A stretch of 64,000 nucleotides of DNA from the NCBI GenBank assembly GCA_950295325.1, contig OX485805.1, positions 48,324,758-48,388,757 of the forward strand, written 5' to 3'. Of this stretch, positions 1-64,000 are shown piece after piece; the first letter of the stretch is position 1, and each line of letters begins with the position of its first letter. This stretch comes from Polytrichum commune (taxonomy: Eukaryota; Streptophyta; Polytrichopsida; Polytrichales; Polytrichaceae). The position numbers and the translations under genes are program-made. Below the pieces are notes generated by a model, which saw only the letters and a list, made by a program, of their open reading frames with translations, did no database searches and was not told where the DNA came from.

Positions 1-3000
1 CCTGAATCTTGCAACTTGAACGTGAGAATAGAAATTGTAACTTTCTAGAAGTCTCTACAATTTGGAGCCTTGAAGATTAAACACGCAGCCTCACTAAGCA
101 CGCAGCAATACAACGGCCATAGCCCATATCAACATCCCTGCTCTTCTATAACTTGCACAAAGTAGCTGTCTAAGCTTCATGGATCATGTGATCGTGCACA
201 CTTACAATTCGGCAGGTGGGATGGCCTTCAACGTTGGAGTTGGAGTTCTAGCACTAGATTTCTGCGCCCAAGTCGCTCCCAAGGTCTTGCAAGCTTGAAC
301 AGTTGCAACGTAATATAGTGCAGTACTGCGATCGGAGGCTCCTTCAGTAGTCCTGTGTTGGGATTCTTCTGGGTTTGGCTATGGCCGAGCTATGGAGACA
401 GAGTCACAACAATTAGTCCTACGCAGACAGAGTCGCGGTCCTTCTTCTCATTCCAATTTCCTCTTACTTCAAAAGAATTCAGCGTACCATAAAATATTCA
501 TATCCAAGTAGTAACTAATGTGTTATCCACGAAGGTTATATCTGAACTATTCATGTATTTTACCCAATTCATCAGTGCAGGAAAATGCAGGCCGAATCAT
601 GTCTAGTTCATGAACACATGGAACCCTTAAAAGGCTTTCAACGCTCAATTGCTGTTTACATTAAAACAAAATGTTGTTACTAATCACTTAACGGTTACTT
701 CCATAAACTGAAAGTTTAATATCTTGGCATGCCAAAAATTCGTGTATAAGATTTCAGATTGTAAACACTTCATGCAATTTATGTTTTATTTGATGACTTT
801 TTGTTCCTAAGGCTTGATAATTACTAACTTATGCACAACATAGTTTGGAAGGTGTAGAGTATATGGTCATGTCACGTAGGAATGTTGACTCAGATGACAA
901 GAAATTGCAAAGATCTGTATGTTGGAATTTTTCAAGTATTTCTTTAAATTTGCATCTCAATTTGAACTAGTTTTTAAACTAGGGAATCTCTTTACAAGAA
1001 TACTTTATCTATTTTCAAGAAGGGTTAACTTTTTTAGGAAATGACTGATTGACAAGAAATGAACTTATCAACTAAAGATCAAGTGATCAACAAAGATTAC
1101 TCATCCTTCTTGTCTCCAAAGTCAAGTCTACCAAAGCTTAGTAAAACATTTAAAAGTTTACAATATGTAGAATTCAACTAATCAATAGTGACCTGGATTC
1201 ATTCCACATAAAATAATAAACAAGACATCAATTTGTTATCACATACTAACTTACCCACCAAAGGGACCATGTGGTCTCACCACTAATTCTCTTCTATTAG
1301 ATAGTTTTATAATCTACAAAGAAAAATAAAATACTAAATTCATATTCATATATTTTCTTAACCATCTTGTGAACAAATAGCAGTGAAAGAGTACCACTAG
1401 TAAGACCACGCCATTCTTGAAGAGACCAATAAACTAGAGACTAGGAAGAGCATCGGGAAAAAATATTATTTTCACTCATGAGTTACAACTAGTAGGTGAG
1501 GGTCTTGTTTAAAATAGGTCATTAGTGTGACCCTTTTAAATGAAGTGACTTATTATGTTGACTTGCGTCTCCAAGATACTGAGATAAATTCAATTTCACT
1601 TTTTGTCACATGGAGACAAATGAAATTGTGTGAGCGTATCTTCTTGCAGTAATTTTGGTCCAATATTATAGTTATCATAATTTATCACAACAAAATTTAA
1701 TGTTATAAATTTGTAGGACATTTAAGAGAAACTGGTGTTGTTCACACAGTATGACCCTACTTAGAGTAGAGATTGGAAGAGCATTTGGGGAAAAAAGAGA
1801 GTTAAGGATAGACCAAAAACCTAGTATCTCTAGTGGAAGACGATTATCATCATGTTTCAATAGCTCACCGTCACTTACTATGGCACTTTCTTTATTTCTA
1901 TCAAAGGTTGATTCTTTGTTCAAGGCAACTTAAATTTGTCCCACAGAATCAGTCCCTGAAGACTTGGCCCACTGTGATTCGGTCTTGAAGCATCTGAAGT
2001 GGGATTTGGACAATTTGTTATTGAATTTCACAAGCCGTGTGGGGACACGAAGAATCGGATTGCTGCGCTGAGCTTGACAGTTGGGTGGAAGTCATTCACC
2101 AGCTTCGCATGTGCATTCGCAATCTTTGAGTTGTGAAGGTGCGGCTGACTCCGGGAATTGTGTGGTGATTTTCTTCACCTTGGGGTCCGTGGCATCTATG
2201 TAAACCCATTCATTGTGGATAGAGCTCAAGTAAAAACGAGTTCCGTACAAGGTTGAGGGTTGATCTATACCAGCATGGGTCTGTTAGATTAAAATATGAT
2301 TTCTGATGTTATTTTTCGGAGTCAGATGATTTTAAAATAGTCATTTGAAGAATATAAAACAACTCATTGTGTTTTCACTTTCCTAATGGATGGGTTTACG
2401 TAGACACCACGACTCATCCCTAGTTGTTTTCTTTTATTAAGGTACAGAGGCCTTCAAGTGACACTTTAAGAAAAGAAAAATTTGCAAAATTTTCCAAAGA
2501 AATCCATAGATTAGCAAATCTATATAAGGCCTATAAAAACAATGCCAAAAAATAATAAATTCACATGCAAGTAGGTTCACATGTAGGGAGAGTGGAAATT
2601 CTGAAAGTCATCTTTAGGAAAGATCCTTTTACTCTGAACTAGGGGGGTTTATTGACATTTTGAACCTCTTAGATGAGGCCGACATGGCACTCTCATCACC
2701 AAACTAGATTGTGTGTTGAATTTGAATGATTCATTTGTCATATTTAGATTGAGCCCATAATGTGCAAGTTCACAAATTCTTAGTTGGCAACAACATTATT
2801 TGTGACAATCCTAGTAGACAATACAAAGAGCACGAAAGTCAATAATATGCTTGACACGGTTTGCCTCCGACATGCATGTGATGAGGATTTCCAGTTCGTT
2901 GTTGGCTTCTAGGAAGCTTTCTTACATCAAGTAAGGTGCTAAGGTAGGCATATCCCTCATAAACCAATAAATAACCTAAAACCAACAAAAATGTAGCTCT

Positions 3001-3140
3001 AGAATGCATTTGAATCCTCCATTGAGTACATAAAGGTAGCTCTATGTGGCATTTGAATTCCATGGTGTGCAGTGTGGGCTTTTTAACACTCCAAATTACA
3101 TTAGTTAAGTTAATAGAAAACATAACCTTGCAAATACTAA
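1..3140. other. AT-rich non-coding stretch, no gene seen
   Basis: No reading frame here has a recognisable protein motif or a plausible exon chain. The overlapping opposite-strand frames near 1.7-1.9 kb look like chance. The composition resembles the intergenic DNA of the rest of the window. I see no tRNA, rRNA or obvious terminal-repeat element. Confidence 0.6.
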
Positions 3141-3513
3141 CACTAAATATCATATTTAGTGTTATATAGTATTTGATGTCACTATGGTAACTTTTCGGAT
3201 GACACTTCTTGTAAATAAGTTTAAAAATATTGTCATGGATGATGGATGAGTTCATCCATTGGTCCAAACCCTACCTTCTCTTGTCAGCGACTTGTAATGA
3301 AAATATTGTCATGGATGATTGCAACTTGGATGAAAAATCACTTGGTCAATGACAGTTATTGCAACACTGTCAATCTATAATCCCCCAAAACTCTTACAAG
3401 GAATGGAAAATAATGTTGGGTTCACATGTAGTATTGGTGACACTACATAACGGTTTACAAGTAGCATTAAGCAAGACAATTAGAATTGGTGACATTAAAA
3501 ATCATATTTAGTG
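3141..3513 (+). mobile_element. MITE family A, copy 1
   Basis: A 373-bp non-coding element. Its left end is the near-palindrome CACTAAATATCATATTTAGT and its right end is ATCATATTTAGTG, so the termini are inverted repeats built on CACTAAATAT. The interior (GGTAACTTTTCGGATGACAC, then GATGGATGAGTTCATCC) recurs inverted at 12678-13048 and more divergently near 9540-9900. Size, TIRs and lack of coding capacity fit a miniature inverted-repeat transposable element. The superfamily cannot be assigned by eye. Confidence 0.7.
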
Positions 3514-5000
3514 AAGTTTCAAACAATGGCTTAGAAGGCGCGTTGCGATGCCTCTAAACTGTTACAATATAGTTGTAGGTTGTCAAGGGAATTTGACCTG
3601 CACCAATAATGACAACCATCACAGCTCGGAAGATTCTGTATGTTGGAGCTTCTCATTGCTATCAACCAGCTAGTTATTTTGATTGTGCCAACTTGACTTG
3701 GACCACGTTTGTTGAAGGTTGAAAGGTTGAAGGTTGAATGCACAAGTTCTAACCTTCCCAACCTTTAAAAAAGACATGATATCAAGGGAGACATATATGA
3801 TGTGCATTTGGGCTTGTGTATTACCTTGCATAATGTACTAATACTCCACTAAAATGTACTAGTATATTTCGTGCAAGAGAATGCACCAAAACCATATATT
3901 AGTGAAAACCATGTGCTCTAAGATCAAAAAAAATATGTATATATATATATATATATATATATTTGGCTTCAAACATTACATTTTTCCATGTGTTTTTGTC
4001 AATTTCTCCTTCATATTACTCATATGTAAGATTCGTAAGATTAACTATTATAGTTATATAAATTATGAAGTTCTTCTAGAAGATTACAATTTGTTGCATT
4101 GCATCCATGGCACATTGATCTATAACAACGTTTAGCTCATTTCCAAAAAAATGCACAAACTCCCCAAAATGTAAAGACCTTGTGACGGAATACAACTAAT
4201 GGAGATTCCATCCAAAATGATTAGACTAACACCCCTAAGGATGTAAAACAATTAGTAGTCTCATTGTTGGTGTGTTAAGTCCAATACCTCGTATATATCA
4301 AATAGTCTAATGAAGGTTGAGGAGATGACTACGATACATTAGAAACAACATTAGAGACAACCCTCTGAAATCCTTGATGTTAAGGAGTCTAAAGAAATTG
4401 CATCTCTCTCAATAATCGGTGGGCAATCCAGATTTGAAAAACATATGCATCTTGTGAATGAAAGGAGCATGTGACCTTTCCCCCCAAAACCTAAAAAATT
4501 GATTATATAGCGAGTTATTTTCCAATGACCATCATAATTGCTTCAAACATGTCGTCTTATATTAAATGAAAATATTATAAGAGTGAGGCTACTTCATCAC
4601 TGGAGAGACAATCTTGACTCAATGAAAGCACTTCATACGGCTTATTTGAAAGGAGAGAAATCAAGAATTTCATCATTGGTGAATGTGTCCTCATAACATG
4701 AGGGAGAAAACATAATCTTACAGACAATTTGTTGCTTCCAGATCAAGATGTAATTTTCTAGAAATTCATTGTAGCGACTCTAATAATTTCATGTCTTATT
4801 TTTTTCAAATAATTATTGACAAACTAGTGTCAACAGTAGGGTGCTCTAGAACAGTGCCCGGGAAGTTTTTGGGCATATATAGTCGGTCAAGATCCTAGTG
4901 ATCCTAAATCCAACCGGTTACACTATATGTTGACATCTTCCAGTTGTGCTATCATTCATTTGAGGTATATTCTATAGATTCCTCTAAAATGATCAGTAAT
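3514..5000. other. Non-coding stretch with (TA)n microsatellite
   Basis: No supportable gene. A pure TA dinucleotide run lies at about 3935-3962. From about 4845 onward the sequence belongs to a dispersed repeat that also occurs near 52300-52450 (shared text such as CTATAGATTCCTCTAAAATG). Confidence 0.55.
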
Positions 5001-5208
5001 CCTCCTGAAGTCTCGAACTTCAACCATTAATTCTCGAACTTCAACCGGTAATCCTCCTGAAGTCTCGACCTTCAACCATTAATTCTCAAACTTCAACCGG
5101 TGATCCTCCTGAAGTCTTGAACTTCAACCATTAATTCTCGAACTTCAACCGGTGATCCTCCTGAAGTCTCGAACTTCAACCATTAATTCTCGAACTTCAA
5201 CCGGTTAT
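5001..5208 (+). repeat. 52-bp tandem repeat, four copies
   Basis: Four head-to-tail units of 52 bp start at 5001, 5053, 5105 and 5157. Each begins CCTCCTGAAGTCTCGAACTT and ends TTCAACCGGT plus three bases. Within each unit the half-motif TCTCGAACTTCAACC occurs twice, so the unit itself arose from a shorter duplication. Partial copies of the same text (CCTGAAGTCTTGAACTTCAG) occur at about 52430, 54570 and 56745. There is no coding signal. Confidence 0.85.
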
Positions 5209-8200
5209 TTCTGAAACTCAACCGGTTATTTTCTGAAACTCAAGCAGACAGTGCTCTAGAGAGCCGATTGATGAGAGAAATCGTTGTCAAGTGACGGTAG
5301 AAGCTGAGAGCGATGAGTGTGGTGGTGATAGGAAAGGGAAAGTGAATCTGCAGTGGCAGTGCGAAAATTGTCGCACTTTCTAGCAGCATTTACACAGTGA
5401 GGAAGCAGTGGACCCCTTCTTGATGATGCTGGCCCAACCAAGTGTACGAAGAAGGTAGCCTAACTTAGCTTGCTTCCCCACCTGCATGTTGCCACTTCTC
5501 TACTGCCATTGGCCCAGCTGGCTTTGGTCGGTGAAATCTGACCCGGCCAACTTTGATTTGGTCCTAAGCTTACCTGGCTCCCGCAAGCCCACACTTCACA
5601 TTATTTTCCACTACCTTCCCAACCTGGTTCGCGCACTTTGAACGCGGAAAGGAAATATGGTATGTGGGTGTTGTTATTTGGTTCCTTTTTCATGTTCTCC
5701 GACTTCTACCGGTTAGATTTTACACCAACAAAAAAAACTTATGTTGCATAAGCAAATCTATGATGAAACATTTGTCAAAGAACCGGATCGAAAATCAGAC
5801 CTCCCATGATTTAGTTATGATCATCAAAAGTGCATGTTAGTTGATTTTCTTAGCCGGACATGTAGGTCCTCCCAGTTGTGTTCACTGTTGAGTGTAGAGT
5901 AGTTGTATATTAAGACGTAGTCCAATCTTTATTAAACATGTGTCCTTATGATGTTTGTTCATTGATCTTCACGAAACGACATTCTAATCAAATATAGGGG
6001 TTCGATTAGGAAAACAAGCCACTTAAGACCCATCTATCTTATAATGGTTTTAAGCCACATAACATCACTCAGCTTATGAAGCATGTTTGTTTCCTATGTC
6101 TAGTAGAGTCTATTCTCTCCTTTCTATCCACTTCAAATTCAAGCTCAAATTGAAGTAACATTGGAGTTATCCGTAAAGTCTCTCAAAGAGGGACAAAATC
6201 GTGGGTTTAATCCTTCTTTGAGAAAACTTTCTATTAAGAGCTCGTTAACTCATTGTAAATTGGAGCATATTTTGCAAGTTGGGTGAATTTTTGGGACCTC
6301 CTCTTTCCACCTCAAAAACTTTGAGAGAATTTTAGGCTCTGAATAAGGGTATGTGCATGGGTACTATTGCTCTAATTAGTGGATTGGCCTACACAAGATT
6401 AGCTTGGCCCACCCATTTGTGTAGGACAAGCTAGAAAACCAAATTTTAATAGCCCATATACCACTCTTTGTGTGTAGTAATTTAAGCATTAAGAAAACTT
6501 GGGTGACTTTGTGTTAATTCTCACAAACTCAAAGTTTGGGACTAAACCCATGGTTTCACCTACTTTACTTTACAAATTATAACTCTATTGCTTTTTTGGA
6601 CATTTGTATTCTCGGATCGAAGTGCAACTCAAAGTTTGGGACTAAACCCATGGCTTCATCTTCTTTACTTTACAAATAACTCTATTACAAACGCATTGGA
6701 CATTTTTAATCTCGGATCAAAGTGCATCTAACTCCAAATAATCATACTAGCTACAAGCTTGAATCATGCTAAAGCCTATTCTTTTGCTTTAGATCTATCC
6801 ACTTCAGTTTCATGTACAAATGGAAACAAGGTTATGTGTTAAATGCTTTTATTTTAAGAATCAAAGTGCAACCTTGACTAAGATTGTTACCTGGTAAAGT
6901 CTAGAGCCGTGTTATTTGAAAGCCTACTCTTTCTTTTTGTCATTCACTTCAAATTCATACTCAAATTGAAGCAAGGTTATGTATTGGACACTGTTATTCT
7001 AGATCCAATGTGTAACAAACTAGGATTATTACAAGGTAAAGTCTAGAACCATGTTACTTAGTACATAAAACTAGCTTGGACCCGAGCCATCCCGTCCTAT
7101 CTTGTTGCACTTGTGGTCTCCTGTTGCACGGATGGTCCGTGACCTGTTGCACTTTGGGCATATGAACTAGCTATGCCCGTGGTGTGGTGAGGTGGTCCAC
7201 ACACTTTTGACACGGGCAATAATGTGACAACAATGGGGCAACCACCTCACCACGGGCTCACCACCACTACCACGTTGTCCATTGTATATCATATTATATG
7301 TTCCTCACTATAGCTCCGTGATCTAAGTTAGCTCAAAATTGAAGTAAATGAACACCATGTTAGATAATCTGGGTTCAAATATCACAGGGAGGAAGTAAGT
7401 AAGAAATATGTAGAAAAACTAAATTATACAGGGTGAATAGGTCCCATATACACCACTTATTTGGCTTAGTAGGGACCACACTAATTTTGCTAATCTTTGT
7501 GAAGTTATGGTACAATAGTAGATAAACCATGCTAATTTGTTCTTTACACTAGAATCTATACAAATGTGGTTTTCATTGGACATGAAATGTCTGATAGTAC
7601 TTGCTTGTACTTTTTCTCGAATTATTTGAGGTTTTTTAGTTGAGGATGTGTTCTTCCATATCCTTCAACTTGTCCATAACTTACCAGAAGCAAAAATAAA
7701 AAATAAAAACTTACCAGATTATGAAACTTGACAAATCTCATCACCACGATTTTTTCATTTTTTTTTCACAACGGTTGATGTATTCTAGAATCAAGTCCGA
7801 GATGACCTTAAACTACCGGGTGATAGTGGAGAGGCACCCATTTTCAAATGGAGTGGTTGGTGGTTAGATTCCCGTTGTGAAATCTTCTCTCTACTTGACG
7901 GGGGGGGGGGGGGAACTAGGTAGGCAAGAAGCCAAGAGCCCAATCATCGCAAGGTAGGTAGTAAACACCACCCTGCACTAGGAGGGTTCTTGAGCAAGGT
8001 AGGACCAATACACTCAAATCCATGTCGGATTACCTGATGTTGGTTATTTATTTATTTATTTATTTATTTATTCTAGAAATATTACAATATGATTGACACA
8101 TTCGGAGCTTGTTTGTTGGGGCCCCAATAAATATCTCCAAAACCATGCTACTGTGTCTGAAAGACCAACGTTAACATTGGACCACCTAGTTTCTTAATAA

Positions 8201-8311
8201 TCTCTCTCCAATTATTTTGTTTTTCAAGGCCTCTACAAATCCTCAAGTGACTGAAATCCTGTCAAAGCCGACCACAACTTGTTAACATTCGTAACTGCAA
8301 TTAGATTTATA
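5209..8311. other. Non-coding stretch with simple repeats
   Basis: No gene is supported. A duplicated 70-80 bp sentence beginning near 6530 and 6627 (CAACTCAAAGTTTGGGACTA) marks a local repeat. A homopolymer of 14 G lies at 7900-7913 and a (TTTA)n run at about 8045-8072. Around 7170-7262 a GTGGTGAGGTGGT segment is followed by its inverted copy. Confidence 0.5.
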
Positions 8312-9251
8312 TACCGTACATTAAGGGCAGCTTCGGCACAAAATAATTCTAAAAATAGACGCCGAAAATTTTGGAATATTATTGCCATTTTTTTGCCGAA
8401 TATAAAATTAATTATTTTTCAAAATTGCCAAAAAGTAAGAAATTTTTATTTCTCACTAGAGTTTTACTTACAGTGGAAGCATATGTGAATTTTGAAAGAG
8501 AGAAGGTGCTCCTTTTGTAATCAAGCTCACTTACATTAGTCCACAAAGAATATGGGTTAAGAAGTAGCAAGACTCTAGGTGAGGCTTTTCAAATGTGTTG
8601 TACACAAATTTTTGGAGTCCAATTGAGCATAGAAGATGAAGTTTTATAGAATTTTGTCCAAATAACAAAAGTTGAGAAATCAATCCTTCTTCCACCTCCA
8701 ATAAGTTTTGTGTCAAAATAAGTCTTTATGCAAAAGATATGGACAAAACATTGCAGCCATGTAAAGATCAAAAAATTAAAATGCGTTCATAACAGTTTTT
8801 TGGAGCTCATTTGTGCATAGAAGATCAACTTTTTTGGAATTTTGTTGGTCTAAGAAAAGTTTACAAATAAAGTAATCTTTTACCTCCAACAAATTTTATG
8901 TCATTTGAAGACTCTATGCAAATGTTATGCGAGTTATAAAAATGAAGTCTAACTCGGTGCTTCACCTCAAAGTTTACATATCCCATACGCATTGTTGAAC
9001 ACAACTCCACTCTACTTGCATAAAGCACAGAGCATTCTCTACTCTTCACTCACATCTTACTTGTCATTCAATGCAAGAGAGATGTACAAGATATAAGCTT
9101 AAATAGAAAATGAAAAATGAATTTAAGCTGAATTTTAAAAATTAAAAGAGAAAATTGTCGAAAATATGAATATACTATTTTTAGGTGCCAAACACTATTT
9201 TTTACTTTTAATAATTATTCGGCAAGAGAGTGCCGCCCTTAACGTACGGTA
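8312..9251. mobile_element. MITE family B (TACCGTAC termini)
   Basis: A 940-bp element whose left end TACCGTACATTAAGGGC and right end GCCCTTAACGTACGGTA are inverted repeats. The outer TA on each side fits a TA target duplication, as in Tc1/mariner and pogo elements. No transposase is encoded. The interior holds an imperfect tandem duplication of about 200 bp: the phrase starting TTTTTGGAGTCCAATTGAGC near 8610 recurs diverged near 8800. Its TACCGTA start is shared with the larger element at 24397-29179, so it may be a non-autonomous relative. Confidence 0.7.
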
Positions 9252-9539
9252 CTAGAGTTACTTTGTTGACCAGACAAACTATAGACGTTACCTTAACTTC
9301 ATACATAACATTACAGAACTCCTTGGCTACATTCCGTGGGATCAAATATCACATGAGCATAAATATCCTTTAAATTTTGGAACTCCCCATTTATGGAGAG
9401 CATTGAGGTTGTAAATTATGAACTTTTTGACAAGCAATTATAACTTCTAAGATTTATTTATTTATTCATTTTAATTGCAACCTCTTTCTTTGGAGAAAGA
9501 CCATCATGTAGCTAGTTAATAATGTTATGTAGTGACTTC
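9252..9539. other. Short non-coding gap
   Basis: AT-rich sequence between two small elements. No gene or repeat of its own was seen. Confidence 0.5.
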
Positions 9540-9900
9540 CACTAAGCACGTTGAATATTGTATTTAAGGTCATGTGATATTTTATGTCACCGTGGTAACT
9601 TTTTGTTGATACTTCTTGTGAGTAAGTTTACAAGTATTGTCGTCCCAACTTGTATTGCCCGAAATATTGGTATATTCTGCATCCTATCATCTTTGTAATG
9701 AAATGTTATCATGATGATTGAAAGTTGGATGAAAAAACATCTAGTAAGTGACAGTAATCACTACATTGTAAATATATAATGCCCCTATTTTTTTTTTGCA
9801 AGTTATGACAAAGAATGATGGGTTTTCACTAAGTATTAGTGAAACTACACGGGCGGTTTACAATTAGTGTTGAGCAAGACAACTAAATACAATGTTTAGT
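9540..9900 (+). mobile_element. MITE family A, diverged copy 2
   Basis: Parallels the element at 3141-3513: it starts CACTAAGCACGTTGAATATT, contains GTGGTAACTTTTTGTTGATA and GACAGTAATCACTACATTG, and ends CAAGACAACTAAATACAATG followed by TTTAGT. Both ends and the interior are clearly related but diverged and carry small insertions. Boundaries are good to about 10 bp. Non-coding. Confidence 0.55.
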
Positions 9901-12677
9901 ATAGTCGCTCGCTGGTACTAAGCTCGTCATAATTACACACGGACCTTGAAGAGAAAAAATCTCTACAAAATAATACAACCATTTCGTGGCAAGTTCGCGT
10001 GTAAAGGAAAACTCCTTTCCTTAAAAGTTAGACATGGAGTAAAATTACAACCTAAGTAACCTCTCCTCCATGCTCTCTCCACTCTTGAGGTTAGGGTTGA
10101 GAAATATAGAGTTTGGCATGTCAATCTCGGCCATTTATGGCATGGCAACGTCATTGTTATCTGAACAACCCAAGGGTTGGTGGATGTTCTTGGCTAAGTG
10201 CAAAGATCCTTAGGCATGCAACTTGGTGTATGTAGCTTCTATTACATGCTTAGGGCCAAGTTTCATGTGCTGGTGACGGCTCACTTTTTAAGTGGGTGAG
10301 AAATAGGTGACATCATCTAAAGAATGGGTGATGTCACCCATTTAATGAAGGGTACATCTATTTGGGGTGCCGATTTATTCCGATTTCTTATTTTCTCACC
10401 AAATCTAGTGCGTAATAAGATGTCACGTTTTATGAAGGTGACCGGTAATGAAGGTCATCGTGATTTAGCTTTTGATATTTGACTTGCACAATAATTTCTA
10501 TATATTTGTTGAATGAATTTAAAATTATGTGTTCTTGGTGTCCATAGGTGGTACAAATGTCATCTATATATAAATATTTCTATATTTTACTTTCAGTTGA
10601 AATCATGATTGTACGTAGTTTATAAGTGATTTTTGATACATTTGCGTAGTCTTTGGATTTTATTTATTTATTTATTAAACCCGACACTTACTGCCACATT
10701 TCATTTTATATATGTATTTTCTGTTATTAAGATCCAAATTCTTGAAAACATCATGAGATACACATTCCCATGGGTTCACTTTAAGTCATGATGAGAACTC
10801 CGACGATATAACATACAATCATTTTATCTCTTCTTTCCTTTTCATTTCTTCTCACAACTAGGCTTTGAGTGTACAAAGAGTGCATGATGCAAGAGCAAAG
10901 AGCCCTAGAAGTACCCATCAAAAGAAAGGACTTGAACAAAGTGGCCTTGAGTACCCAAGATGACCGGCTGATCCAGTCACTGGAGCTCTCTAACCGGCAC
11001 ATGTCCTTCTCTTGACCGTTAGGACCGCCCGTGCTTTGACACCGGTCCTTGCACAACGTACAACGCGGAACACCCATTCATGAGGGGTACTGGTCCTGGG
11101 GGAGGGCACATGGCACCACCCTTTTCCCACCCGCCCACCACCCATTTATTTTTCAAAAAATAGACTAGGACCGATACATGGAACCTTGACCTTGGTAGCA
11201 TGATATAGATGTGGATGTTTATAGTCTATCAATATTTTGTTTTCCGTACCTAACCAACAAGCATTAATTTCTTTAATTTCATGCTCAGCCTCTTCCAAAA
11301 ACTAATCCGCCTTTCTAGCTTTATTAGTAAATACTCGACTCTAGCTTCTCTGACTTTAGGTCTTTTTCTCGCGATTCTAATTCATTCGCTTTATTTAGAT
11401 TATTCATGTACCTAAAATATAACTAAATACCCCCGCCGCAGTAGATGTGCCTATTGCACTACCAACTATCTTAACAACCTCTACATGCTTTTCTCTTGCC
11501 AAAATAACAAAACATTATGAAGAAAGTTTATTTGCAAGGTGTAAGGGCCGAGAGGGAAATGTTGCATACGAGTGTACCTCTCACGTGATCCCATCCACAC
11601 TAAAAATAGGACCCTTATAAGGTAGATGTGCCTAATTGATTGTTTATATGAATCGGACATCCGTATTTGAGTGGAATGTGGTTGGGTGTGGCTAGAGTGT
11701 GGCTCCAAGAACAGATTCAAAAAAGATATGTGTTTGATAGAAATTGAACTAGAGGTGCTCAAAATATGATAACTATTCTAGCCCAACTAAATGGCTTGTT
11801 TGAATGCTTTAGCCCAACTCTAAAGTGGAAACCCCACACATTAAAAATTGGAGGTTTTCACAAAAAGCCATCTCGGACTAGAGAGATGCAACTAGATGTT
11901 TTGAACTTGCAACCACATTAAGGTCAAGGCATTCATAGTCAACCAAGTCCATTTAACTGCTCACTAGGGTCATGTAATGACGACCAGGATGAGATTTATA
12001 TTTTTTAGGCAAACGGAGTTAAGGTTCATGTGGTGGTGGCTTGTGGTTGATTACCCTTGTGAGAGTTTTGACAACTGTCATAGCCAGGCATTAGCATTTA
12101 GATGAGCCGTTTTGGGTTAACTTATAGATCGACTATGTGCTACCCTAATTTTTTTGCTTCAATATTTGTAACAACTTTCATATTCATGATTTTGATTTTT
12201 TTTTCTTCGCATTCTCCTTAGAATTTGTTTCTCTTTACAAGAAAAATAAGGTTGTGCTATTACTCCCCTAAATAGATGTAAACTCTCTTATTTTATCGGG
12301 TATAGATGCCTCAACCTTGTCTGTGCAAATAAGCCGCCGCTTTTGTTAGTTTAGTGACATGTGGTGGGTTGAAGAGCTGCAAGGTCCCAAACACCTTTAC
12401 AATGTGCTTTGACCAAATACTAATAATTCTACGTATTTTCCACCCCTCCTTCTCTATTCAAAATTACAAATATTAAGAATGGTTACTTGGTTTCCACTAC
12501 CCCTCTTCCTCTATCCAAGAATTAAGAATTACTTCTATAGCACTATGGGGGAGGGTCATTGAAAATTCTCTCTTCATCACTCAAGATTTGTCTTTGTGCA
12601 ATATCAATGGACCCTCTTGAGTTGTTAGTCATAATTAGCTTGTGCATTCAGAATTAGTGATAGAAATTATGTCAAGG
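9901..12677. other. Non-coding stretch, no gene seen
   Basis: Short frames near 10.0, 10.8-11.2 and 11.5 kb have no motifs, no exon-like boundaries and no similarity to anything I recognise. A (TTTA)n tract lies near 10663. Nothing else is supportable. Confidence 0.5.
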
Positions 12678-13048
12678 CACATAATGTTAGTGTCACCAAT
12701 TTTTATTGTCTAGCTCAATACTAACTGTAAACCGTGGTATAGTGTCACCAACACTAAATGTTAACCCAACATTATTTGTCATTCTTTGTAAAAAAAAAAA
12801 TTGGGGTGATTATGGGTCTACAGTGTTGCAATTATTGTCACTTACCAAGAATTGTTTCATCCAAATGTCAATCATCCATGACAATATTTCATCACAAGTT
12901 GCTGACAAGAGAAGGTGGGGTTTTGGCCAATGGATGAACTCATCCATCATCCATGACAATATTTGTTCGGTTATTCATAAGAAGTGTCATCCGAAAAGTT
13001 ACCACAATGACGTTAAATACCATATGACACTAAATATCATATTTAGTG
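12678..13048 (-). mobile_element. MITE family A, copy 3 (inverted)
   Basis: A 371-bp inverted copy of the 3141-3513 element. It begins near GTTAGTGTCACCAATTTT and ends with CACTAAATATCATATTTAGT, the same near-palindrome that starts copy 1. The central TGGATGAACTCATCCATC matches the centre of copy 1 in reverse. The reading frame that overlaps it is a by-product of the element. Confidence 0.7.
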
Positions 13049-13112
13049 TAGCTTTCCACACATAATTCTACTGGGGACGTCAAGGTATCGCAAAGCAATC
13101 TTTGGAACTGAT

Positions 13113-13611
13113 GGCCACTTCACACACAAGACTGAGAGCCCGTGACCATTACACTTCAAGCACTCTCATTGGTGGAAAAGGCGGAGCTAGTCCAAATTTG
13201 CTTCCCACTACGCTTGAGGGACCAACGGAGTATGTGAATGCAAGATGGATGTAAAGTCTAAATGGATCTCTACATGGCATCAAATGGATCATGTTTCATG
13301 GTCACTTGAACTATTTTCAAAAAACCATCTCTTGGAGGTAGGCCTAACACAAAAGTGGGAGACCATGACACTCCAACCGCTTACAATCGTTGACTTATTC
13401 TATTTGTATCATGTGTGAGGACCCACATGAATGGAAATTCATAAAAATAACATTTGGTTGAGGGCGCAGTCACATATGACTTCACACTACACTTGAGGGT
13501 CCGTGACCACACTAAATGATTTTGGAGGTGTCTTGGGGCAGTCTTTGGACACTTTCTTTTGGGCTCTCACAATTTCATGGTCACAGCTCTTGGCTCGTGT
13601 GTGAAGTGGCC
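13113..13611 (+). mobile_element. MITE family C, copy 1
   Basis: About 499 bp bounded by inverted repeats GGCCACTTCACACACAAGAC on the left and CTCGTGTGTGAAGTGGCC on the right. A second copy lies inverted at 30978-31473. The interior has no coding capacity. TIR length and size fit a MITE; the target duplication is not clear. Confidence 0.75.
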
Positions 13612-16477
13612 CTGAATTGATGTTCGGAGAGGAACATTCTTAAACTCAAAGTATTGAAGTTAATTAGGCACCCACTTGCATTAGGGGGTATATATTTACA
13701 CCATTATTGAGTGGAGTCCTAATGCGGACAAAAGGCACAAAAATTCTACCCCTTCTTAAGGGGCCCATCCCCGAACAAGAATTTTTGGCTGAGGCACATG
13801 TCCTAGCTTAGGGCCGGTATACCCTTGAGGTCGAGACATATTTTTCTTGGGGTCGATTCAATGAGGTTTAACCCCTATTAGCCTTGAGATGGTCCCAAGT
13901 ACTCATTACAATGTGATTAGAATTTAAGATTATGATAAGGGTCAATTATCTTATATTCAATGGTTTTGAGGCCAAAGAACAGAGGCTATTGCATAAGGCC
14001 TTCAAAATTTTAACCCTTCGTTCTCTTTTTTCATTGTCATTTGTACAAGATGAATGAACCTAGACAAAAGGTGTTAGTGGCCCTTGTGTTTTCCATGGCT
14101 ATATGGTATGTCATAGTGGTGGTGGTAATATTGTAGCAACTAGCTTTGCAACAACATTATGTAGCCATGGCAATGATATTTGCAAGGGTGGTCAGAGAAG
14201 GTGGAGTCTCGAAGAGGTGGAGGAGCATTGGATGCATGGTTGGAGGACAATTTTTTTTGAGAGACAATTATTTGGATGCTATATGGATCAATTATTTAAA
14301 GCAATGCACAAGGTTACTTTCCAATTGCGTTTGAGTATTTGTGTGTTGTTTACATGCCGCCTTTGAGTCAATATGATACAACTCTTCTAAAATCAATTCC
14401 TCTAAGGAATCGGGTCGCTCTTTCTTTTAATTGACTTTGTATGGGCAAATTTTTATGGGGTTCTGTTGAAACCTATGGAAATACATTTGCTTCTACATCT
14501 ATCATCGTTAGAGAGTATAATTTTTTATTATATATTTTTTGATATTAACTTAAAAAAATTACAGTCAAAATTTTCAAGGTTAAGGGGTTTTATGCATGTA
14601 ATGGGAACAGTGAATGAAAGTCACATACCTATCATTACCTCTCTGGTGGATCCAACATCATAATACTATAGGAAGGGCTTCTATTTGGCTCTACTTCAAG
14701 GTGTGGTAGAATACACATGTAAATTTTGGGATTACAATTTTGGATGGATTGGGTGATGCCGTGATTGGACGTTGTTTCCAAATTTGAATCTGGACTTGAT
14801 GACAATGAAAGGTATGTTGAATTACATCCGGTGTGTGGTTATTCAAAAATTCTCATATATGTTTGAATGAATAGGTTTATATCTAGGTTCCGTGACAATA
14901 ATGGATTTAAAGTTGATGCCAAATCTTCAATGGATTTTCACCTTGCATCACAACCAAGCAAAGGCCTATAAAAAGACTAGTGCCCACAATCTTGCCAATA
15001 TTGAATCCCTAGTCTTTTGATTGGATGTGCATTCAATGTCAAGGAAAGACACCAATTGGACATGTAGAGGATTGGTTGTAACAATGGATCTCATATTTGT
15101 TGGTGAATTTTATATCACAATTTGGAGGTTTGTTTATGTTTGAATGGCATCGAGTACAAAGTATCATCTTGTTTCCCAAGGCATTGGTTGTGAGGTTTGC
15201 AAGATATGAGTTTGTTGCACCATATGGGGTACAACCTTGCATGGGAGCTGTAGCATCAATATATGAATTGTCAACAAATCGATATTGCTACGTATGATTT
15301 CCCAACTTCATTACATTGCATATTGCACAACAATGTAAGTCCTTGAAAAATGAATTTGTATGTTCCGACCAAGAAGCATGCATACAGTCAAGACTTTATA
15401 AGTGTTACCCCTTTAAGCATCATAATTCCATATATGTTAAGAAAAATTTTCTCCCCTACAAAAACACAATTGGTAAGACTAGTGAGTGTTATGTGTCGAC
15501 ATGAGATTAGGGCGACCTCAATACAAGGACATCCTTCTTTCTCTTACTCTATCTAGGAACTACTATCAAATCACTTGTAAGGTGAAATTAGTGAACTCAA
15601 GTAAGGTTTATGGGTCCCATGTGCTCACTCTTCTTAATTGAACACCTATATTTGAGTGGTATATGCCAAGGCTTGTATTTGCAAATAGTATACGTGACAC
15701 TAAATACCATAAGTTAGTATTAGTCCATGGCCAACAAGCATAGTTACTCACAAATGGTATATTTACTTGCATATTCAAAAGTTGGTGATCTTGGACAATG
15801 CAGGTGGTTGAATATGATGCGAATAGTTCATAAGCAGTTCTAGACGACAATGCGGTGCCATGAGATTGCAATTGATTTCATCGACATAAAGCCACGAGAT
15901 CTAATTGCATCAGGCTGTACAAAGTTCATAGGGAACTCTACAAGCTCTTAACTCGGTGGAAAGCATTTCCAACAACTCCTATGTGCTCTTCTATTCATTG
16001 ATAATCTCCAATTTCCATCTATGAGTGGGGCATACTTGTTATGTCCCATAAATGTCTCAAATTTATTAACTCCTCAGAGTCTGAGAGCTCCAGATTGGAC
16101 CTCTCCATGCAAAAAGTAGCATATTTGAGCTACATACCTTCATTTCTAACTAATCATGTCCAAAGTGACCCTAGTATCTAACATCAACTTGTTTTTCAAG
16201 AGCACTGTTTGAATGAGTTGAATACATTGATGTTATTGAAGATTTAAGCTCAAATACATAGCTTGGGTGCCCTTGGATGCAAATACATATGGTATTTTAT
16301 TACATATGTAGTATGAGTGGTATTTTGATTTTTGGTATTTTGATTTTCTCCTTGACATAAGGACAATGCATATGATAAGGCTTCAAACGGATGAATATAT
16401 AAACCTATGATTTCTGAACTTGGTGAAGGCCGTATAAATTGTGCAGATTTCATAAGTGGCTTCTATTATTAGTAGTA
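13612..16477. other. Non-coding stretch, no gene seen
   Basis: Several short frames on both strands between 14.1 and 15.9 kb overlap each other and show no domain, no consistent exon chain and no codon pattern unlike the surrounding AT-rich DNA. I could not identify a repeat family here. It is the 3' flank of the monooxygenase gene. Confidence 0.5.
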
Positions 16478-19400
16478 TTATTGTTGTGCAATTGTTGGTA
16501 GCTTTCCCACATCAAACAACGTGTGGTCCAAGAAGTTAACGGCCTGCATTCCCTTCGGAACCAAGTCGGGCCCTTTCTCCCAAGTTTGTTTCATCGTAAA
16601 AGCTTGATGCGTGATGGCATACGTCCTCTCATGCCTCTCGGCGTGGAAATCCAGCAAAGCCTTGTGAATCCTCTCACTCTCACTTAGGGCTTGAGATGAC
16701 TCGGTTTCCTGACTCGGGTCTTGCTGGTGCGAGCTGGGTTTGAGTGCTTGGTGAAGCTTCCGGGCGAGAACAATTCCATCTTCCAGGGCCATGCCTCCAC
16801 CTTGCCCAAGGTTGGGGCTCGTGGGGTGAGACGCATCTCCCGCCACCGTAACGTTTCCAGCCACCTGCGATTCGGTCGGCCTCGTGTTCAAGCGGTGGCG
16901 GAGGCGATTTTTCGCGATATTCTCGAGCGGAGTGTTGTTGATGCACAGGTGAGGGAACGGCGTTTGAATGTCTTTGGTGAGGTCGAGTGCTTCGCGTTTG
17001 ATTTCCTCCGGTGTCATCTCTCGCCAATCTGAAGTGTGAGGAAGCACCATAATTTCAGATAATGGTAGCGAATTAGTAGTAAGGAGAATTTTCTTTTTGT
17101 TGGACCGGTTAAATACTAGGGCAATGTTCTCTGCGTATGAAGGTTCTTGCGTGGTGTGTTGACCCAAATGGTATTGAAAACAAAAATACCGTCAAACACC
17201 CATACCATACTTGGTATCAAAAAATGTGAAATCTTCATTATCGTTACCCGAATGGTGGTACACAAAAAGACAATACCAGTCCAACACCGGTATTTTCCAC
17301 ATAAATTGGTCACCTTGCTCCTGGATTTAATTGGAGAAAAATCCAGTGTATTGAAAGGATGTAATTCGAACTTATGTGTCTTACATATCAGGAGGTTTGA
17401 CTTAAGAAAATTCTTGGTAGACTTTACGGAATTTGTACACAAAATGGATGACATGATTTTATGATGGGAAGAATATTCTAGCATCATTTAGATTGTAACG
17501 TAGTAGGGCAGCGTTTTCCACGTCAATTAATTAGCTTCTGATTTGAATAGGAATAATTCCAGGGTATTGAATTTATGTAATTCAAACCTATGTGTATTAC
17601 ACAGGAGCTTCGACCTCTTACAATTTTGTTTGATAGACTAGGAATGAAGGACACATGTCAACAGAAATGAAGGACATAATTCTATTGGTGAGAGGAATCA
17701 GCTGTTGATCGTGAGCTCATATGAGTAATATAAACTTGATCGGTTCATGGATAATGATAAATCTTTCATGGTTCTTGTTTAAGATTCCAATTTGAAAATT
17801 TCCCAAAAGTGTGATGTTTTGTGCAATACGACACTGTGACTTCTGACAGTAAATGATTCTCTTGTAGAAACTCTGCTATGCTAGAAGGAAAAAGAAGTGG
17901 GATCAACGCATTTGAGAGTGTTGGATGTATGTGTAACCCAACAGTGAACGAACATTGTTCTTAAGTATCAGCCCTTGGTTGCATTAAAAGGTAAGAGATC
18001 CAGAGTAATAATAGTTCAAGAAAAGTAGGAATACTGACCTTCCGAAAGATCATAAGCAAAAGCGACAAACCAAAAGACTGTTGTTGAGGTCATTGGTGCG
18101 ACTGATGTGCGAACTCCAGGGCGACCGTATGTGCGCCAAGCTTCCCCAAAATCATGACCGTCTGGAAATATGGCCATTCCTCGCGTCTCAATCTCCCCAA
18201 TAGCTTTCGGCTTCTCAAGGCCTATCCAGGACGCTACGATCGAACTCGTGCCATCAAATCCAACCACAACCTGTTGACATCCACAATTTTAATCCATCCT
18301 TCTCAATAATTTGCTGAATGCTTTCTTGGCCAGAAAAATGAGAAACTTTCACAGGAACATCTATTTAGATTTCAGGGTGAGATTTAGTACATATTCCACT
18401 ATTGAAATATGCACACCACCCTCAGAGACAAAGTCTTTCAAAGATTTACATGCAAGCTCAATGAAACCTAATCCAGGGCCCTGTGACCGAGCTCATGCCA
18501 TCAATTCCAACCACAACCTATTGACATCCACAATCCTTCTCAATAATTTGCTGGATACTGTCTTGGCCAGAAAAATGGAAAAACCTTCAGAGGAACATCC
18601 ACTTAATTTTCGTGGTGAAATTAATTAGAACCTATTCACTCTTGAAATATGCACACCACCCTCAGAGAGAAAGTTTTTCACAGATTTACATACAAAGCTC
18701 AATGAAACTGAATAAGCCCAAAGAAATGCACCTGTTCTGGATGAGCCTATTGAAAAGGTAACCTAATTAAGTTATTTGGTATCTCTAGTTTGTAAGTTGG
18801 TCAACCTTGGCAGAGTAGGTCGAGCCATCTTTAAGCTCGAGGTCTGTGACATTGGGTGATGTTTGTGACTTTTTGAGACTCGTCACTTGCGAGTTAAGTC
18901 GGATGGTTCCTTGAGGTAACTGCCCAGCAAGAGCTCCCATAAGTGCCTTTCGTTCTATAATCCGCATCTCATGTGGCCTGTTAGTTTTGAAGGAGGATTA
19001 ACAAATTTAAATACACATCAATGTTCCCTGAACTTGTAAGGCTTATATCTACATCGCAAAGCACAACAAGTTCCAACAAAAATCCTTGCAAGTCCTTCCG
19101 ACAAGCACTTTAACAATCTGAACATGTAGCTACCTTCTCCTAACTTTTAATTGGCATTTATCTGTTTTCAACGCACTGACAAGGGCTTCCTTCACATGAC
19201 CCATTTGACATTTGTCACTCAGGACCCACCAAAAAAGATCATATTTTGTGTCAAGTGTCAAATCGACCTTTTTTTTACACAAAAATGTGATCTTCCTGAA
19301 ATGACAACATGCCAAATGGGTTGTGTTGAAAAGGCTTACGACTTTTTTACTATGGAACATAATCATTTGTTGTCTTCCAAACTTTCATATTTATGATGGA

Positions 19401-20714
19401 TGAGAAAATGTCCTTACCCTCCTTCGCAATTAACAAACTTGAAGCTCCTCAAGGGTTGGGCGCAGTCATCGTACACATTGAATCTGCACAGAGCTCCATT
19501 AAACCCCCTCCATGATGCTTCTGGCAGCTCATGTCACATGAATTTCTGAACCATAGATTTATGGCAGACTGACCTAAAAATGAATCTGAATTTATGAGGA
19601 AATGGAAACTGCAACAGTCCTTACGATTGGAGGTTAATATATGCCCGTCGGAATTGTTCAGCCATCTCAAAGACTTCGAGGACTCGCATTGCATTGGTCC
19701 AGAGAGTGATGGTAGTGCCCTCAGATCGTAGCCTGTCTGACTGCTCCAACACCACACACTTAAGCCCAACTCTGTTCCCAACAATCCCAATATGGTCAAA
19801 ATAATATACTCGTTTAATGTGTTAGCACCAGTACCCCTCTCCCATCCCAAACAGATTCAGCAAAAGGGGAAAACCACAAGGCATCCAAAGTGAAGTATTT
19901 CTCGGCCACATGGTTCGAGTGCAAACTTGTGATTTCGATAGTGGAGAGGAGATACTCCAATTAGAGAAGGTTTTTTTTCTCTCTTATATGTGTCCACACA
20001 ACCGCCTCTCATTCCTCAAGCATCTAGCAATGGTTGCAATGACTACTCCACTTGACAGCCACCTTCCATTCTCAAAAAAATTGAGTGTTGCGGTGACACA
20101 CTCACATGGCTAAATGAGCGATGACCAACCGAAGATTATTTTTTTCTCCCCTCCTAGTGCCCCGTTGGTAAAAATATAAAATAAAATAAAATAAAATAAA
20201 AAATAAAACCATCTTATAAAAACCCAACAGAAAATTTGGAACTAGATTGTGCATTCCAACCTTTGCAATTCAATCGTAGGTTGAAGGTTGTGGGTTTTAT
20301 GTCAAGACTTGTGACTCTCTCTTACAATTCTCATCACAAAGTCAGCTTCAGAAGATCAACCGCCAACTTACTCCAGAACACTCCCACATACTGCATTCTT
20401 ATCCGAAAATGCTGACCCAGCTTGGGATTGGGCACTCAACCCGCAAGATGAGTAGCGATTTCGGCCAGGAGGGAGAGACCCCTCACATCGTGAATTGAGC
20501 AAGTGAACAATTTGCCTCTATTCCTCACGCTTGGAATTTATTGAAAATTTCCAGTCAGTTCAGAATTAATATAAGCTTACCTGTGAAGAGCCCCAGCAAA
20601 ACCGAGGCCCCCAATACCGCCTCCCACAATCACAATGTCCTCCTGGTGCACTTTGCTGGTTCCGATACCCAAACACCTGGTTCCCATAATTCGGGGGAGG
20701 AGAGAAGTGCCCAT
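16478..20714 (-). CDS. FAD-dependent monooxygenase (MO1-like), six exons
   Basis: Group A flavin monooxygenase of the plant MO1/zeaxanthin-epoxidase-like family, which uses FAD and NAD(P)H to hydroxylate small substrates; the substrate here is unknown. Exons in order: 20714-20581, 19771-19625, 19483-19418, 18977-18806, 18270-18039 and 17028-16478. All introns are GT-AG, the phases agree, and the sum is 433 codons plus stop, about the family's usual length. Residues 30-36 read VGGGIGG (dinucleotide-binding GxGxxG). VVVGFDGTSSIVASW holds the DG motif. Near residues 312-328 VAGDASHPTSPNLGQGG is the GD motif that binds the FAD ribityl chain. The start at 20714 is the first ATG after an in-frame TAG upstream; a second in-frame ATG at 20687 is possible. 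No clear transit peptide or membrane span. Intron 4 carries a partial tandem copy of exon 5. The gene looks intact. Confidence 0.9.
18224..18709 (-). repeat. 247-bp tandem duplication across exon 5 acceptor
   Basis: Two head-to-tail copies, 18224-18470 and 18471-18709, both start ATCCAGG on the plus strand and end near CTCAATGAAAC. Copy 1 contains the real first part of exon 5 of the monooxygenase and its acceptor. Copy 2 lies in intron 4 and holds a diverged version, with an AATAG/GTTGTGGTTGG acceptor followed by a frame reading VVVGIDGMSS. Copy 2 has no matching donor region, so it is probably a non-functional decoy exon. Confidence 0.8.
20172..20208. repeat. (AAAAT)n simple repeat
   Basis: A run of AAAAT pentamers inside intron 1 of the monooxygenase gene, with one irregular unit near the end. 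Ordinary microsatellite. Confidence 0.8.
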
Positions 20715-20961
20715 AAATCTGTGCTCTTGAATTCGACCAAACAAAAGTATGTCAAGCCGAGCTGATGAAGAAGAAACCTAGAAGTGGGTGTTCTTAGCAG
20801 AAAGAGCAATTTAATAAAGACTCTGTGCAATGTAAATGAGCAATCAGGCGCTAGGTTTCCGTGTGAATCTGAGGGCGGCTGCCTTCCAACTTTATTCTTC
20901 CACCATAGCCAAACCTCCGAAACGCGGTGGCGTGGAATATGTGAGCTTCAACACATCCCAA

Positions 20962-21115
20962 TGATCCAATCCCCACAGCCTTATTCACGACAAGCTTGTC
21001 TGAGTGAATGCAACCTTTGCAATAAATTTTTATACCAGTGATCCAATACCCACAGCCTCATTCACGACAAGCTTGTCTGAGTGAATGCAACCTTTGCAAT
21101 AAAAAATTTTAAGCG
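20962..21115 (+). repeat. 77-bp direct duplication upstream of the monooxygenase
   Basis: Two adjacent copies start TGATCCAATCCCCACAGCC at 20962 and TGATCCAATACCCACAGCC at 21039. They lie about 250-400 bp upstream of the monooxygenase start codon, inside its likely promoter. The shared core CACGACAAGCTTGTCTGAGT contains AAGCTTGTC and the inverted half GACAAGCTT. Confidence 0.8.
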
Positions 21116-23710
21116 TGAATGATTACTGTGGACTAGGGAAAAGATTCCGCTGACGTAGAAAACGATGGACCGGGATGTCCAGGAGAGACATGTGATGCAA
21201 TTGCCTTCGGTCATCCACTCATGCCCTGGTCACACCTAACTTTCCCTCTGGTTCCAATCGTGTAATTGGGGATTATGTTGAGAAAGTGATGTTGGTCCAC
21301 TATTTTTCACACTATTACAACTGGAGATGCCGATGGATGGTGTCTGAACTGGTTGGTGTGATTAGTCTATCACTTGTTTCAATGAGAAAAGTCCACAACA
21401 TTAGCACGCAGCATGCATTTGTTCGTTCTACGATCCTTGAGAATACAACCAATGGGATGCACAAATCATGTGCTAGGAGACTGAGTCAAATTCAAACTGA
21501 GCTCCTACCATCCCATGGTCATTACCAAGGCCCACAGTTGTGTAGTAATGTTATGTCCAGGGCTTGTCATTTTTTTTATTTTTTTCTTCAGTTTTTCCTA
21601 GATGTCATGCTTGGAATAAAATACTAGGTTGATATGTCCTAGCTACGGCCTACTGTGAAAGTCATATGTGTCCCCCCCTCCTTGCCCCCAAACAATTATT
21701 GGATTTGATATTGTGAGCTAACTTTGTAAATTGCAAAAGCTTCACAGCTTAACAACATTATATTTGTGTTTGTTTGTAAGCTCAAACCACCCAAACATAG
21801 GAGAGAGACAAAAAAATCCTCTCCCCTCCCATGTGCTTATTTTTATGTCGAGGCACTACTTTTACATTTTAAATTTTTTTTAGTATAGTAAAAATAATCT
21901 ATTCATAGTTTTAGACCTTTAGTTCTACTATTATTATTTTTAAAACTTTGATCCTTCTAGAACCATTTTTCATCTTTTGGCTCAATCACATTATTCTAGT
22001 TGGAATTTAATTTTTCCAACTTATTTCATCTATATATCCATTGGGATTTTTCTAAATCCATTGAATACCATCCACAGTCTATTGGGAGTTCTCTAACTCA
22101 AGCCATATTTTTCTACTTGGAGATGTCTAATTCCAACACAAAGATCTTCCATTGTGAGTTCTCTAACTCTTGTGCACATTTCATTTATGGGTTGTTTGAT
22201 CCTTGTGCGAAATTCATTCATGTGTTGTCTAACCTATTTCTTCCTATAGAGTTGTGACCTATTTCCAATCATCATGTGCTCACATGCTAAGTACATCAAA
22301 ATATGGTTAGTCATTCTTAATTCAAGATATCACTAAGGTACACCCCATATGCATCCATGTTTGAGTGCATCTAACCCATTATTTTTATGGTTTATCCATG
22401 GTTTCTTGCTCTAAGCTGCTTGAAATTGGTTAGGGCCTAGGGTTTGGAATTTTAGAGGTTTGTGTACACCCTTTTCTCCTCTCTATTGTTCATGCTTTTT
22501 TTTTTTGCATTGTGTTGATTGTTTAGTGTAGCCCAATTATGGTGAAGAAACATTGTACCATTTGAATTGCAACTAAACTCCCAAGTTGACAGAACGGAGC
22601 TCAACAATATACTTATTCAAAGTGAAATAAAACAAGCAAGGAGTTGTTCTTCAATATCGTAGTCCCAGTGTGCTTTAGACAAAATGGTGGAAAATAATTT
22701 AATTATATTCAAGTTTCCATTCCTCAAAAAGAAATTTGTGGCTAGATTCTCATTTTTCCCTTACAAAAATGAGGATTTTTCATCACAAAAATATAATCAA
22801 AATGCCAAAAATCTCCAAATAATATCATTAATGTTGAAACTGCCATGGTACTACAAGAGCCCATGTGGCCTATTTGAAAATTATTTTTCTTGGGTACAAA
22901 TCGAAAAGATTCAATTGAAAGAAAGAACAACCACCTTGGGGGAAATCCAAAACCGAAGGGCATCAAGAAATAATGCCCATCCAAGGCCTAACCTTCCACG
23001 TGACTACTAAAGTGTTTTGAGTCATAATAAAAACCTTTGACACACAACACCGAATCAAATTCCTCAAAAACATCTTGATAGGCAACATCCGGAGTTTTTC
23101 CCCAAGTCTGTGAGAGTCTGTTTCCACTCAATTCTACAATAGTCCAACAAAGATTCCCACACCTACTTAGTATATCTTCTCCACAAGCCATTGAAGGGCA
23201 TTAAAAACCACATCATTCCATTGGTGCCAAATAATCTATGGAAGGCCACTTCTAAAAAAGAACCAAATGCGAGTGAACGTTTCAATGTCTTGCAAGGAGG
23301 TTGATCAAAGAGGCATTGCATCATTGAAAATATTTGCGAGGTCTGAGTTTACCACTTTTGGCAAAGTGTTGCCACATAATGTTAGTTGCATAATGTCACA
23401 CTTGTTGAGCTAGAGGGCAGCTGAAGAATATGTGCTTCACCTACTCTACAAATTGCAAGCCACAATGAGGATAACTTTTGTTAATCTCCATCAAGATTCT
23501 TCCACACCATTCATTGTCTGCCTCTGCCTTATGAATGAGTGACCATAAGAAAGGGGCCTCCTTTTGTGCCTTATGTTTGTGCCAATGATATCCCATCTTA
23601 GAGAAGCGGATGGAGGAATTTCATTTCGCCATTTATCAGGGATCGACTTCTTGAGGGCCTCTTGAGTGGTAATTCATTTCTTCCCAAACTTGGGCAAGTA
23701 CGCGAGGAAG
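21116..23710. other. Non-coding stretch, no gene seen
   Basis: Short frames at 21.3, 22.0 and 22.7-23.2 kb occur on both strands over the same bases and show no domain. I find no exon chain and no terminal inverted repeats. A homopyrimidine-rich patch near 22.5 kb is the only compositional feature. Confidence 0.45.
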
Positions 23711-24396
23711 TGTCGCGCACCTCTCCATGTGGAGTGCCCAAAACACCATGGGCACAAGGGGCACCCCGGAGTGACACCCAGGACTTGTGGCGCCATTTGT
23801 GAGCCCAAGTGATCCTAGTGTGGGTGAGGGCCCCGGGCGTTGGGATTGCCCCCACAGAGACTAGGAGTCACGAGGGTATGAGCTATGAGTAGCTTATGGC
23901 GTGTGGATTCTAGAATGCTCAAAAACATCTCAATCAGAGGTGTGACCTAGGAGATATGGCAATTTGAATGGGGCGATGCCTAGGGACAGCGCCCTGGGAC
24001 AGCAGTGACCTAGGAGTGGCACCCGGGACTGCCTAGGTTTGAACAGCCATAACTTCTTCAATACTTGTCTGCATGGGGCAACTGAAAGGTCCATCGGCAT
24101 CTACGCAAAGAGTACATGTTGATAGAGCGGTTGCTTGATATCATTAGAGATCATAGGAAGACGTTATGATGGTATGAAGTTGCTGCGGGCTTCTAGCTCC
24201 ATCGACGAAGGGAAAATATCTATTTGGCCCCAACCCTTAAGAGAGAGACAAAAGGTTTCTTGATGGTGGGGTAGGGGCCTTGCCCAAAGTCCTACAGGCT
24301 TATATGGGTGAGGTAGGATGGCCAGCCGAACCCACCCGAGGCCGAACGGTACGGCCTCCACGGGCATTGGCCTAGCGTAGGGGCCTAGTTGCCTAG
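23711..24396 (+). repeat. ~700-bp repeat D, copy 1
   Basis: Starts TGTCGCGCACCTCTCCATG and ends GGCCTAGTTGCCTAG. It is a direct copy of 29182-29880, with the same order of landmarks: GGAGTGACACCCAGGACTTG, ACTAGGAGTCACGAGGGT, GATTCTAGAATGCTCAAAA and AGGCTTATATGGGTGAGGT. It is moderately GC-rich and non-coding. Its last base abuts the left terminal repeat of the transposon at 24397. It could be one unit of a former tandem array or a long terminal repeat; the TG start fits an LTR but the AG end does not. Confidence 0.8.
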
Positions 24397-24800
24397 TACC
24401 GTAGGTTCATAGCTGGTTCAACACATGTTAGCCAAATAATTAATTAAAGTGGAAAAATTGCATTCGGCTAAAAATGAAAAATAAAAAATTCAACTTTTGC
24501 TACAATTTTTTTATAAAAATCGGCTATAAGTAAGAATGTACATGTGAAATTTATTCAATTATTACAAATGAATGTTTTCTCATTCTCAAAAATATTCAAA
24601 TGCCTTAAAATTTGATGTTTTTTAACCTAATTACAGAAGAGATGACGGCTTAGTTGAACTTAACCTAAACCTACTTACCCTAATCAGGGTTTGAGGCTCC
24701 TTTGAACACTCTTTTCATGTGTTTGAGCTTTGAAGTGTGTTTGGTGAAATTTTGAGTGTTCCCATTGCTTTGCTTGTTTGAGCTTTTAGTTTAAGTCAAA

Positions 24801-26660
24801 ATGACAAAGTCAAAGACTTTGAGTAGTATTTTCATGTCAATTTCCAAAGAAGAGATGCAACAGTCAGTGGCACGTGATTTTGAGACTCTAAAGACTAAGA
24901 TGGATAAGGAAGCGGCTTTGCAAGTAGAAGTGGTGAAGCGTCCAGTTGGAAGGCCACGAGGCACATTGGAGGCAACGTTGTTGATTCCTAAAGTGGAAGA
25001 AGAGGAGCCAACTTCCAAAAAACTCAAGGTTAGGGGTCATTACACTAATTGGTTTGAGCCTTCTCTTTGGGATCCTATTTATGCTGTTGTTAGAAAACAT
25101 AGAAACATCAGCAATGCATGGAAGTACTTGAAGATGATGTACAAGAAACCGGGAGAGAGCTATGGCACTTACGAGAAGCTTGCTAGAAGCAAAATGTATG
25201 AGTGGTTCACATCTACAAGAGAACTCAAAGATGCTTACAAGAAGTATATAGATGAAAGATCTTCCCATTTCCATGGAGGAAACCAACATTGTCCTATTTT
25301 ATCCAATCATCAAGAATTAAAGGAAGCTATCATTGAGATGCTACATGCACATAGGAAGGCGGGACAACCTCTCTATGCAAGATCAATCCGCAATCTCATC
25401 ATCCCCTTTATTCAAAATAGGGCTCTAGATCTACTTGTTCAAGAAAGCTCAACTTCATTCAAGGTATCACTTAGTTGGATGAGGGCATTTGCTAGAAAAG
25501 AGTTAAATTGGTCTTTTAGAAAAACTACTACAGCAACAAGCAAATTATCAAAAGATTGGGAGCTACAAGGTTTGAGGATGACCCAATGGATAGCCTACTT
25601 GGTTAAGTGCTACAATGTCCCATGTGAATTAGTGGTAAACACATATCAGACCGGAGTCCATTTTGTTCCAACATGTGGAACAAAAACTTGGGAAGTGAAA
25701 GGATCTAAACATGTGGCTGTGATTAGAATTGAAGATAAAAGATAAGTTACAGTAGCGGTTTCATCTTCGTTGTCGGGTAACATCTTACATTTTCAAGTCA
25801 TTTTCACATGAACAACAAGTAGGAGTTTACCTCCTATGAACCTAGGTCGGAAAACGTGTAAAGAAGCTGGGTGGCACATCACACACACTAGCAACCATTG
25901 GTCCAATCTTGACTCTTGCAAGACATTTGTTAAAGAGATACTTCAACCCTACAGACTCAAACAAATAGAAATTATTGGACTTCCCATCCATACTCCTCTT
26001 ATTTGGTTGATTGACTGCTGGTCTGTTCATACCTCTACAACATTTTTTACATGGTTGAAATTGATTCATCCTTTAGTGAAAACAATATTTGTTCCTGCCA
26101 ACTGCACAAGTGTTCTACAGCCAGCAGATGTTATCCTCTAACGACCTTTCAAGCATGTATTTCGGATCCAATATGACAAATGGAGCATGAATCAAATATC
26201 TCAACAATTAGATTCAAGGAAGGAAAAAAACATCAAACTCGATTCTAAGCTAAGTGTTTTAAAACCTCTCTTATGTTCATGGTTGTATGAGGCTTGGCTT
26301 AGCATTCACAAACAACGAATGATACAAATTGGATGGGAACAATGTGGTATTGCTAAAGCTTTTCAACATGATTTTTAAGAGGATGCCTTGTGCGCAAATT
26401 TATCAACACCACTTTTCAAGGAGGAAGCAACTCAAATAGAAGAAGTTACAAACAAGGACGACACAATAGAAGACATGGAGCCAGATACTTGCATTACAAC
26501 AATCATGAAAAAGTCATTAGAAAGGGCAGCTGAGATTAGCCGTTTACATGGAGCTCGAGTTTCATCTCTAAAGGACGCAACTAGAAAAATGTATGTTCAA
26601 TCTGCACAAAAAGGTAAGTCTTTTGGAAGTAACCGATGTACAAACATTTGCAGGATTTAA
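24801..26660 (+). pseudogene. DDE_1 superfamily transposase (pogo/Tigger/jerky-like), broken
   Basis: One reading frame runs through the whole span with no frameshift but is cut by in-frame stops at 25743 (TAA), 25809 (TGA), 26139 (TAA) and 26376 (TAA). Residues ~47-56 (KRPVGRPRGT) form an AT-hook. The helix-turn-helix region follows. The catalytic core is recognisable: NTYQTGVHFVPT, LIDCWSVHTS (D codon 26013) and SVLQPADV (D codon 26127). The first catalytic position, normally NTDQTGVH, is Tyr (TAT at 25644), so catalysis would be lost even without the stops. From memory of the family, the stops at 25743 and 26139 fall where Gln is usual (DKRQ, LQRPF), which suggests C-to-T decay. Whether the last part (26379-26660) is native C-terminus is uncertain. 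Confidence 0.85.
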
Positions 26661-27929
26661 TGAAATGTTTAGGGACTGATTGCATTGATGATGTTTTCGC
26701 TGTGCAGAGGCTGTGCAAACCCTACCGAAAACATTCCAAGGCTAAACTTCATATCCCAGATGGCCGAATCCCCACTAGCACCACCACAACAATGAGAATC
26801 TGAACCTCCGCATCAACAATAACTCCTCCTCCACCATCACACCCATCTGCAGCACTTCGGAGTACTACCCCAGATGTACATGGCTGCGAGATTGAGCTGC
26901 AAAGGAGGATCCAATCATGAAATGAGCCTCTCCCTTCCATGCCTAAAGTATCCAAAACAACTCCACTTCCTTGACTGCTTGAACAAATTGACCAACTCTC
27001 TCTCATGACAACATGCCGGATAAATACCTACTCCAAAGGAGTCAATTCTGACCAGAAACATGGGAGCATGAGCCTTAACCTAATTACAAACAAATGCAAT
27101 GTCGGCAAGGGAATGAAGATGTGAGACAGCAACGGAAGAGTTGTTCCTCACCTGAAGAATGATGGTTCGAATTTCTTGACCTTCGGTACAGCTCCGAGGT
27201 AGGACAGAAGCAGAGCATCTGTTACCCAGTACAAGCCTGCCCCTCCGGTGCTTGCAACATCATCTTTGAAACACGAAACAACAAGGCATTTCCTCTTTAT
27301 TGGATGGGACCGCGAAGAGGTCCCCCGTATTCCACTCCAGGACTCCTAATCCAGTTTCTGTTCTACCTCGCCCGTGGATTACATAGAAAGCCTGCAAGTA
27401 GAGCACCGCAACAAAAATTCATAGATGTTCAAAACATCATCACCAAGAGCAACTCATCCCATGAAGATTCCGTGTATACACACCTACATTGTCTCTGAGG
27501 GGCTAAGGTAAAAGCATTTGGAACCCTTATTTGTGCTAAGATGGTGAAGCTTGGTTCCTTCTTATTACTAAACAGTTGGGAGCAACCTTAAGACACAGTT
27601 TAACTCCACCAGCACATACACATGTAAGGAAGAGCACCATGAAATGCTCTTACATCTGGTCCATCAAACTTTCCAGCTTGACCTTGAGTTTAATTTGTGT
27701 GTGGCATGCAAGCAACCCCATGATTAAACCATGATCAAAGAAGCTTAAGCTTGACAATTGACCAGGGTAAAGAAGGACATCGTGGTTGCAATGAGATTTC
27801 GAAGTTCAACCTGAGATGTGGCACATGCATTAGGTAGTCGTGAAAGATTCCCCAACACAGATTCGCACGAAGGACGCAAGAAGATTCGGCGATGAAGCAG
27901 GGTATCCTTCAATGCCAATACCAGGAGGA

Positions 27930-28020
27930 AGATCATCCAGCTGCGGAGGAGGTTCGAGCTGGTGCGGAGGAGGTTTGAGCTGCGGCGGAGGAGGATACAG
28001 CTCAGGAGGAGGAGGATCGA
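27930..28020 (+). repeat. GGAGGA-rich low-complexity block 1
   Basis: Imperfect short repeats of GCGGAGGAGGTTCGAGCTG type inside the pogo-like element. The translated Gly/Ser/Cys-rich frame is a by-product of the repeat. A similar block lies at 28695-28815. Confidence 0.65.
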
Positions 28021-28265
28021 AGTAACAGTTAGATCGATGCCTGGGTTTGAGGTGGTATTGTTTTGCAGATACTCCTCGAAATCTGTTTGATTTTCACGTG
28101 CCAGTGTCAAGTCAGTAACCTACCACAGTAAACCATCACCAATGTCAGAACATATTGCATCACTACTGGAGGATAGACCTTCAAATTGGATTTCCTTCCA
28201 TTCGGTGAAGGTTTAACCCTCCCAAGTATATATCATACCCCATTCAGCAACCCAAAAGATGTCTA

Positions 28266-28427
<162 letters not shown>

Positions 28428-28694
28428 TCAGATATTAATATCTGCAGAGGATGATGTTACAAATGGAGCCACACTTGGTACTGAATATGATTTCAGATTG
28501 GTGACATGAACCACTGAACTCGCAACTTCCACTTGTATGCTTTGTGACATATAGATGTTTACTACCTGTAAGCATTCAGGTCTTCAGCTATATGAAACCA
28601 ACAGAGAACTTGGAAAAACAGAAAGATTAGACAATGGTCACCTGTAAAACTCTGCAAACAGGTCTTTGTCGCTGATGTATGCAAGGAGTTTTAC

Positions 28695-28815
28695 AACCTG
28701 CGGAGGAGGATCGAAGACTTGCGGAGGAGGGTCGAGCTGTTGCGGAGGAGGAGGGTCGAGTTGCGGAGAAGGAGGAGGACTGATCTGCGGAGGAGGAGGA
28801 TCGAGCTTTGAAGGA
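28695..28815 (+). repeat. GGAGGA-rich low-complexity block 2
   Basis: Same motif family as the block at 27930-28020 (TGCGGAGGAGGATCGAG variants), about 760 bp downstream in the same orientation. Two blocks may reflect an internal duplication of the element or sites bound by its transposase; neither can be shown from sequence alone. Confidence 0.65.
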
Positions 28816-29181
28816 GGAGATTCGAGATTCCTGAGCTCTCACAGCTGAGGCTCCCCTGATTTCGGGGCGTTCTTTAGTTATGAGTTGTGATTCCGAGGCG
28901 CTTATGCTCAAAATAGAGAAGCTCTTACATATTCGTTCGTGACCATTTGTTTTTAGTGTGGAATGTGCTTCACAAGTGCAAAGTACCTTTTGATGTGACT
29001 TGGCGCCTTTAAATTTATTACGGCATCAAGAACATAAATTTGTGTATTTATAATTTAGTTCGTCATATTTTGACTTTGATTTCAAAGGATTTCAACAACA
29101 TTAAGTGATAATTTCCAAAAAAAATTGACTTTTTTTTTTTTGAATTATCAAGTATCGGACCAGTTATGAACCTACGGTATG

Positions 29182-29880
29182 TGTCCCGCACCTCTCCATG
29201 AGGAGTGCCCGAAACATCATGGGCACAAAGGGGACCCCGGAGTGACACCCGGGACTTGTGGCGCCGTTGGTGAGAGGGCCAAAGTGATCCTAGTGTGGGT
29301 GAGGGCCCCAGACGTTGGCAACATCTCCCACCCACGGAGACTAGGAGTCACGAGGGTAAGGCCATAAGCTATGCATAGCTTATGGCATGCGGATTCTAGA
29401 ATGCTCAAAAACACCTCAATCGGAGGTGTGAGCTAGGAGATAGGGCAATTTGAGTGGGGCGTTGTCTCGGGACAGCGCCTAGTACAGCAGTTGCCTGGGA
29501 GAGGATCCCGGGACTGCCAAGGTTTGAACAAGCATAACTTCTTTGATACTTGTCGTCATGGGGCAAATGAGGAGCCCATAGGCATCTATGTGAAACTTAG
29601 ATGATGATGGATTGGTTGCTTGCTAGCATTTGATATCATACAAGGAAGTTATGGCGGTCTGAAGTTGTTGAGGGCTTCTAGCCCCAGCGGCTAAAGAAAA
29701 ATGTCTACTTGGCCCCAACTCTTGGTAGAGAGACAAAAGGTTTTTTGACGGTGGGATAAGGGCCCTGCCAAAAGTCCTAGAGGCTTATATGGGTGAGGTG
29801 GTGTGGTCGCCAAACCCATCTAAGGCTGAACGACACGGCCTCCATGAGCATTGGTCCAATGTGAGGGCATAGTTGACTAG
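29182..29880 (+). repeat. ~700-bp repeat D, copy 2
   Basis: Direct copy of 23711-24396, starting TGTCCCGCACCTCTCCATG two bases after the right terminal repeat of the pogo-like element and ending GGGCATAGTTGACTAG. Both ends of similarity coincide with those of copy 1, so the unit is well defined. Non-coding. Confidence 0.8.
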
Positions 29881-30129
29881 TATAGTTCGGGTTGTTGTAG
29901 TGTTGTTTTGGCAATACATTGATCAACAAAAGATTGGACTTTCATGGATTGAAGTTCACATCTAAAAATTAGTTACCGATTAAGGGGTGAGTTCCAAAAG
30001 CAAAGTAGGAGGGTTGGTTCCCCTCGTATGAACTATAAGGTCCGCGATATGGGGAGCTAACCATTAGCATGGTGGAATGCAAAGGGTTAGTGCTCGTGAC
30101 ACTTATTAGAATTGGAAAAAATGACCAAG

Positions 30130-30606
30130 TTAATTAAGGGGAGCTAGCGAGGGTTGCGACATGGGTGGTGCCGCACTCCTTGCATTGGATTTCACCTCCA
30201 TGAGAGTAAAGTATTGTGAGTTGACAATGGACATAGGGAAAGTGTCCATAAATTCGGCACTAAATTGCATTGGACCTAAGTTAAATTCCTTGAAGTAACC
30301 AACACTAGCCACTTGTTCGGGTATAATGTCCTCCAAGCTTTTGTAGAGGCCAACCCATTCATGTAATTTGGGTTGAGCTCTGTGTTGGCTAAGAATCCTA
30401 TCACAAAAGGGTCCATCTAGCTTCACCAACTTAAACCAAAAATCATAGTAAATCTTGGTAAGGGAGAATTTCATTTTTGTTTTCTCCCATTCCACAAAAT
30501 CATTCCTTCTGGGATCCCAGTCCCAGAAGTATCTCAAGCCCTTTCTATAAAAATCTATAAGCACCCTATTCATAGTAATACCAAAGTATAGACCTTGGTA
30601 TTCCAT
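30130..30606 (-). CDS. Unrecognised 158-codon reading frame
   Basis: An uninterrupted ATG-to-stop frame with balanced, protein-like composition: aromatic-rich start (MEYQGLYFGI, YFWDWDPRRN), a charged middle (PKLHEWVGLYKSLEDIIPEQ) and a proline/serine tail (MSQPSLAPLN). I do not recognise the family. The tryptophan-rich pattern is unlike random AT-rich DNA, so it may be an exon or remnant of a retroelement or transposon gene. No splice partner was identified, and it is flanked by MITEs and repeat D. It may be a single-exon relic. Confidence 0.35.
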   Translation of the reverse strand: MEYQGLYFGITMNRVLIDFYRKGLRYFWDWDPRRNDFVEWEKTKMKFSLTKIYYDFWFKLVKLDGPFCDRILSQHRAQPKLHEWVGLYKSLEDIIPEQVASVGYFKEFNLGPMQFSAEFMDTFPMSIVNSQYFTLMEVKSNARSAAPPMSQPSLAPLN

Positions 30607-30977
30607 CTAAAAATATCTCACTCACTCAACTCTATCCAACAGCTTGAGTGCAAGATGCAATCAAAGCCTAAATTCTTCTAGTTTCATCCTCAAAATCTGC
30701 CCAATTCAATTGAAGCACTTGAAGGCTTTATGTTGCTCACCTTCTTGAGAGCTTTTCAACAAGCTTTCAGCAATCAAACTGTTTTATTAACTTAGACATT
30801 TGAACACAATGACCTCCCCAAGTTTAGATGCCCATTGTTATAAATCAAGCTTCAATGTCTCACATCATCTCATGGCACTGACGATGGCTGTGGAGATTAC
30901 CTTGAATGACCTCCAAAAAGCCTCCCTGTCTTTGGGATGGCTGACATGATACTTCACCAATGACAGTTATTACATTG

Positions 30978-31473
30978 GGCCAACTCACACACGAGCCAAG
31001 AGCCGTGACCATGAGATTGTGAGAGCCCAAAAGAAAGTGTCCAAAGGCCGTCCCAAGACACCTCCAAAATCATGTAGTGTGCTCATGGACTTTCAAGTGT
31101 AGTGTGAAGCCATATGTGACCGGGACCTCAACCAATGCTACTTCAATGAATTTCTATTCATGCGGGTCCTCACATATGATGAAATAGAATAAATCAACGG
31201 TTGTGAGCGTTGGGAGTGCCATGATCTCACAGTTTTGTGTTAGGTCTACCTCCAAGAGATGGTTTTTGAAAATAATCCAAGTGACCATAAAACATTATTC
31301 ATTTGATGCCATGTAAAAATCCATGTAGACTTTACATCCATCTTGCATTCACATACTCTGTTGGTCCCTCAAGCGTAGTGTGAAGCGAACTTGGACCGGC
31401 TCCACCCTTTCCAACAATGAGAGTGCTTGAAGTGTAATGGTCACGGGCTCTCAGTCTCGTGTGTGAAGTGGCC
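30978..31473 (-). mobile_element. MITE family C, copy 2 (inverted)
   Basis: About 496 bp between GGCCAACTCACACACGAGCC and CTCGTGTGTGAAGTGGCC. The interior is the inverted counterpart of 13113-13611: GAGATTGTGAGAGCCCAAAA here, TTTTGGGCTCTCACAATTTC there. Non-coding. Confidence 0.75.
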
Positions 31474-31802
31474 CCTTAGTTGATTGAGAAGTGTTTATGG
31501 TAGATGAGCGTTAAATGGACAAAAATGTGATGACAACCAGCCATTGCTAATAATGAATGTCAAGGTTTTAATCCAAAAATATCTCACCCTAACTGTGTAG
31601 GATATTGTGCCCTGAAATTCCTCCAATGTTAGCTACTTCTCCAAAACACTGTTGACCATGGATGACATAATTCCGGTGGGTATCCATGGCCCATCATTGT
31701 TCGGGGATGTTTTGGGGCATAAGTGTTTGAGATTCCAGTGTTTCCAAGTCCAATTGGTTACATGTTACACAACTTTTGGTTGTTCTTTACTATTTTGAGG
31801 TA

Positions 31803-32150
31803 TACCGTAGGTTGATAGCAGGTTGGGCAGATTTTGTTCAATAATCAATTAATTAAAAATGGCATAGGCAATCTGTAAAAGCATTTCTTAAAAATTAGGC
31901 AGATATGTACATGTATATGCATTCATTTAGGCACATAGTATATCCTACATGCAAATGCATGTACTGTAACTTATTTTTCATTCATTCATGAATTTGGATT
32001 GAGCTTTCCAACGTACCATATTTTCTTAAATCTAGGCATTTTGATGATTATTCTCTCTTTTATCTAGGTCATCTAGCCCAATAATTTTCAAAAAAATAAG
32101 GTTCAATTGTTTGAAATATTTTCCGCCTAGCCCACTATCAACCTATGGTA
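31803..32150. mobile_element. MITE family E (TACCGTAGGTTGATAG termini)
   Basis: A 348-bp element whose left end TACCGTAGGTTGATAGCAGG and right end GCCCACTATCAACCTATGGTA are inverted repeats (the right end in reverse reads TACCATAGGTTGATAGTGGG). The terminus is close to that of the 4.8-kb pogo-like element (TACCGTAGGTTCATAGCTGG) and the sub-terminal text CAATTAATTAAAAATGG resembles TAATTAATTAAAGTGG at 24440. It may be a deletion derivative mobilised by that family's transposase. A partial inverted copy lies at 32396-32535. Confidence 0.7.
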
Positions 32151-32395
32151 GTCTATAAATTCCTTTAGAAATTTCTCAAAATGTTGAACTTCACCAACTT
32201 TATCTCAAACTCGACTAGCTCTCTTGTTCATCGATGGCCCATAATGTATGAGGGAATAGGTGGGAGTAGGAGGAGGGTTTGACTACTTACAATAATCTTC
32301 AAGTTGTGATATAGCCAAGGCAATTCCATTGGGCAGACTTGCTCCCTCACCCATATAATTCCGAAGATGCCAAATATGCCTCATGAGCCTTAATA

Positions 32396-32535
32396 ATGAT
32401 TATTATAGATTGATAGCAAGTTGGATAGAAAATTGGTAAAAATAACTAAGCCTATTATTTTGAAAATTATTGGGTTAGATGGCCTAAATGAAAGAAATAA
32501 TAATCATCAAAATGCCTAAATTTTAGAAAATTCTC
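32396..32535 (-). mobile_element. Partial inverted copy of MITE family E
   Basis: Contains TAGATTGATAGCAAGTTGG at one end and, further in, GGGTTAGATGGCCTAAATGA and AATCATCAAAATGCCTAAAT, which are inverted matches to 32020-32120. With 31803-32150 it could form a long imperfect hairpin in RNA. Confidence 0.5.
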
Positions 32536-34450
32536 CAGTCTTCCTAGGGCGATCTCTCTCAACTTAAGCATTCAAAACTTTAATATCAGCTACAATGCTT
32601 AATAATCTCTCATCCTTGGTAAATGGGATGGAATACATGACTTTTTTTGCCTATGGTTCTTAGCCATGCTTACACAATTCTGCATATGGAGAGGCCCAAA
32701 CTGGGCCTTTGAGACACTTAAGAGTTAAAGTCAAATAAGAGATTTTTTTTTTATCATATTTTGTCACGAGATCGTTCTCGTATCCCTAGAATCGAGACGG
32801 AGCATAATGTATTCATTTGATACCCCGAAGATCGTGTTAGGTTATACTCTAACTCTTCAATGAAGTTTATTGAGAATCTTGGTGCTAGTTGTAGCGGACC
32901 TTCATCTACAACAGGTTGGCCCACCCAGGAGGATAAGAATCGCCAAGGAATAGTGCATATTAATTCGGAAAGATGAAAGGAACCAATCTTCCCATTGCTT
33001 AGTGATGTCGTGGCAAACGAGTATTGGAGACTCGATACAAGTGTGATCAAAAGCATGCCATTGCCTATATAATCAATTCAAATTTTGTACATTTCTCAGA
33101 TCCTTCACTTCTCTCTTTCACCGCTAAAACTTGGCTATACTCCAAAAAGCCTACGTATGGGCTTTGTTTGTAAAGCTTACAAAGTGCTATGCACCTAAAA
33201 CAAATACGAAATTTCCCTCAAAGCTAACCGACTTCTAAAGGATACAGGTGAGCAACGACAAAATAACATTTCTGCAAGCTCATGGCTCCTATTGTTTGGG
33301 GAGATAGGCTAGGTGTAGCAATAAAGTGCAATCTCGACAGACATCCTTTAGGCTGTGATTGGACTAAGGCACTATTAGAAGGACTGACCTCCTCCTGACC
33401 ATTTCATTTCACATATGTTAAACGTGTTCCATGATTGTTGCATTTCGTTTGGTTGTTCTTTGCATATAAATGAATATGTTCAAAATAAAGTGTTATGTAA
33501 TCATGTGCGTGTAAAGGGTATTATTATGAGGGCTATTTACCTTCTCATTTGGATTTTATGGAACCCTTCAAGTAGAAAAAAATTACTTCACCAAATATTC
33601 AACACTCTAAAGGTAATTATAAAAGAAAACATAGACTATTTCAAATGATGCTAAATTACTTCTAAAATTTTGAATTACTCGTTCCGTACGAAGGCAAACT
33701 TAAAACTCCAATATGGCATGGCATATGTCCACGTTGATGGCCTTATCAACTAAAATGAGCCAATTGGTCCGCTCAATTTAATGTAGGGAACGTGATGGGA
33801 ACATAATGATGGCTATTTGGTATGAGAGAATACCCGTTGGGAATTCTTAAAATACAACTCAAGCATTCCAATACACCCACACATAATTATAAAACCATGC
33901 AAAAAATCAATTGTAATATGGAACATCTCATCAATGAAGACAAAAGGATTGTGCTTACACTCCACAGGTGAACCCCCATGGATAATTTGTTCCCACCATG
34001 CACATTGGAAGACTCCCATACATAGAGAACATGTTCGCAAAATATAACAATGCACATGAAAGTTCACATCAAGGATGCCAGTACAAGTGGTAATTTGAAC
34101 ATCCCTAGACAAATGTCAAGATGTGGGGCTCCCTAATTTATGCTCACAAAATCAAAATTGAGCATCAAACATAATAGTCGATGTCAACCTTGGGTGCCCA
34201 CCCACAAGAGTTCACCAGTGGATACCAAGGATTGAGCAATGCATCTTCAATCTAGAGGCCTTTTGTTGGTACCCCATCTTCAAATTGATATCCACCGGTC
34301 ATATCCTCACATCTGGTGCATCGATCTAAATTATCCTTTGTGAAAAGAATTTGCCTCGCTGGGATCAACGTTTTTATATCTGGCTATACAGATGTTTTTT
34401 GCTACACTAGTTAGGGCCATGCTATGTTTACACATGGTTTATTTTGAAAA
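32536..34450. other. Non-coding stretch, no gene seen
   Basis: Short frames near 32.8-33.1, 33.4 and 33.8-34.1 kb lack motifs and exon structure. No terminal repeats were found. Confidence 0.45.
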
Positions 34451-35600
34451 TGCCCATTGGGTTAGCCTCAAACCGGGTCAGGCGGCATGCATTGTAGCCA
34501 ACCCGGCCCCGTTACCACGGTGTTAGAGGCCACCCCCCGGCTCAATCACGGCCGCCCGTATCGCCGTCGATCTAACGGCTGAGGGATAGGGGGCCCAAAC
34601 CCTAACCCTCACTCCAACCCCTCGCCTCTTCCGTCATCTCCTCCCTTTGCTGCCTTCGCCACCCCAAGCCCATTGTGTGCTTCTCCATCGCCGCTCTGCT
34701 CCTCTCCTGCCGCTCTAAAGCCACTTGTGCTCCTGCTCCTGGTCCGCTCTCGCTCCCGGCACCTGCTCCTGGTCCGCTCCGTTCCTTGCACCTGCTCCGC
34801 TCCTGAGTCCTTGTAGCTGCCGCTCCCGCTCCCTGCACGTGCTCCGCTTTGTGCACCTACACCCGACTGGCAACTGCACCTGGTTCCTTCCCCGCTTGTG
34901 TTTGTTGATGTGGCCGCTCCTTGTTGCTCCATCCCCGCTCTTTGGCGCTCCTTCCCCGCTCTGTGTTTCTGCATCCCCGCTCTGTGGTGCTCCATCCCCG
35001 CTGCTCCATCCTTGGTCCTTGCTGCTCCATCCTCAGTGCCTCACATGTCATCTTCACTTTGTATTTGGTAGTTGAACCCTATAGATCTCTTGGAGTTATA
35101 GGTGTGTAGGTTGGCTGGTGATTGTGTGGCGGCGGCTGCACTTACAAAATCTACAGTTTATTGCTTGAATGAATGTTCAAATTTAAACCTCCATGGCCAT
35201 TTCGAATCCGCAAGGCAAACTCCCAACCATCACCCCATTTCAATTTTTTTTTTCCTTTCTTCATTTTTTGTCTTGGACTTTGTGTCTTGCATTTCAAGTT
35301 CTAATGGCCCCTTCTCATGTGTTCTTAGGTGGAGGATGTTGCAGATTGCTTAGGGCATCGCCACCGTGGGCACCACGGTCCCCAGCGTGGCCCGGGCCAA
35401 CAAAAAGTCCCCACCGTCCTACGGTCTGCCGGGTTTTGGAGGCAGGCCCCGCCAAGTTTAGACTCCCTCCACGCCGGACGCCTAGGTTTCTGCAGGTGGG
35501 CACTTTTTGTTTAACTTTGGCTTGTTTCTGAGCCACACCACGCCAAGCCGCGCCGCTCCCGCTCCAACTCCTTCTCCTTCTCCGTCTTTTTTTTCCTTTA
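34450..35600. other. GC-rich, CT-skewed low-complexity island
   Basis: Much richer in G+C than the surroundings. 34620-35060 is a pyrimidine-rich array of short imperfect repeats (GCTCCTGGTCCGCTC, CCCCGCTCTGTG and variants), which opens long frames on both strands at once, typical of low complexity and not of genes. It starts with a telomere-like CCCTAACCCT near 34600. 35350-35510 is a second GC-rich patch with ACCGTGGGCACCACGGT, a small hairpin. It lies 0.4-1.5 kb upstream of the hAT gene and may include its 5' region. Confidence 0.55.
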
Positions 35601-36013
35601 TTTCTGCTCATTGGGGTTTGGACAAGGGTTATGGGACATGTTTTTGTGGCCCTCTCCTTGTATTTGAGGAGGAATACCTCACATGTATAGGCTGTAGCCA
35701 TATTTTTGAGCATTCTTCCCATGGGCAACCGCCCTCTTTGTGGTCTTCGGACCTCTCACCCTTTTCCAATGTTTTGGTGAGGTTTTTGTGGGTTCTCTCA
35801 TTGCTAAAGTGGTGTTTCATCCTTGTAAGGACGCATCCTTTGCTAGTTTTTGGCTCCCCTTCGCCGCATGTATTTGTGATTGCAACCTTAAGTGCTTTAA
35901 ATCCTTGCTGGTTGATTTTTTAGGTGGTATTGTTTGTAGTTTGAAGTTGTTAGGTTGTTGGGTGCCTTCTTTTTGTTATTTTCTTCGTTTTGGCCATAGT
36001 TGTGACCATAACC

Positions 36014-39000
36014 ATGGCTCCACCTCTTGCCCCTCCAAAAGGTTTCAAATTTAGAAGATTTTTCTCTAGGCCTGATCCCAATGGCACTAGTAGTAGTCAT
36101 GTGTCCCCCTCTGATGTTGATATCCTGATCCTTGATGATGGTGATGTGCAACCAGCAACTCCGTTGGCAGAGTCTAGTGTCAAGAAAAAGACGTATGACA
36201 AGACTCGTCAATTCCAACTCCTATGGTTGCCAATTTTTCCTTGGGCGGTGTCGTGATGTGGACGGTCTATTAGTTAGAATTTAGATATTTTATTTGTTTT
36301 CGTTATTTTAAGTTGATCTTAGTTAGGTAAAAACCGGTCTTAAGTTGAAGACCGGATGAGTTGGTAGATGGATGTGGTAGGTAGGATTGGATTTACCGGC
36401 GGGCCAATAGCTAACCACCTAGAAGTTCTAGAAGGTTTTTACTTTAAATTCCTATTGGCTTGCCGGTTAGCCTTTAGCCCAAACTTCCTATTTCTAGCGG
36501 GATTAAGGTTCTAGAAACCTTTAATCCCATATCTTCTCTATTTCTAGTAGGATAAGGGTTCTAGAAACCTTTAACCCCAAAGGTCACCCATTAGCAAGCC
36601 ACTTGGAGGGGTTCTAGAGGACCTTACCTCGATGGTTTCCTATTGGCCGAAGGGGGGAAAGGTGGAAGACTATTTAAGGGGTGTTAGAAGTGTGTTTAGG
36701 GGGACCATTAGTATTTTAAAGTTGATACTTGTGTAGGATCGAGGGAGCTTAGAGCATTTTGAGAGGAATAAGTGCTTAGGAGGCTCATCTTACAAAAGGG
36801 TGTGGAGGTGTGGCATTTAGAGTGACTAGATTGCACTAGGTACACTACTTCTTGAGTTTTATTGGTTATGAACTTGAGCAGAATTTTATAGTGAAAGATT
36901 TGTCAATTATGAATGATCAGAGTGTTCAATGAATATGAAAATTTGAGGGATTATTTATTATGAGTTATGGAAGTTGTGGTAAAAATTTGAGAGCTTCAGT
37001 CATTGGCATGAAAAAGTTATTAAGAGTTGAAGGGAAGGGTGTCTAGGAACAAAGCCAACTAAACTAGCAAGGTTTGAAAGTATGTATATTTTAGAGGGTT
37101 ATAGATAAGGTTTTAGTGACCGGGTGTTTTATCACAACATTCATGCTAGGTAGTTAGAGTTAGAATATAATGCATAACTTTTGCATATGAACTCTGATTG
37201 TGCTCAAATTTGGTGGGAATATTTTTTATAAGGTACTTAATAAATGTACCAAATTTTACTTGAAGAAGATGAGTTGGTTTTGAGTCATACTATTCTGAAG
37301 TTTAGAGGGACCACATTGAGAGAAATTTATATCAAGAGTGTAGGAGAATGAAAACTAATATATTTTTTTTAAACACTACCATAAAATAGAAGCCCGGCGC
37401 TTACCGGATAGTGCACATTTTTTATGACAGCGGAACCCATCTACAAAGGTGATGAGGTCACAAAGGTAATTTGCAAAGTCTGCTCTAAAATCCGAGGAAA
37501 GTCTATAATTTTGTGTACTAAGAGCGATAATCTTTGGAAGCATCAAGGGAGGAAAACCGCTAAGGGTCCTGGTTATGGGGTTGCTGTAGGGGAGAAGTAC
37601 ATGGATTTTAACTCTATCCATCTAAAAAATAAAAGACTGTTTGCAGCCATCCCCACAGATAGTATTGCGGCCCAAGTGACAGAGAATACGGTTAAAGATA
37701 GGAAGAAGAAATGGATAGAGTTTGCTACCCTCTTACACTTGCTTCTGAGAGGTAGACCTATCACAGACTATGAGCAAATGTACGTCTTGTTTGAAACCCT
37801 CAAATTAAAGAACAATCCATACCACCACTGGAGTGACAATAGTGGGTGGGAAATGACAGAGGCGATAGAGCGTGTTGTGCTGAAGAGAACAAATGAGGTT
37901 ATGCAGGTTGCTAACTTCTTTAGTTTGTCTTGTGATGAGGTTACTTCTGTGGACTGTCAGTCATGCATTAGTGTCCATGGTTATATTGTGATAGATTGGA
38001 AGCGAACCCCTGTACTCCTTACCCTAGAGAGAGTTATTGAAGGAGGGACAGTAGATAATCTCACTGCTGTCATTGTCAATGCTACTCACACTTATGGAGG
38101 TCTAACCGAGCAGAATATTAGGGGAAGGTTGATCACATTTGGGGCAGATGGGGTTTCTACATTTCAAGGTGTTAAACCCGATGTCACTGTACAACTTATC
38201 AACAAGCACGCTCCTTTCATGGTGGGTGTCCATTGCATGGCACACCGCACGAATCTTGCTGTCCAAACCCTATCCGAGTTTGAGGTGGTGAAACATGTAG
38301 AAGATCTTTTGGCAGCGCTGTACTCTTACTTCAGTTTCTCTTCCAAACGCAGTCTTGAGTTCCAGAAGCTAGCAGCTTGCTTGGAATCCAAAGGCAACAA
38401 GATACTTAGGAACGTCAAGACTCGTTGGATATCCATGTTTGGACATGCAAGGAGGGTGCTTGAGGAATACAAACCCTTGGTGACGAAGATGGCAGTGGAT
38501 GCGCCCAAGGAGCTTGCAGTAAAGAAGAACCTTTCCATGCTCCTAGATTGGCAGAACATGCTCACCCTACCTTGCTCGATGCCCATGCTGCACTCTGTGA
38601 ATTCCCTCATCAAGTTTGCACATAGTCCAGCATGTTACATTGTTGATTTCATTTCTGCGGTCAAGATATGCCAGGGTGATCTATATCGACTTTATGTAGA
38701 TCCAACCTTTGCTTTCCACGGAAAGGAATTTAGCACATTTCGGTCACTAGCAGATGACATGTCCATGGTAATCGAACAAGATTGGTTGTTCTGCTACAAT
38801 CGTGAGGAAGACCACCTGGTTTTCAGGGTTGCATGTGTGCCCCACATGGCAACCATGAGATCAATAGCCTTCCCAGGGCAGTGGGAAGAGGTGAACAAGA
38901 TTGACCGTGAGGTCATCCTTGGTGAGGTGCAGCGGCAATTAACCAGCGCAGCGAAACAACTTATAGAGGAGTTAGAGAAGAGGTTCCCTCACCAAGAGGT

Positions 39001-39535
39001 GATGTGTGCTTTGGGGATATGCTACCCCTAATATTGGCTGAATGATACATTCGAGGCTACATATCCTGGGCATATTGCAACACTGAAATCAATCTATGGG
39101 ACAACGAAGAAGTTGTGGGTACCTGTGGATGCTGAGACAGAGGATGCTGAGGAGTGGGTGCCTCCACCCCTTGACATCTGCAACCTAGAGCTCCAAAGCT
39201 CCTTCTTCAAAATCACCATGATATCAAATGCCCAAGCTGCCATGGCCTTACCCATGACTGAAAGCCCGATGTCCCGACTTTGGCGCAAGCTTTCTAGCAA
39301 TGCCCTCATTTCAGCGAAACTCTCCGAGTTCATGAAAGTCACTGAGATTGCTCACGTTCAAGTGTTGGGTAGTGTGGAAGATGAGAGAACATTTAGCTCC
39401 TTGTCCTTCTTGAAGAGCAAGTTGAGGAATCGGCTTACAACCCACCTAGACTTGGTGGTCCGCATGTTTGCGCAAGACTTTTATACCTTGAACACTTTCC
39501 CTTACCAAACGGCCATAATTGATTGGAAAGCTTAG
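36014..39535 (+). pseudogene. hAT superfamily transposase, split by an LTR and one stop
   Basis: A hAT transposase of the type with a short N-terminal FQxxWxxxxPWAEP motif, a BED-like zinc finger, a catalytic core and a C-terminal dimerisation region. 36014-36248 encodes the N-terminus up to RQFQLLWLPIFPWA. The frame resumes at 37430 and would give PWAEP across the junction once the 36249-37429 insertion and one target copy are ignored. CKVC plus a downstream His mark the finger. Core motifs are LSCDEVTS, ITFGADGVSTFQG and VHCMAHRTNLAVQ, then TRWISM, and SVEDERTFSSLSFLKSKLRN near the C-terminus. A single in-frame TAA at 39029-39031 sits between CYP and YWLND in an otherwise open frame; no frameshift was seen. 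Terminal inverted repeats were not located. Clearly hAT; inactive as it stands. Confidence 0.9.
36249..37429 (+). mobile_element. Solo LTR inserted in the hAT gene
   Basis: A 1181-bp insertion beginning TGTCGTGATG and ending TTTTTTATGACA. It has the TG...CA ends of a retrotransposon LTR with a short imperfect inverted end (TGTCGT/ATGACA). The flanking GCGG at 36245-36248 and 37430-37433 is a 4-bp target duplication, and removing the insert restores the hAT frame. Inside, a 50-60 bp block around CCTATTTCTAGCGGGATTAA is tandemly repeated (36485 and 36537) and CTATTTAAGG near 36670 could be a TATA box. No second LTR, primer-binding site or polyprotein lies nearby, so recombination to a solo LTR is likely. 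Confidence 0.8.
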
Positions 39536-40179
39536 AAGGTTCACTATGGAGGAGAAACTTAGATGAGTTCTAATGTATGTTGCTGGAAGTAGTTTCTAAA
39601 TGCAATGGTAGTTGATGTATGCAAAGGTTAGGGGCAGCTAGCAACAACAAAGTAGTGGCTTGGAAAATGAAGGACTAGTGCAGTGCTAGTTCTATGAGAG
39701 GTACCCAATGTACTAAACCCACACTCAATTTTTGGAACATGACGAGGGAGGGCATGAATTTATACCTCAAGATTGTGGTGTCTGGGTATTGCTTTGAAGC
39801 ATGTGTGGCATGGTTGAGGGTGCAGGGTTGAAAAACCGGGGTTCAATTCCCCCGTGGAACAAATATTTTTTGTACATTGAATCTTAGATGTAGCCAAATT
39901 TTGATGTATTCTGGGTTGTATTAGCCACATTTACATCAACAACGTAGGAAGTGGGGGCCATATTTCAACTCTACGTTGGCAAAACATAGCCACATACACT
40001 CGCCCCAAAAAAATTATATATCGCCACATACTCAAACCTTCTATGACATCTAGTCGCATTCACCATATGTTAAGTCATCCCACGTGGCCAGCTAGGGCTC
40101 CTTCAAGCCAACTCAAATTGCCAAAGAAGCTAGCCAATGGATGGGCCAAGAGCCAATGTAGAAACCCATTTCTTTTGAA
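39536..40179. other. Gap after the hAT gene, with a tRNA-like B-box
   Basis: No gene. At about 39826-39866 the sequence ACCGGGGTTCAATTCCCCCG resembles a tRNA T-arm, but no complete cloverleaf can be built upstream. It could be a tRNA relic or part of a tRNA-derived SINE. Confidence 0.4.
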
Positions 40180-43092
40180 AAAAAAAACACTGGCTGGGAT
40201 GACTACATCATCATTGGACGTATTCTTTTGTCTTGCCCATGATGCCACAACATAATCTAGAGATTGATGAGTTGAAGCATATTCCTTGAGCCTCGTCCAT
40301 CTAAAAGATTTTGTCGTGTCCCATTCCTCATAGCGTTCATCCAAGGTCTTCTTGTTCCTTTGGCCAAGGACCGGTACATAATATACAATCTCAATGGAAC
40401 GAGCATGAGGACCGAGATGTGCCAAATTAGGCTCGAAAATCACTCATCCCATCCACATTGGATTAGGACAATCCTCACTAGGACGTAGTAAAACATAATG
40501 GCCAACCTTTATATGTGCACCAGGACGAAAGGTCTCAATGGGTTGAGAACTAGTTGGCCCCACATAAGCATAGTCAGTGATGTTTTCCTCAAGTAGATGC
40601 ACATTGTCCACATGTAGGGCTGTTGCAATAGAGAACCGTGTAGAAGGCCAAAAGGGCTCGTTAAGTTCAGATGGAGTGGGGGTAAAGGATGATCCATAGC
40701 CGCAAGCACATTCTCCCAATATAATTGTTGGCACAATGGACTCCATATATTGACCTGAACTATCTTGATTTGTCGTATCCTTCCAATACTTAATGAAACC
40801 TTTCACCCCAAGCTTTATGTTCACGGAATCTTTCATCTTCCTTTTTGGAACAAGATGGGGACAACCTACAAAAACAAATATACATTGAGGTCATAGCAAT
40901 ACCATGGACTAACAGCCCACGGTGATCACCCGTGGGCCACATACATCACACCATGTTTTTTCTAGTGCACTTCCAAAGCAATACAAATGAGACACCCACT
41001 AACTTGTAGGGAACATGGTTTTCTTCGTGATAGGGTCCACATTCCAAAGAACAATTCCTTCTTGTGGCGCCCAACTTGGATCTGTACAAAACGCTTTGTG
41101 TTGCATCAATAGCACTCTTTGAGGGTCTACATAAAAAACGGAATTGGTGGGCCTTGGAATGCCCAATAAGTTGGTCTTGACCAAACTCATGGTAGTACCC
41201 CTTCACCCATTCCTTGAAATCAGCAACCTTGTGGATCAAGGACGGGACAATAGTGGGATCCCCAGCAGCCATGAACAATGCCATGAGGTCTAGAAATGTA
41301 TGGCAATCCTTAATCTTCAGCCTCTGTCCAAACCTCTCGAACATTGCATCCACATCCTCATGCATATGTCCAACAATAAGGAATGACACCCGGACTTCAC
41401 GAAAGATTCCCTTTGCAATCAGAGCAGACCAAAGCAACATGTTGTATTTTTGACTTGTTATCCTTCTCACAATTGTCTATTTGAACAAGCAGGAGGGGTG
41501 GCAAATCTATAGGTGGAATAATTTATGGCGGTGGCAAAGGAAATGCTCCTGAACACTTCTCTACACCAACCACCAATGCGTTGTGTAAAGCGTCACCTAT
41601 GGAAGAAATAAGAATGTGTCGACTGGAGCAGACAGGTTGAACCTCTAGTTGACAAAACAACTTTATGATTAAGGTGATAGTGAAGTTGGCATCAAATGGG
41701 TACATATTAAGAATATAATACGCATAATTCACATTAGAGTGACCATGCACAATCATCCCCCGCAATGGATATTGGGAAACGCTCATATTTGTCAACACCT
41801 TTGTTTTGTGCTTGAAAACAAGATGCGCCGTTTTCTCATAATCCATTTTGTCATGTATGATACAAAGAATCTCTTTGGGAGAGTCCTTTGATAAAATCCT
41901 ATCTTTATAGTAATTGTTTATATGAGACTCTTACAATGCCAAATGTTGAAGGCTAGCCTTCAAGATGGCCAAGTGACTAGCAGTGTTTTTATGTGTATTT
42001 GCAAAAAATACTTGAAACTTGCGCAACTTCCACAACGCGAAAAATTGTCACCAGGGCTCTTTATAACATATTGCTTGAAATTTTGTCGATGTAAGCGGCT
42101 AGCACTCGACATAGAGGCAAGCCTGTACCCTAGGTCTTTGTCCAAGTTGTTGACTTCCTCTAATAGGTTGGACCAAGTTGTTCCCACAGGGAGCATCTCC
42201 ATTCCTATCTTTTCACCAGTTGGAAGAGTCCAAGTCATATGGGGCATGGAATCCGCCCTACTCTCAACCAATACTCCAAGGGTCGCTTGTGCCTGCATTG
42301 TATTTGCCCTTGGTTTTTGGATCCTTTATTTCCATGATCTCAAGATCTAACCTCCATCAAACTTTCGGCCTTGTTTCTATTATATTGTGCCCTTGATATC
42401 ATATAAATGTTCATCCATGCACGAGTGCAAATTGTTCTCCCTTCCACAATAATTGTTTCCTTGCCATTGTGCTCTTGTTTATGGATCGTTTGGAGCACCG
42501 CAAGGGCTATGATGAGCTTCCGAGCATTGAATGGCAAGGCAAAGTAGTGTTCTCGAATATTAATCAGCAAAGTCCTTGAAAATACCTGGCAACAATGCTC
42601 CTTGCAACAACCCACCGTGGATAGCATTTGGGCTCCCTCCTCAGTGGCTCCCCAAGTTTTTTTCCCAGGTGCCTGAGGTGCACATATCCTCACAGTGTTG
42701 TATCGGTGTTTTCCAAGTAAACGCCAATGACTCTCATCTTCGCGGGTCGCATTATGATGGACCAACAATATTTCCGCCAATGTATGTCCTTAAGATTTGG
42801 TGAGTTAAAGGGGCCAACGATGTAGAGTATTCTCCCAATCCCGCAAAATAACATTGCTAGTTGGGTTCAAGATAATAACTCCAACATCCTCATTGCCTAG
42901 GATGTTATTGTCAACACAATCCGGCGGATTTGTGTTGCAAATTAATCCATCACACAAAGCACAATCCTCATCAACATCAAAGAAGACAACCGCCTTACCC
43001 TTTAAGTCCTTCCTCGACAATCCAATGTAATGCGGAATATGAACACCAACATTAAAGTATGTTAATAAACCATATGACCATAGGGAAACCAC
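40180..43092 (-). pseudogene. DUF7869-like transposase-type gene, decayed
   Basis: Fragments on the minus strand follow the order of a large eukaryotic family recognised by a Cys-rich RNase-H-like core. From upstream: KGKAVVFFDVDEDCALCDGL (43.0 kb); a 146-codon block; LPTGEKIGMEMLPVGTTW through SPGDNFSRCGSCASFK (42.3-42.0 kb); MDYEKTAHLVFKHKTK with LRGMIVHGHSNVNYAYYI (41.8 kb); LVQIDNCEKDNKSK (41.46-41.5 kb); then VSFLIVGHMHEDVDAMFERF (41.4 kb). C-terminal pieces follow at 40.8-40.2 kb. In-frame stops lie at 41523 (TAA) and 40444 (TGA), and the frame shifts by one base near 41455, between the DNC and GHxHEDVD motifs, where no intron is apparent. Other frame changes (42.35/42.30 and 41.96/41.85 kb) could be introns or decay. 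The family name is from memory; the function of intact members is uncertain but transposase-like. Confidence 0.65.
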
Positions 43093-45670
43093 ATCTCATC
43101 ACCTAGTTCTTGAAAACTCAAACACTTTATGTTGTAGATTGTATACACTCTTCCATGCAAAATGAAAATCCCAAATTGAATGACACCTTTCTTGCTACCA
43201 TTGGAATACACCTCTCACCCCCCCCCCCCCAAACAAAGTATGTCAAAACTCCCATAAGAATGAAAAGTCATTAATGCAAGTGCACGTCACAAAATTGTCA
43301 TAGATGATTGAAATATGGATGACATCATTGACATTATAAAAGAAAATTCATATGCATGTAGGGGTAAAGCTCTACACCTCACTTCACACAATGATAGTTG
43401 AAGTATGTTAAATTTAGCATATCCCCCTTGGAAGAATACCTCTCCTTATCAAATTCCACAAAGCCCCAACAACAAAACATTTAGAATCTCGACACCAAAA
43501 TTAACACAAAGTAATTCCCATTTTACTTGACATACTCCATGGCTCCCATTTGAATACACCTCTTCTAACCACCCCCCCCACACACATTCTTAGTATCTGA
43601 AAACTCGCATACTTCTGCACACTTATTACTACGTAAGTGCAAGTCACACAAGTTATCCCAAGTGGTGATGAAGTAGATGTCATTAAAAATAAAATTTACT
43701 ATATGAACTAAGTTCCAATTTAAATGATATCATCGTAACCAACATTGTAATACATGTGTAAACTCCCACTTCATAGTAACTTGTCTTAATTACCCATGGA
43801 CTACAAAATTCCCTTAAGTCTAGAAAATTCACAAATGCATGTGAAATTATAATTTTTATGAAAAAACACACAAGACATGTGGAATAATTTATTACCACAC
43901 ATGTGTAAATCCTGTAAGCAGAACAAAAATACAACCCATAGATTTCCATGGTCGAATGCCCGTGGGGGCTCCCAACTGGTGGGCGGAGTCTCCCACGGAT
44001 GAACACCCATGTAGGATCCCAACTGGTGGACGAAATCTTCCACAGGCGAACGCCCATAGGGGAAAGTTAGTATGCGAGCGGAGAGCGGTGAGCAGAGAGC
44101 GGAGAGCGGAGAACTCGATGTGAGACATGAAATGAGAGGAAAAATGCACCTATAACCGCGGGAATGAATGAAAAACATCTAACTATTTTTAGAAACTTTT
44201 AAGGGTTAGGTAGTCTATTACCGTGGAAATAGGCCAACATTTCCCCATTAATAACATTTATAGATTTATGAAACATATAAATATTTTAATAAAATACAAC
44301 ATTAGGGCTTACATCAGTATGATGTCACCAATTCAATATCCAAACACGTGTACTATAGTACATATTATTGTAAATTAAAAACATGTACTATTTGAAGTAA
44401 ACACGAAGGAGGTCTCTTAATAAAATTTCTCCACATACAGTACACCCTCTATAAGTGTTCACCCTTTCTAAATGTTAACTTTCTTCTACACCCCATATAT
44501 TGCACAGTATAACTGTTAAACGTGTTAACTGATAACAAAATGGTACTCCCTTCTTTGTAAATTTGACTATATAAATGTTAACGAATGAAAAACAACCACA
44601 ATATGGATGATAATTACTACACATCCAATTACATTCCTCTCTCTCTAGCCCGTGATTTGAAAACTTGATATTGAACAAAGTTATGATTGAGTTTGCATTA
44701 TTGTGAATGATATTCTATCACAATGACTCTTCACAATTGCTTATATTTATCAATGTTAAGATTTGTATATTGCTCAAAATACTAATTTTATAAATGTTAA
44801 CTGTTAACACCTTTATAAATGTTAACTCTGATTCATTCATGAGGGTTAACATTATAAGATTTAGAAAGATCTGTTGTCAAGTATCGGACTTGTTTTTGGA
44901 GGGGGTTAGACAGATGATAAATTCCATTCGCGAATGCCCACAAGTGGCACATATTCTCCTACGAGTCTGGAAATAAAACTAAACACCTAGCCTACCCAAA
45001 CAAACACAAATACAACCTTATGACCAATAAATTGAATTAAAAAAAAATCATTCCAAGGCAGGAATGCTACGATGTGAGCGGTGAGCGGTCTTTGGATGTG
45101 CAGCCAGGAGAGAAAATTTCTCCAAGACCTAGTATCTGGGTCTCTCCCAAGAATAGATGAGATGGGTTTAGGGATGAGAAAGGCTATTGACCTTTAGAAA
45201 AAGTTATTATAGTTTTGTATATTTTTTGAACATGTAATTGTTATCTATTGCAATTATATGTCCACATTATTGTTTTTGGTTTCATTGCTATTACTATCTA
45301 AAAGAACCAACTTTTTGACTAATGTGGTTTCCACTTTTTTAGGCTCCAGTAGTCTATAAATATTTTATCGGGAATTTCATAATCACTTTGGCACATGATA
45401 TGTATTTCCTTCATGAGGCCATGAACATCAAATTAAATAGTTAAAAAAAATAAAAAATATGACACATATTTATGATTTTGTATAAAGAACAAATAAGAAT
45501 TGACAGCAAAAAAGTCCCGCAACTGGACATACACGAATAACAAATGGAAAAATGCAAGATGTGTGCGAAAGACACCTTAGAGGAAAATGTAATCAAATCC
45601 AGTCAAATCAAATCAAATCAAATGAAAACAACAAAAGACCGAAACGTCCTTCCAAAACTCACGATATGCT
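43093..45670. other. Non-coding stretch with GAGCGG repeats
   Basis: No gene is supported. Two clusters of a GAGCGG/GAGAGCGG motif lie at 44072-44112 and near 45077-45090. A C10 run lies near 43218. 43940-44060 has two partial repeats of CCCAACTGGTGGRCG. An (AATCAAATC)n-like tract lies near 45590-45625, just past the end of the ParB-methyltransferase gene. Confidence 0.5.
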
Positions 45671-48600
45671 CTAATCGCTACTTCCACTATCTGATCTCGA
45701 GGACTCTGAATCTCCTTCTACAGCCTCTGTATCCATAAATACAAGGGCCCTAGGATCACAAGTAGTAGCTCGACTAGGAACATATCTAACGGCACCGGAT
45801 TGAAGCGCTTGTGCTAAGTCCTCAGCATACTCTGGAAGAATATAAGGTTGTATCGGACTGGAGTTCACACGCCACGATGGAATGGACATGGGTACTCTGC
45901 AATTGAAACCCGATAGTGGTTAGAATGAGTACGTGGAGATGCAAACAAAAGCAAAGCTAAGATAAATCGACTAGAAGTAAAAAATGTAAAGTAAGACTTA
46001 CTTACAAGCCCATTTATTGCGTCTTTGTTTTTTGGGGCGCGATTCATCAGCAGATGTAGGTCTGGGACGTTTAGGAGGGCCCATGACAGGTCTTGAATCG
46101 ATATATGGACGGAGAATGGCGTTGAAGATGGGTTCGTCATCCTCAAATGCCACAACATGACGACCAATCTCCTGGCAAGCCTTAATGGTAGCCCCTGAAT
46201 TCAAAGCATCGCGAAGATGTGAGACTCTGTTGAGAATATGAGAGGAACGGAAATTCAGAACTAATTAATGAATGGTTACCTGTTCCTGCCTTCCAGTCGA
46301 GGACTATGTCGCCGGGCTTGGTCAACTGCTCAATGAGGGCCTGCATGAACAAAGGGGCTTTCTCCCTTGGTCCTCTCCATGGGACGTTCCCATTCATGAG
46401 TTGAGTCTCCGCAGTGGTGAGGTTGAACAAGGCATCACTCTTGGTTATATTAACGTCGTCATGTATCACCTCGGATTTCTTCGTCTGGAATGAGAAATTA
46501 GATGTCACGTCGCCACCACGAATAAATACGTGAATCCAGAACCGAATAGACTGCAGTCAACCAAAACATGTGAGAGTAAATAAAATAAAAAGTTATCACT
46601 AAACATAAACAAGGAATGATTACGGTGTAAATACCTTGGAGTCGGGGTCCGTAGGAGAAGCCAACTCGAGGTCATTGATGCCCCACCAGTCCTTGTGCAT
46701 CACAAAGTCGTAAGTCTCAGCCTGATCGAAAATGTCCGCAGTGAGCTTTCGATCATTGTTGTGGATGAGGAGGAGAGCACCATCATTTTGCAAGTAATGA
46801 CTTGCAAATTCGAAGATGGACACCACATATTCGGGATCCCGGGAGTTCCAAGGTGGAACGACTGATGGAGGATTGGATACGGAAGGGACGGGTAGATTCT
46901 CAGGGATGTCGGCAATGATCAAGTCGATCCCAAAGTGCTTCTCATTTTCGCACCGTTCTGGAACTTGGGTTTGGCGGCCTTCTCCCATCTTGAAGAAACC
47001 AGGAAGGAAAGTTAGACTTTATAATATGTAAAAAAAACCTGATGCATCCAAAACGAGTCGAAGCAACGGATTGTACCTTGCGAATGAAGTCTAGAATCTG
47101 AACCCATCTTGGATCGCCACCGTTGTCGGACAACTTCGTATGTGAAGTCATCAACGTCTCCACAGATATGCTGGAGACAAAAACATGGGCGGAATGTGGA
47201 ATTCCACTGGAAGAGGTGCTCGTGGGAAATAGTTTTGCCTTCCTCTGCTCAATGAGACCTCTCGTCATCTCCAATGCACTGACCGAGGAAGGCACGGTCG
47301 TAGAAGAGGGAGCAGTCTCGAGAATGACTTTAGATTGAGAAGCAAGGAGTGCCTGCGACAAGGGAGCGGATGACTCCGTCTGCCCTAGCTCTGATGCTTG
47401 TGATTCTGAACCCAAGGAGACAATGTCCGTCCCTCGACGCAAACGACGCCCTCTCTTGGGCTTCGGTGGTGGTGCAGAGGATTGATCCTGGTGCCCTTCG
47501 TCATCTTCAATAACTTGCGTGGTATCTTCTTCCACCTCCACTCCGCCATCATGTAAGGTCTTCACCTCCGCCTCTGAATCAAAGACAAAACCACGAACAC
47601 AGTCGAGATACCAACATCCTGCATGCAAGTGTGGTTGTTTGTACCTTTTTAACTGCTGGGCAGTATAGATACACTGGTCTGAACCTTTCTGAATCCATGC
47701 AGCAAAGTACTTCGGGAGTGCTTGAACATCGATGGCACCTTTGGGAACTAGCTCCCTCTTGAAGTACCTAAAAAATGACAAATACAATATGTTATAGGAC
47801 TCATTAACGATATAAAGAGAAATGAACATGATTGATATAGCAAGGGAGGTTGAGTTTATATTCATACCGGTATGTAACCCGCCTGACAACCTCTGTCGTT
47901 CTCGGGAATTTGGTGAAATTGGATTTCTTATCGAAAACCTTCTCAGTCCGGGAACCTAGGAATGTAGGGAATGCCTTCTCCCATAATAGAATACGCCAAC
48001 AGTCCACATATGCGCCCGGTTGCATAACATCTGGAAATGCCTTCCAGTTGATAACGAGCTTTTCCGCCTTGCATATGTCCTCGAACTCGTGGATGACGGC
48101 TTCCTCCAACTAGAAGAGAAAATTAAATTGATTAGAGACGAGTATGGATCGAGCCGAATGGAGAATAATTAAATTAATCACAAGAGAGTTTTGGGGTACT
48201 ATACCCCTGCCCAAAATGCTGCCTTGTTCAACCAAGGGTCAAGGTCGGCTTCCTTGAATTCTGGTGGTAGAAATCTATAAGAAAGCCTTGAACTCGGAGA
48301 AGAGTTCCACCACCTCAACCAACGAGCTTTGTATTTGGCATCCACAGCCGCTGGAACTATCTTCTGAAGCTTTTCCAATGTCATCTCTGGTTTAGAGAAT
48401 TCACTGAAATGCCGATTGATCTGCGAGAAGAACAATATAGTAAAAGATAGGTAAATAGTATGATGATGGAAAGAGAATGATGTATCTACAGTATAGGAAG
48501 TTAGAGTCTCACCTCTTCGAGGAAATCGTCACCGTTTTTGGGATTCGCTATAGCCAAGTACTTGGTGAAGTCTTTCTTCGAAATGGCCTGGACCATATTA

Positions 48601-50717
48601 TTTGATGCCTCTGTCATGGCATCCCAAACACCGGTTGCAGTTTGATCCTCCTTTGGGGTTCTCTCAATGTAGGCCCTAGCGGCTTCATCCGAAGCCACTG
48701 CAATCTCCCGCTGTAGAAGGAGAACAATATTTAGAAAAAGAACACAACTTCAAACCCTTTGAGAAAAGAAAGTAATGAAATCAATTCTTGGAAGTAATTC
48801 TTACCCGGTATAGGAACGCAATGAACACTTTTGTTGTCAAGGTAAACCATCGATCTTTAGCCAGTTTGTTCTTCTTGCAGACATCGAACTCTTCTGGACT
48901 GAGGAGATCCTTGAATTCTTCCAACTTCATCACACCGAAAGAGCGGATGCGGTAAAGCTTCGCCGGAAGATTATTCTTTACGTGATCATTTTCAGTAGAC
49001 CTGAACATGGAATTCAAAAATTAAAGAATGAAAAAAAACAATATATGTATCAATACGGTTGGAGAAATAGGATTAGGAAGATACTCACCAGTTGATATCG
49101 TGCATGGCATTAAGAAGTAGGCCCACTTGGCCGCGTGGGTCTAAAACAATGCAATGCACGGAGATGTGCCATTCGGGATCCTTGGCATGATGATTGTTAA
49201 TATGTCTTAACCATGCAGCCAGGCGATGGTTACCTTCCCAGACATAGAACATCTTGCCAGAGAATTGCTTCAAATCAGGGTCTGCTTGAAGCTCGTCTTC
49301 AAAAGATTGATTCGCCCTTTCCCAACATGGGCTCCAATCGGCCTTGACCTCCTCCGTAACATCCGATGACAACTCTTCGTTGTTGTACATAGAAATGTAC
49401 ATGACTCGGTCCCCATCTCGATATCCCTTCACAAACTCCCGCTCTAGATGTTGTATCCCCATTTCACCAACTGGTCTCACTTTAGCCATTGATATCATCC
49501 TACACAAGGGGACAAACAACCGGGACTTCTTCAGGGGTTGAAAACGAACGCTGTTGATAACGTTGATGGAGTCCACCTTGTGCTGTGTTCGATGTTGCAA
49601 TTCGCTATCTACAGCATTCGTCAAGGTTGAAGGGCAAGATGATGTTTGCAACACGTCTTGTGCTTGAATTTCCTGCCAAATGTCATGCAAATTAATACTT
49701 GAACACAATACTGTAGAAAGTGAAAACAAAATAATTAAATCACATAAAAATCAACTCAAAACCTTCTCATTAATAAAATACTATGAGAACAACTCAAACA
49801 TCGTAGTTGGCCCTAAGTATCACTTGCGAGCCGATCTACGTGGAGCACGTGTGTAGTAATTCCCAGACTCTGTACTAGTCCAAAGAAGGCGCTCCCTCCA
49901 AATACGCCTTGTGATTGGGGCAGTACGACGTGGGCATGTAACCGGCGAGGTTTGCTCATAAACCGGGTTGGCTCATAAACCCAAAATCTGCGTACCTGTT
50001 GCCATTTTGCTCAAAACAATCACCCCCGAAATTTACATAAAAAAGGGTGTCGTTTACGGCACCCCCTGGGATGCCCCAGATCCGCGTACCTGTTGCCATT
50101 TTCCCCAAAACAATCACCCCCGAAATTTACATAAAAAAAGGGTGTTGTTTATGGCACCCCCTGGGATGCCCCAGATTTGCGTACTTGTTGCCATTTTGCT
50201 CAAAACAATCACCCCCGAAATTTACATAAAAAAGGGTGTCGTTTACGGCACCCCCTGGGATGCCCCAGATCTGCGTACCTGTTGCCATTTTGCTCAAACC
50301 AATCACCCCCGAAATTTACATAAAAAAGGGTGTCGTTTACGGCACCCCCTGGGATGCCCCAGATCTGCGTACCTGTTGTCATTTTGCTCAAACCAATCAC
50401 CCCCGAAATTTACATAAAAAAAGGGTGTTGTTTATGGCACCCCCTGGGATGCCCCAGATCAGCGTACCTGTTGCCATTTTGCTTAAAACAATCACCCCCG
50501 AAATTTACACAAAAAAGGGTGTCGTTTACGGCACCCCCTGGGATGCCCCAGATCAGCGTACCTGTTGCCATTTTGCTCAAAACATGTACAAATCTAAAGA
50601 AATTCAAAAAAAGAAGGTACAGTATGCATGAAATTCAACAATATTACATCAAAATACCTCTGTTTCTTCTTGAGTAGGGTGAGGATCTTCCATCTCCACG
50701 TTTTGATCCGATGACTC
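45671..50717 (-). CDS. ParB-like domain fused to a beta-class amino-methyltransferase, eleven exons
   Basis: Exons: 50717-50658, 49672-49089, 49000-48805, 48710-48513, 48420-48205, 48109-47868, 47767-47077, 46988-46635, 46484-46280, 46194-46002, 45896-45671. Every intron is GT-AG and all phases agree; the sum is 1055 codons. The likely start is the ATG at 50693 (about 1046 aa), but further 5' exons are possible. N-terminal part: KVRPVGEMGIQHLEREFVKG, then FYVWEGNHRLAAWLRHI at about 49215-49245, the ParB/sulfiredoxin GxHR signature. The middle (exons 3-6) is helical and unrecognised. Exon 7 carries an acidic stretch and a basic PKRGRRLRRG likely nuclear signal. Exons 8-10 form a methyltransferase in beta-class order: LIIADIPENLP at the motif IV position (usually DPPY), then PGDIVLDWKAGTGAT (motif I) and VVAFEDDEPIFNAI (motif II). 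The tail is basic then Ser/Asp-rich. In bacteria such fusions modify DNA. Catalysis is uncertain because motif IV is altered. Confidence 0.85.
49990..50583 (+). repeat. 94-95-bp minisatellite inside the ParB-methyltransferase intron
   Basis: About six and a quarter near-identical head-to-tail units. The phrase CCTGTTGCCATTTTGCTCAA (or a one-base variant) starts at 49995, 50089, 50184, 50278, 50372, 50467 and 50561. Each unit also carries CACCCCCGAAATTTACATAA and GGCACCCCCTGGGATGCCCC, the last of which is palindrome-like (GGCA...TGCC). Because 94 is not a multiple of 3, the long frames over it are by-products. It fills most of the first identified intron. Confidence 0.9.
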
Positions 50718-52099
50718 CTAAATTACAAACAGTAATTAAAAAAAACACATGAGAATACCCCATGCCCCACTCACGTATTTGATATACATGGTAGATTGTG
50801 CAAGCCCTTGCTCTGTTTTCTTGAGTTGAAACACTTAGCAAAGTCATCCTCTTTTTGTAAATTTCTTCTATGTAGCTAAGGTTCTTCACATTTATCTCCG
50901 CACACCAAAGCCACATTTTCTTGGACAGAAGATGCAATGTAATCATGTAACGTACGCTTTTTTTATTTGTAAAAAAAGTCCCAAATTAGTGCACTTTTGA
51001 CAGCTACAGAAGTACTGTCCACTAGAGATTCCCATGCCTTATATGCTTCACTTGAACGTCTCTCTTAGTTCCGAAAGATGCAATTTCCAATTTTCAAAGC
51101 ATTTGTAGTAGGACGAATTAGGACAAATGGTTGTTGGATCTGGGTTTCTCAGTCTAGAAAAATGTTTTCCACAAACCATCAATCACTTTTACAAGTGTCC
51201 AGATGGTTGCAAGTAGCTTCTTCATGATAAAATCTATATTTACATCCTGTAGCAAAAACACTTGTTACTTTGAAAGTCCTTTCTAGGCCCAATAGAAAGT
51301 TGATTCATTAGCACCACACTCAACATCTGAATTAGTGTGACCCAAGTGAAAGGCCTTGCCATCACTGGGTGGCTATTAGAGAGCGTGTCCCTTGACACTT
51401 GGTACAACATGACTATTCATGACAACTATTCTGATTAATATGGCACGGCAACTATTCTGATTAATATGGCCACACTAAAACAAAATTTTTAGAATAGCAT
51501 ACCTCTTCCATGCGAAAACAATTTACAAAAAGAAAAAGAAAACAAGGAATACACATCATGACACAAGGACCCCCGACCACATGCTAGAGTGCAACGGAGA
51601 AGTGGTCATGAAGAAGATTGCTCTGTTATAGGTGTGCACACAACCACCTTCCGTTTGGAGCATCTTATCATTGCTGTCAGTCCAATGTCTCCTGAAAGTG
51701 GCAATGAACCCAACAACCGAGAGGAGATTGTGTTTAACCTCTGCTTCTAGTGTTCCCTTCAACACCCAATCATGTGGACAAAAATGCGCGGGGCCCGTGG
51801 ACAAAGAGGTGATCTGAACTCTGGAGAGACAAAACTGATCACACGATGTACATGCGGTTTGCAAGATCTTGCAAAACGTGAATAGATCCTTGGAAATTTT
51901 GAATGAAAGAATCCACCTTAGCCTTTTGAGGGCCAATCATTTTTTGGTAATAAATCCAAAGAAATAATGAATAGGCCCTGCATAACGTGTCAACCCTAAA
52001 ACACTCGTCGAAAGGATTCAAGGTGAACACTTATGAATAGATTTGATACACTCGCTGAGAAAACAGATGCCCGATCAACTCTCATGAAAACTACAATGC
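50718..52099. other. 5' flank of the ParB-methyltransferase gene
   Basis: Possible additional 5' exons lie on the minus strand at about 50760-50945, where an open frame (KMWLWCAEINVKNLSYIEEI...) ends at a good donor (ATAC/GTGAGT). Its phase does not join to the exon at 50717, whereas another frame ending KKTEQGLAQSTMYIKY at the same donor does. Neither is certain. 50950-52099 has no gene I can support; the short opposite-strand frames near 51.6-52.0 kb look like chance. Confidence 0.4.
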
Positions 52100-52198
52100 C
52101 GAACAAGGTTCCATTGACCCCGGGGGAGGGGGGGTCATCGGAAGTGCTTTCGGAGCAGAAAGCACTTCCTCTCCTTCTCCTATTTCTCGAAACCCTGA
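52100..52198 (+). repeat. Hairpin repeat H, copy 1
   Basis: About 100 bp beginning CCGAACAAGGTTCCATTGAC, followed by a GGGGGAGGGGGGG tract and the perfect hairpin GGAAGTGCTTTC-GGAGCA-GAAAGCACTTCC (52140-52169), then CTATTTCTCGAAACCCTGA. Other copies start at 53313, 53859, 54413 and 56802. No coding capacity. Confidence 0.85.
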
Positions 52199-52289
52199 GG
52201 TGATTCACCGTGGAACAGAAGGGTAAAAGCTCATTTGATTTTGATTTTCGGAGCGAATACAAACTGTGGATGCATGGCCTATCGATCCT

Positions 52290-52500
52290 TTAGTCTTTCG
52301 GAGTCGGTGAAGATACTAGTGATTCTAAATCCAACCGGTTGCATGTTGACAGACATTTTCCGGTTTTGCTGCTTTCATTCAGTTGAGGTAGATTCTATAG
52401 ATTCCTCTAAAATGATAGGTAAATTTCCTGAAGTCTTGAACTTCAGCTGATTATTTCTCAAACTCAACAGTTTCATCTACCTAAACCGTTTCCTCTGCTA
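52290..52500 (+). repeat. Dispersed repeat shared with 4.9-5.2 kb
   Basis: The text TTCTAAATCCAACCGGTTGC, GAGGTAGATTCTATAGATTC and CCTGAAGTCTTGAACTTCAG matches, in the same order and orientation, the region 4900-5060, and partly 54525-54620 and 56698-56800. Non-coding, family unknown. Confidence 0.7.
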
Positions 52501-53312
52501 GCTGTTGAACTGTGTCGGTGCAAAGTCCGTCCAATACTTCCTAGTCACTATATCATGTAGATGACACTCTTACACTCTAAGTAGAAGGGGCTTTGTTCTT
52601 GAATGGAACCAGAGTATTATACCCCTATTATAAAACCTGCATTCAATTATCGATGCTCATTTGAAATCACAGAGCTCGAGCGTCAGCAGCTTTAGAGATG
52701 CTTGCTGATGCTCGAGCTCACCACTGGTCATTGTCAGTCGATCTGAAAAAGCAACGCCTACAATCGATTACACTTAGGATCTCCGTAATGCTGATGGACT
52801 GTGCAGCAGTCATTCTGCAGACTTACATAATCTCAGGTTGTGACCGTTTCAAGGTCGTGCATCACTTACATTGACTGGCACTCAAGTCTGTAGAAGTGAA
52901 GATGCTCTGCGATGTGTTGGAATTTCGATCTAATGCAAAACTTGGCAGCATGTGCAAAAACACGCCATTGAGAGGAACACCATGACACCAAGATAGGTGT
53001 CTAACCTATAAAAGTTTTGGACCTCGCTCGAGCTTTTGTGGTGTTAAGGTGGGCATCGATGGATCAATGCAAGTTTTAGGATGCTGTAATTGCGATTTAA
53101 GTAGACATGATTTTGTCCTTGAAAATTGTAGAACAAATCCCTGTATACGTAAGGATGCAAAAATATCATCTACATCATGCATCAGTCGGAAGAATTGGAC
53201 GGAGTACACACCGATCAATTGAACAGCTAGCAGACATAATTTCTGGACGCAAATGCTAAGCAAACGCGTCTGATAAGTGAACACGAGCATTTCGAAAAGC
53301 AGTGTCATTATT

Positions 53313-54511
53313 GTTCCATCGACCCCGGGGGAGGGGGGGTCCTCGGAAGTGCTTTCGGAGCAGAAAGCACTTCCTCTGCCTCTCCTATTTCTCGAAACCC
53401 TGATGCTTTCATTCAGTTTAGTTAGATTCTATAGATCTGCAAACTAGTGCTCCTATGGACTTCGTCAGAGTAGAAGCAGCCATGACCTATAACGACGACG
53501 CTCTACCAGTGATGACAATCGCCTGGTCTTCAAAAGCAAACATCCTCATTTTTTTGTCATCGAATGCAAGACTTTGAGTCCAATATATCGACTTGTCCGT
53601 GCTACTTTGTTGTAACATCATGCTGGCTCAGTGCAAGTTTCTTAGGCCATTACAAGGGTTGATGTTTTACATCAAAGGTTTCTCTCTTTCTTCCTTGTCT
53701 TCCAGCTCAATAAGGAATACTAACTTACCATAGACTTAAATTTCATCTTCTGTGGCAAGGATGAGAAAATAATATGAAGGATTTTTTGGTTTCAGGTGCT
53801 CATTTGTGGATTTGAACAGATTGCTCAGTCTACTCGCAAGCCTGGTTGGTTCCTAAACCGAACAAGGTTCCATCGACCCCGGGGGAGGGGGGGTCATCGG
53901 AAGTGCTTTCGGAGCAGAAAGCACTTCCTCTCCCTCTCCTATTTCTCGAAACCTTGATGCTTTCATTCAGTTGAGGTAGATTCTATAGATCTGCAAACGA
54001 GCGCTCCTATGGACTTCGTCAGAGTAGAAGCAGCCATGACCTATAACGACGACGCTCTACCAGTGATGACAGTCGCCTGGTCTTCAAAAGCAAACATCCT
54101 CATTTTTTTGTCATCGAATGCAAGACTTTGAATCCAATATATTGACTTGTCCGTGCTACTTTGTTGTAACATCATGCTGGCTCAGTGCAAGTTTCTTAGG
54201 CCATTACAAGGGTTGATGTTTTACATCAAAGGTTTCTCTCTTTCTTCCTTGTCTTCCAGCTCAATAAGGAATACTAATTTACCATAGACTTAAATTTCAT
54301 CTTCTGTGGCAAGGATGAGAAAATAATATGAAGGATTTTTTGGTTTCAGGTGCTCATTTGTGGATTTGAACAGATTGCTCAGTCTACTCGCAAGCCTGGT
54401 TGGTGCCTAAACCGAACAAGGTTCCATCGACCCCGGGGGAGGGGGGGTCATCGGAAGTGCTTTCGGAGCAGAAAGCACTTCCTCTCCCTCTCCTATTTCT
54501 CGAAACCCTGA
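53313..54511 (+). repeat. 554-bp tandem duplication containing hairpin repeat H
   Basis: Unit 1 starts GTTCCATCGACCCCGGGG at 53313, unit 2 at 53867 and a partial third at 54421, giving an exact period of 554 bp. Units 1 and 2 are almost identical throughout (ATGGACTTCGTCAGAGTAGA, TTTTACATCAAAGGTTTCTC and TTTGAACAGATTGCTCAGTC occur in both), so the duplication is recent. Each unit carries the 12-bp-stem hairpin. TTTCAG/GTGCTCATTTGTGGA in each unit looks like an acceptor plus a short open frame (VLICGFEQIAQSTRKPG), possibly a duplicated exon, unproven. Confidence 0.85.
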
Positions 54512-55067
54512 TGCTTTCATTCAGTTGAGGTAGATTCTATAGATTCCTCTAAAATGATAGGTAAATCTCCTGAAGTCTTGAACTTCAGCCGATTATTTCT
54601 CAAACTCAACAGTTTCATCTGCAACTAACCGCCAGTTCCTCCTAGAGTTTTCAAGTCCAACTGGTTGCATGTTGACATCCTCCAGTTGAAATCTAACCTG
54701 CCAAAAAAGTTTCCCGATCACTACTGAAGTACATGTTATATATGGACTCAATGATTCTCCCTGTCCAGGGAGACTAATCTCAATACAGGGGAAGTTAGTT
54801 ACAGATGAACCGGTTGAGTTTGGAGGATACCCGGTTGAAGTTCAAGACATTATGAAAACTAGCGACTGTAAATGGCTTGTCAAAATTTCACTGAGCTCCA
54901 TTATCATTCACGTAGCAGAATAAAAGTAAGCTGTATATCAATGTGGTTTCATGTGGTTTCATGTACGTTTGTGTTAGGATGGCGAATTGCTCTAATATTT
55001 CTTGACCAAACTTGTTGTTTATTCTTGCCATGAATGTTTTTGCTCTAATACATTTTGTGGAAGGCAG
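54512..55067. other. Repeat-derived non-coding stretch
   Basis: Continues the dispersed repeat of 52290-52500, followed by inverted CCGGTTGAAGTTC-type motifs at 54824-54845. Leads into the acceptor of the exon at 55068. Confidence 0.5.
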
Positions 55068-56332
55068 GTTCTCTAATTAGTCATGTGTATAAGGAGAGAT
55101 CTGCACTGGGGGGAGCCAAATTTGATGAGACAGTCAGGCTAGTTTGGTCCATGATGGAGTTCGACATGGCAAGGACTGCACAAACCTTATGTACACTTCT
55201 AGACCAGTTTGAATCTTCCGACCTAGATCAAGTTTCATATTACAAAACTTGGTAAAACAATTAATGATATGTGCATCCATGAATAATTGTGTTTTATCTA
55301 TCTTTGACAAGTGTTTAAACTTAATTTCTTCTGAACCTCTTGGCTTAGCCATTTACTCAATCTAGTCATTTGTGAAGGACCCACAAATGACCATCTTAGA
55401 AATGCTTTTCAGCTCACCTATTTTAAAGGACTTGTTTTGCGCTTTCATGAACTAAATGCAATCTTCTCAGCTGATCATGGGAGGTTTGTTTATGATCAAG
55501 GATTAGTCCTCTCCAAACTCACTTCTCTATGGCACTAAAAAGGAGAATTACATCAAAAAGTGGCAATTTGCATGCAGGGCATTGGTTGAAGAATTCGAGG
55601 ACATTGACAAACTTTCTGCCACTGAAAATGGCCTTTCACTGCTACAACTGATAGAGGTATTACATCTTACCTTCTTTCTTCAATATGCAGCATCATCTAC
55701 TAAGTCCTATTCTGATGTGTCACACGTTTCATTTGCACAATACATATGCAACTACAACCCAAAGTGGGTTCTCTTTAATCCACTCTTTAAATCCTTACTT
55801 AAAAAAATATGACTGCTATATTTGAGTGGTGTTAATTTAAGAACGGACATCAAAAAGATATATGTTTAATAGATATTGGACTACCTGCTCAAGCTTATTA
55901 GCCATTCTAGGCTCAATAGTCAACTTAATTGGGGGGGACCTATTTGACCATTTACTGAGTTTGAGAATTTACACTTTTATGTTCCAAAATATGAGCTCCA
56001 AAAACAAAGAGGTAAATGGCTAAGGACAAGATCTGGGATTGGCAATCATCTTGCACTAAGTTTTGAATAGCTTAACCCTTTTGTCTGTTGGGCATATATT
56101 GAAGCATTTAAAGACTTCTGGATTGCAGAACGAGTCTGCGATGTCTCACATCCCAGATCCCACAGATAGGAGGCAAGGTGAAATTGCGAGGAGCAAAAGA
56201 GTTCGTTCACCCCCAGAATTAAAAAAAAAAGCCTTAAAGCAAAGCATTCGCAGTGGAAGTTCGAGTAGTCGTGCCATCACATATTTAGAATCAGAGGGAA
56301 GTAGTCAACCCTCATTTAGCTTGGGATTTTGA
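55068..56332 (+). CDS. 3' end of an unrecognised gene (three exons)
   Basis: Exons 55068-55251, 55578-55656 and 56129-56332 join with matching phases (2, then 1, then 0) at GT-AG sites and end at a TGA. Encoded text in order: ISHVYKERSALGGAKFDETV, FDMARTAQTLCTLLDQFESS, WALVEEFEDIDKLSATENGL, then a basic-serine tail (RSKRVRSPPELKKKALKQS) ending SSQPSFSLGF. The start of the first listed exon is incomplete, so the 5' part of the gene should lie upstream, where only repeats are seen. I do not recognise the protein. The SKR/KKK-rich tail suggests a nuclear protein. It may be a fragment moved here with other gene pieces. Confidence 0.5.
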
Positions 56333-56689
56333 CACTCAACCTTAAACCCTAAACCCTCATTTAGCATCAATGATTGTGCAGTCAATGGGCTTTTTCAAAC
56401 GCCTTATACAGAGGTAAGTTTGAAAGCAATGATTAAATCATAACAGCACAAGTTCAACTCAGGAATCATCTTATGAAATCTTGTAGAACTAGAGTCAACA
56501 GTTCCCATGTACACTAGTTGGTGATTATTTTGACAATAGGATAGCCCAAGTATGTAACTGTATAGCGGTAGGCCCCGAACTTGAGGTTGTCCACATTATT
56601 TGGGAAGTGTAAGACATCGTGACCAGTGTGAAACTGCCCACCTCACAAATAAGATGTGGATGTATTAAAACAGGGCAGAAAGAGCATGC

Positions 56690-56900
56690 ACTTCTCAGTT
56701 GAGGTAGATTCTATAGATTCCTCTAAAATGATAGGTAAATTTCCTGAAGTCTTGAACTTCAGCCGATTGTTTCTCAAACTCAACAGTTTCATCTACCTAA
56801 ACCGAACAAGGTTCCATCGACCCCGGGGGAAGGGGGGTCCTCGGAAGTGCTTTCGGAGCAGAAAGCACTTCCTCTCCCTCTCCTATTTCTCGAAACTCTG
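56690..56900 (+). repeat. Dispersed repeat plus hairpin repeat H, copy 5
   Basis: 56698-56800 repeats the GAGGTAGATTCTATAGATTC / CTTGAACTTCAG text. 56802-56900 is a copy of repeat H with the same 12-bp-stem hairpin and a slightly altered G-rich tract. It lies between the two gene fragments at 55.1-56.3 and 57.1-58.2 kb. Confidence 0.8.
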
Positions 56901-57130
56901 AGGTGATTCACTGTGGAACAGAAGGGTAAAAGCTCATTTGATTTTGATTTTCGGAGCGAATACAAACTGTGAATGCATGGCCTATCGAATTGAAATTTAG
57001 TATTAACACCAGCATTATATTTATACTTCAAGAGATGAGTTTAATATCACTTGCTGTAGATTATTCTCAAAAGGCAAAGTATTGATGAAGATGGCTTGTA
57101 TTTAATGGGTCACGCTTTCTGTTTGTGCAG

Positions 57131-58170
57131 GTGATCTTTTATGAGCAAGACTGGAATCCACAAGCAGACAAACAGGCATTACAACGTGCTCATCGTATTG
57201 GTCAAAAGTCTCCAGTTTTGGCTATCAATCTCATTACGCCTAACACTATCGAAGAGGTGAGTACTGTTAAAGGCATGATACTGTTAAGTCAACATGGCTT
57301 TTGGTTGGGGGTCGATTGTTTTGCATACAACACCTTCCAGTCGGGGAACTTCAGTGCAGGCTTGGAGGTACATAGGGTGGAGGTTTAAATGAAGAACATT
57401 AAGTATTCAATCATTGAGGATCAAACTCATTTTGGCATTCCAAGAGGTGCTAAATGAGACTGGCCAAATCGAAATAGCTTCCTCTTTGTTCAAATTCAAA
57501 GAATATATCAGAGAATGCAGCATAAGTGGAAGAAAAAAAATAGTGATTTTGTATGCAGGACCACCAAAGGAAAATCACAGGGGACCGACTCCTGATGAAA
57601 AGTCTAATTAAGACAAAGGATAACTCTATTTCTGTAGTCCCTCAAACTGGAATATTGGCAGACTTTGTGAAGCAATTTGTCAAGTTTAAATCCATACCAT
57701 GCTAAAGTCATTTGTCTCTGGGACCTTCAATAGGTGAACTAGTTGTCCAAAATTGACTTGTGAAATAGCCTAAGACTTCTGGTATGTTGGATGCATTCTA
57801 GCCAGCAGATAAAGCAGTATTGGACTCATGGGTTGCAGACTCAAAAGTTAAGGCAGCAACATCACAGGAAACTCGGCGCTCACAGAAATGGCGAGTGTTT
57901 GAATATGTCGAAGATGACAAAAAGAAGGATGATATGAAGAGACAGAAGAAAAAGAAAGCTGAAGACAAGAAACACGCAAAGTGGCTATCAATTGGGTACC
58001 ACTCATTGGCTGTTGATGACCCAACTGACACCACCCTTCGAAGCTATGCTTCAACCGATGATGATGGTGATGGCACAAATATTCACTTTGTAATTGGAGA
58101 CTGCACTCAACCTTCAACGAATTCAGACGAGACATACATCATACTCTCGAGGGGGGCAGAGAAGAGGTAC
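57131..58170 (+). pseudogene. CHR10/ALC1-like SNF2 remodeller fragment
   Basis: Exon 57131-57256 (phase 0 on both sides) encodes SNF2 helicase motifs [28 protein letters not shown] and [12 protein letters not shown] second block, about 57808-58165, encodes KAVLDSWVADSKVKAATSQE, a Lys-rich stretch, KKHAKWLSIGYHSLAVDDP and IHFVIGDCTQPS, which is the linker and start of the C-terminal macro domain of plant CHR10 (CHD1L/ALC1 homologue, a poly-ADP-ribose-linked remodeller). The first helicase lobe, the exon just before motif V, the segment between the blocks and the rest of the macro domain are not found nearby. After TYIILS the frame leaves the family pattern and soon stops. It reads as a gene fragment, not a working copy. 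A possible coiled-coil exon (EKAALEQSKNNELSEL) at 58292-58363 is of unknown origin. Confidence 0.75.
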
Positions 58171-58459
58171 TAGGGTGGGGAGGAAAGGCAAGTCTTTTCA
58201 AGATTATCAGATTGTTTAGTCTAAAGCCTTAGGGGCTCCAAAGCAGGTTCTAAATAGTGCAAATAACTAACTTTGTGTATTGTGGGTGTAGGAAAAAGCT
58301 GCGCTGGAACAGAGCAAGAATAATGAGCTTAGTGAGTTGACGGACCGTGTTGAAATCATAAAGGTTGGTGGTTTACCTAATTGAATTCAACATGGGGAGA
58401 TTTTTGGGCATAACCTAATTGAAAACATGTAACCTATTGGACTTGGAAACACTGTGACC

Positions 58460-59357
58460 TCATATAGTGAATGAAAAGTTAGGGTTTGGGGGAGAAACCT
58501 GGATTGGAGAGGTTTTCTCCTCTTCTCCATCAATCCCCTCTCTATTGCCATCCTCCTTGGAATGATGCTTGCCATCCTCTTCCTCGCCCTCTCCTCCACT
58601 TTCTTCATCTTTATCTTCTTCTTCTTCCTCCTCCTCCTCCTCCTCCTCCCTTAGTTGATATGCCTCATTGTCATCTTTGTCTTCATCTTTTTCCTCCTCA
58701 TCCTCTCCCATATGGCCTTCCTCCACTCTCTCCAATGCCGCCTCATGGATGTTTCCAACTTGCTCCTCTTCAACCACTCCCACGGATCTCCTCATTGATC
58801 TGCGGCATGGCAACATTGGTGGTCGGGGAGAAGTGGTGGTGAGAGGCATCGTGGCACTCCCCCTTCCATTAGCCTTCTTTGCCATCGAATGAGGCCGTTC
58901 GGAATGAGAACCCGCCCTTGCCTTCCCAACACCCCATTCCAAACCCTAAATTCAATAACCAATGAGATTCGACTTCCACTCTAGGCAATGACTAGGAAAC
59001 TAACTTTCAATAGAGATTAGGTCAAATAATTACTTCTAGTGTGGGTTGGGACTCCACTTCTTCTTCAATGTCTTGGATATCAAGCCTCGTTTCACTAATA
59101 ATTTCCACATCCTCATGTGCATAGATGTCGGGTGGTTCCGTATCAATCCCATCTTTGAGGAGGTCCACGTCTTCAAATGTTAGAGTTCGCGTGGTTGCAC
59201 ATATGCCGTGTTTTGTAATTCTAGTCAAATTCCTCCCCATCCTCGACCGCTCTAATGCTTTCCGCGTCGAATACTTGGAGGATCCTTTCCGTCTGCGTTT
59301 CTTCAAGGGAGTTGAAAACTTTGAATGTGCGGACATATCTTCATTGAACATTTGCAC
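58460..59357 (-). CDS. Putative two-exon gene for a very acidic protein
   Basis: Exon 1 59357-59034 and exon 2 58945-58460 join in phase 0 at GT-AG to give 269 codons. The N-terminus is basic (LKKRRRKGSSKYSTRKALER), followed by an acidic middle (DIQDIEEEVESQ). Exon 2 has a Ser/Pro/Arg patch and a long Glu/Asp run encoded by a CTC/TCC triplet repeat near 58620-58655. No known domain. It lies 0.8 kb from the divergently transcribed MULE-like gene, so the two may share a promoter region or have travelled together. Low-complexity repeats can open frames by chance, so this is tentative. Confidence 0.45.
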
Positions 59358-60149
59358 AAATCAAATTGGAAATTAATTTGCAAAACAAATAAAAATGGAA
59401 AGTCCCAAGTTTGATTGTTGTTTTGCTTCAAGAATGATTGTCCCTCCTCCACATCCATGTATATTTAATGTCATCGTATAGCATAACAACAACAACAACA
59501 ACATGCCGTAACTATTAAAATCTTAGGGTTTCACATTTCCATACGTCATATCTTATTATTGGCCGTTACACATTATGAATATGTGTGTAGATACATTGTG
59601 TGTGGTGTCGTTCTTATTTACAGTATATAACACCCTTGCATTATTTCAAATCCTACGTGAGTTGTCATTGCAATATTTTCAAATTTTTTTAATGTATGCC
59701 ATGTGAATTCTGATAATGAAACCACTCATATTATTCAAATTGTAAAGATGTATTGTCATTGTTGTTTGTATCCATATTATTTGACGTCTATGTTATGTAT
59801 CGTTTCCATTCTTCATTTTTGTGAGTATGCATAGAATTTGTTTATCTTTCGATGACATCTCTTCGTGCAGGATGTCTACCATGACTTGTCAAGTAGAATG
59901 TCTACCATGACTTGGCTGATATAATTTGGGATATCGTGACAGCCTTACCGCTCTCTTCCAGACTCCTTGGTTTTAGGGTGTTGGACATTTAAAAATATTT
60001 TTCATGCTTTCCTCCATAGTTCATCCTTCGTTTGTATCATGTTTATCATCGTTGTCTTTGGCAATGCAGTTCTAATAAATAGGTATCCTAGAATGTTGAG
60101 GGTTCTTTTCCATATTTCCATCTTCGCTCGAAGGCTCATTTCCCTCATC
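59358..60149. other. Intergenic region between divergent genes
   Basis: Probable two-way promoter region for the acidic-protein gene (minus) and the MULE-like gene (plus). Contains an (AAC)n microsatellite near 59486-59502 and a short direct repeat (GTCTACCATGACTTG at 59872 and 59900). No TATA box can be singled out. Confidence 0.4.
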
Positions 60150-63100
60150 ATGGCTCACCTTCCTGCTATCGGAGATTTGGGGTTGGTTGTCCTCTATGTA
60201 CATGGAGTGGGAGTCCCACTTACCTTTCAGAAGGATGAGGATGGTCTAGCAATTGTTACGGCACAACGTCTAAGTCTTCGGTTCGGCTTCAGAGAGGACA
60301 CTATTATTATTGACGAGGATGTTTTTGATGTTGTCACTTCAGAACTTACACACACACTTGGTCGGGTTTCACAGCGAGATGAGAATAATAACTTGTTTTG
60401 GAGTCTTCATCCAGGTCGTTACCGTGTGTTTGGCCTCACTGATTCTCAGATGGCTGCGTCCACAGAGATCCTCACTCCTCGTAATTCCTCTACGTGCACT
60501 ATTCAAACTCCTCTGCCACGCGATGTGAAGGTCAAGATCGAGCCCGGTCTCGAGACGCCTATTGTGGAGAACGTTAGAGTTCCGTCTGTAATTACACTTT
60601 CTTCAGATGAAGAGGGCAGTCCCACCAAACCCCCTCCTCAGATTGTACCTGGTGTGAACGCTCCGAAAGTATATCTTTTGTCGCTAGATACTGTTAGCAT
60701 TTTACCATTATTAAAACAACTTGCTACAATGCCGGGGAAAAAAAATGTTCTTAAAAAAATAGACTACTCGGTGATTAGACACGAGAGGGTAGAGTATCTT
60801 CCTGCTTTGTTCGATGGTCCCGTCATATTTGAGTTGCCTCCTGCTGGTCACACGGCCGCACGATCGCAGGCCAAGTCTATGCAGGGAATGGACAAACGTT
60901 ACGACGGCCATGTGTGGACGAAGACCATCACCACCAACATCACAAACGACTTTAGTTTGTCATTCCGTTCTTCCTCCTGCGTTGGACACCTGCGTTGCAA
61001 CAATAAAGAGTGCGAATATCTGATCCGCCGACCTCGTATTTTTGAAGTCAACGAGACAGAGTTTGAGGGTTGTACCCTCCAAGCCTTTGTAGTGGATCAA
61101 GCACCCCCAACTGAGTCTACGCTTGTTTGCAAGGTTTGCAAAGAACCCCCGTCATGTATTGCTACATGTGGAGCTAAGATTTATTATGTAGCTGGCAAAA
61201 GCAATCATACAAGAGCGTGTATCCACCTTGGAAATCACGATCACCCAGTCAAGGTGGGCGACTACAGAGACACTAAGGCTGAGATCAGTGGCCTAATTGA
61301 AGAACAGATCGAGAAGACTCCTCAGGCTACCAAGAGTGCAGTTGTGCTGGAGGCGAGCAAGGTTCTAATTGGCAGCTATCTCCTTCAACCCGATGACGCG
61401 CCACCAAAGAAACTTTCTCTAGAGGAACTTATTCCTGTTTTTGACCGATGCAAGGACATGGCTTCCCCGAACATCCGCAACAAGGTCATGAGCTTCCGTT
61501 TCCTCAGAAGGTATGGTGTCATGGACTCTATCACCAAACTCCGTGGAATCAGTTTATGGTCATTTGTTCAGGAGAACAAATTTCCAGGGCAAGGGACTGA
61601 TCTTGACAAGGTTTTTGTTTTCAAAATGTCGGAAGTCGGGCCTGGTAGTGGTGTAGACTTGGTGAAGCGTATGCAGCCCGGCGAAGATTTGGAGAATGCT
61701 TGGATAATGTTCGACCATGTCAAACGTGTAAGACAATGGACCACAATGGCATGTCACGTGTATGACTCCACATATTGTCGTGTCATGACCATTGCGAGTT
61801 GTGACATGCAATCGGAGGACTGTGATGCCCAGATTGTTTTTTGGAAGAATCTCAATGCTGTGATGGAGAGGAATGGTGTTGTCGATACCAACTTCAAGGG
61901 TTTCATGGCCGATAGCGCCCAAGCCAATTGGAATGCAGTTCGGGTCATATATGGCAACGGGAAGAAGGAGGACCGCATGGATGACCGGGAGAGAACCTGT
62001 CAATTTCACTGGACCCAATCTATGGTTAAGTATACTGAGAAGTACATTCCCGAAGAACTCTGGGAGCAGCACAAGAAGATGTGCCACCAGTATAGGACGG
62101 CGAGGACCATGGACGAAGCGGAGAGTATGTACCACGGGCTACGTGCATGGTGGGTGTCGGCCGGGATAGTGACAGAGAATGCCCTAAACAAACTAGAGCT
62201 CTGGCTTGCATTTTGGCACTTCCGTTATCGCCAATGGGGAGGCTTCATGACTGGGGTATGTTTTTCCAATACACTTTATATTGTTTTCTTTCTTTTCACA
62301 TTACTCCAATCTGAAAGAACTCTTCTCTAATCTCTACTTACTTGCACTATGTACTTGCAGAAATTTTCAGAAGAAGAACTAGCAGAAATGCCTTCATGTA
62401 ATCTAGCTGAAACAATACACAACAAGTGGCTTCAAGCGTCTGGAAACAGCGGCGGTGACCTCTACGTTGCTACAGTTGACGACTTCGTTCGAGGCTTCTT
62501 ACAAGTTGTCAATTACTACCAGTTCCTGAAAGGTGACGTCGGCGGTACAGGCCCTACGAAGAAAGAGCTCAAACTAAGGATGGCAGAGCGCAGGGCAAAG
62601 CAAACAGGTAATCCTTTAGTCCTTGAAGACCCCATGTTGGACATGCCTGGAGCAGAAGAATTTTGTACCCGTGTTCCTTGCATGGCTGGAGAAGAGGTAT
62701 TCGGGTCCACGAAGCGGAAGGCAGATCTACCTCTTGGAGCTGAAGAGGAGTCTCATCGGCCTGACAAAGTTAACTTCTCACATCCAAGAGGTTCAGGTCG
62801 TGCCGTGAGGGCTCGTCCTGTGCAGATGCCCATCATTCTTGAAGATACCGAAGATGATACTGACGTCCAAGAAATTCATCCTCAGCCTGAGCCTGATAGC
62901 ATCCCTGTGTCCCCGTCCAACGAGGGGGGGATCCGTCATGTCAGTGTTGTCGAAGAGACAAAGGTTAACGTCAAAGAGTGGCACATATCAAGACTTCCCA
63001 AGACCTCGGCGAAGTGCTGTTGGGCCCAGAGAGCTGTCACGAAGAAGAAGTGTATTGAGAGAATTGTGAGGGGTGCCAATTCGACCGCCGCGCCTACCTA

Positions 63101-63848
63101 CACCGGAGTTTGGACTAACATACGCAGGAATTTATCAGAGAGGACAGAATTCTTCTTTTGTTCCGATGACATCGACCGCTGTGTGAAGGGCACAAGGCGC
63201 AAATGGGTTGCTAAGCACTCAGCAGACCATGAAATGCCGCCGATACCAGACGTTTGGCCGGTGAAGCTAGGCACAAACCTCAAGCCTACCGAAATTCTTG
63301 CACTTGAAGCAGCTGGATTCCAACTCCCACTTAAGAAGCCGGTCTCTCCAAGACGATTGTTCTCTTCTGCCCCACCGCCTGCAAATCTTAGCGCGGTGTC
63401 CATTCCTGCAGAAGCAGACCGCTATCCTAGCAAGAGAGACGGCAAGATGGTCAAACGCACTGCCACTCGCCCAAATCCTGCGCAGCGACTCTCCATGGCC
63501 TCCTCCGACTCTCTGAAAACTTACATCCGTTCCATCACTATGATACCTCATCCAGGACATGGCTGCATCATCGGGCTAGATTCGGGTGTTTCTCCTGCCA
63601 TCACACAGTATCAGGTCACCATCAGTTCTTTCGTGGGTTGCACTTGCCCTGCATTCAAGAAGACGATGACTAAGTTCAGAGGGAGGACCCAATTCTCTTA
63701 TTGCAAGCATGTGTACTTCATTCTTTTGAAGGTTTGCCACCGTGATCCCGAGGCAGAGCTTTTCATTCACGCGCCTACCTTTAGTTTCAACGAGGTCAAG
63801 CTAGTCCTAGAAAGCGGACTCTTGACTCACCCTTTGGCGAACAACTAG
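60150..63848 (+). CDS. MULE-like transposase-derived protein with SWIM finger, two exons
   Basis: Exons 60150-62255 and 62361-63848 flank a 105-bp GTATGT...TTGCAG intron in phase 0, giving 1197 residues. The start at 60150 (MAHLPAIGDLG) is preferred because the in-frame upstream extension to 59967 is hydrophobic and unlike the rest. Residues ~225-370 hold a Cys/His-rich zinc region (SSCVGHLRCNNKECEYL, a CxxC, and TRACIHLGNHDHP) like the WRKY-GCM1 fingers of MULE transposases. The core includes ACHVYDSTYCRVMTIASCD, FMADSAQANWNAVR and CQFHWTQSM (the family D and CxxH positions). Near residue 1130 CTCPAF...CKHVYFIL is a SWIM zinc finger. No stops or frameshifts, so it is possibly active or domesticated. 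Terminal inverted repeats were not found in the window. Confidence 0.85.
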
Positions 63849-63957
63849 GAGCCAACCTACAAACAGCCTAGATTATTTTCAATGGACGGTGGCCACTCCA
63901 AATTCCCTTGTCATTACATGTACTGAGTCAGCAAGACAATATTCATATTGTTTTCTC

Positions 63958-63963
63958 AATAAA
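63958..63963 (+). promoter_or_regulatory. Polyadenylation signal
   Basis: AATAAA lies 110 bp after the stop codon of the MULE-like gene, followed by a T-rich stretch (GTGTTTTGTCATTTAG). Position and sequence fit the 3' end of its mRNA. Confidence 0.6.
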
Positions 63964-64000
63964 AAGTGTTTTGTCATTTAGACTATATAGACTATGCACG

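Follow-up and report, generated by a model that had tools for sequence, protein, structure and literature searches.

Among the described systems that invite comparison with the locus analysed here are the VANDAL elements, which are MULEs. In Arabidopsis, these transposons encode anti-silencing proteins known as VANC, and their noncoding tandem repeats differ between related elements, contracting and expanding (PMC10398659, drawn on in part). The hallmark of VANC is that the protein binds the tandem repeats of its own element and removes DNA methylation; of this, the repeats alone were observed here. Another precedent is offered by retrotransposons in dinoflagellates and charophytes, which took up genes for C5-cytosine DNA methyltransferases, or DNMTs (PMC5890265, in the part considered). 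Two further points of reference are the beta-class amino-methyltransferases (MTases), such as DpnA, CcrM and the enzymes of Lactococcus phage AM9 and Streptococcus phage CHPC1091, and bacterial ParB-MTase fusions, exemplified by one in the present assembly (L055, on contig C12).

The locus, found in a stretch of 64,000 nucleotides (the window) from Polytrichum commune, resembles each of these in part. As in VANDALs, a transposon encodes an accessory protein and carries variable noncoding tandem repeats (likened by description), but the protein ends in a beta-class MTase fold, none being stated for VANC in the part of PMC10398659 used, and the candidate sites are palindromes of 16-24 bp. As in the DNMT retrotransposons, a mobile element encodes its own DNA-methyltransferase-type protein, but those are C5 enzymes shown to methylate (PMC5890265, same part), whereas here we find a DNA transposon, an N6/N4-class fold and a non-canonical motif. 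With the beta-class enzymes, the protein shares the IV-I-II motif order and an alignment over the whole domain (IIADIPENL faces IIADIPYNL in the CHPC1091 enzyme), but it differs by a Y to E change in motif IV, by a W in motif I and by the joining of the MTase to ~700 residues without family match. The bacterial fusion likewise has a C-terminal MTase (motif I region GATLRAC versus GATIKAC), but it keeps DPPY and its N-terminal part has no detectable similarity to ours. A published description of such an element was not found in the open-licence PMC literature, a weak search, and by word search, methyltransferase, ParB, moss and Marchantia are all absent from a paper on Mutator evolution (PMC6446971).

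The accessory gene and the element around it

The accessory gene, as modelled, comprises 11 exons on the minus strand, from 50717 down to 45671, with introns that are all GT...AG. The exons sum to 3165 nt, a multiple of three, their phases are mutually consistent, and an ATG near 50693 opens a frame of 1046 codons in the spliced exons, giving a predicted product of 1046 aa. Spliced alignment of this protein to the DNA recovers the identical exon set. Intron positions are mostly common to copies ~40% identical in protein, with mostly the same phase, and positions and phases mostly recur in an intact third subfamily (36% identical protein), which argues that the gene model is not due to chance. 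Judged on these features, the eleven-exon gene of the original prediction is real, and the motifs it had named are in place: EGNHRLAAW starts at residue 158, and motifs IV, I and II follow in that order (DIPEN 748, LDWKAG 901, AFEDDE 923). The features of the element are as follows.

44049-44058, no strand: target-site duplication, left copy, 10 bp, AACGCCCATA; the right copy directly follows 65382
44059-64000 and on to 65382 in window numbering, no strand: DNA transposon, ~21.3 kb, ending 1382 b beyond the window
44059-44112, plus strand: left terminus, GAGCGGA heptad array
45671-45896, minus strand: exon 11, C-terminal tail and stop
46002-46194, minus strand: exon 10, MTase, motif II (AFEDD) preceded by the remainder of motif I
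46280-46484, minus strand: exon 9, MTase, start of SAM motif I (LDWKAGTG)
46635-46988, minus strand: exon 8, MTase, site of motif IV, with DIPEN against DPPY/DIPY in relatives
47077-47767, minus strand: exon 7, middle region without family match, basic stretch KPKRGRRLRR
47868-48109, minus strand: exon 6
48205-48420, minus strand: exon 5
48513-48710, minus strand: exon 4
48805-49000, minus strand: exon 3
49089-49672, minus strand: exon 2, conserved part of the N-terminus, holding EGNHRLAAW (likeness to ParB confined to the motif)
49986-50584, no strand: 94-bp tandem array of 6.4 units, in intron 1
50658-50717, minus strand: exon 1, start codon near 50693
57089-58170, plus strand: fragments of a gene for a chromatin remodeller resembling CHD1L(ALC1)
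59940-63848, plus strand: transposase gene, open stretches 59940-62330 and 62331-63848 in one frame

The borders of the element are marked by imperfect terminal inverted repeats (25/35 bases alike) with GAGCGGA heptads. A ~99.5%-identical copy sits on contig C7 within a distinct target duplication, CTATTTTGAT, and a second element of ~16.1 kb (C3:1120015-1136124) is flanked on both sides by the 10-bp TTCTTTTGAT, so that 10-bp target duplications are present in all three elements with both ends read. The termini of the C3 element are related to those of the window element, with a common terminal core, and it holds both genes in divergent orientation, its transposase being 47-68% identical to the window's, depending on the segment, and its accessory protein ~41% (this gene copy contains one stop). 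A third locus, C2:6.456-6.47 Mb, has both genes and, at the one end examined, a left terminus of the window type; its transposase core is 97% identical to the window's (the query was 61566-62249), its stop-free accessory gene only 36%. On this evidence from terminal repeats, target duplications, a partner transposase and further elements, the gene lies inside a two-gene DNA transposon and is no lone host gene, in line with the suggestion that it is transposon-borne. That its ten introns mark it as long resident was not borne out: the introns are carried along by a DNA transposon, and each of two ~99.5%-identical copies sits in a target duplication of its own.

The superfamily of the transposase, whose two open stretches are probably parted by an intron, is less plain. 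The MULE transposase profile PF10551 gives no significant match to it, and the transposases of the window, C7 and C3:1.12 are absent among the 142 matches listed for this profile across the genome; hhalign against MULEs of the same genome yields P of 0.17-0.6, and a single-sequence AlphaFold run on the transposase core gave no usable model (pLDDT 42.6). We call the element MULE-like by virtue of (i) its target duplication, 9-11 bp being expected for MULEs, (ii) a SWIM-like finger near the end of the transposase, which is below threshold (E=0.003, 17.5 bits, cut-off 19.6) and (iii) a D..AQA..C..H pattern common to the transposase and MULEs, judged by eye.

The methyltransferase domain and the N-terminal region

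That the C-terminus of the protein is a beta-class amino-MTase fold, as originally proposed, is supported by several comparisons. The Pfam check that had been suggested returned N6_N4_Mtase (PF01555, E=1.7e-8, 35.1 bits, cut-off 26.7), PHROG 3008 matches with E=1.8e-12 and the solved DpnA structure with E=1.1e-5, all three chiefly over the motif I-II portion. The whole domain is covered in a profile-profile comparison (probability 98.7%, 211 columns), pairwise alignment with the phage enzymes extends through motif IV, and motif IV precedes motif I, as in the beta class. Other family copies score under the PF01555 cut-off of 26.7 (24.5, 13.3 and 24.8 bits, and one without match).

In these enzymes, the aromatic residue of motif IV stacks on the target base. 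The catalytic [DNS]PP[YFW] is absent from the window protein (DIPE) and from the third subfamily (DLPE), and among 30 copies hand-picked from 150 listed matches to span the identity range, an E occupies the position of the aromatic in 28, a K in one and a G in one, with no aromatic in any; one of the 28 has lost the proline too. Further copies read DIPE, DVPE, DLPE or DMPE. The catalytic motif is replaced by a different, conserved D-x-P-E, with few exceptions among the copies read, and the motif IV stretch is similar between subfamilies. In the 27 copies readable at motifs I and II (L029, L030 and L042, which lack a motif I reading, were excluded), D-W-x-x-G-x-G is present in 19 and an acidic E-x-D in 24; the F of FxGxG is not kept, and motif I reads DINAGVG in the intact third subfamily and DAYASTG in L015.

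The MTase half of the predicted ParB-MTase fusion thus stands, but its ParB/Srx half is reduced to one motif without profile support. Neither ParB (PF02195) nor sulfiredoxin was matched in Pfam, NCBIfam, PHROGs or a PDB profile search (in the latter, the top match was an unrelated protein, E 0.4), hhalign against a profile built from just three ParB domains of bacteria, a weak test, gave 0.1%, and the ParB_N profile finds four places genome-wide, all on three small bacterial-looking contigs. A Pfam match to DUF6037 was dropped (E 0.019, 15.4 bits versus a cut-off of 28.8), and single-sequence AlphaFold of exon 2 gave no usable model (mean pLDDT 38.4). What is left of the likeness to ParB is an EGNHR motif of the GxxR type, found in 4/4 sequences (A1), and an element order that looks plausible; the motif reads KGNHR in C2:10.76 and C4:41.5 and DGNHC in the third subfamily.

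Copies, selection and palindromic arrays

Genome searches place the accessory gene and the transposase at 150 sites or more each. In 88 of the 150 listed accessory-gene copies, a listed transposase lies upstream, in divergent orientation, within 30 kb, against a random expectation of 1.0 on average and six at most (1000 uniform placements, transposon clustering ignored). Between the window and C2:10.76 copies, dN/dS is 0.18 in the MTase domain, the lowest value within that pair (one-sided P 0.002-0.004 for an assumed nonsynonymous-site share of 0.75-0.78; codons 301-410 of C2:10.76, which are disrupted, were excluded), so in this pair, the only one analysed domain by domain, the MTase domain is constrained. 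Three pairs from the C3:1.13 subfamily give a whole-gene dN/dS of only 0.47-0.54 and stops are present in many copies, so that a large share of the family is decaying.

The array in intron 1 contains six imperfect 20-bp palindromes, GGGTGTCGTTTACGGCACCC or a variant of it, at 50045-50536, and its length varies between ~99.5%-identical elements (6.4 units in the window, 10.4 in the other). Repeats 5' of the accessory gene with multi-copy, subfamily-specific palindromes were found in 7/10 stretches scanned, and the arrays include ones of 94, 96 and 127 bp. Of the remaining three stretches, L015 lacks an array of this kind, C2:10.76 shows isolated sites, and the five palindromes of L017, which lie away from the 5' side of the gene, were not counted as support. 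The window-type 20-mer occurs at 16 places, of which five gene copies account for 15, all upstream of exon 2 by no more than 1.3 kb, and another palindrome, GAGGCCTCGGATCCGAGGCCTC, at 1903 places in the genome (its reversed control at 0). All palindromes found are internal, outside the terminal repeats. Besides the accessory protein, the transposase or some factor of the host may bind them, or their role may be structural.

What the accessory protein may do

Our preferred reading, which we regard as probable if only just, is that a MULE-like cut-and-paste transposon with two genes encodes, in its accessory gene, a VANC-like self-recognition protein with a retooled or dead MTase. The protein would enter the nucleus and dimerise on the palindromes that the repeats 5' of its own gene contain, thereby recognising its own element subfamily, and once bound might promote expression or transposition of the element against host silencing, by analogy with VANC in VANDAL. 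The MTase domain would then serve to bind SAM or a base, or perform altered chemistry, rather than act as a classical N6-adenine/N4-cytosine methylase. In a bolder version, which we think rather unlikely, there would be a self-recognition code in which the MTase-fold protein of each subfamily reads its own palindromic arrays in a parS-like manner, D-x-P-E performing a new amino-methylation or sensing whether bases are modified; marking or unmasking by an element would thus be restricted to elements of its own kind.

Other readings account for part of the evidence. A transposase cofactor, itself part of the transposition complex, that binds the internal palindromes to assemble that complex or to select targets, with no role in silencing, would suit the recurrent two-gene arrangement, in which each gene is set towards a different end of the element; we judge it unlikely, since the palindromes are missing from the terminal repeats and the unequal divergence at C2:6.47 (36% versus 97%) fits poorly with a tight complex. 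Slightly more doubtful still is an active enzyme that, via its unusual D-x-P-E, would deposit 6mA or 4mC on the element that encodes it, the palindrome arrays being one conceivable site, and in this way keep out C5 methylation by the host or tag transposition substrates. The whole-domain alignment, the SAM motif kept in most readable copies, the low dN/dS of the domain and the likeness of motif IV across subfamilies all speak for such self-marking, as does the precedent of retrotransposon-encoded C5 DNMTs that methylate DNA (PMC5890265, in part), but the target-stacking aromatic is gone from all 30 sampled copies and motif I departs from the canonical D-P-F-x-G-S-G of the phage enzyme. As for a ParB-MTase fusion that the host took up from bacteria or phage and now keeps as a resident gene, unrelated to any mobile element, the resemblance of the MTase domain to phage and bacterial enzymes is outweighed by the at least 150 dispersed places, target duplications, terminal repeats and partner transposase, which make this origin highly improbable.

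If the preferred reading is right, the mobile elements known to carry DNA-modification genes are joined by a DNA transposon that encodes an MTase-fold protein of the N6/N4 class. Protein and candidate site would then differ together in several subfamilies, so that protein-DNA recognition could be tested by sequence, in the setting of a contest between transposons and host silencing, and the conserved D-x-P-E poses a biochemical question: dead, or new chemistry?

The CHD1L(ALC1)-like pieces in the window element were probably captured from the host. The possibility that the accessory gene is host cargo of the same sort was rejected because its pairing with the transposase recurs in divergent subfamilies.

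A two-gene DNA transposon family

The window, which lies on contig C3, and a copy on contig C7 align at 99.4–99.6% identity from window 44059 to 65382 (the final 1382 bases fall outside the window), which sets the limits of a mobile element. The C3 element has AACGCCCATA at both flanks and the C7 element CTATTTTGAT at both flanks, and comparison of the termini shows imperfect inverted repeats with GAGCGGA heptads. The terminal-repeat core recurs in another element, C3:1120015-1136124, which has TTCTTTTGAT at both flanks. This is a two-gene DNA transposon family, and we regard the element reading, taken alone, as practically certain. The label 'MULE-like' is based on a 10-bp duplication plus weak motifs; a MULE profile gave no match to this transposase, and a SWIM finger match near its end is below threshold.

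Features of the window element
45671-50717, minus strand: accessory gene, eleven exons (50717 to 45671)
59940-63848, plus strand: transposase gene, two long open stretches in one frame
Accessory protein residue 158: start of EGNHRLAAW
Accessory protein residue 748: start of DIPEN
Accessory protein residue 901: start of LDWKAG
Accessory protein residue 923: start of AFEDDE

The eleven-exon model with consistent splice phases put forward in the original prediction is borne out: all borders are GT-AG, phases agree, the 3165-nt spliced sequence has an open frame of 1046 codons from its ATG, and a spliced-alignment script recovered the identical exon set. In the organism's own assembly (407.8 Mb, 64 contigs), at least 145 exon matches to the protein are distributed over C1 to C7 (44 scored out of 3957 candidates), some 97–98% identical and others near 53%. 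At least 150 places were found with each of four other queries, namely the N-terminal exon (1287 candidates), the motif IV exon of another subfamily (994 candidates) and the transposase cores of the window and of C3:1120015-1136124.

The pairing of the two genes recurs. In C3:1120015-1136124, whose transposase is 47–68% identical by segment to that of the window, the accessory gene is also divergent from the transposase, its 3' end facing a terminus. Among the matches listed with that transposase core, 91 of 150 gene places listed for the N-terminal exon have a transposase within 30 kb, upstream and divergent in 88 (71 within 15 kb), an arrangement for which 1000 uniform random placements averaged 1.0, with 6 at most; the remaining 59 have none nearby among those matches. 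Five of the six window-subfamily copies have a transposase within 13 kb among the window-core matches listed, the sixth (C1:37.75) having none nearby among them. Opposite-orientation transposase pairs of equal score, ~25–45 kb apart, also occur (C1:20219339/20263954, C6:35289270/35313879, C4:43525900/43566028), as if they were inverted-block duplicates.

A retained, non-canonical methyltransferase fold

The predicted methyltransferase family was confirmed by Pfam, whose sole match above cut-off is N6_N4_Mtase (residues 876-933, 35.1 bits against 26.7). Phage adenine methyltransferases align along the whole domain: the Lactococcus phage AM9 enzyme at a tblastn E of 1e-4 and 25% blastp identity, that of Streptococcus phage CHPC1091 at 5e-3 and 26%. 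Profile-profile comparison with three beta-class enzymes gives 98.7% probability over 211 columns (swapped-domain controls, <0.1%), and two enzymes of solved structure, DpnA at E=1.1e-5 and CcrM at E=0.018, match chiefly in the motif I part. The catalytic motif IV of the window protein reads DIPE where phage and beta-class enzymes have DPPY or DIPY. In such enzymes the aromatic residue of this motif stacks on the flipped base. An aromatic is absent here from all copies in a sample of 30 of the 150 listed motif IV exon copies (28 E, 1 K, 1 G), the proline being gone too in one of the 28. D-W-x-x-G-x-G (motif I) is present in 19 and E-x-D (motif II) in 24 of the 27 readable sampled copies, and a third subfamily, at C2:6.45-6.47 Mb, has DLPEN as motif IV.

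Set against the C2:10.76 copy, the window gene has its lowest dN/dS, 0.18, in the methyltransferase domain (6 nonsynonymous and 9 synonymous changes; one-sided P = 0.002–0.004, site share assumed); the ratio is 0.35 for the N-terminal region, 0.51 for the middle part and 0.6 for the tail. Within the C3:1.13 subfamily (that of C3:1120015-1136124), three pairs compared over the whole gene give 0.47–0.54, and the value for the window against C7, 0.84 from 8 changes, says little. The motif IV change shared by the sampled copies, together with these ratios, thus shows an alteration older than the subfamily split and since kept, rather than recent decay of one copy. The product is a retained, non-canonical methyltransferase-fold protein.

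The N-terminal region is also conserved (48–58% identity to the window in its alignment). Of the ParB/Srx-like domain originally proposed there, the EGNHRLAAW motif is present, the domain itself finding no support, as ParB or sulfiredoxin, in any profile search of this region. Where the window protein reads EGNHR, the third subfamily reads DGNHC, and 'ParB-like' here denotes motif resemblance only.

Subfamily palindromes and a proposed VANC-like reading

Intron 1 holds 94-bp units, 6.4 copies in the window element versus 10.4 in C7; the window unit carries an imperfect 20-bp palindrome whose perfect form, GGGTGCCGTTAACGGCACCC, occurs once in intron 1 of the C2:10.76 copy. In the C3:1.13 subfamily, 96-bp and 127-bp arrays with GAGGCCTCGGATCCGAGGCCTC lie on the gene's 5' side, palindromes with the core TCGGATCCGA number 31, 57 and 67 in three elements or element parts, and those of the complete element sit between its two genes. 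The C2:6.45 locus has CTGTCGGATCCGACAG, with 13 palindromes of that core between gene and transposase, and the stretch L018 has CACCCTCTCGGATCCGAGAGGGTG, with 6 palindromes upstream of the gene. The 22-mer palindrome occurs at 1903 genomic places (reversed control, 0), and 49 of 50 places listed have a transposase or a copy of the gene, among the matches listed for these, no more than 9 kb away; the window-type 20-mer occurs at 16, of which 15, in five copies, are at most 1.3 kb upstream of exon 2 and one is 5.7 kb from a listed transposase.

The accessory protein may read the palindromes of its own subfamily, which would be candidate sites. The nearest known parallel is VANDAL/VANC: PMC10398659 describes VANC as an accessory protein that removes silencing marks and binds to noncoding tandem repeats of its own VANDAL elements. 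Counting against palindrome generality are L015, where a scan found no comparable array, C2:10.76, which has single sites only, and L017, where five GTTTGGGTCGATCGACCCAAAC palindromes (885-1048, 36-bp spacing) lie away from the gene's 5' side. We give a VANC-like mode of action, with methyltransferase catalysis altered or absent, slightly better than an even chance as a whole. Apart from the 94-bp array, the element contains interspersed repeats of ~91–190 bp, mutually 95–98% identical (window 52099-56988).

Possible module exchange and other loci

At C2:6.45-6.47 Mb, the left terminus (the end read) is of window type and the transposase core (C2:6469418) is 97% identical to that of the window, whereas the stop-free accessory gene (C2:6457613-6461344) shares just 36% identity. 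Either accessory genes evolve much faster or they are swapped between elements, module exchange here being possible.

CHD1L/ALC1-like SNF2 and macro-domain gene pieces within the window element (57089-58170, plus strand) look like gene-fragment capture; the macro-side piece recurs in the element copies at C7 (100% identity) and C3:54.8 Mb (97%), and C4:364243-364590 (89%) is its likely host original. Two more N6_N4_Mtase matches, in 577-codon open frames (C1:9662150-9662797 and C4:44111740-44111898), are candidate resident plant amino-methyltransferases. Three small contigs of 20–61 kb (C10, C12 and C23; stretches L055-L057), probably contaminants, carry bacterial-looking ParB genes, with ParB-methyltransferase fusions retaining DPPY on C10 and C12; by eye, the C10 protein seems to have an intein-like insert in its methyltransferase.
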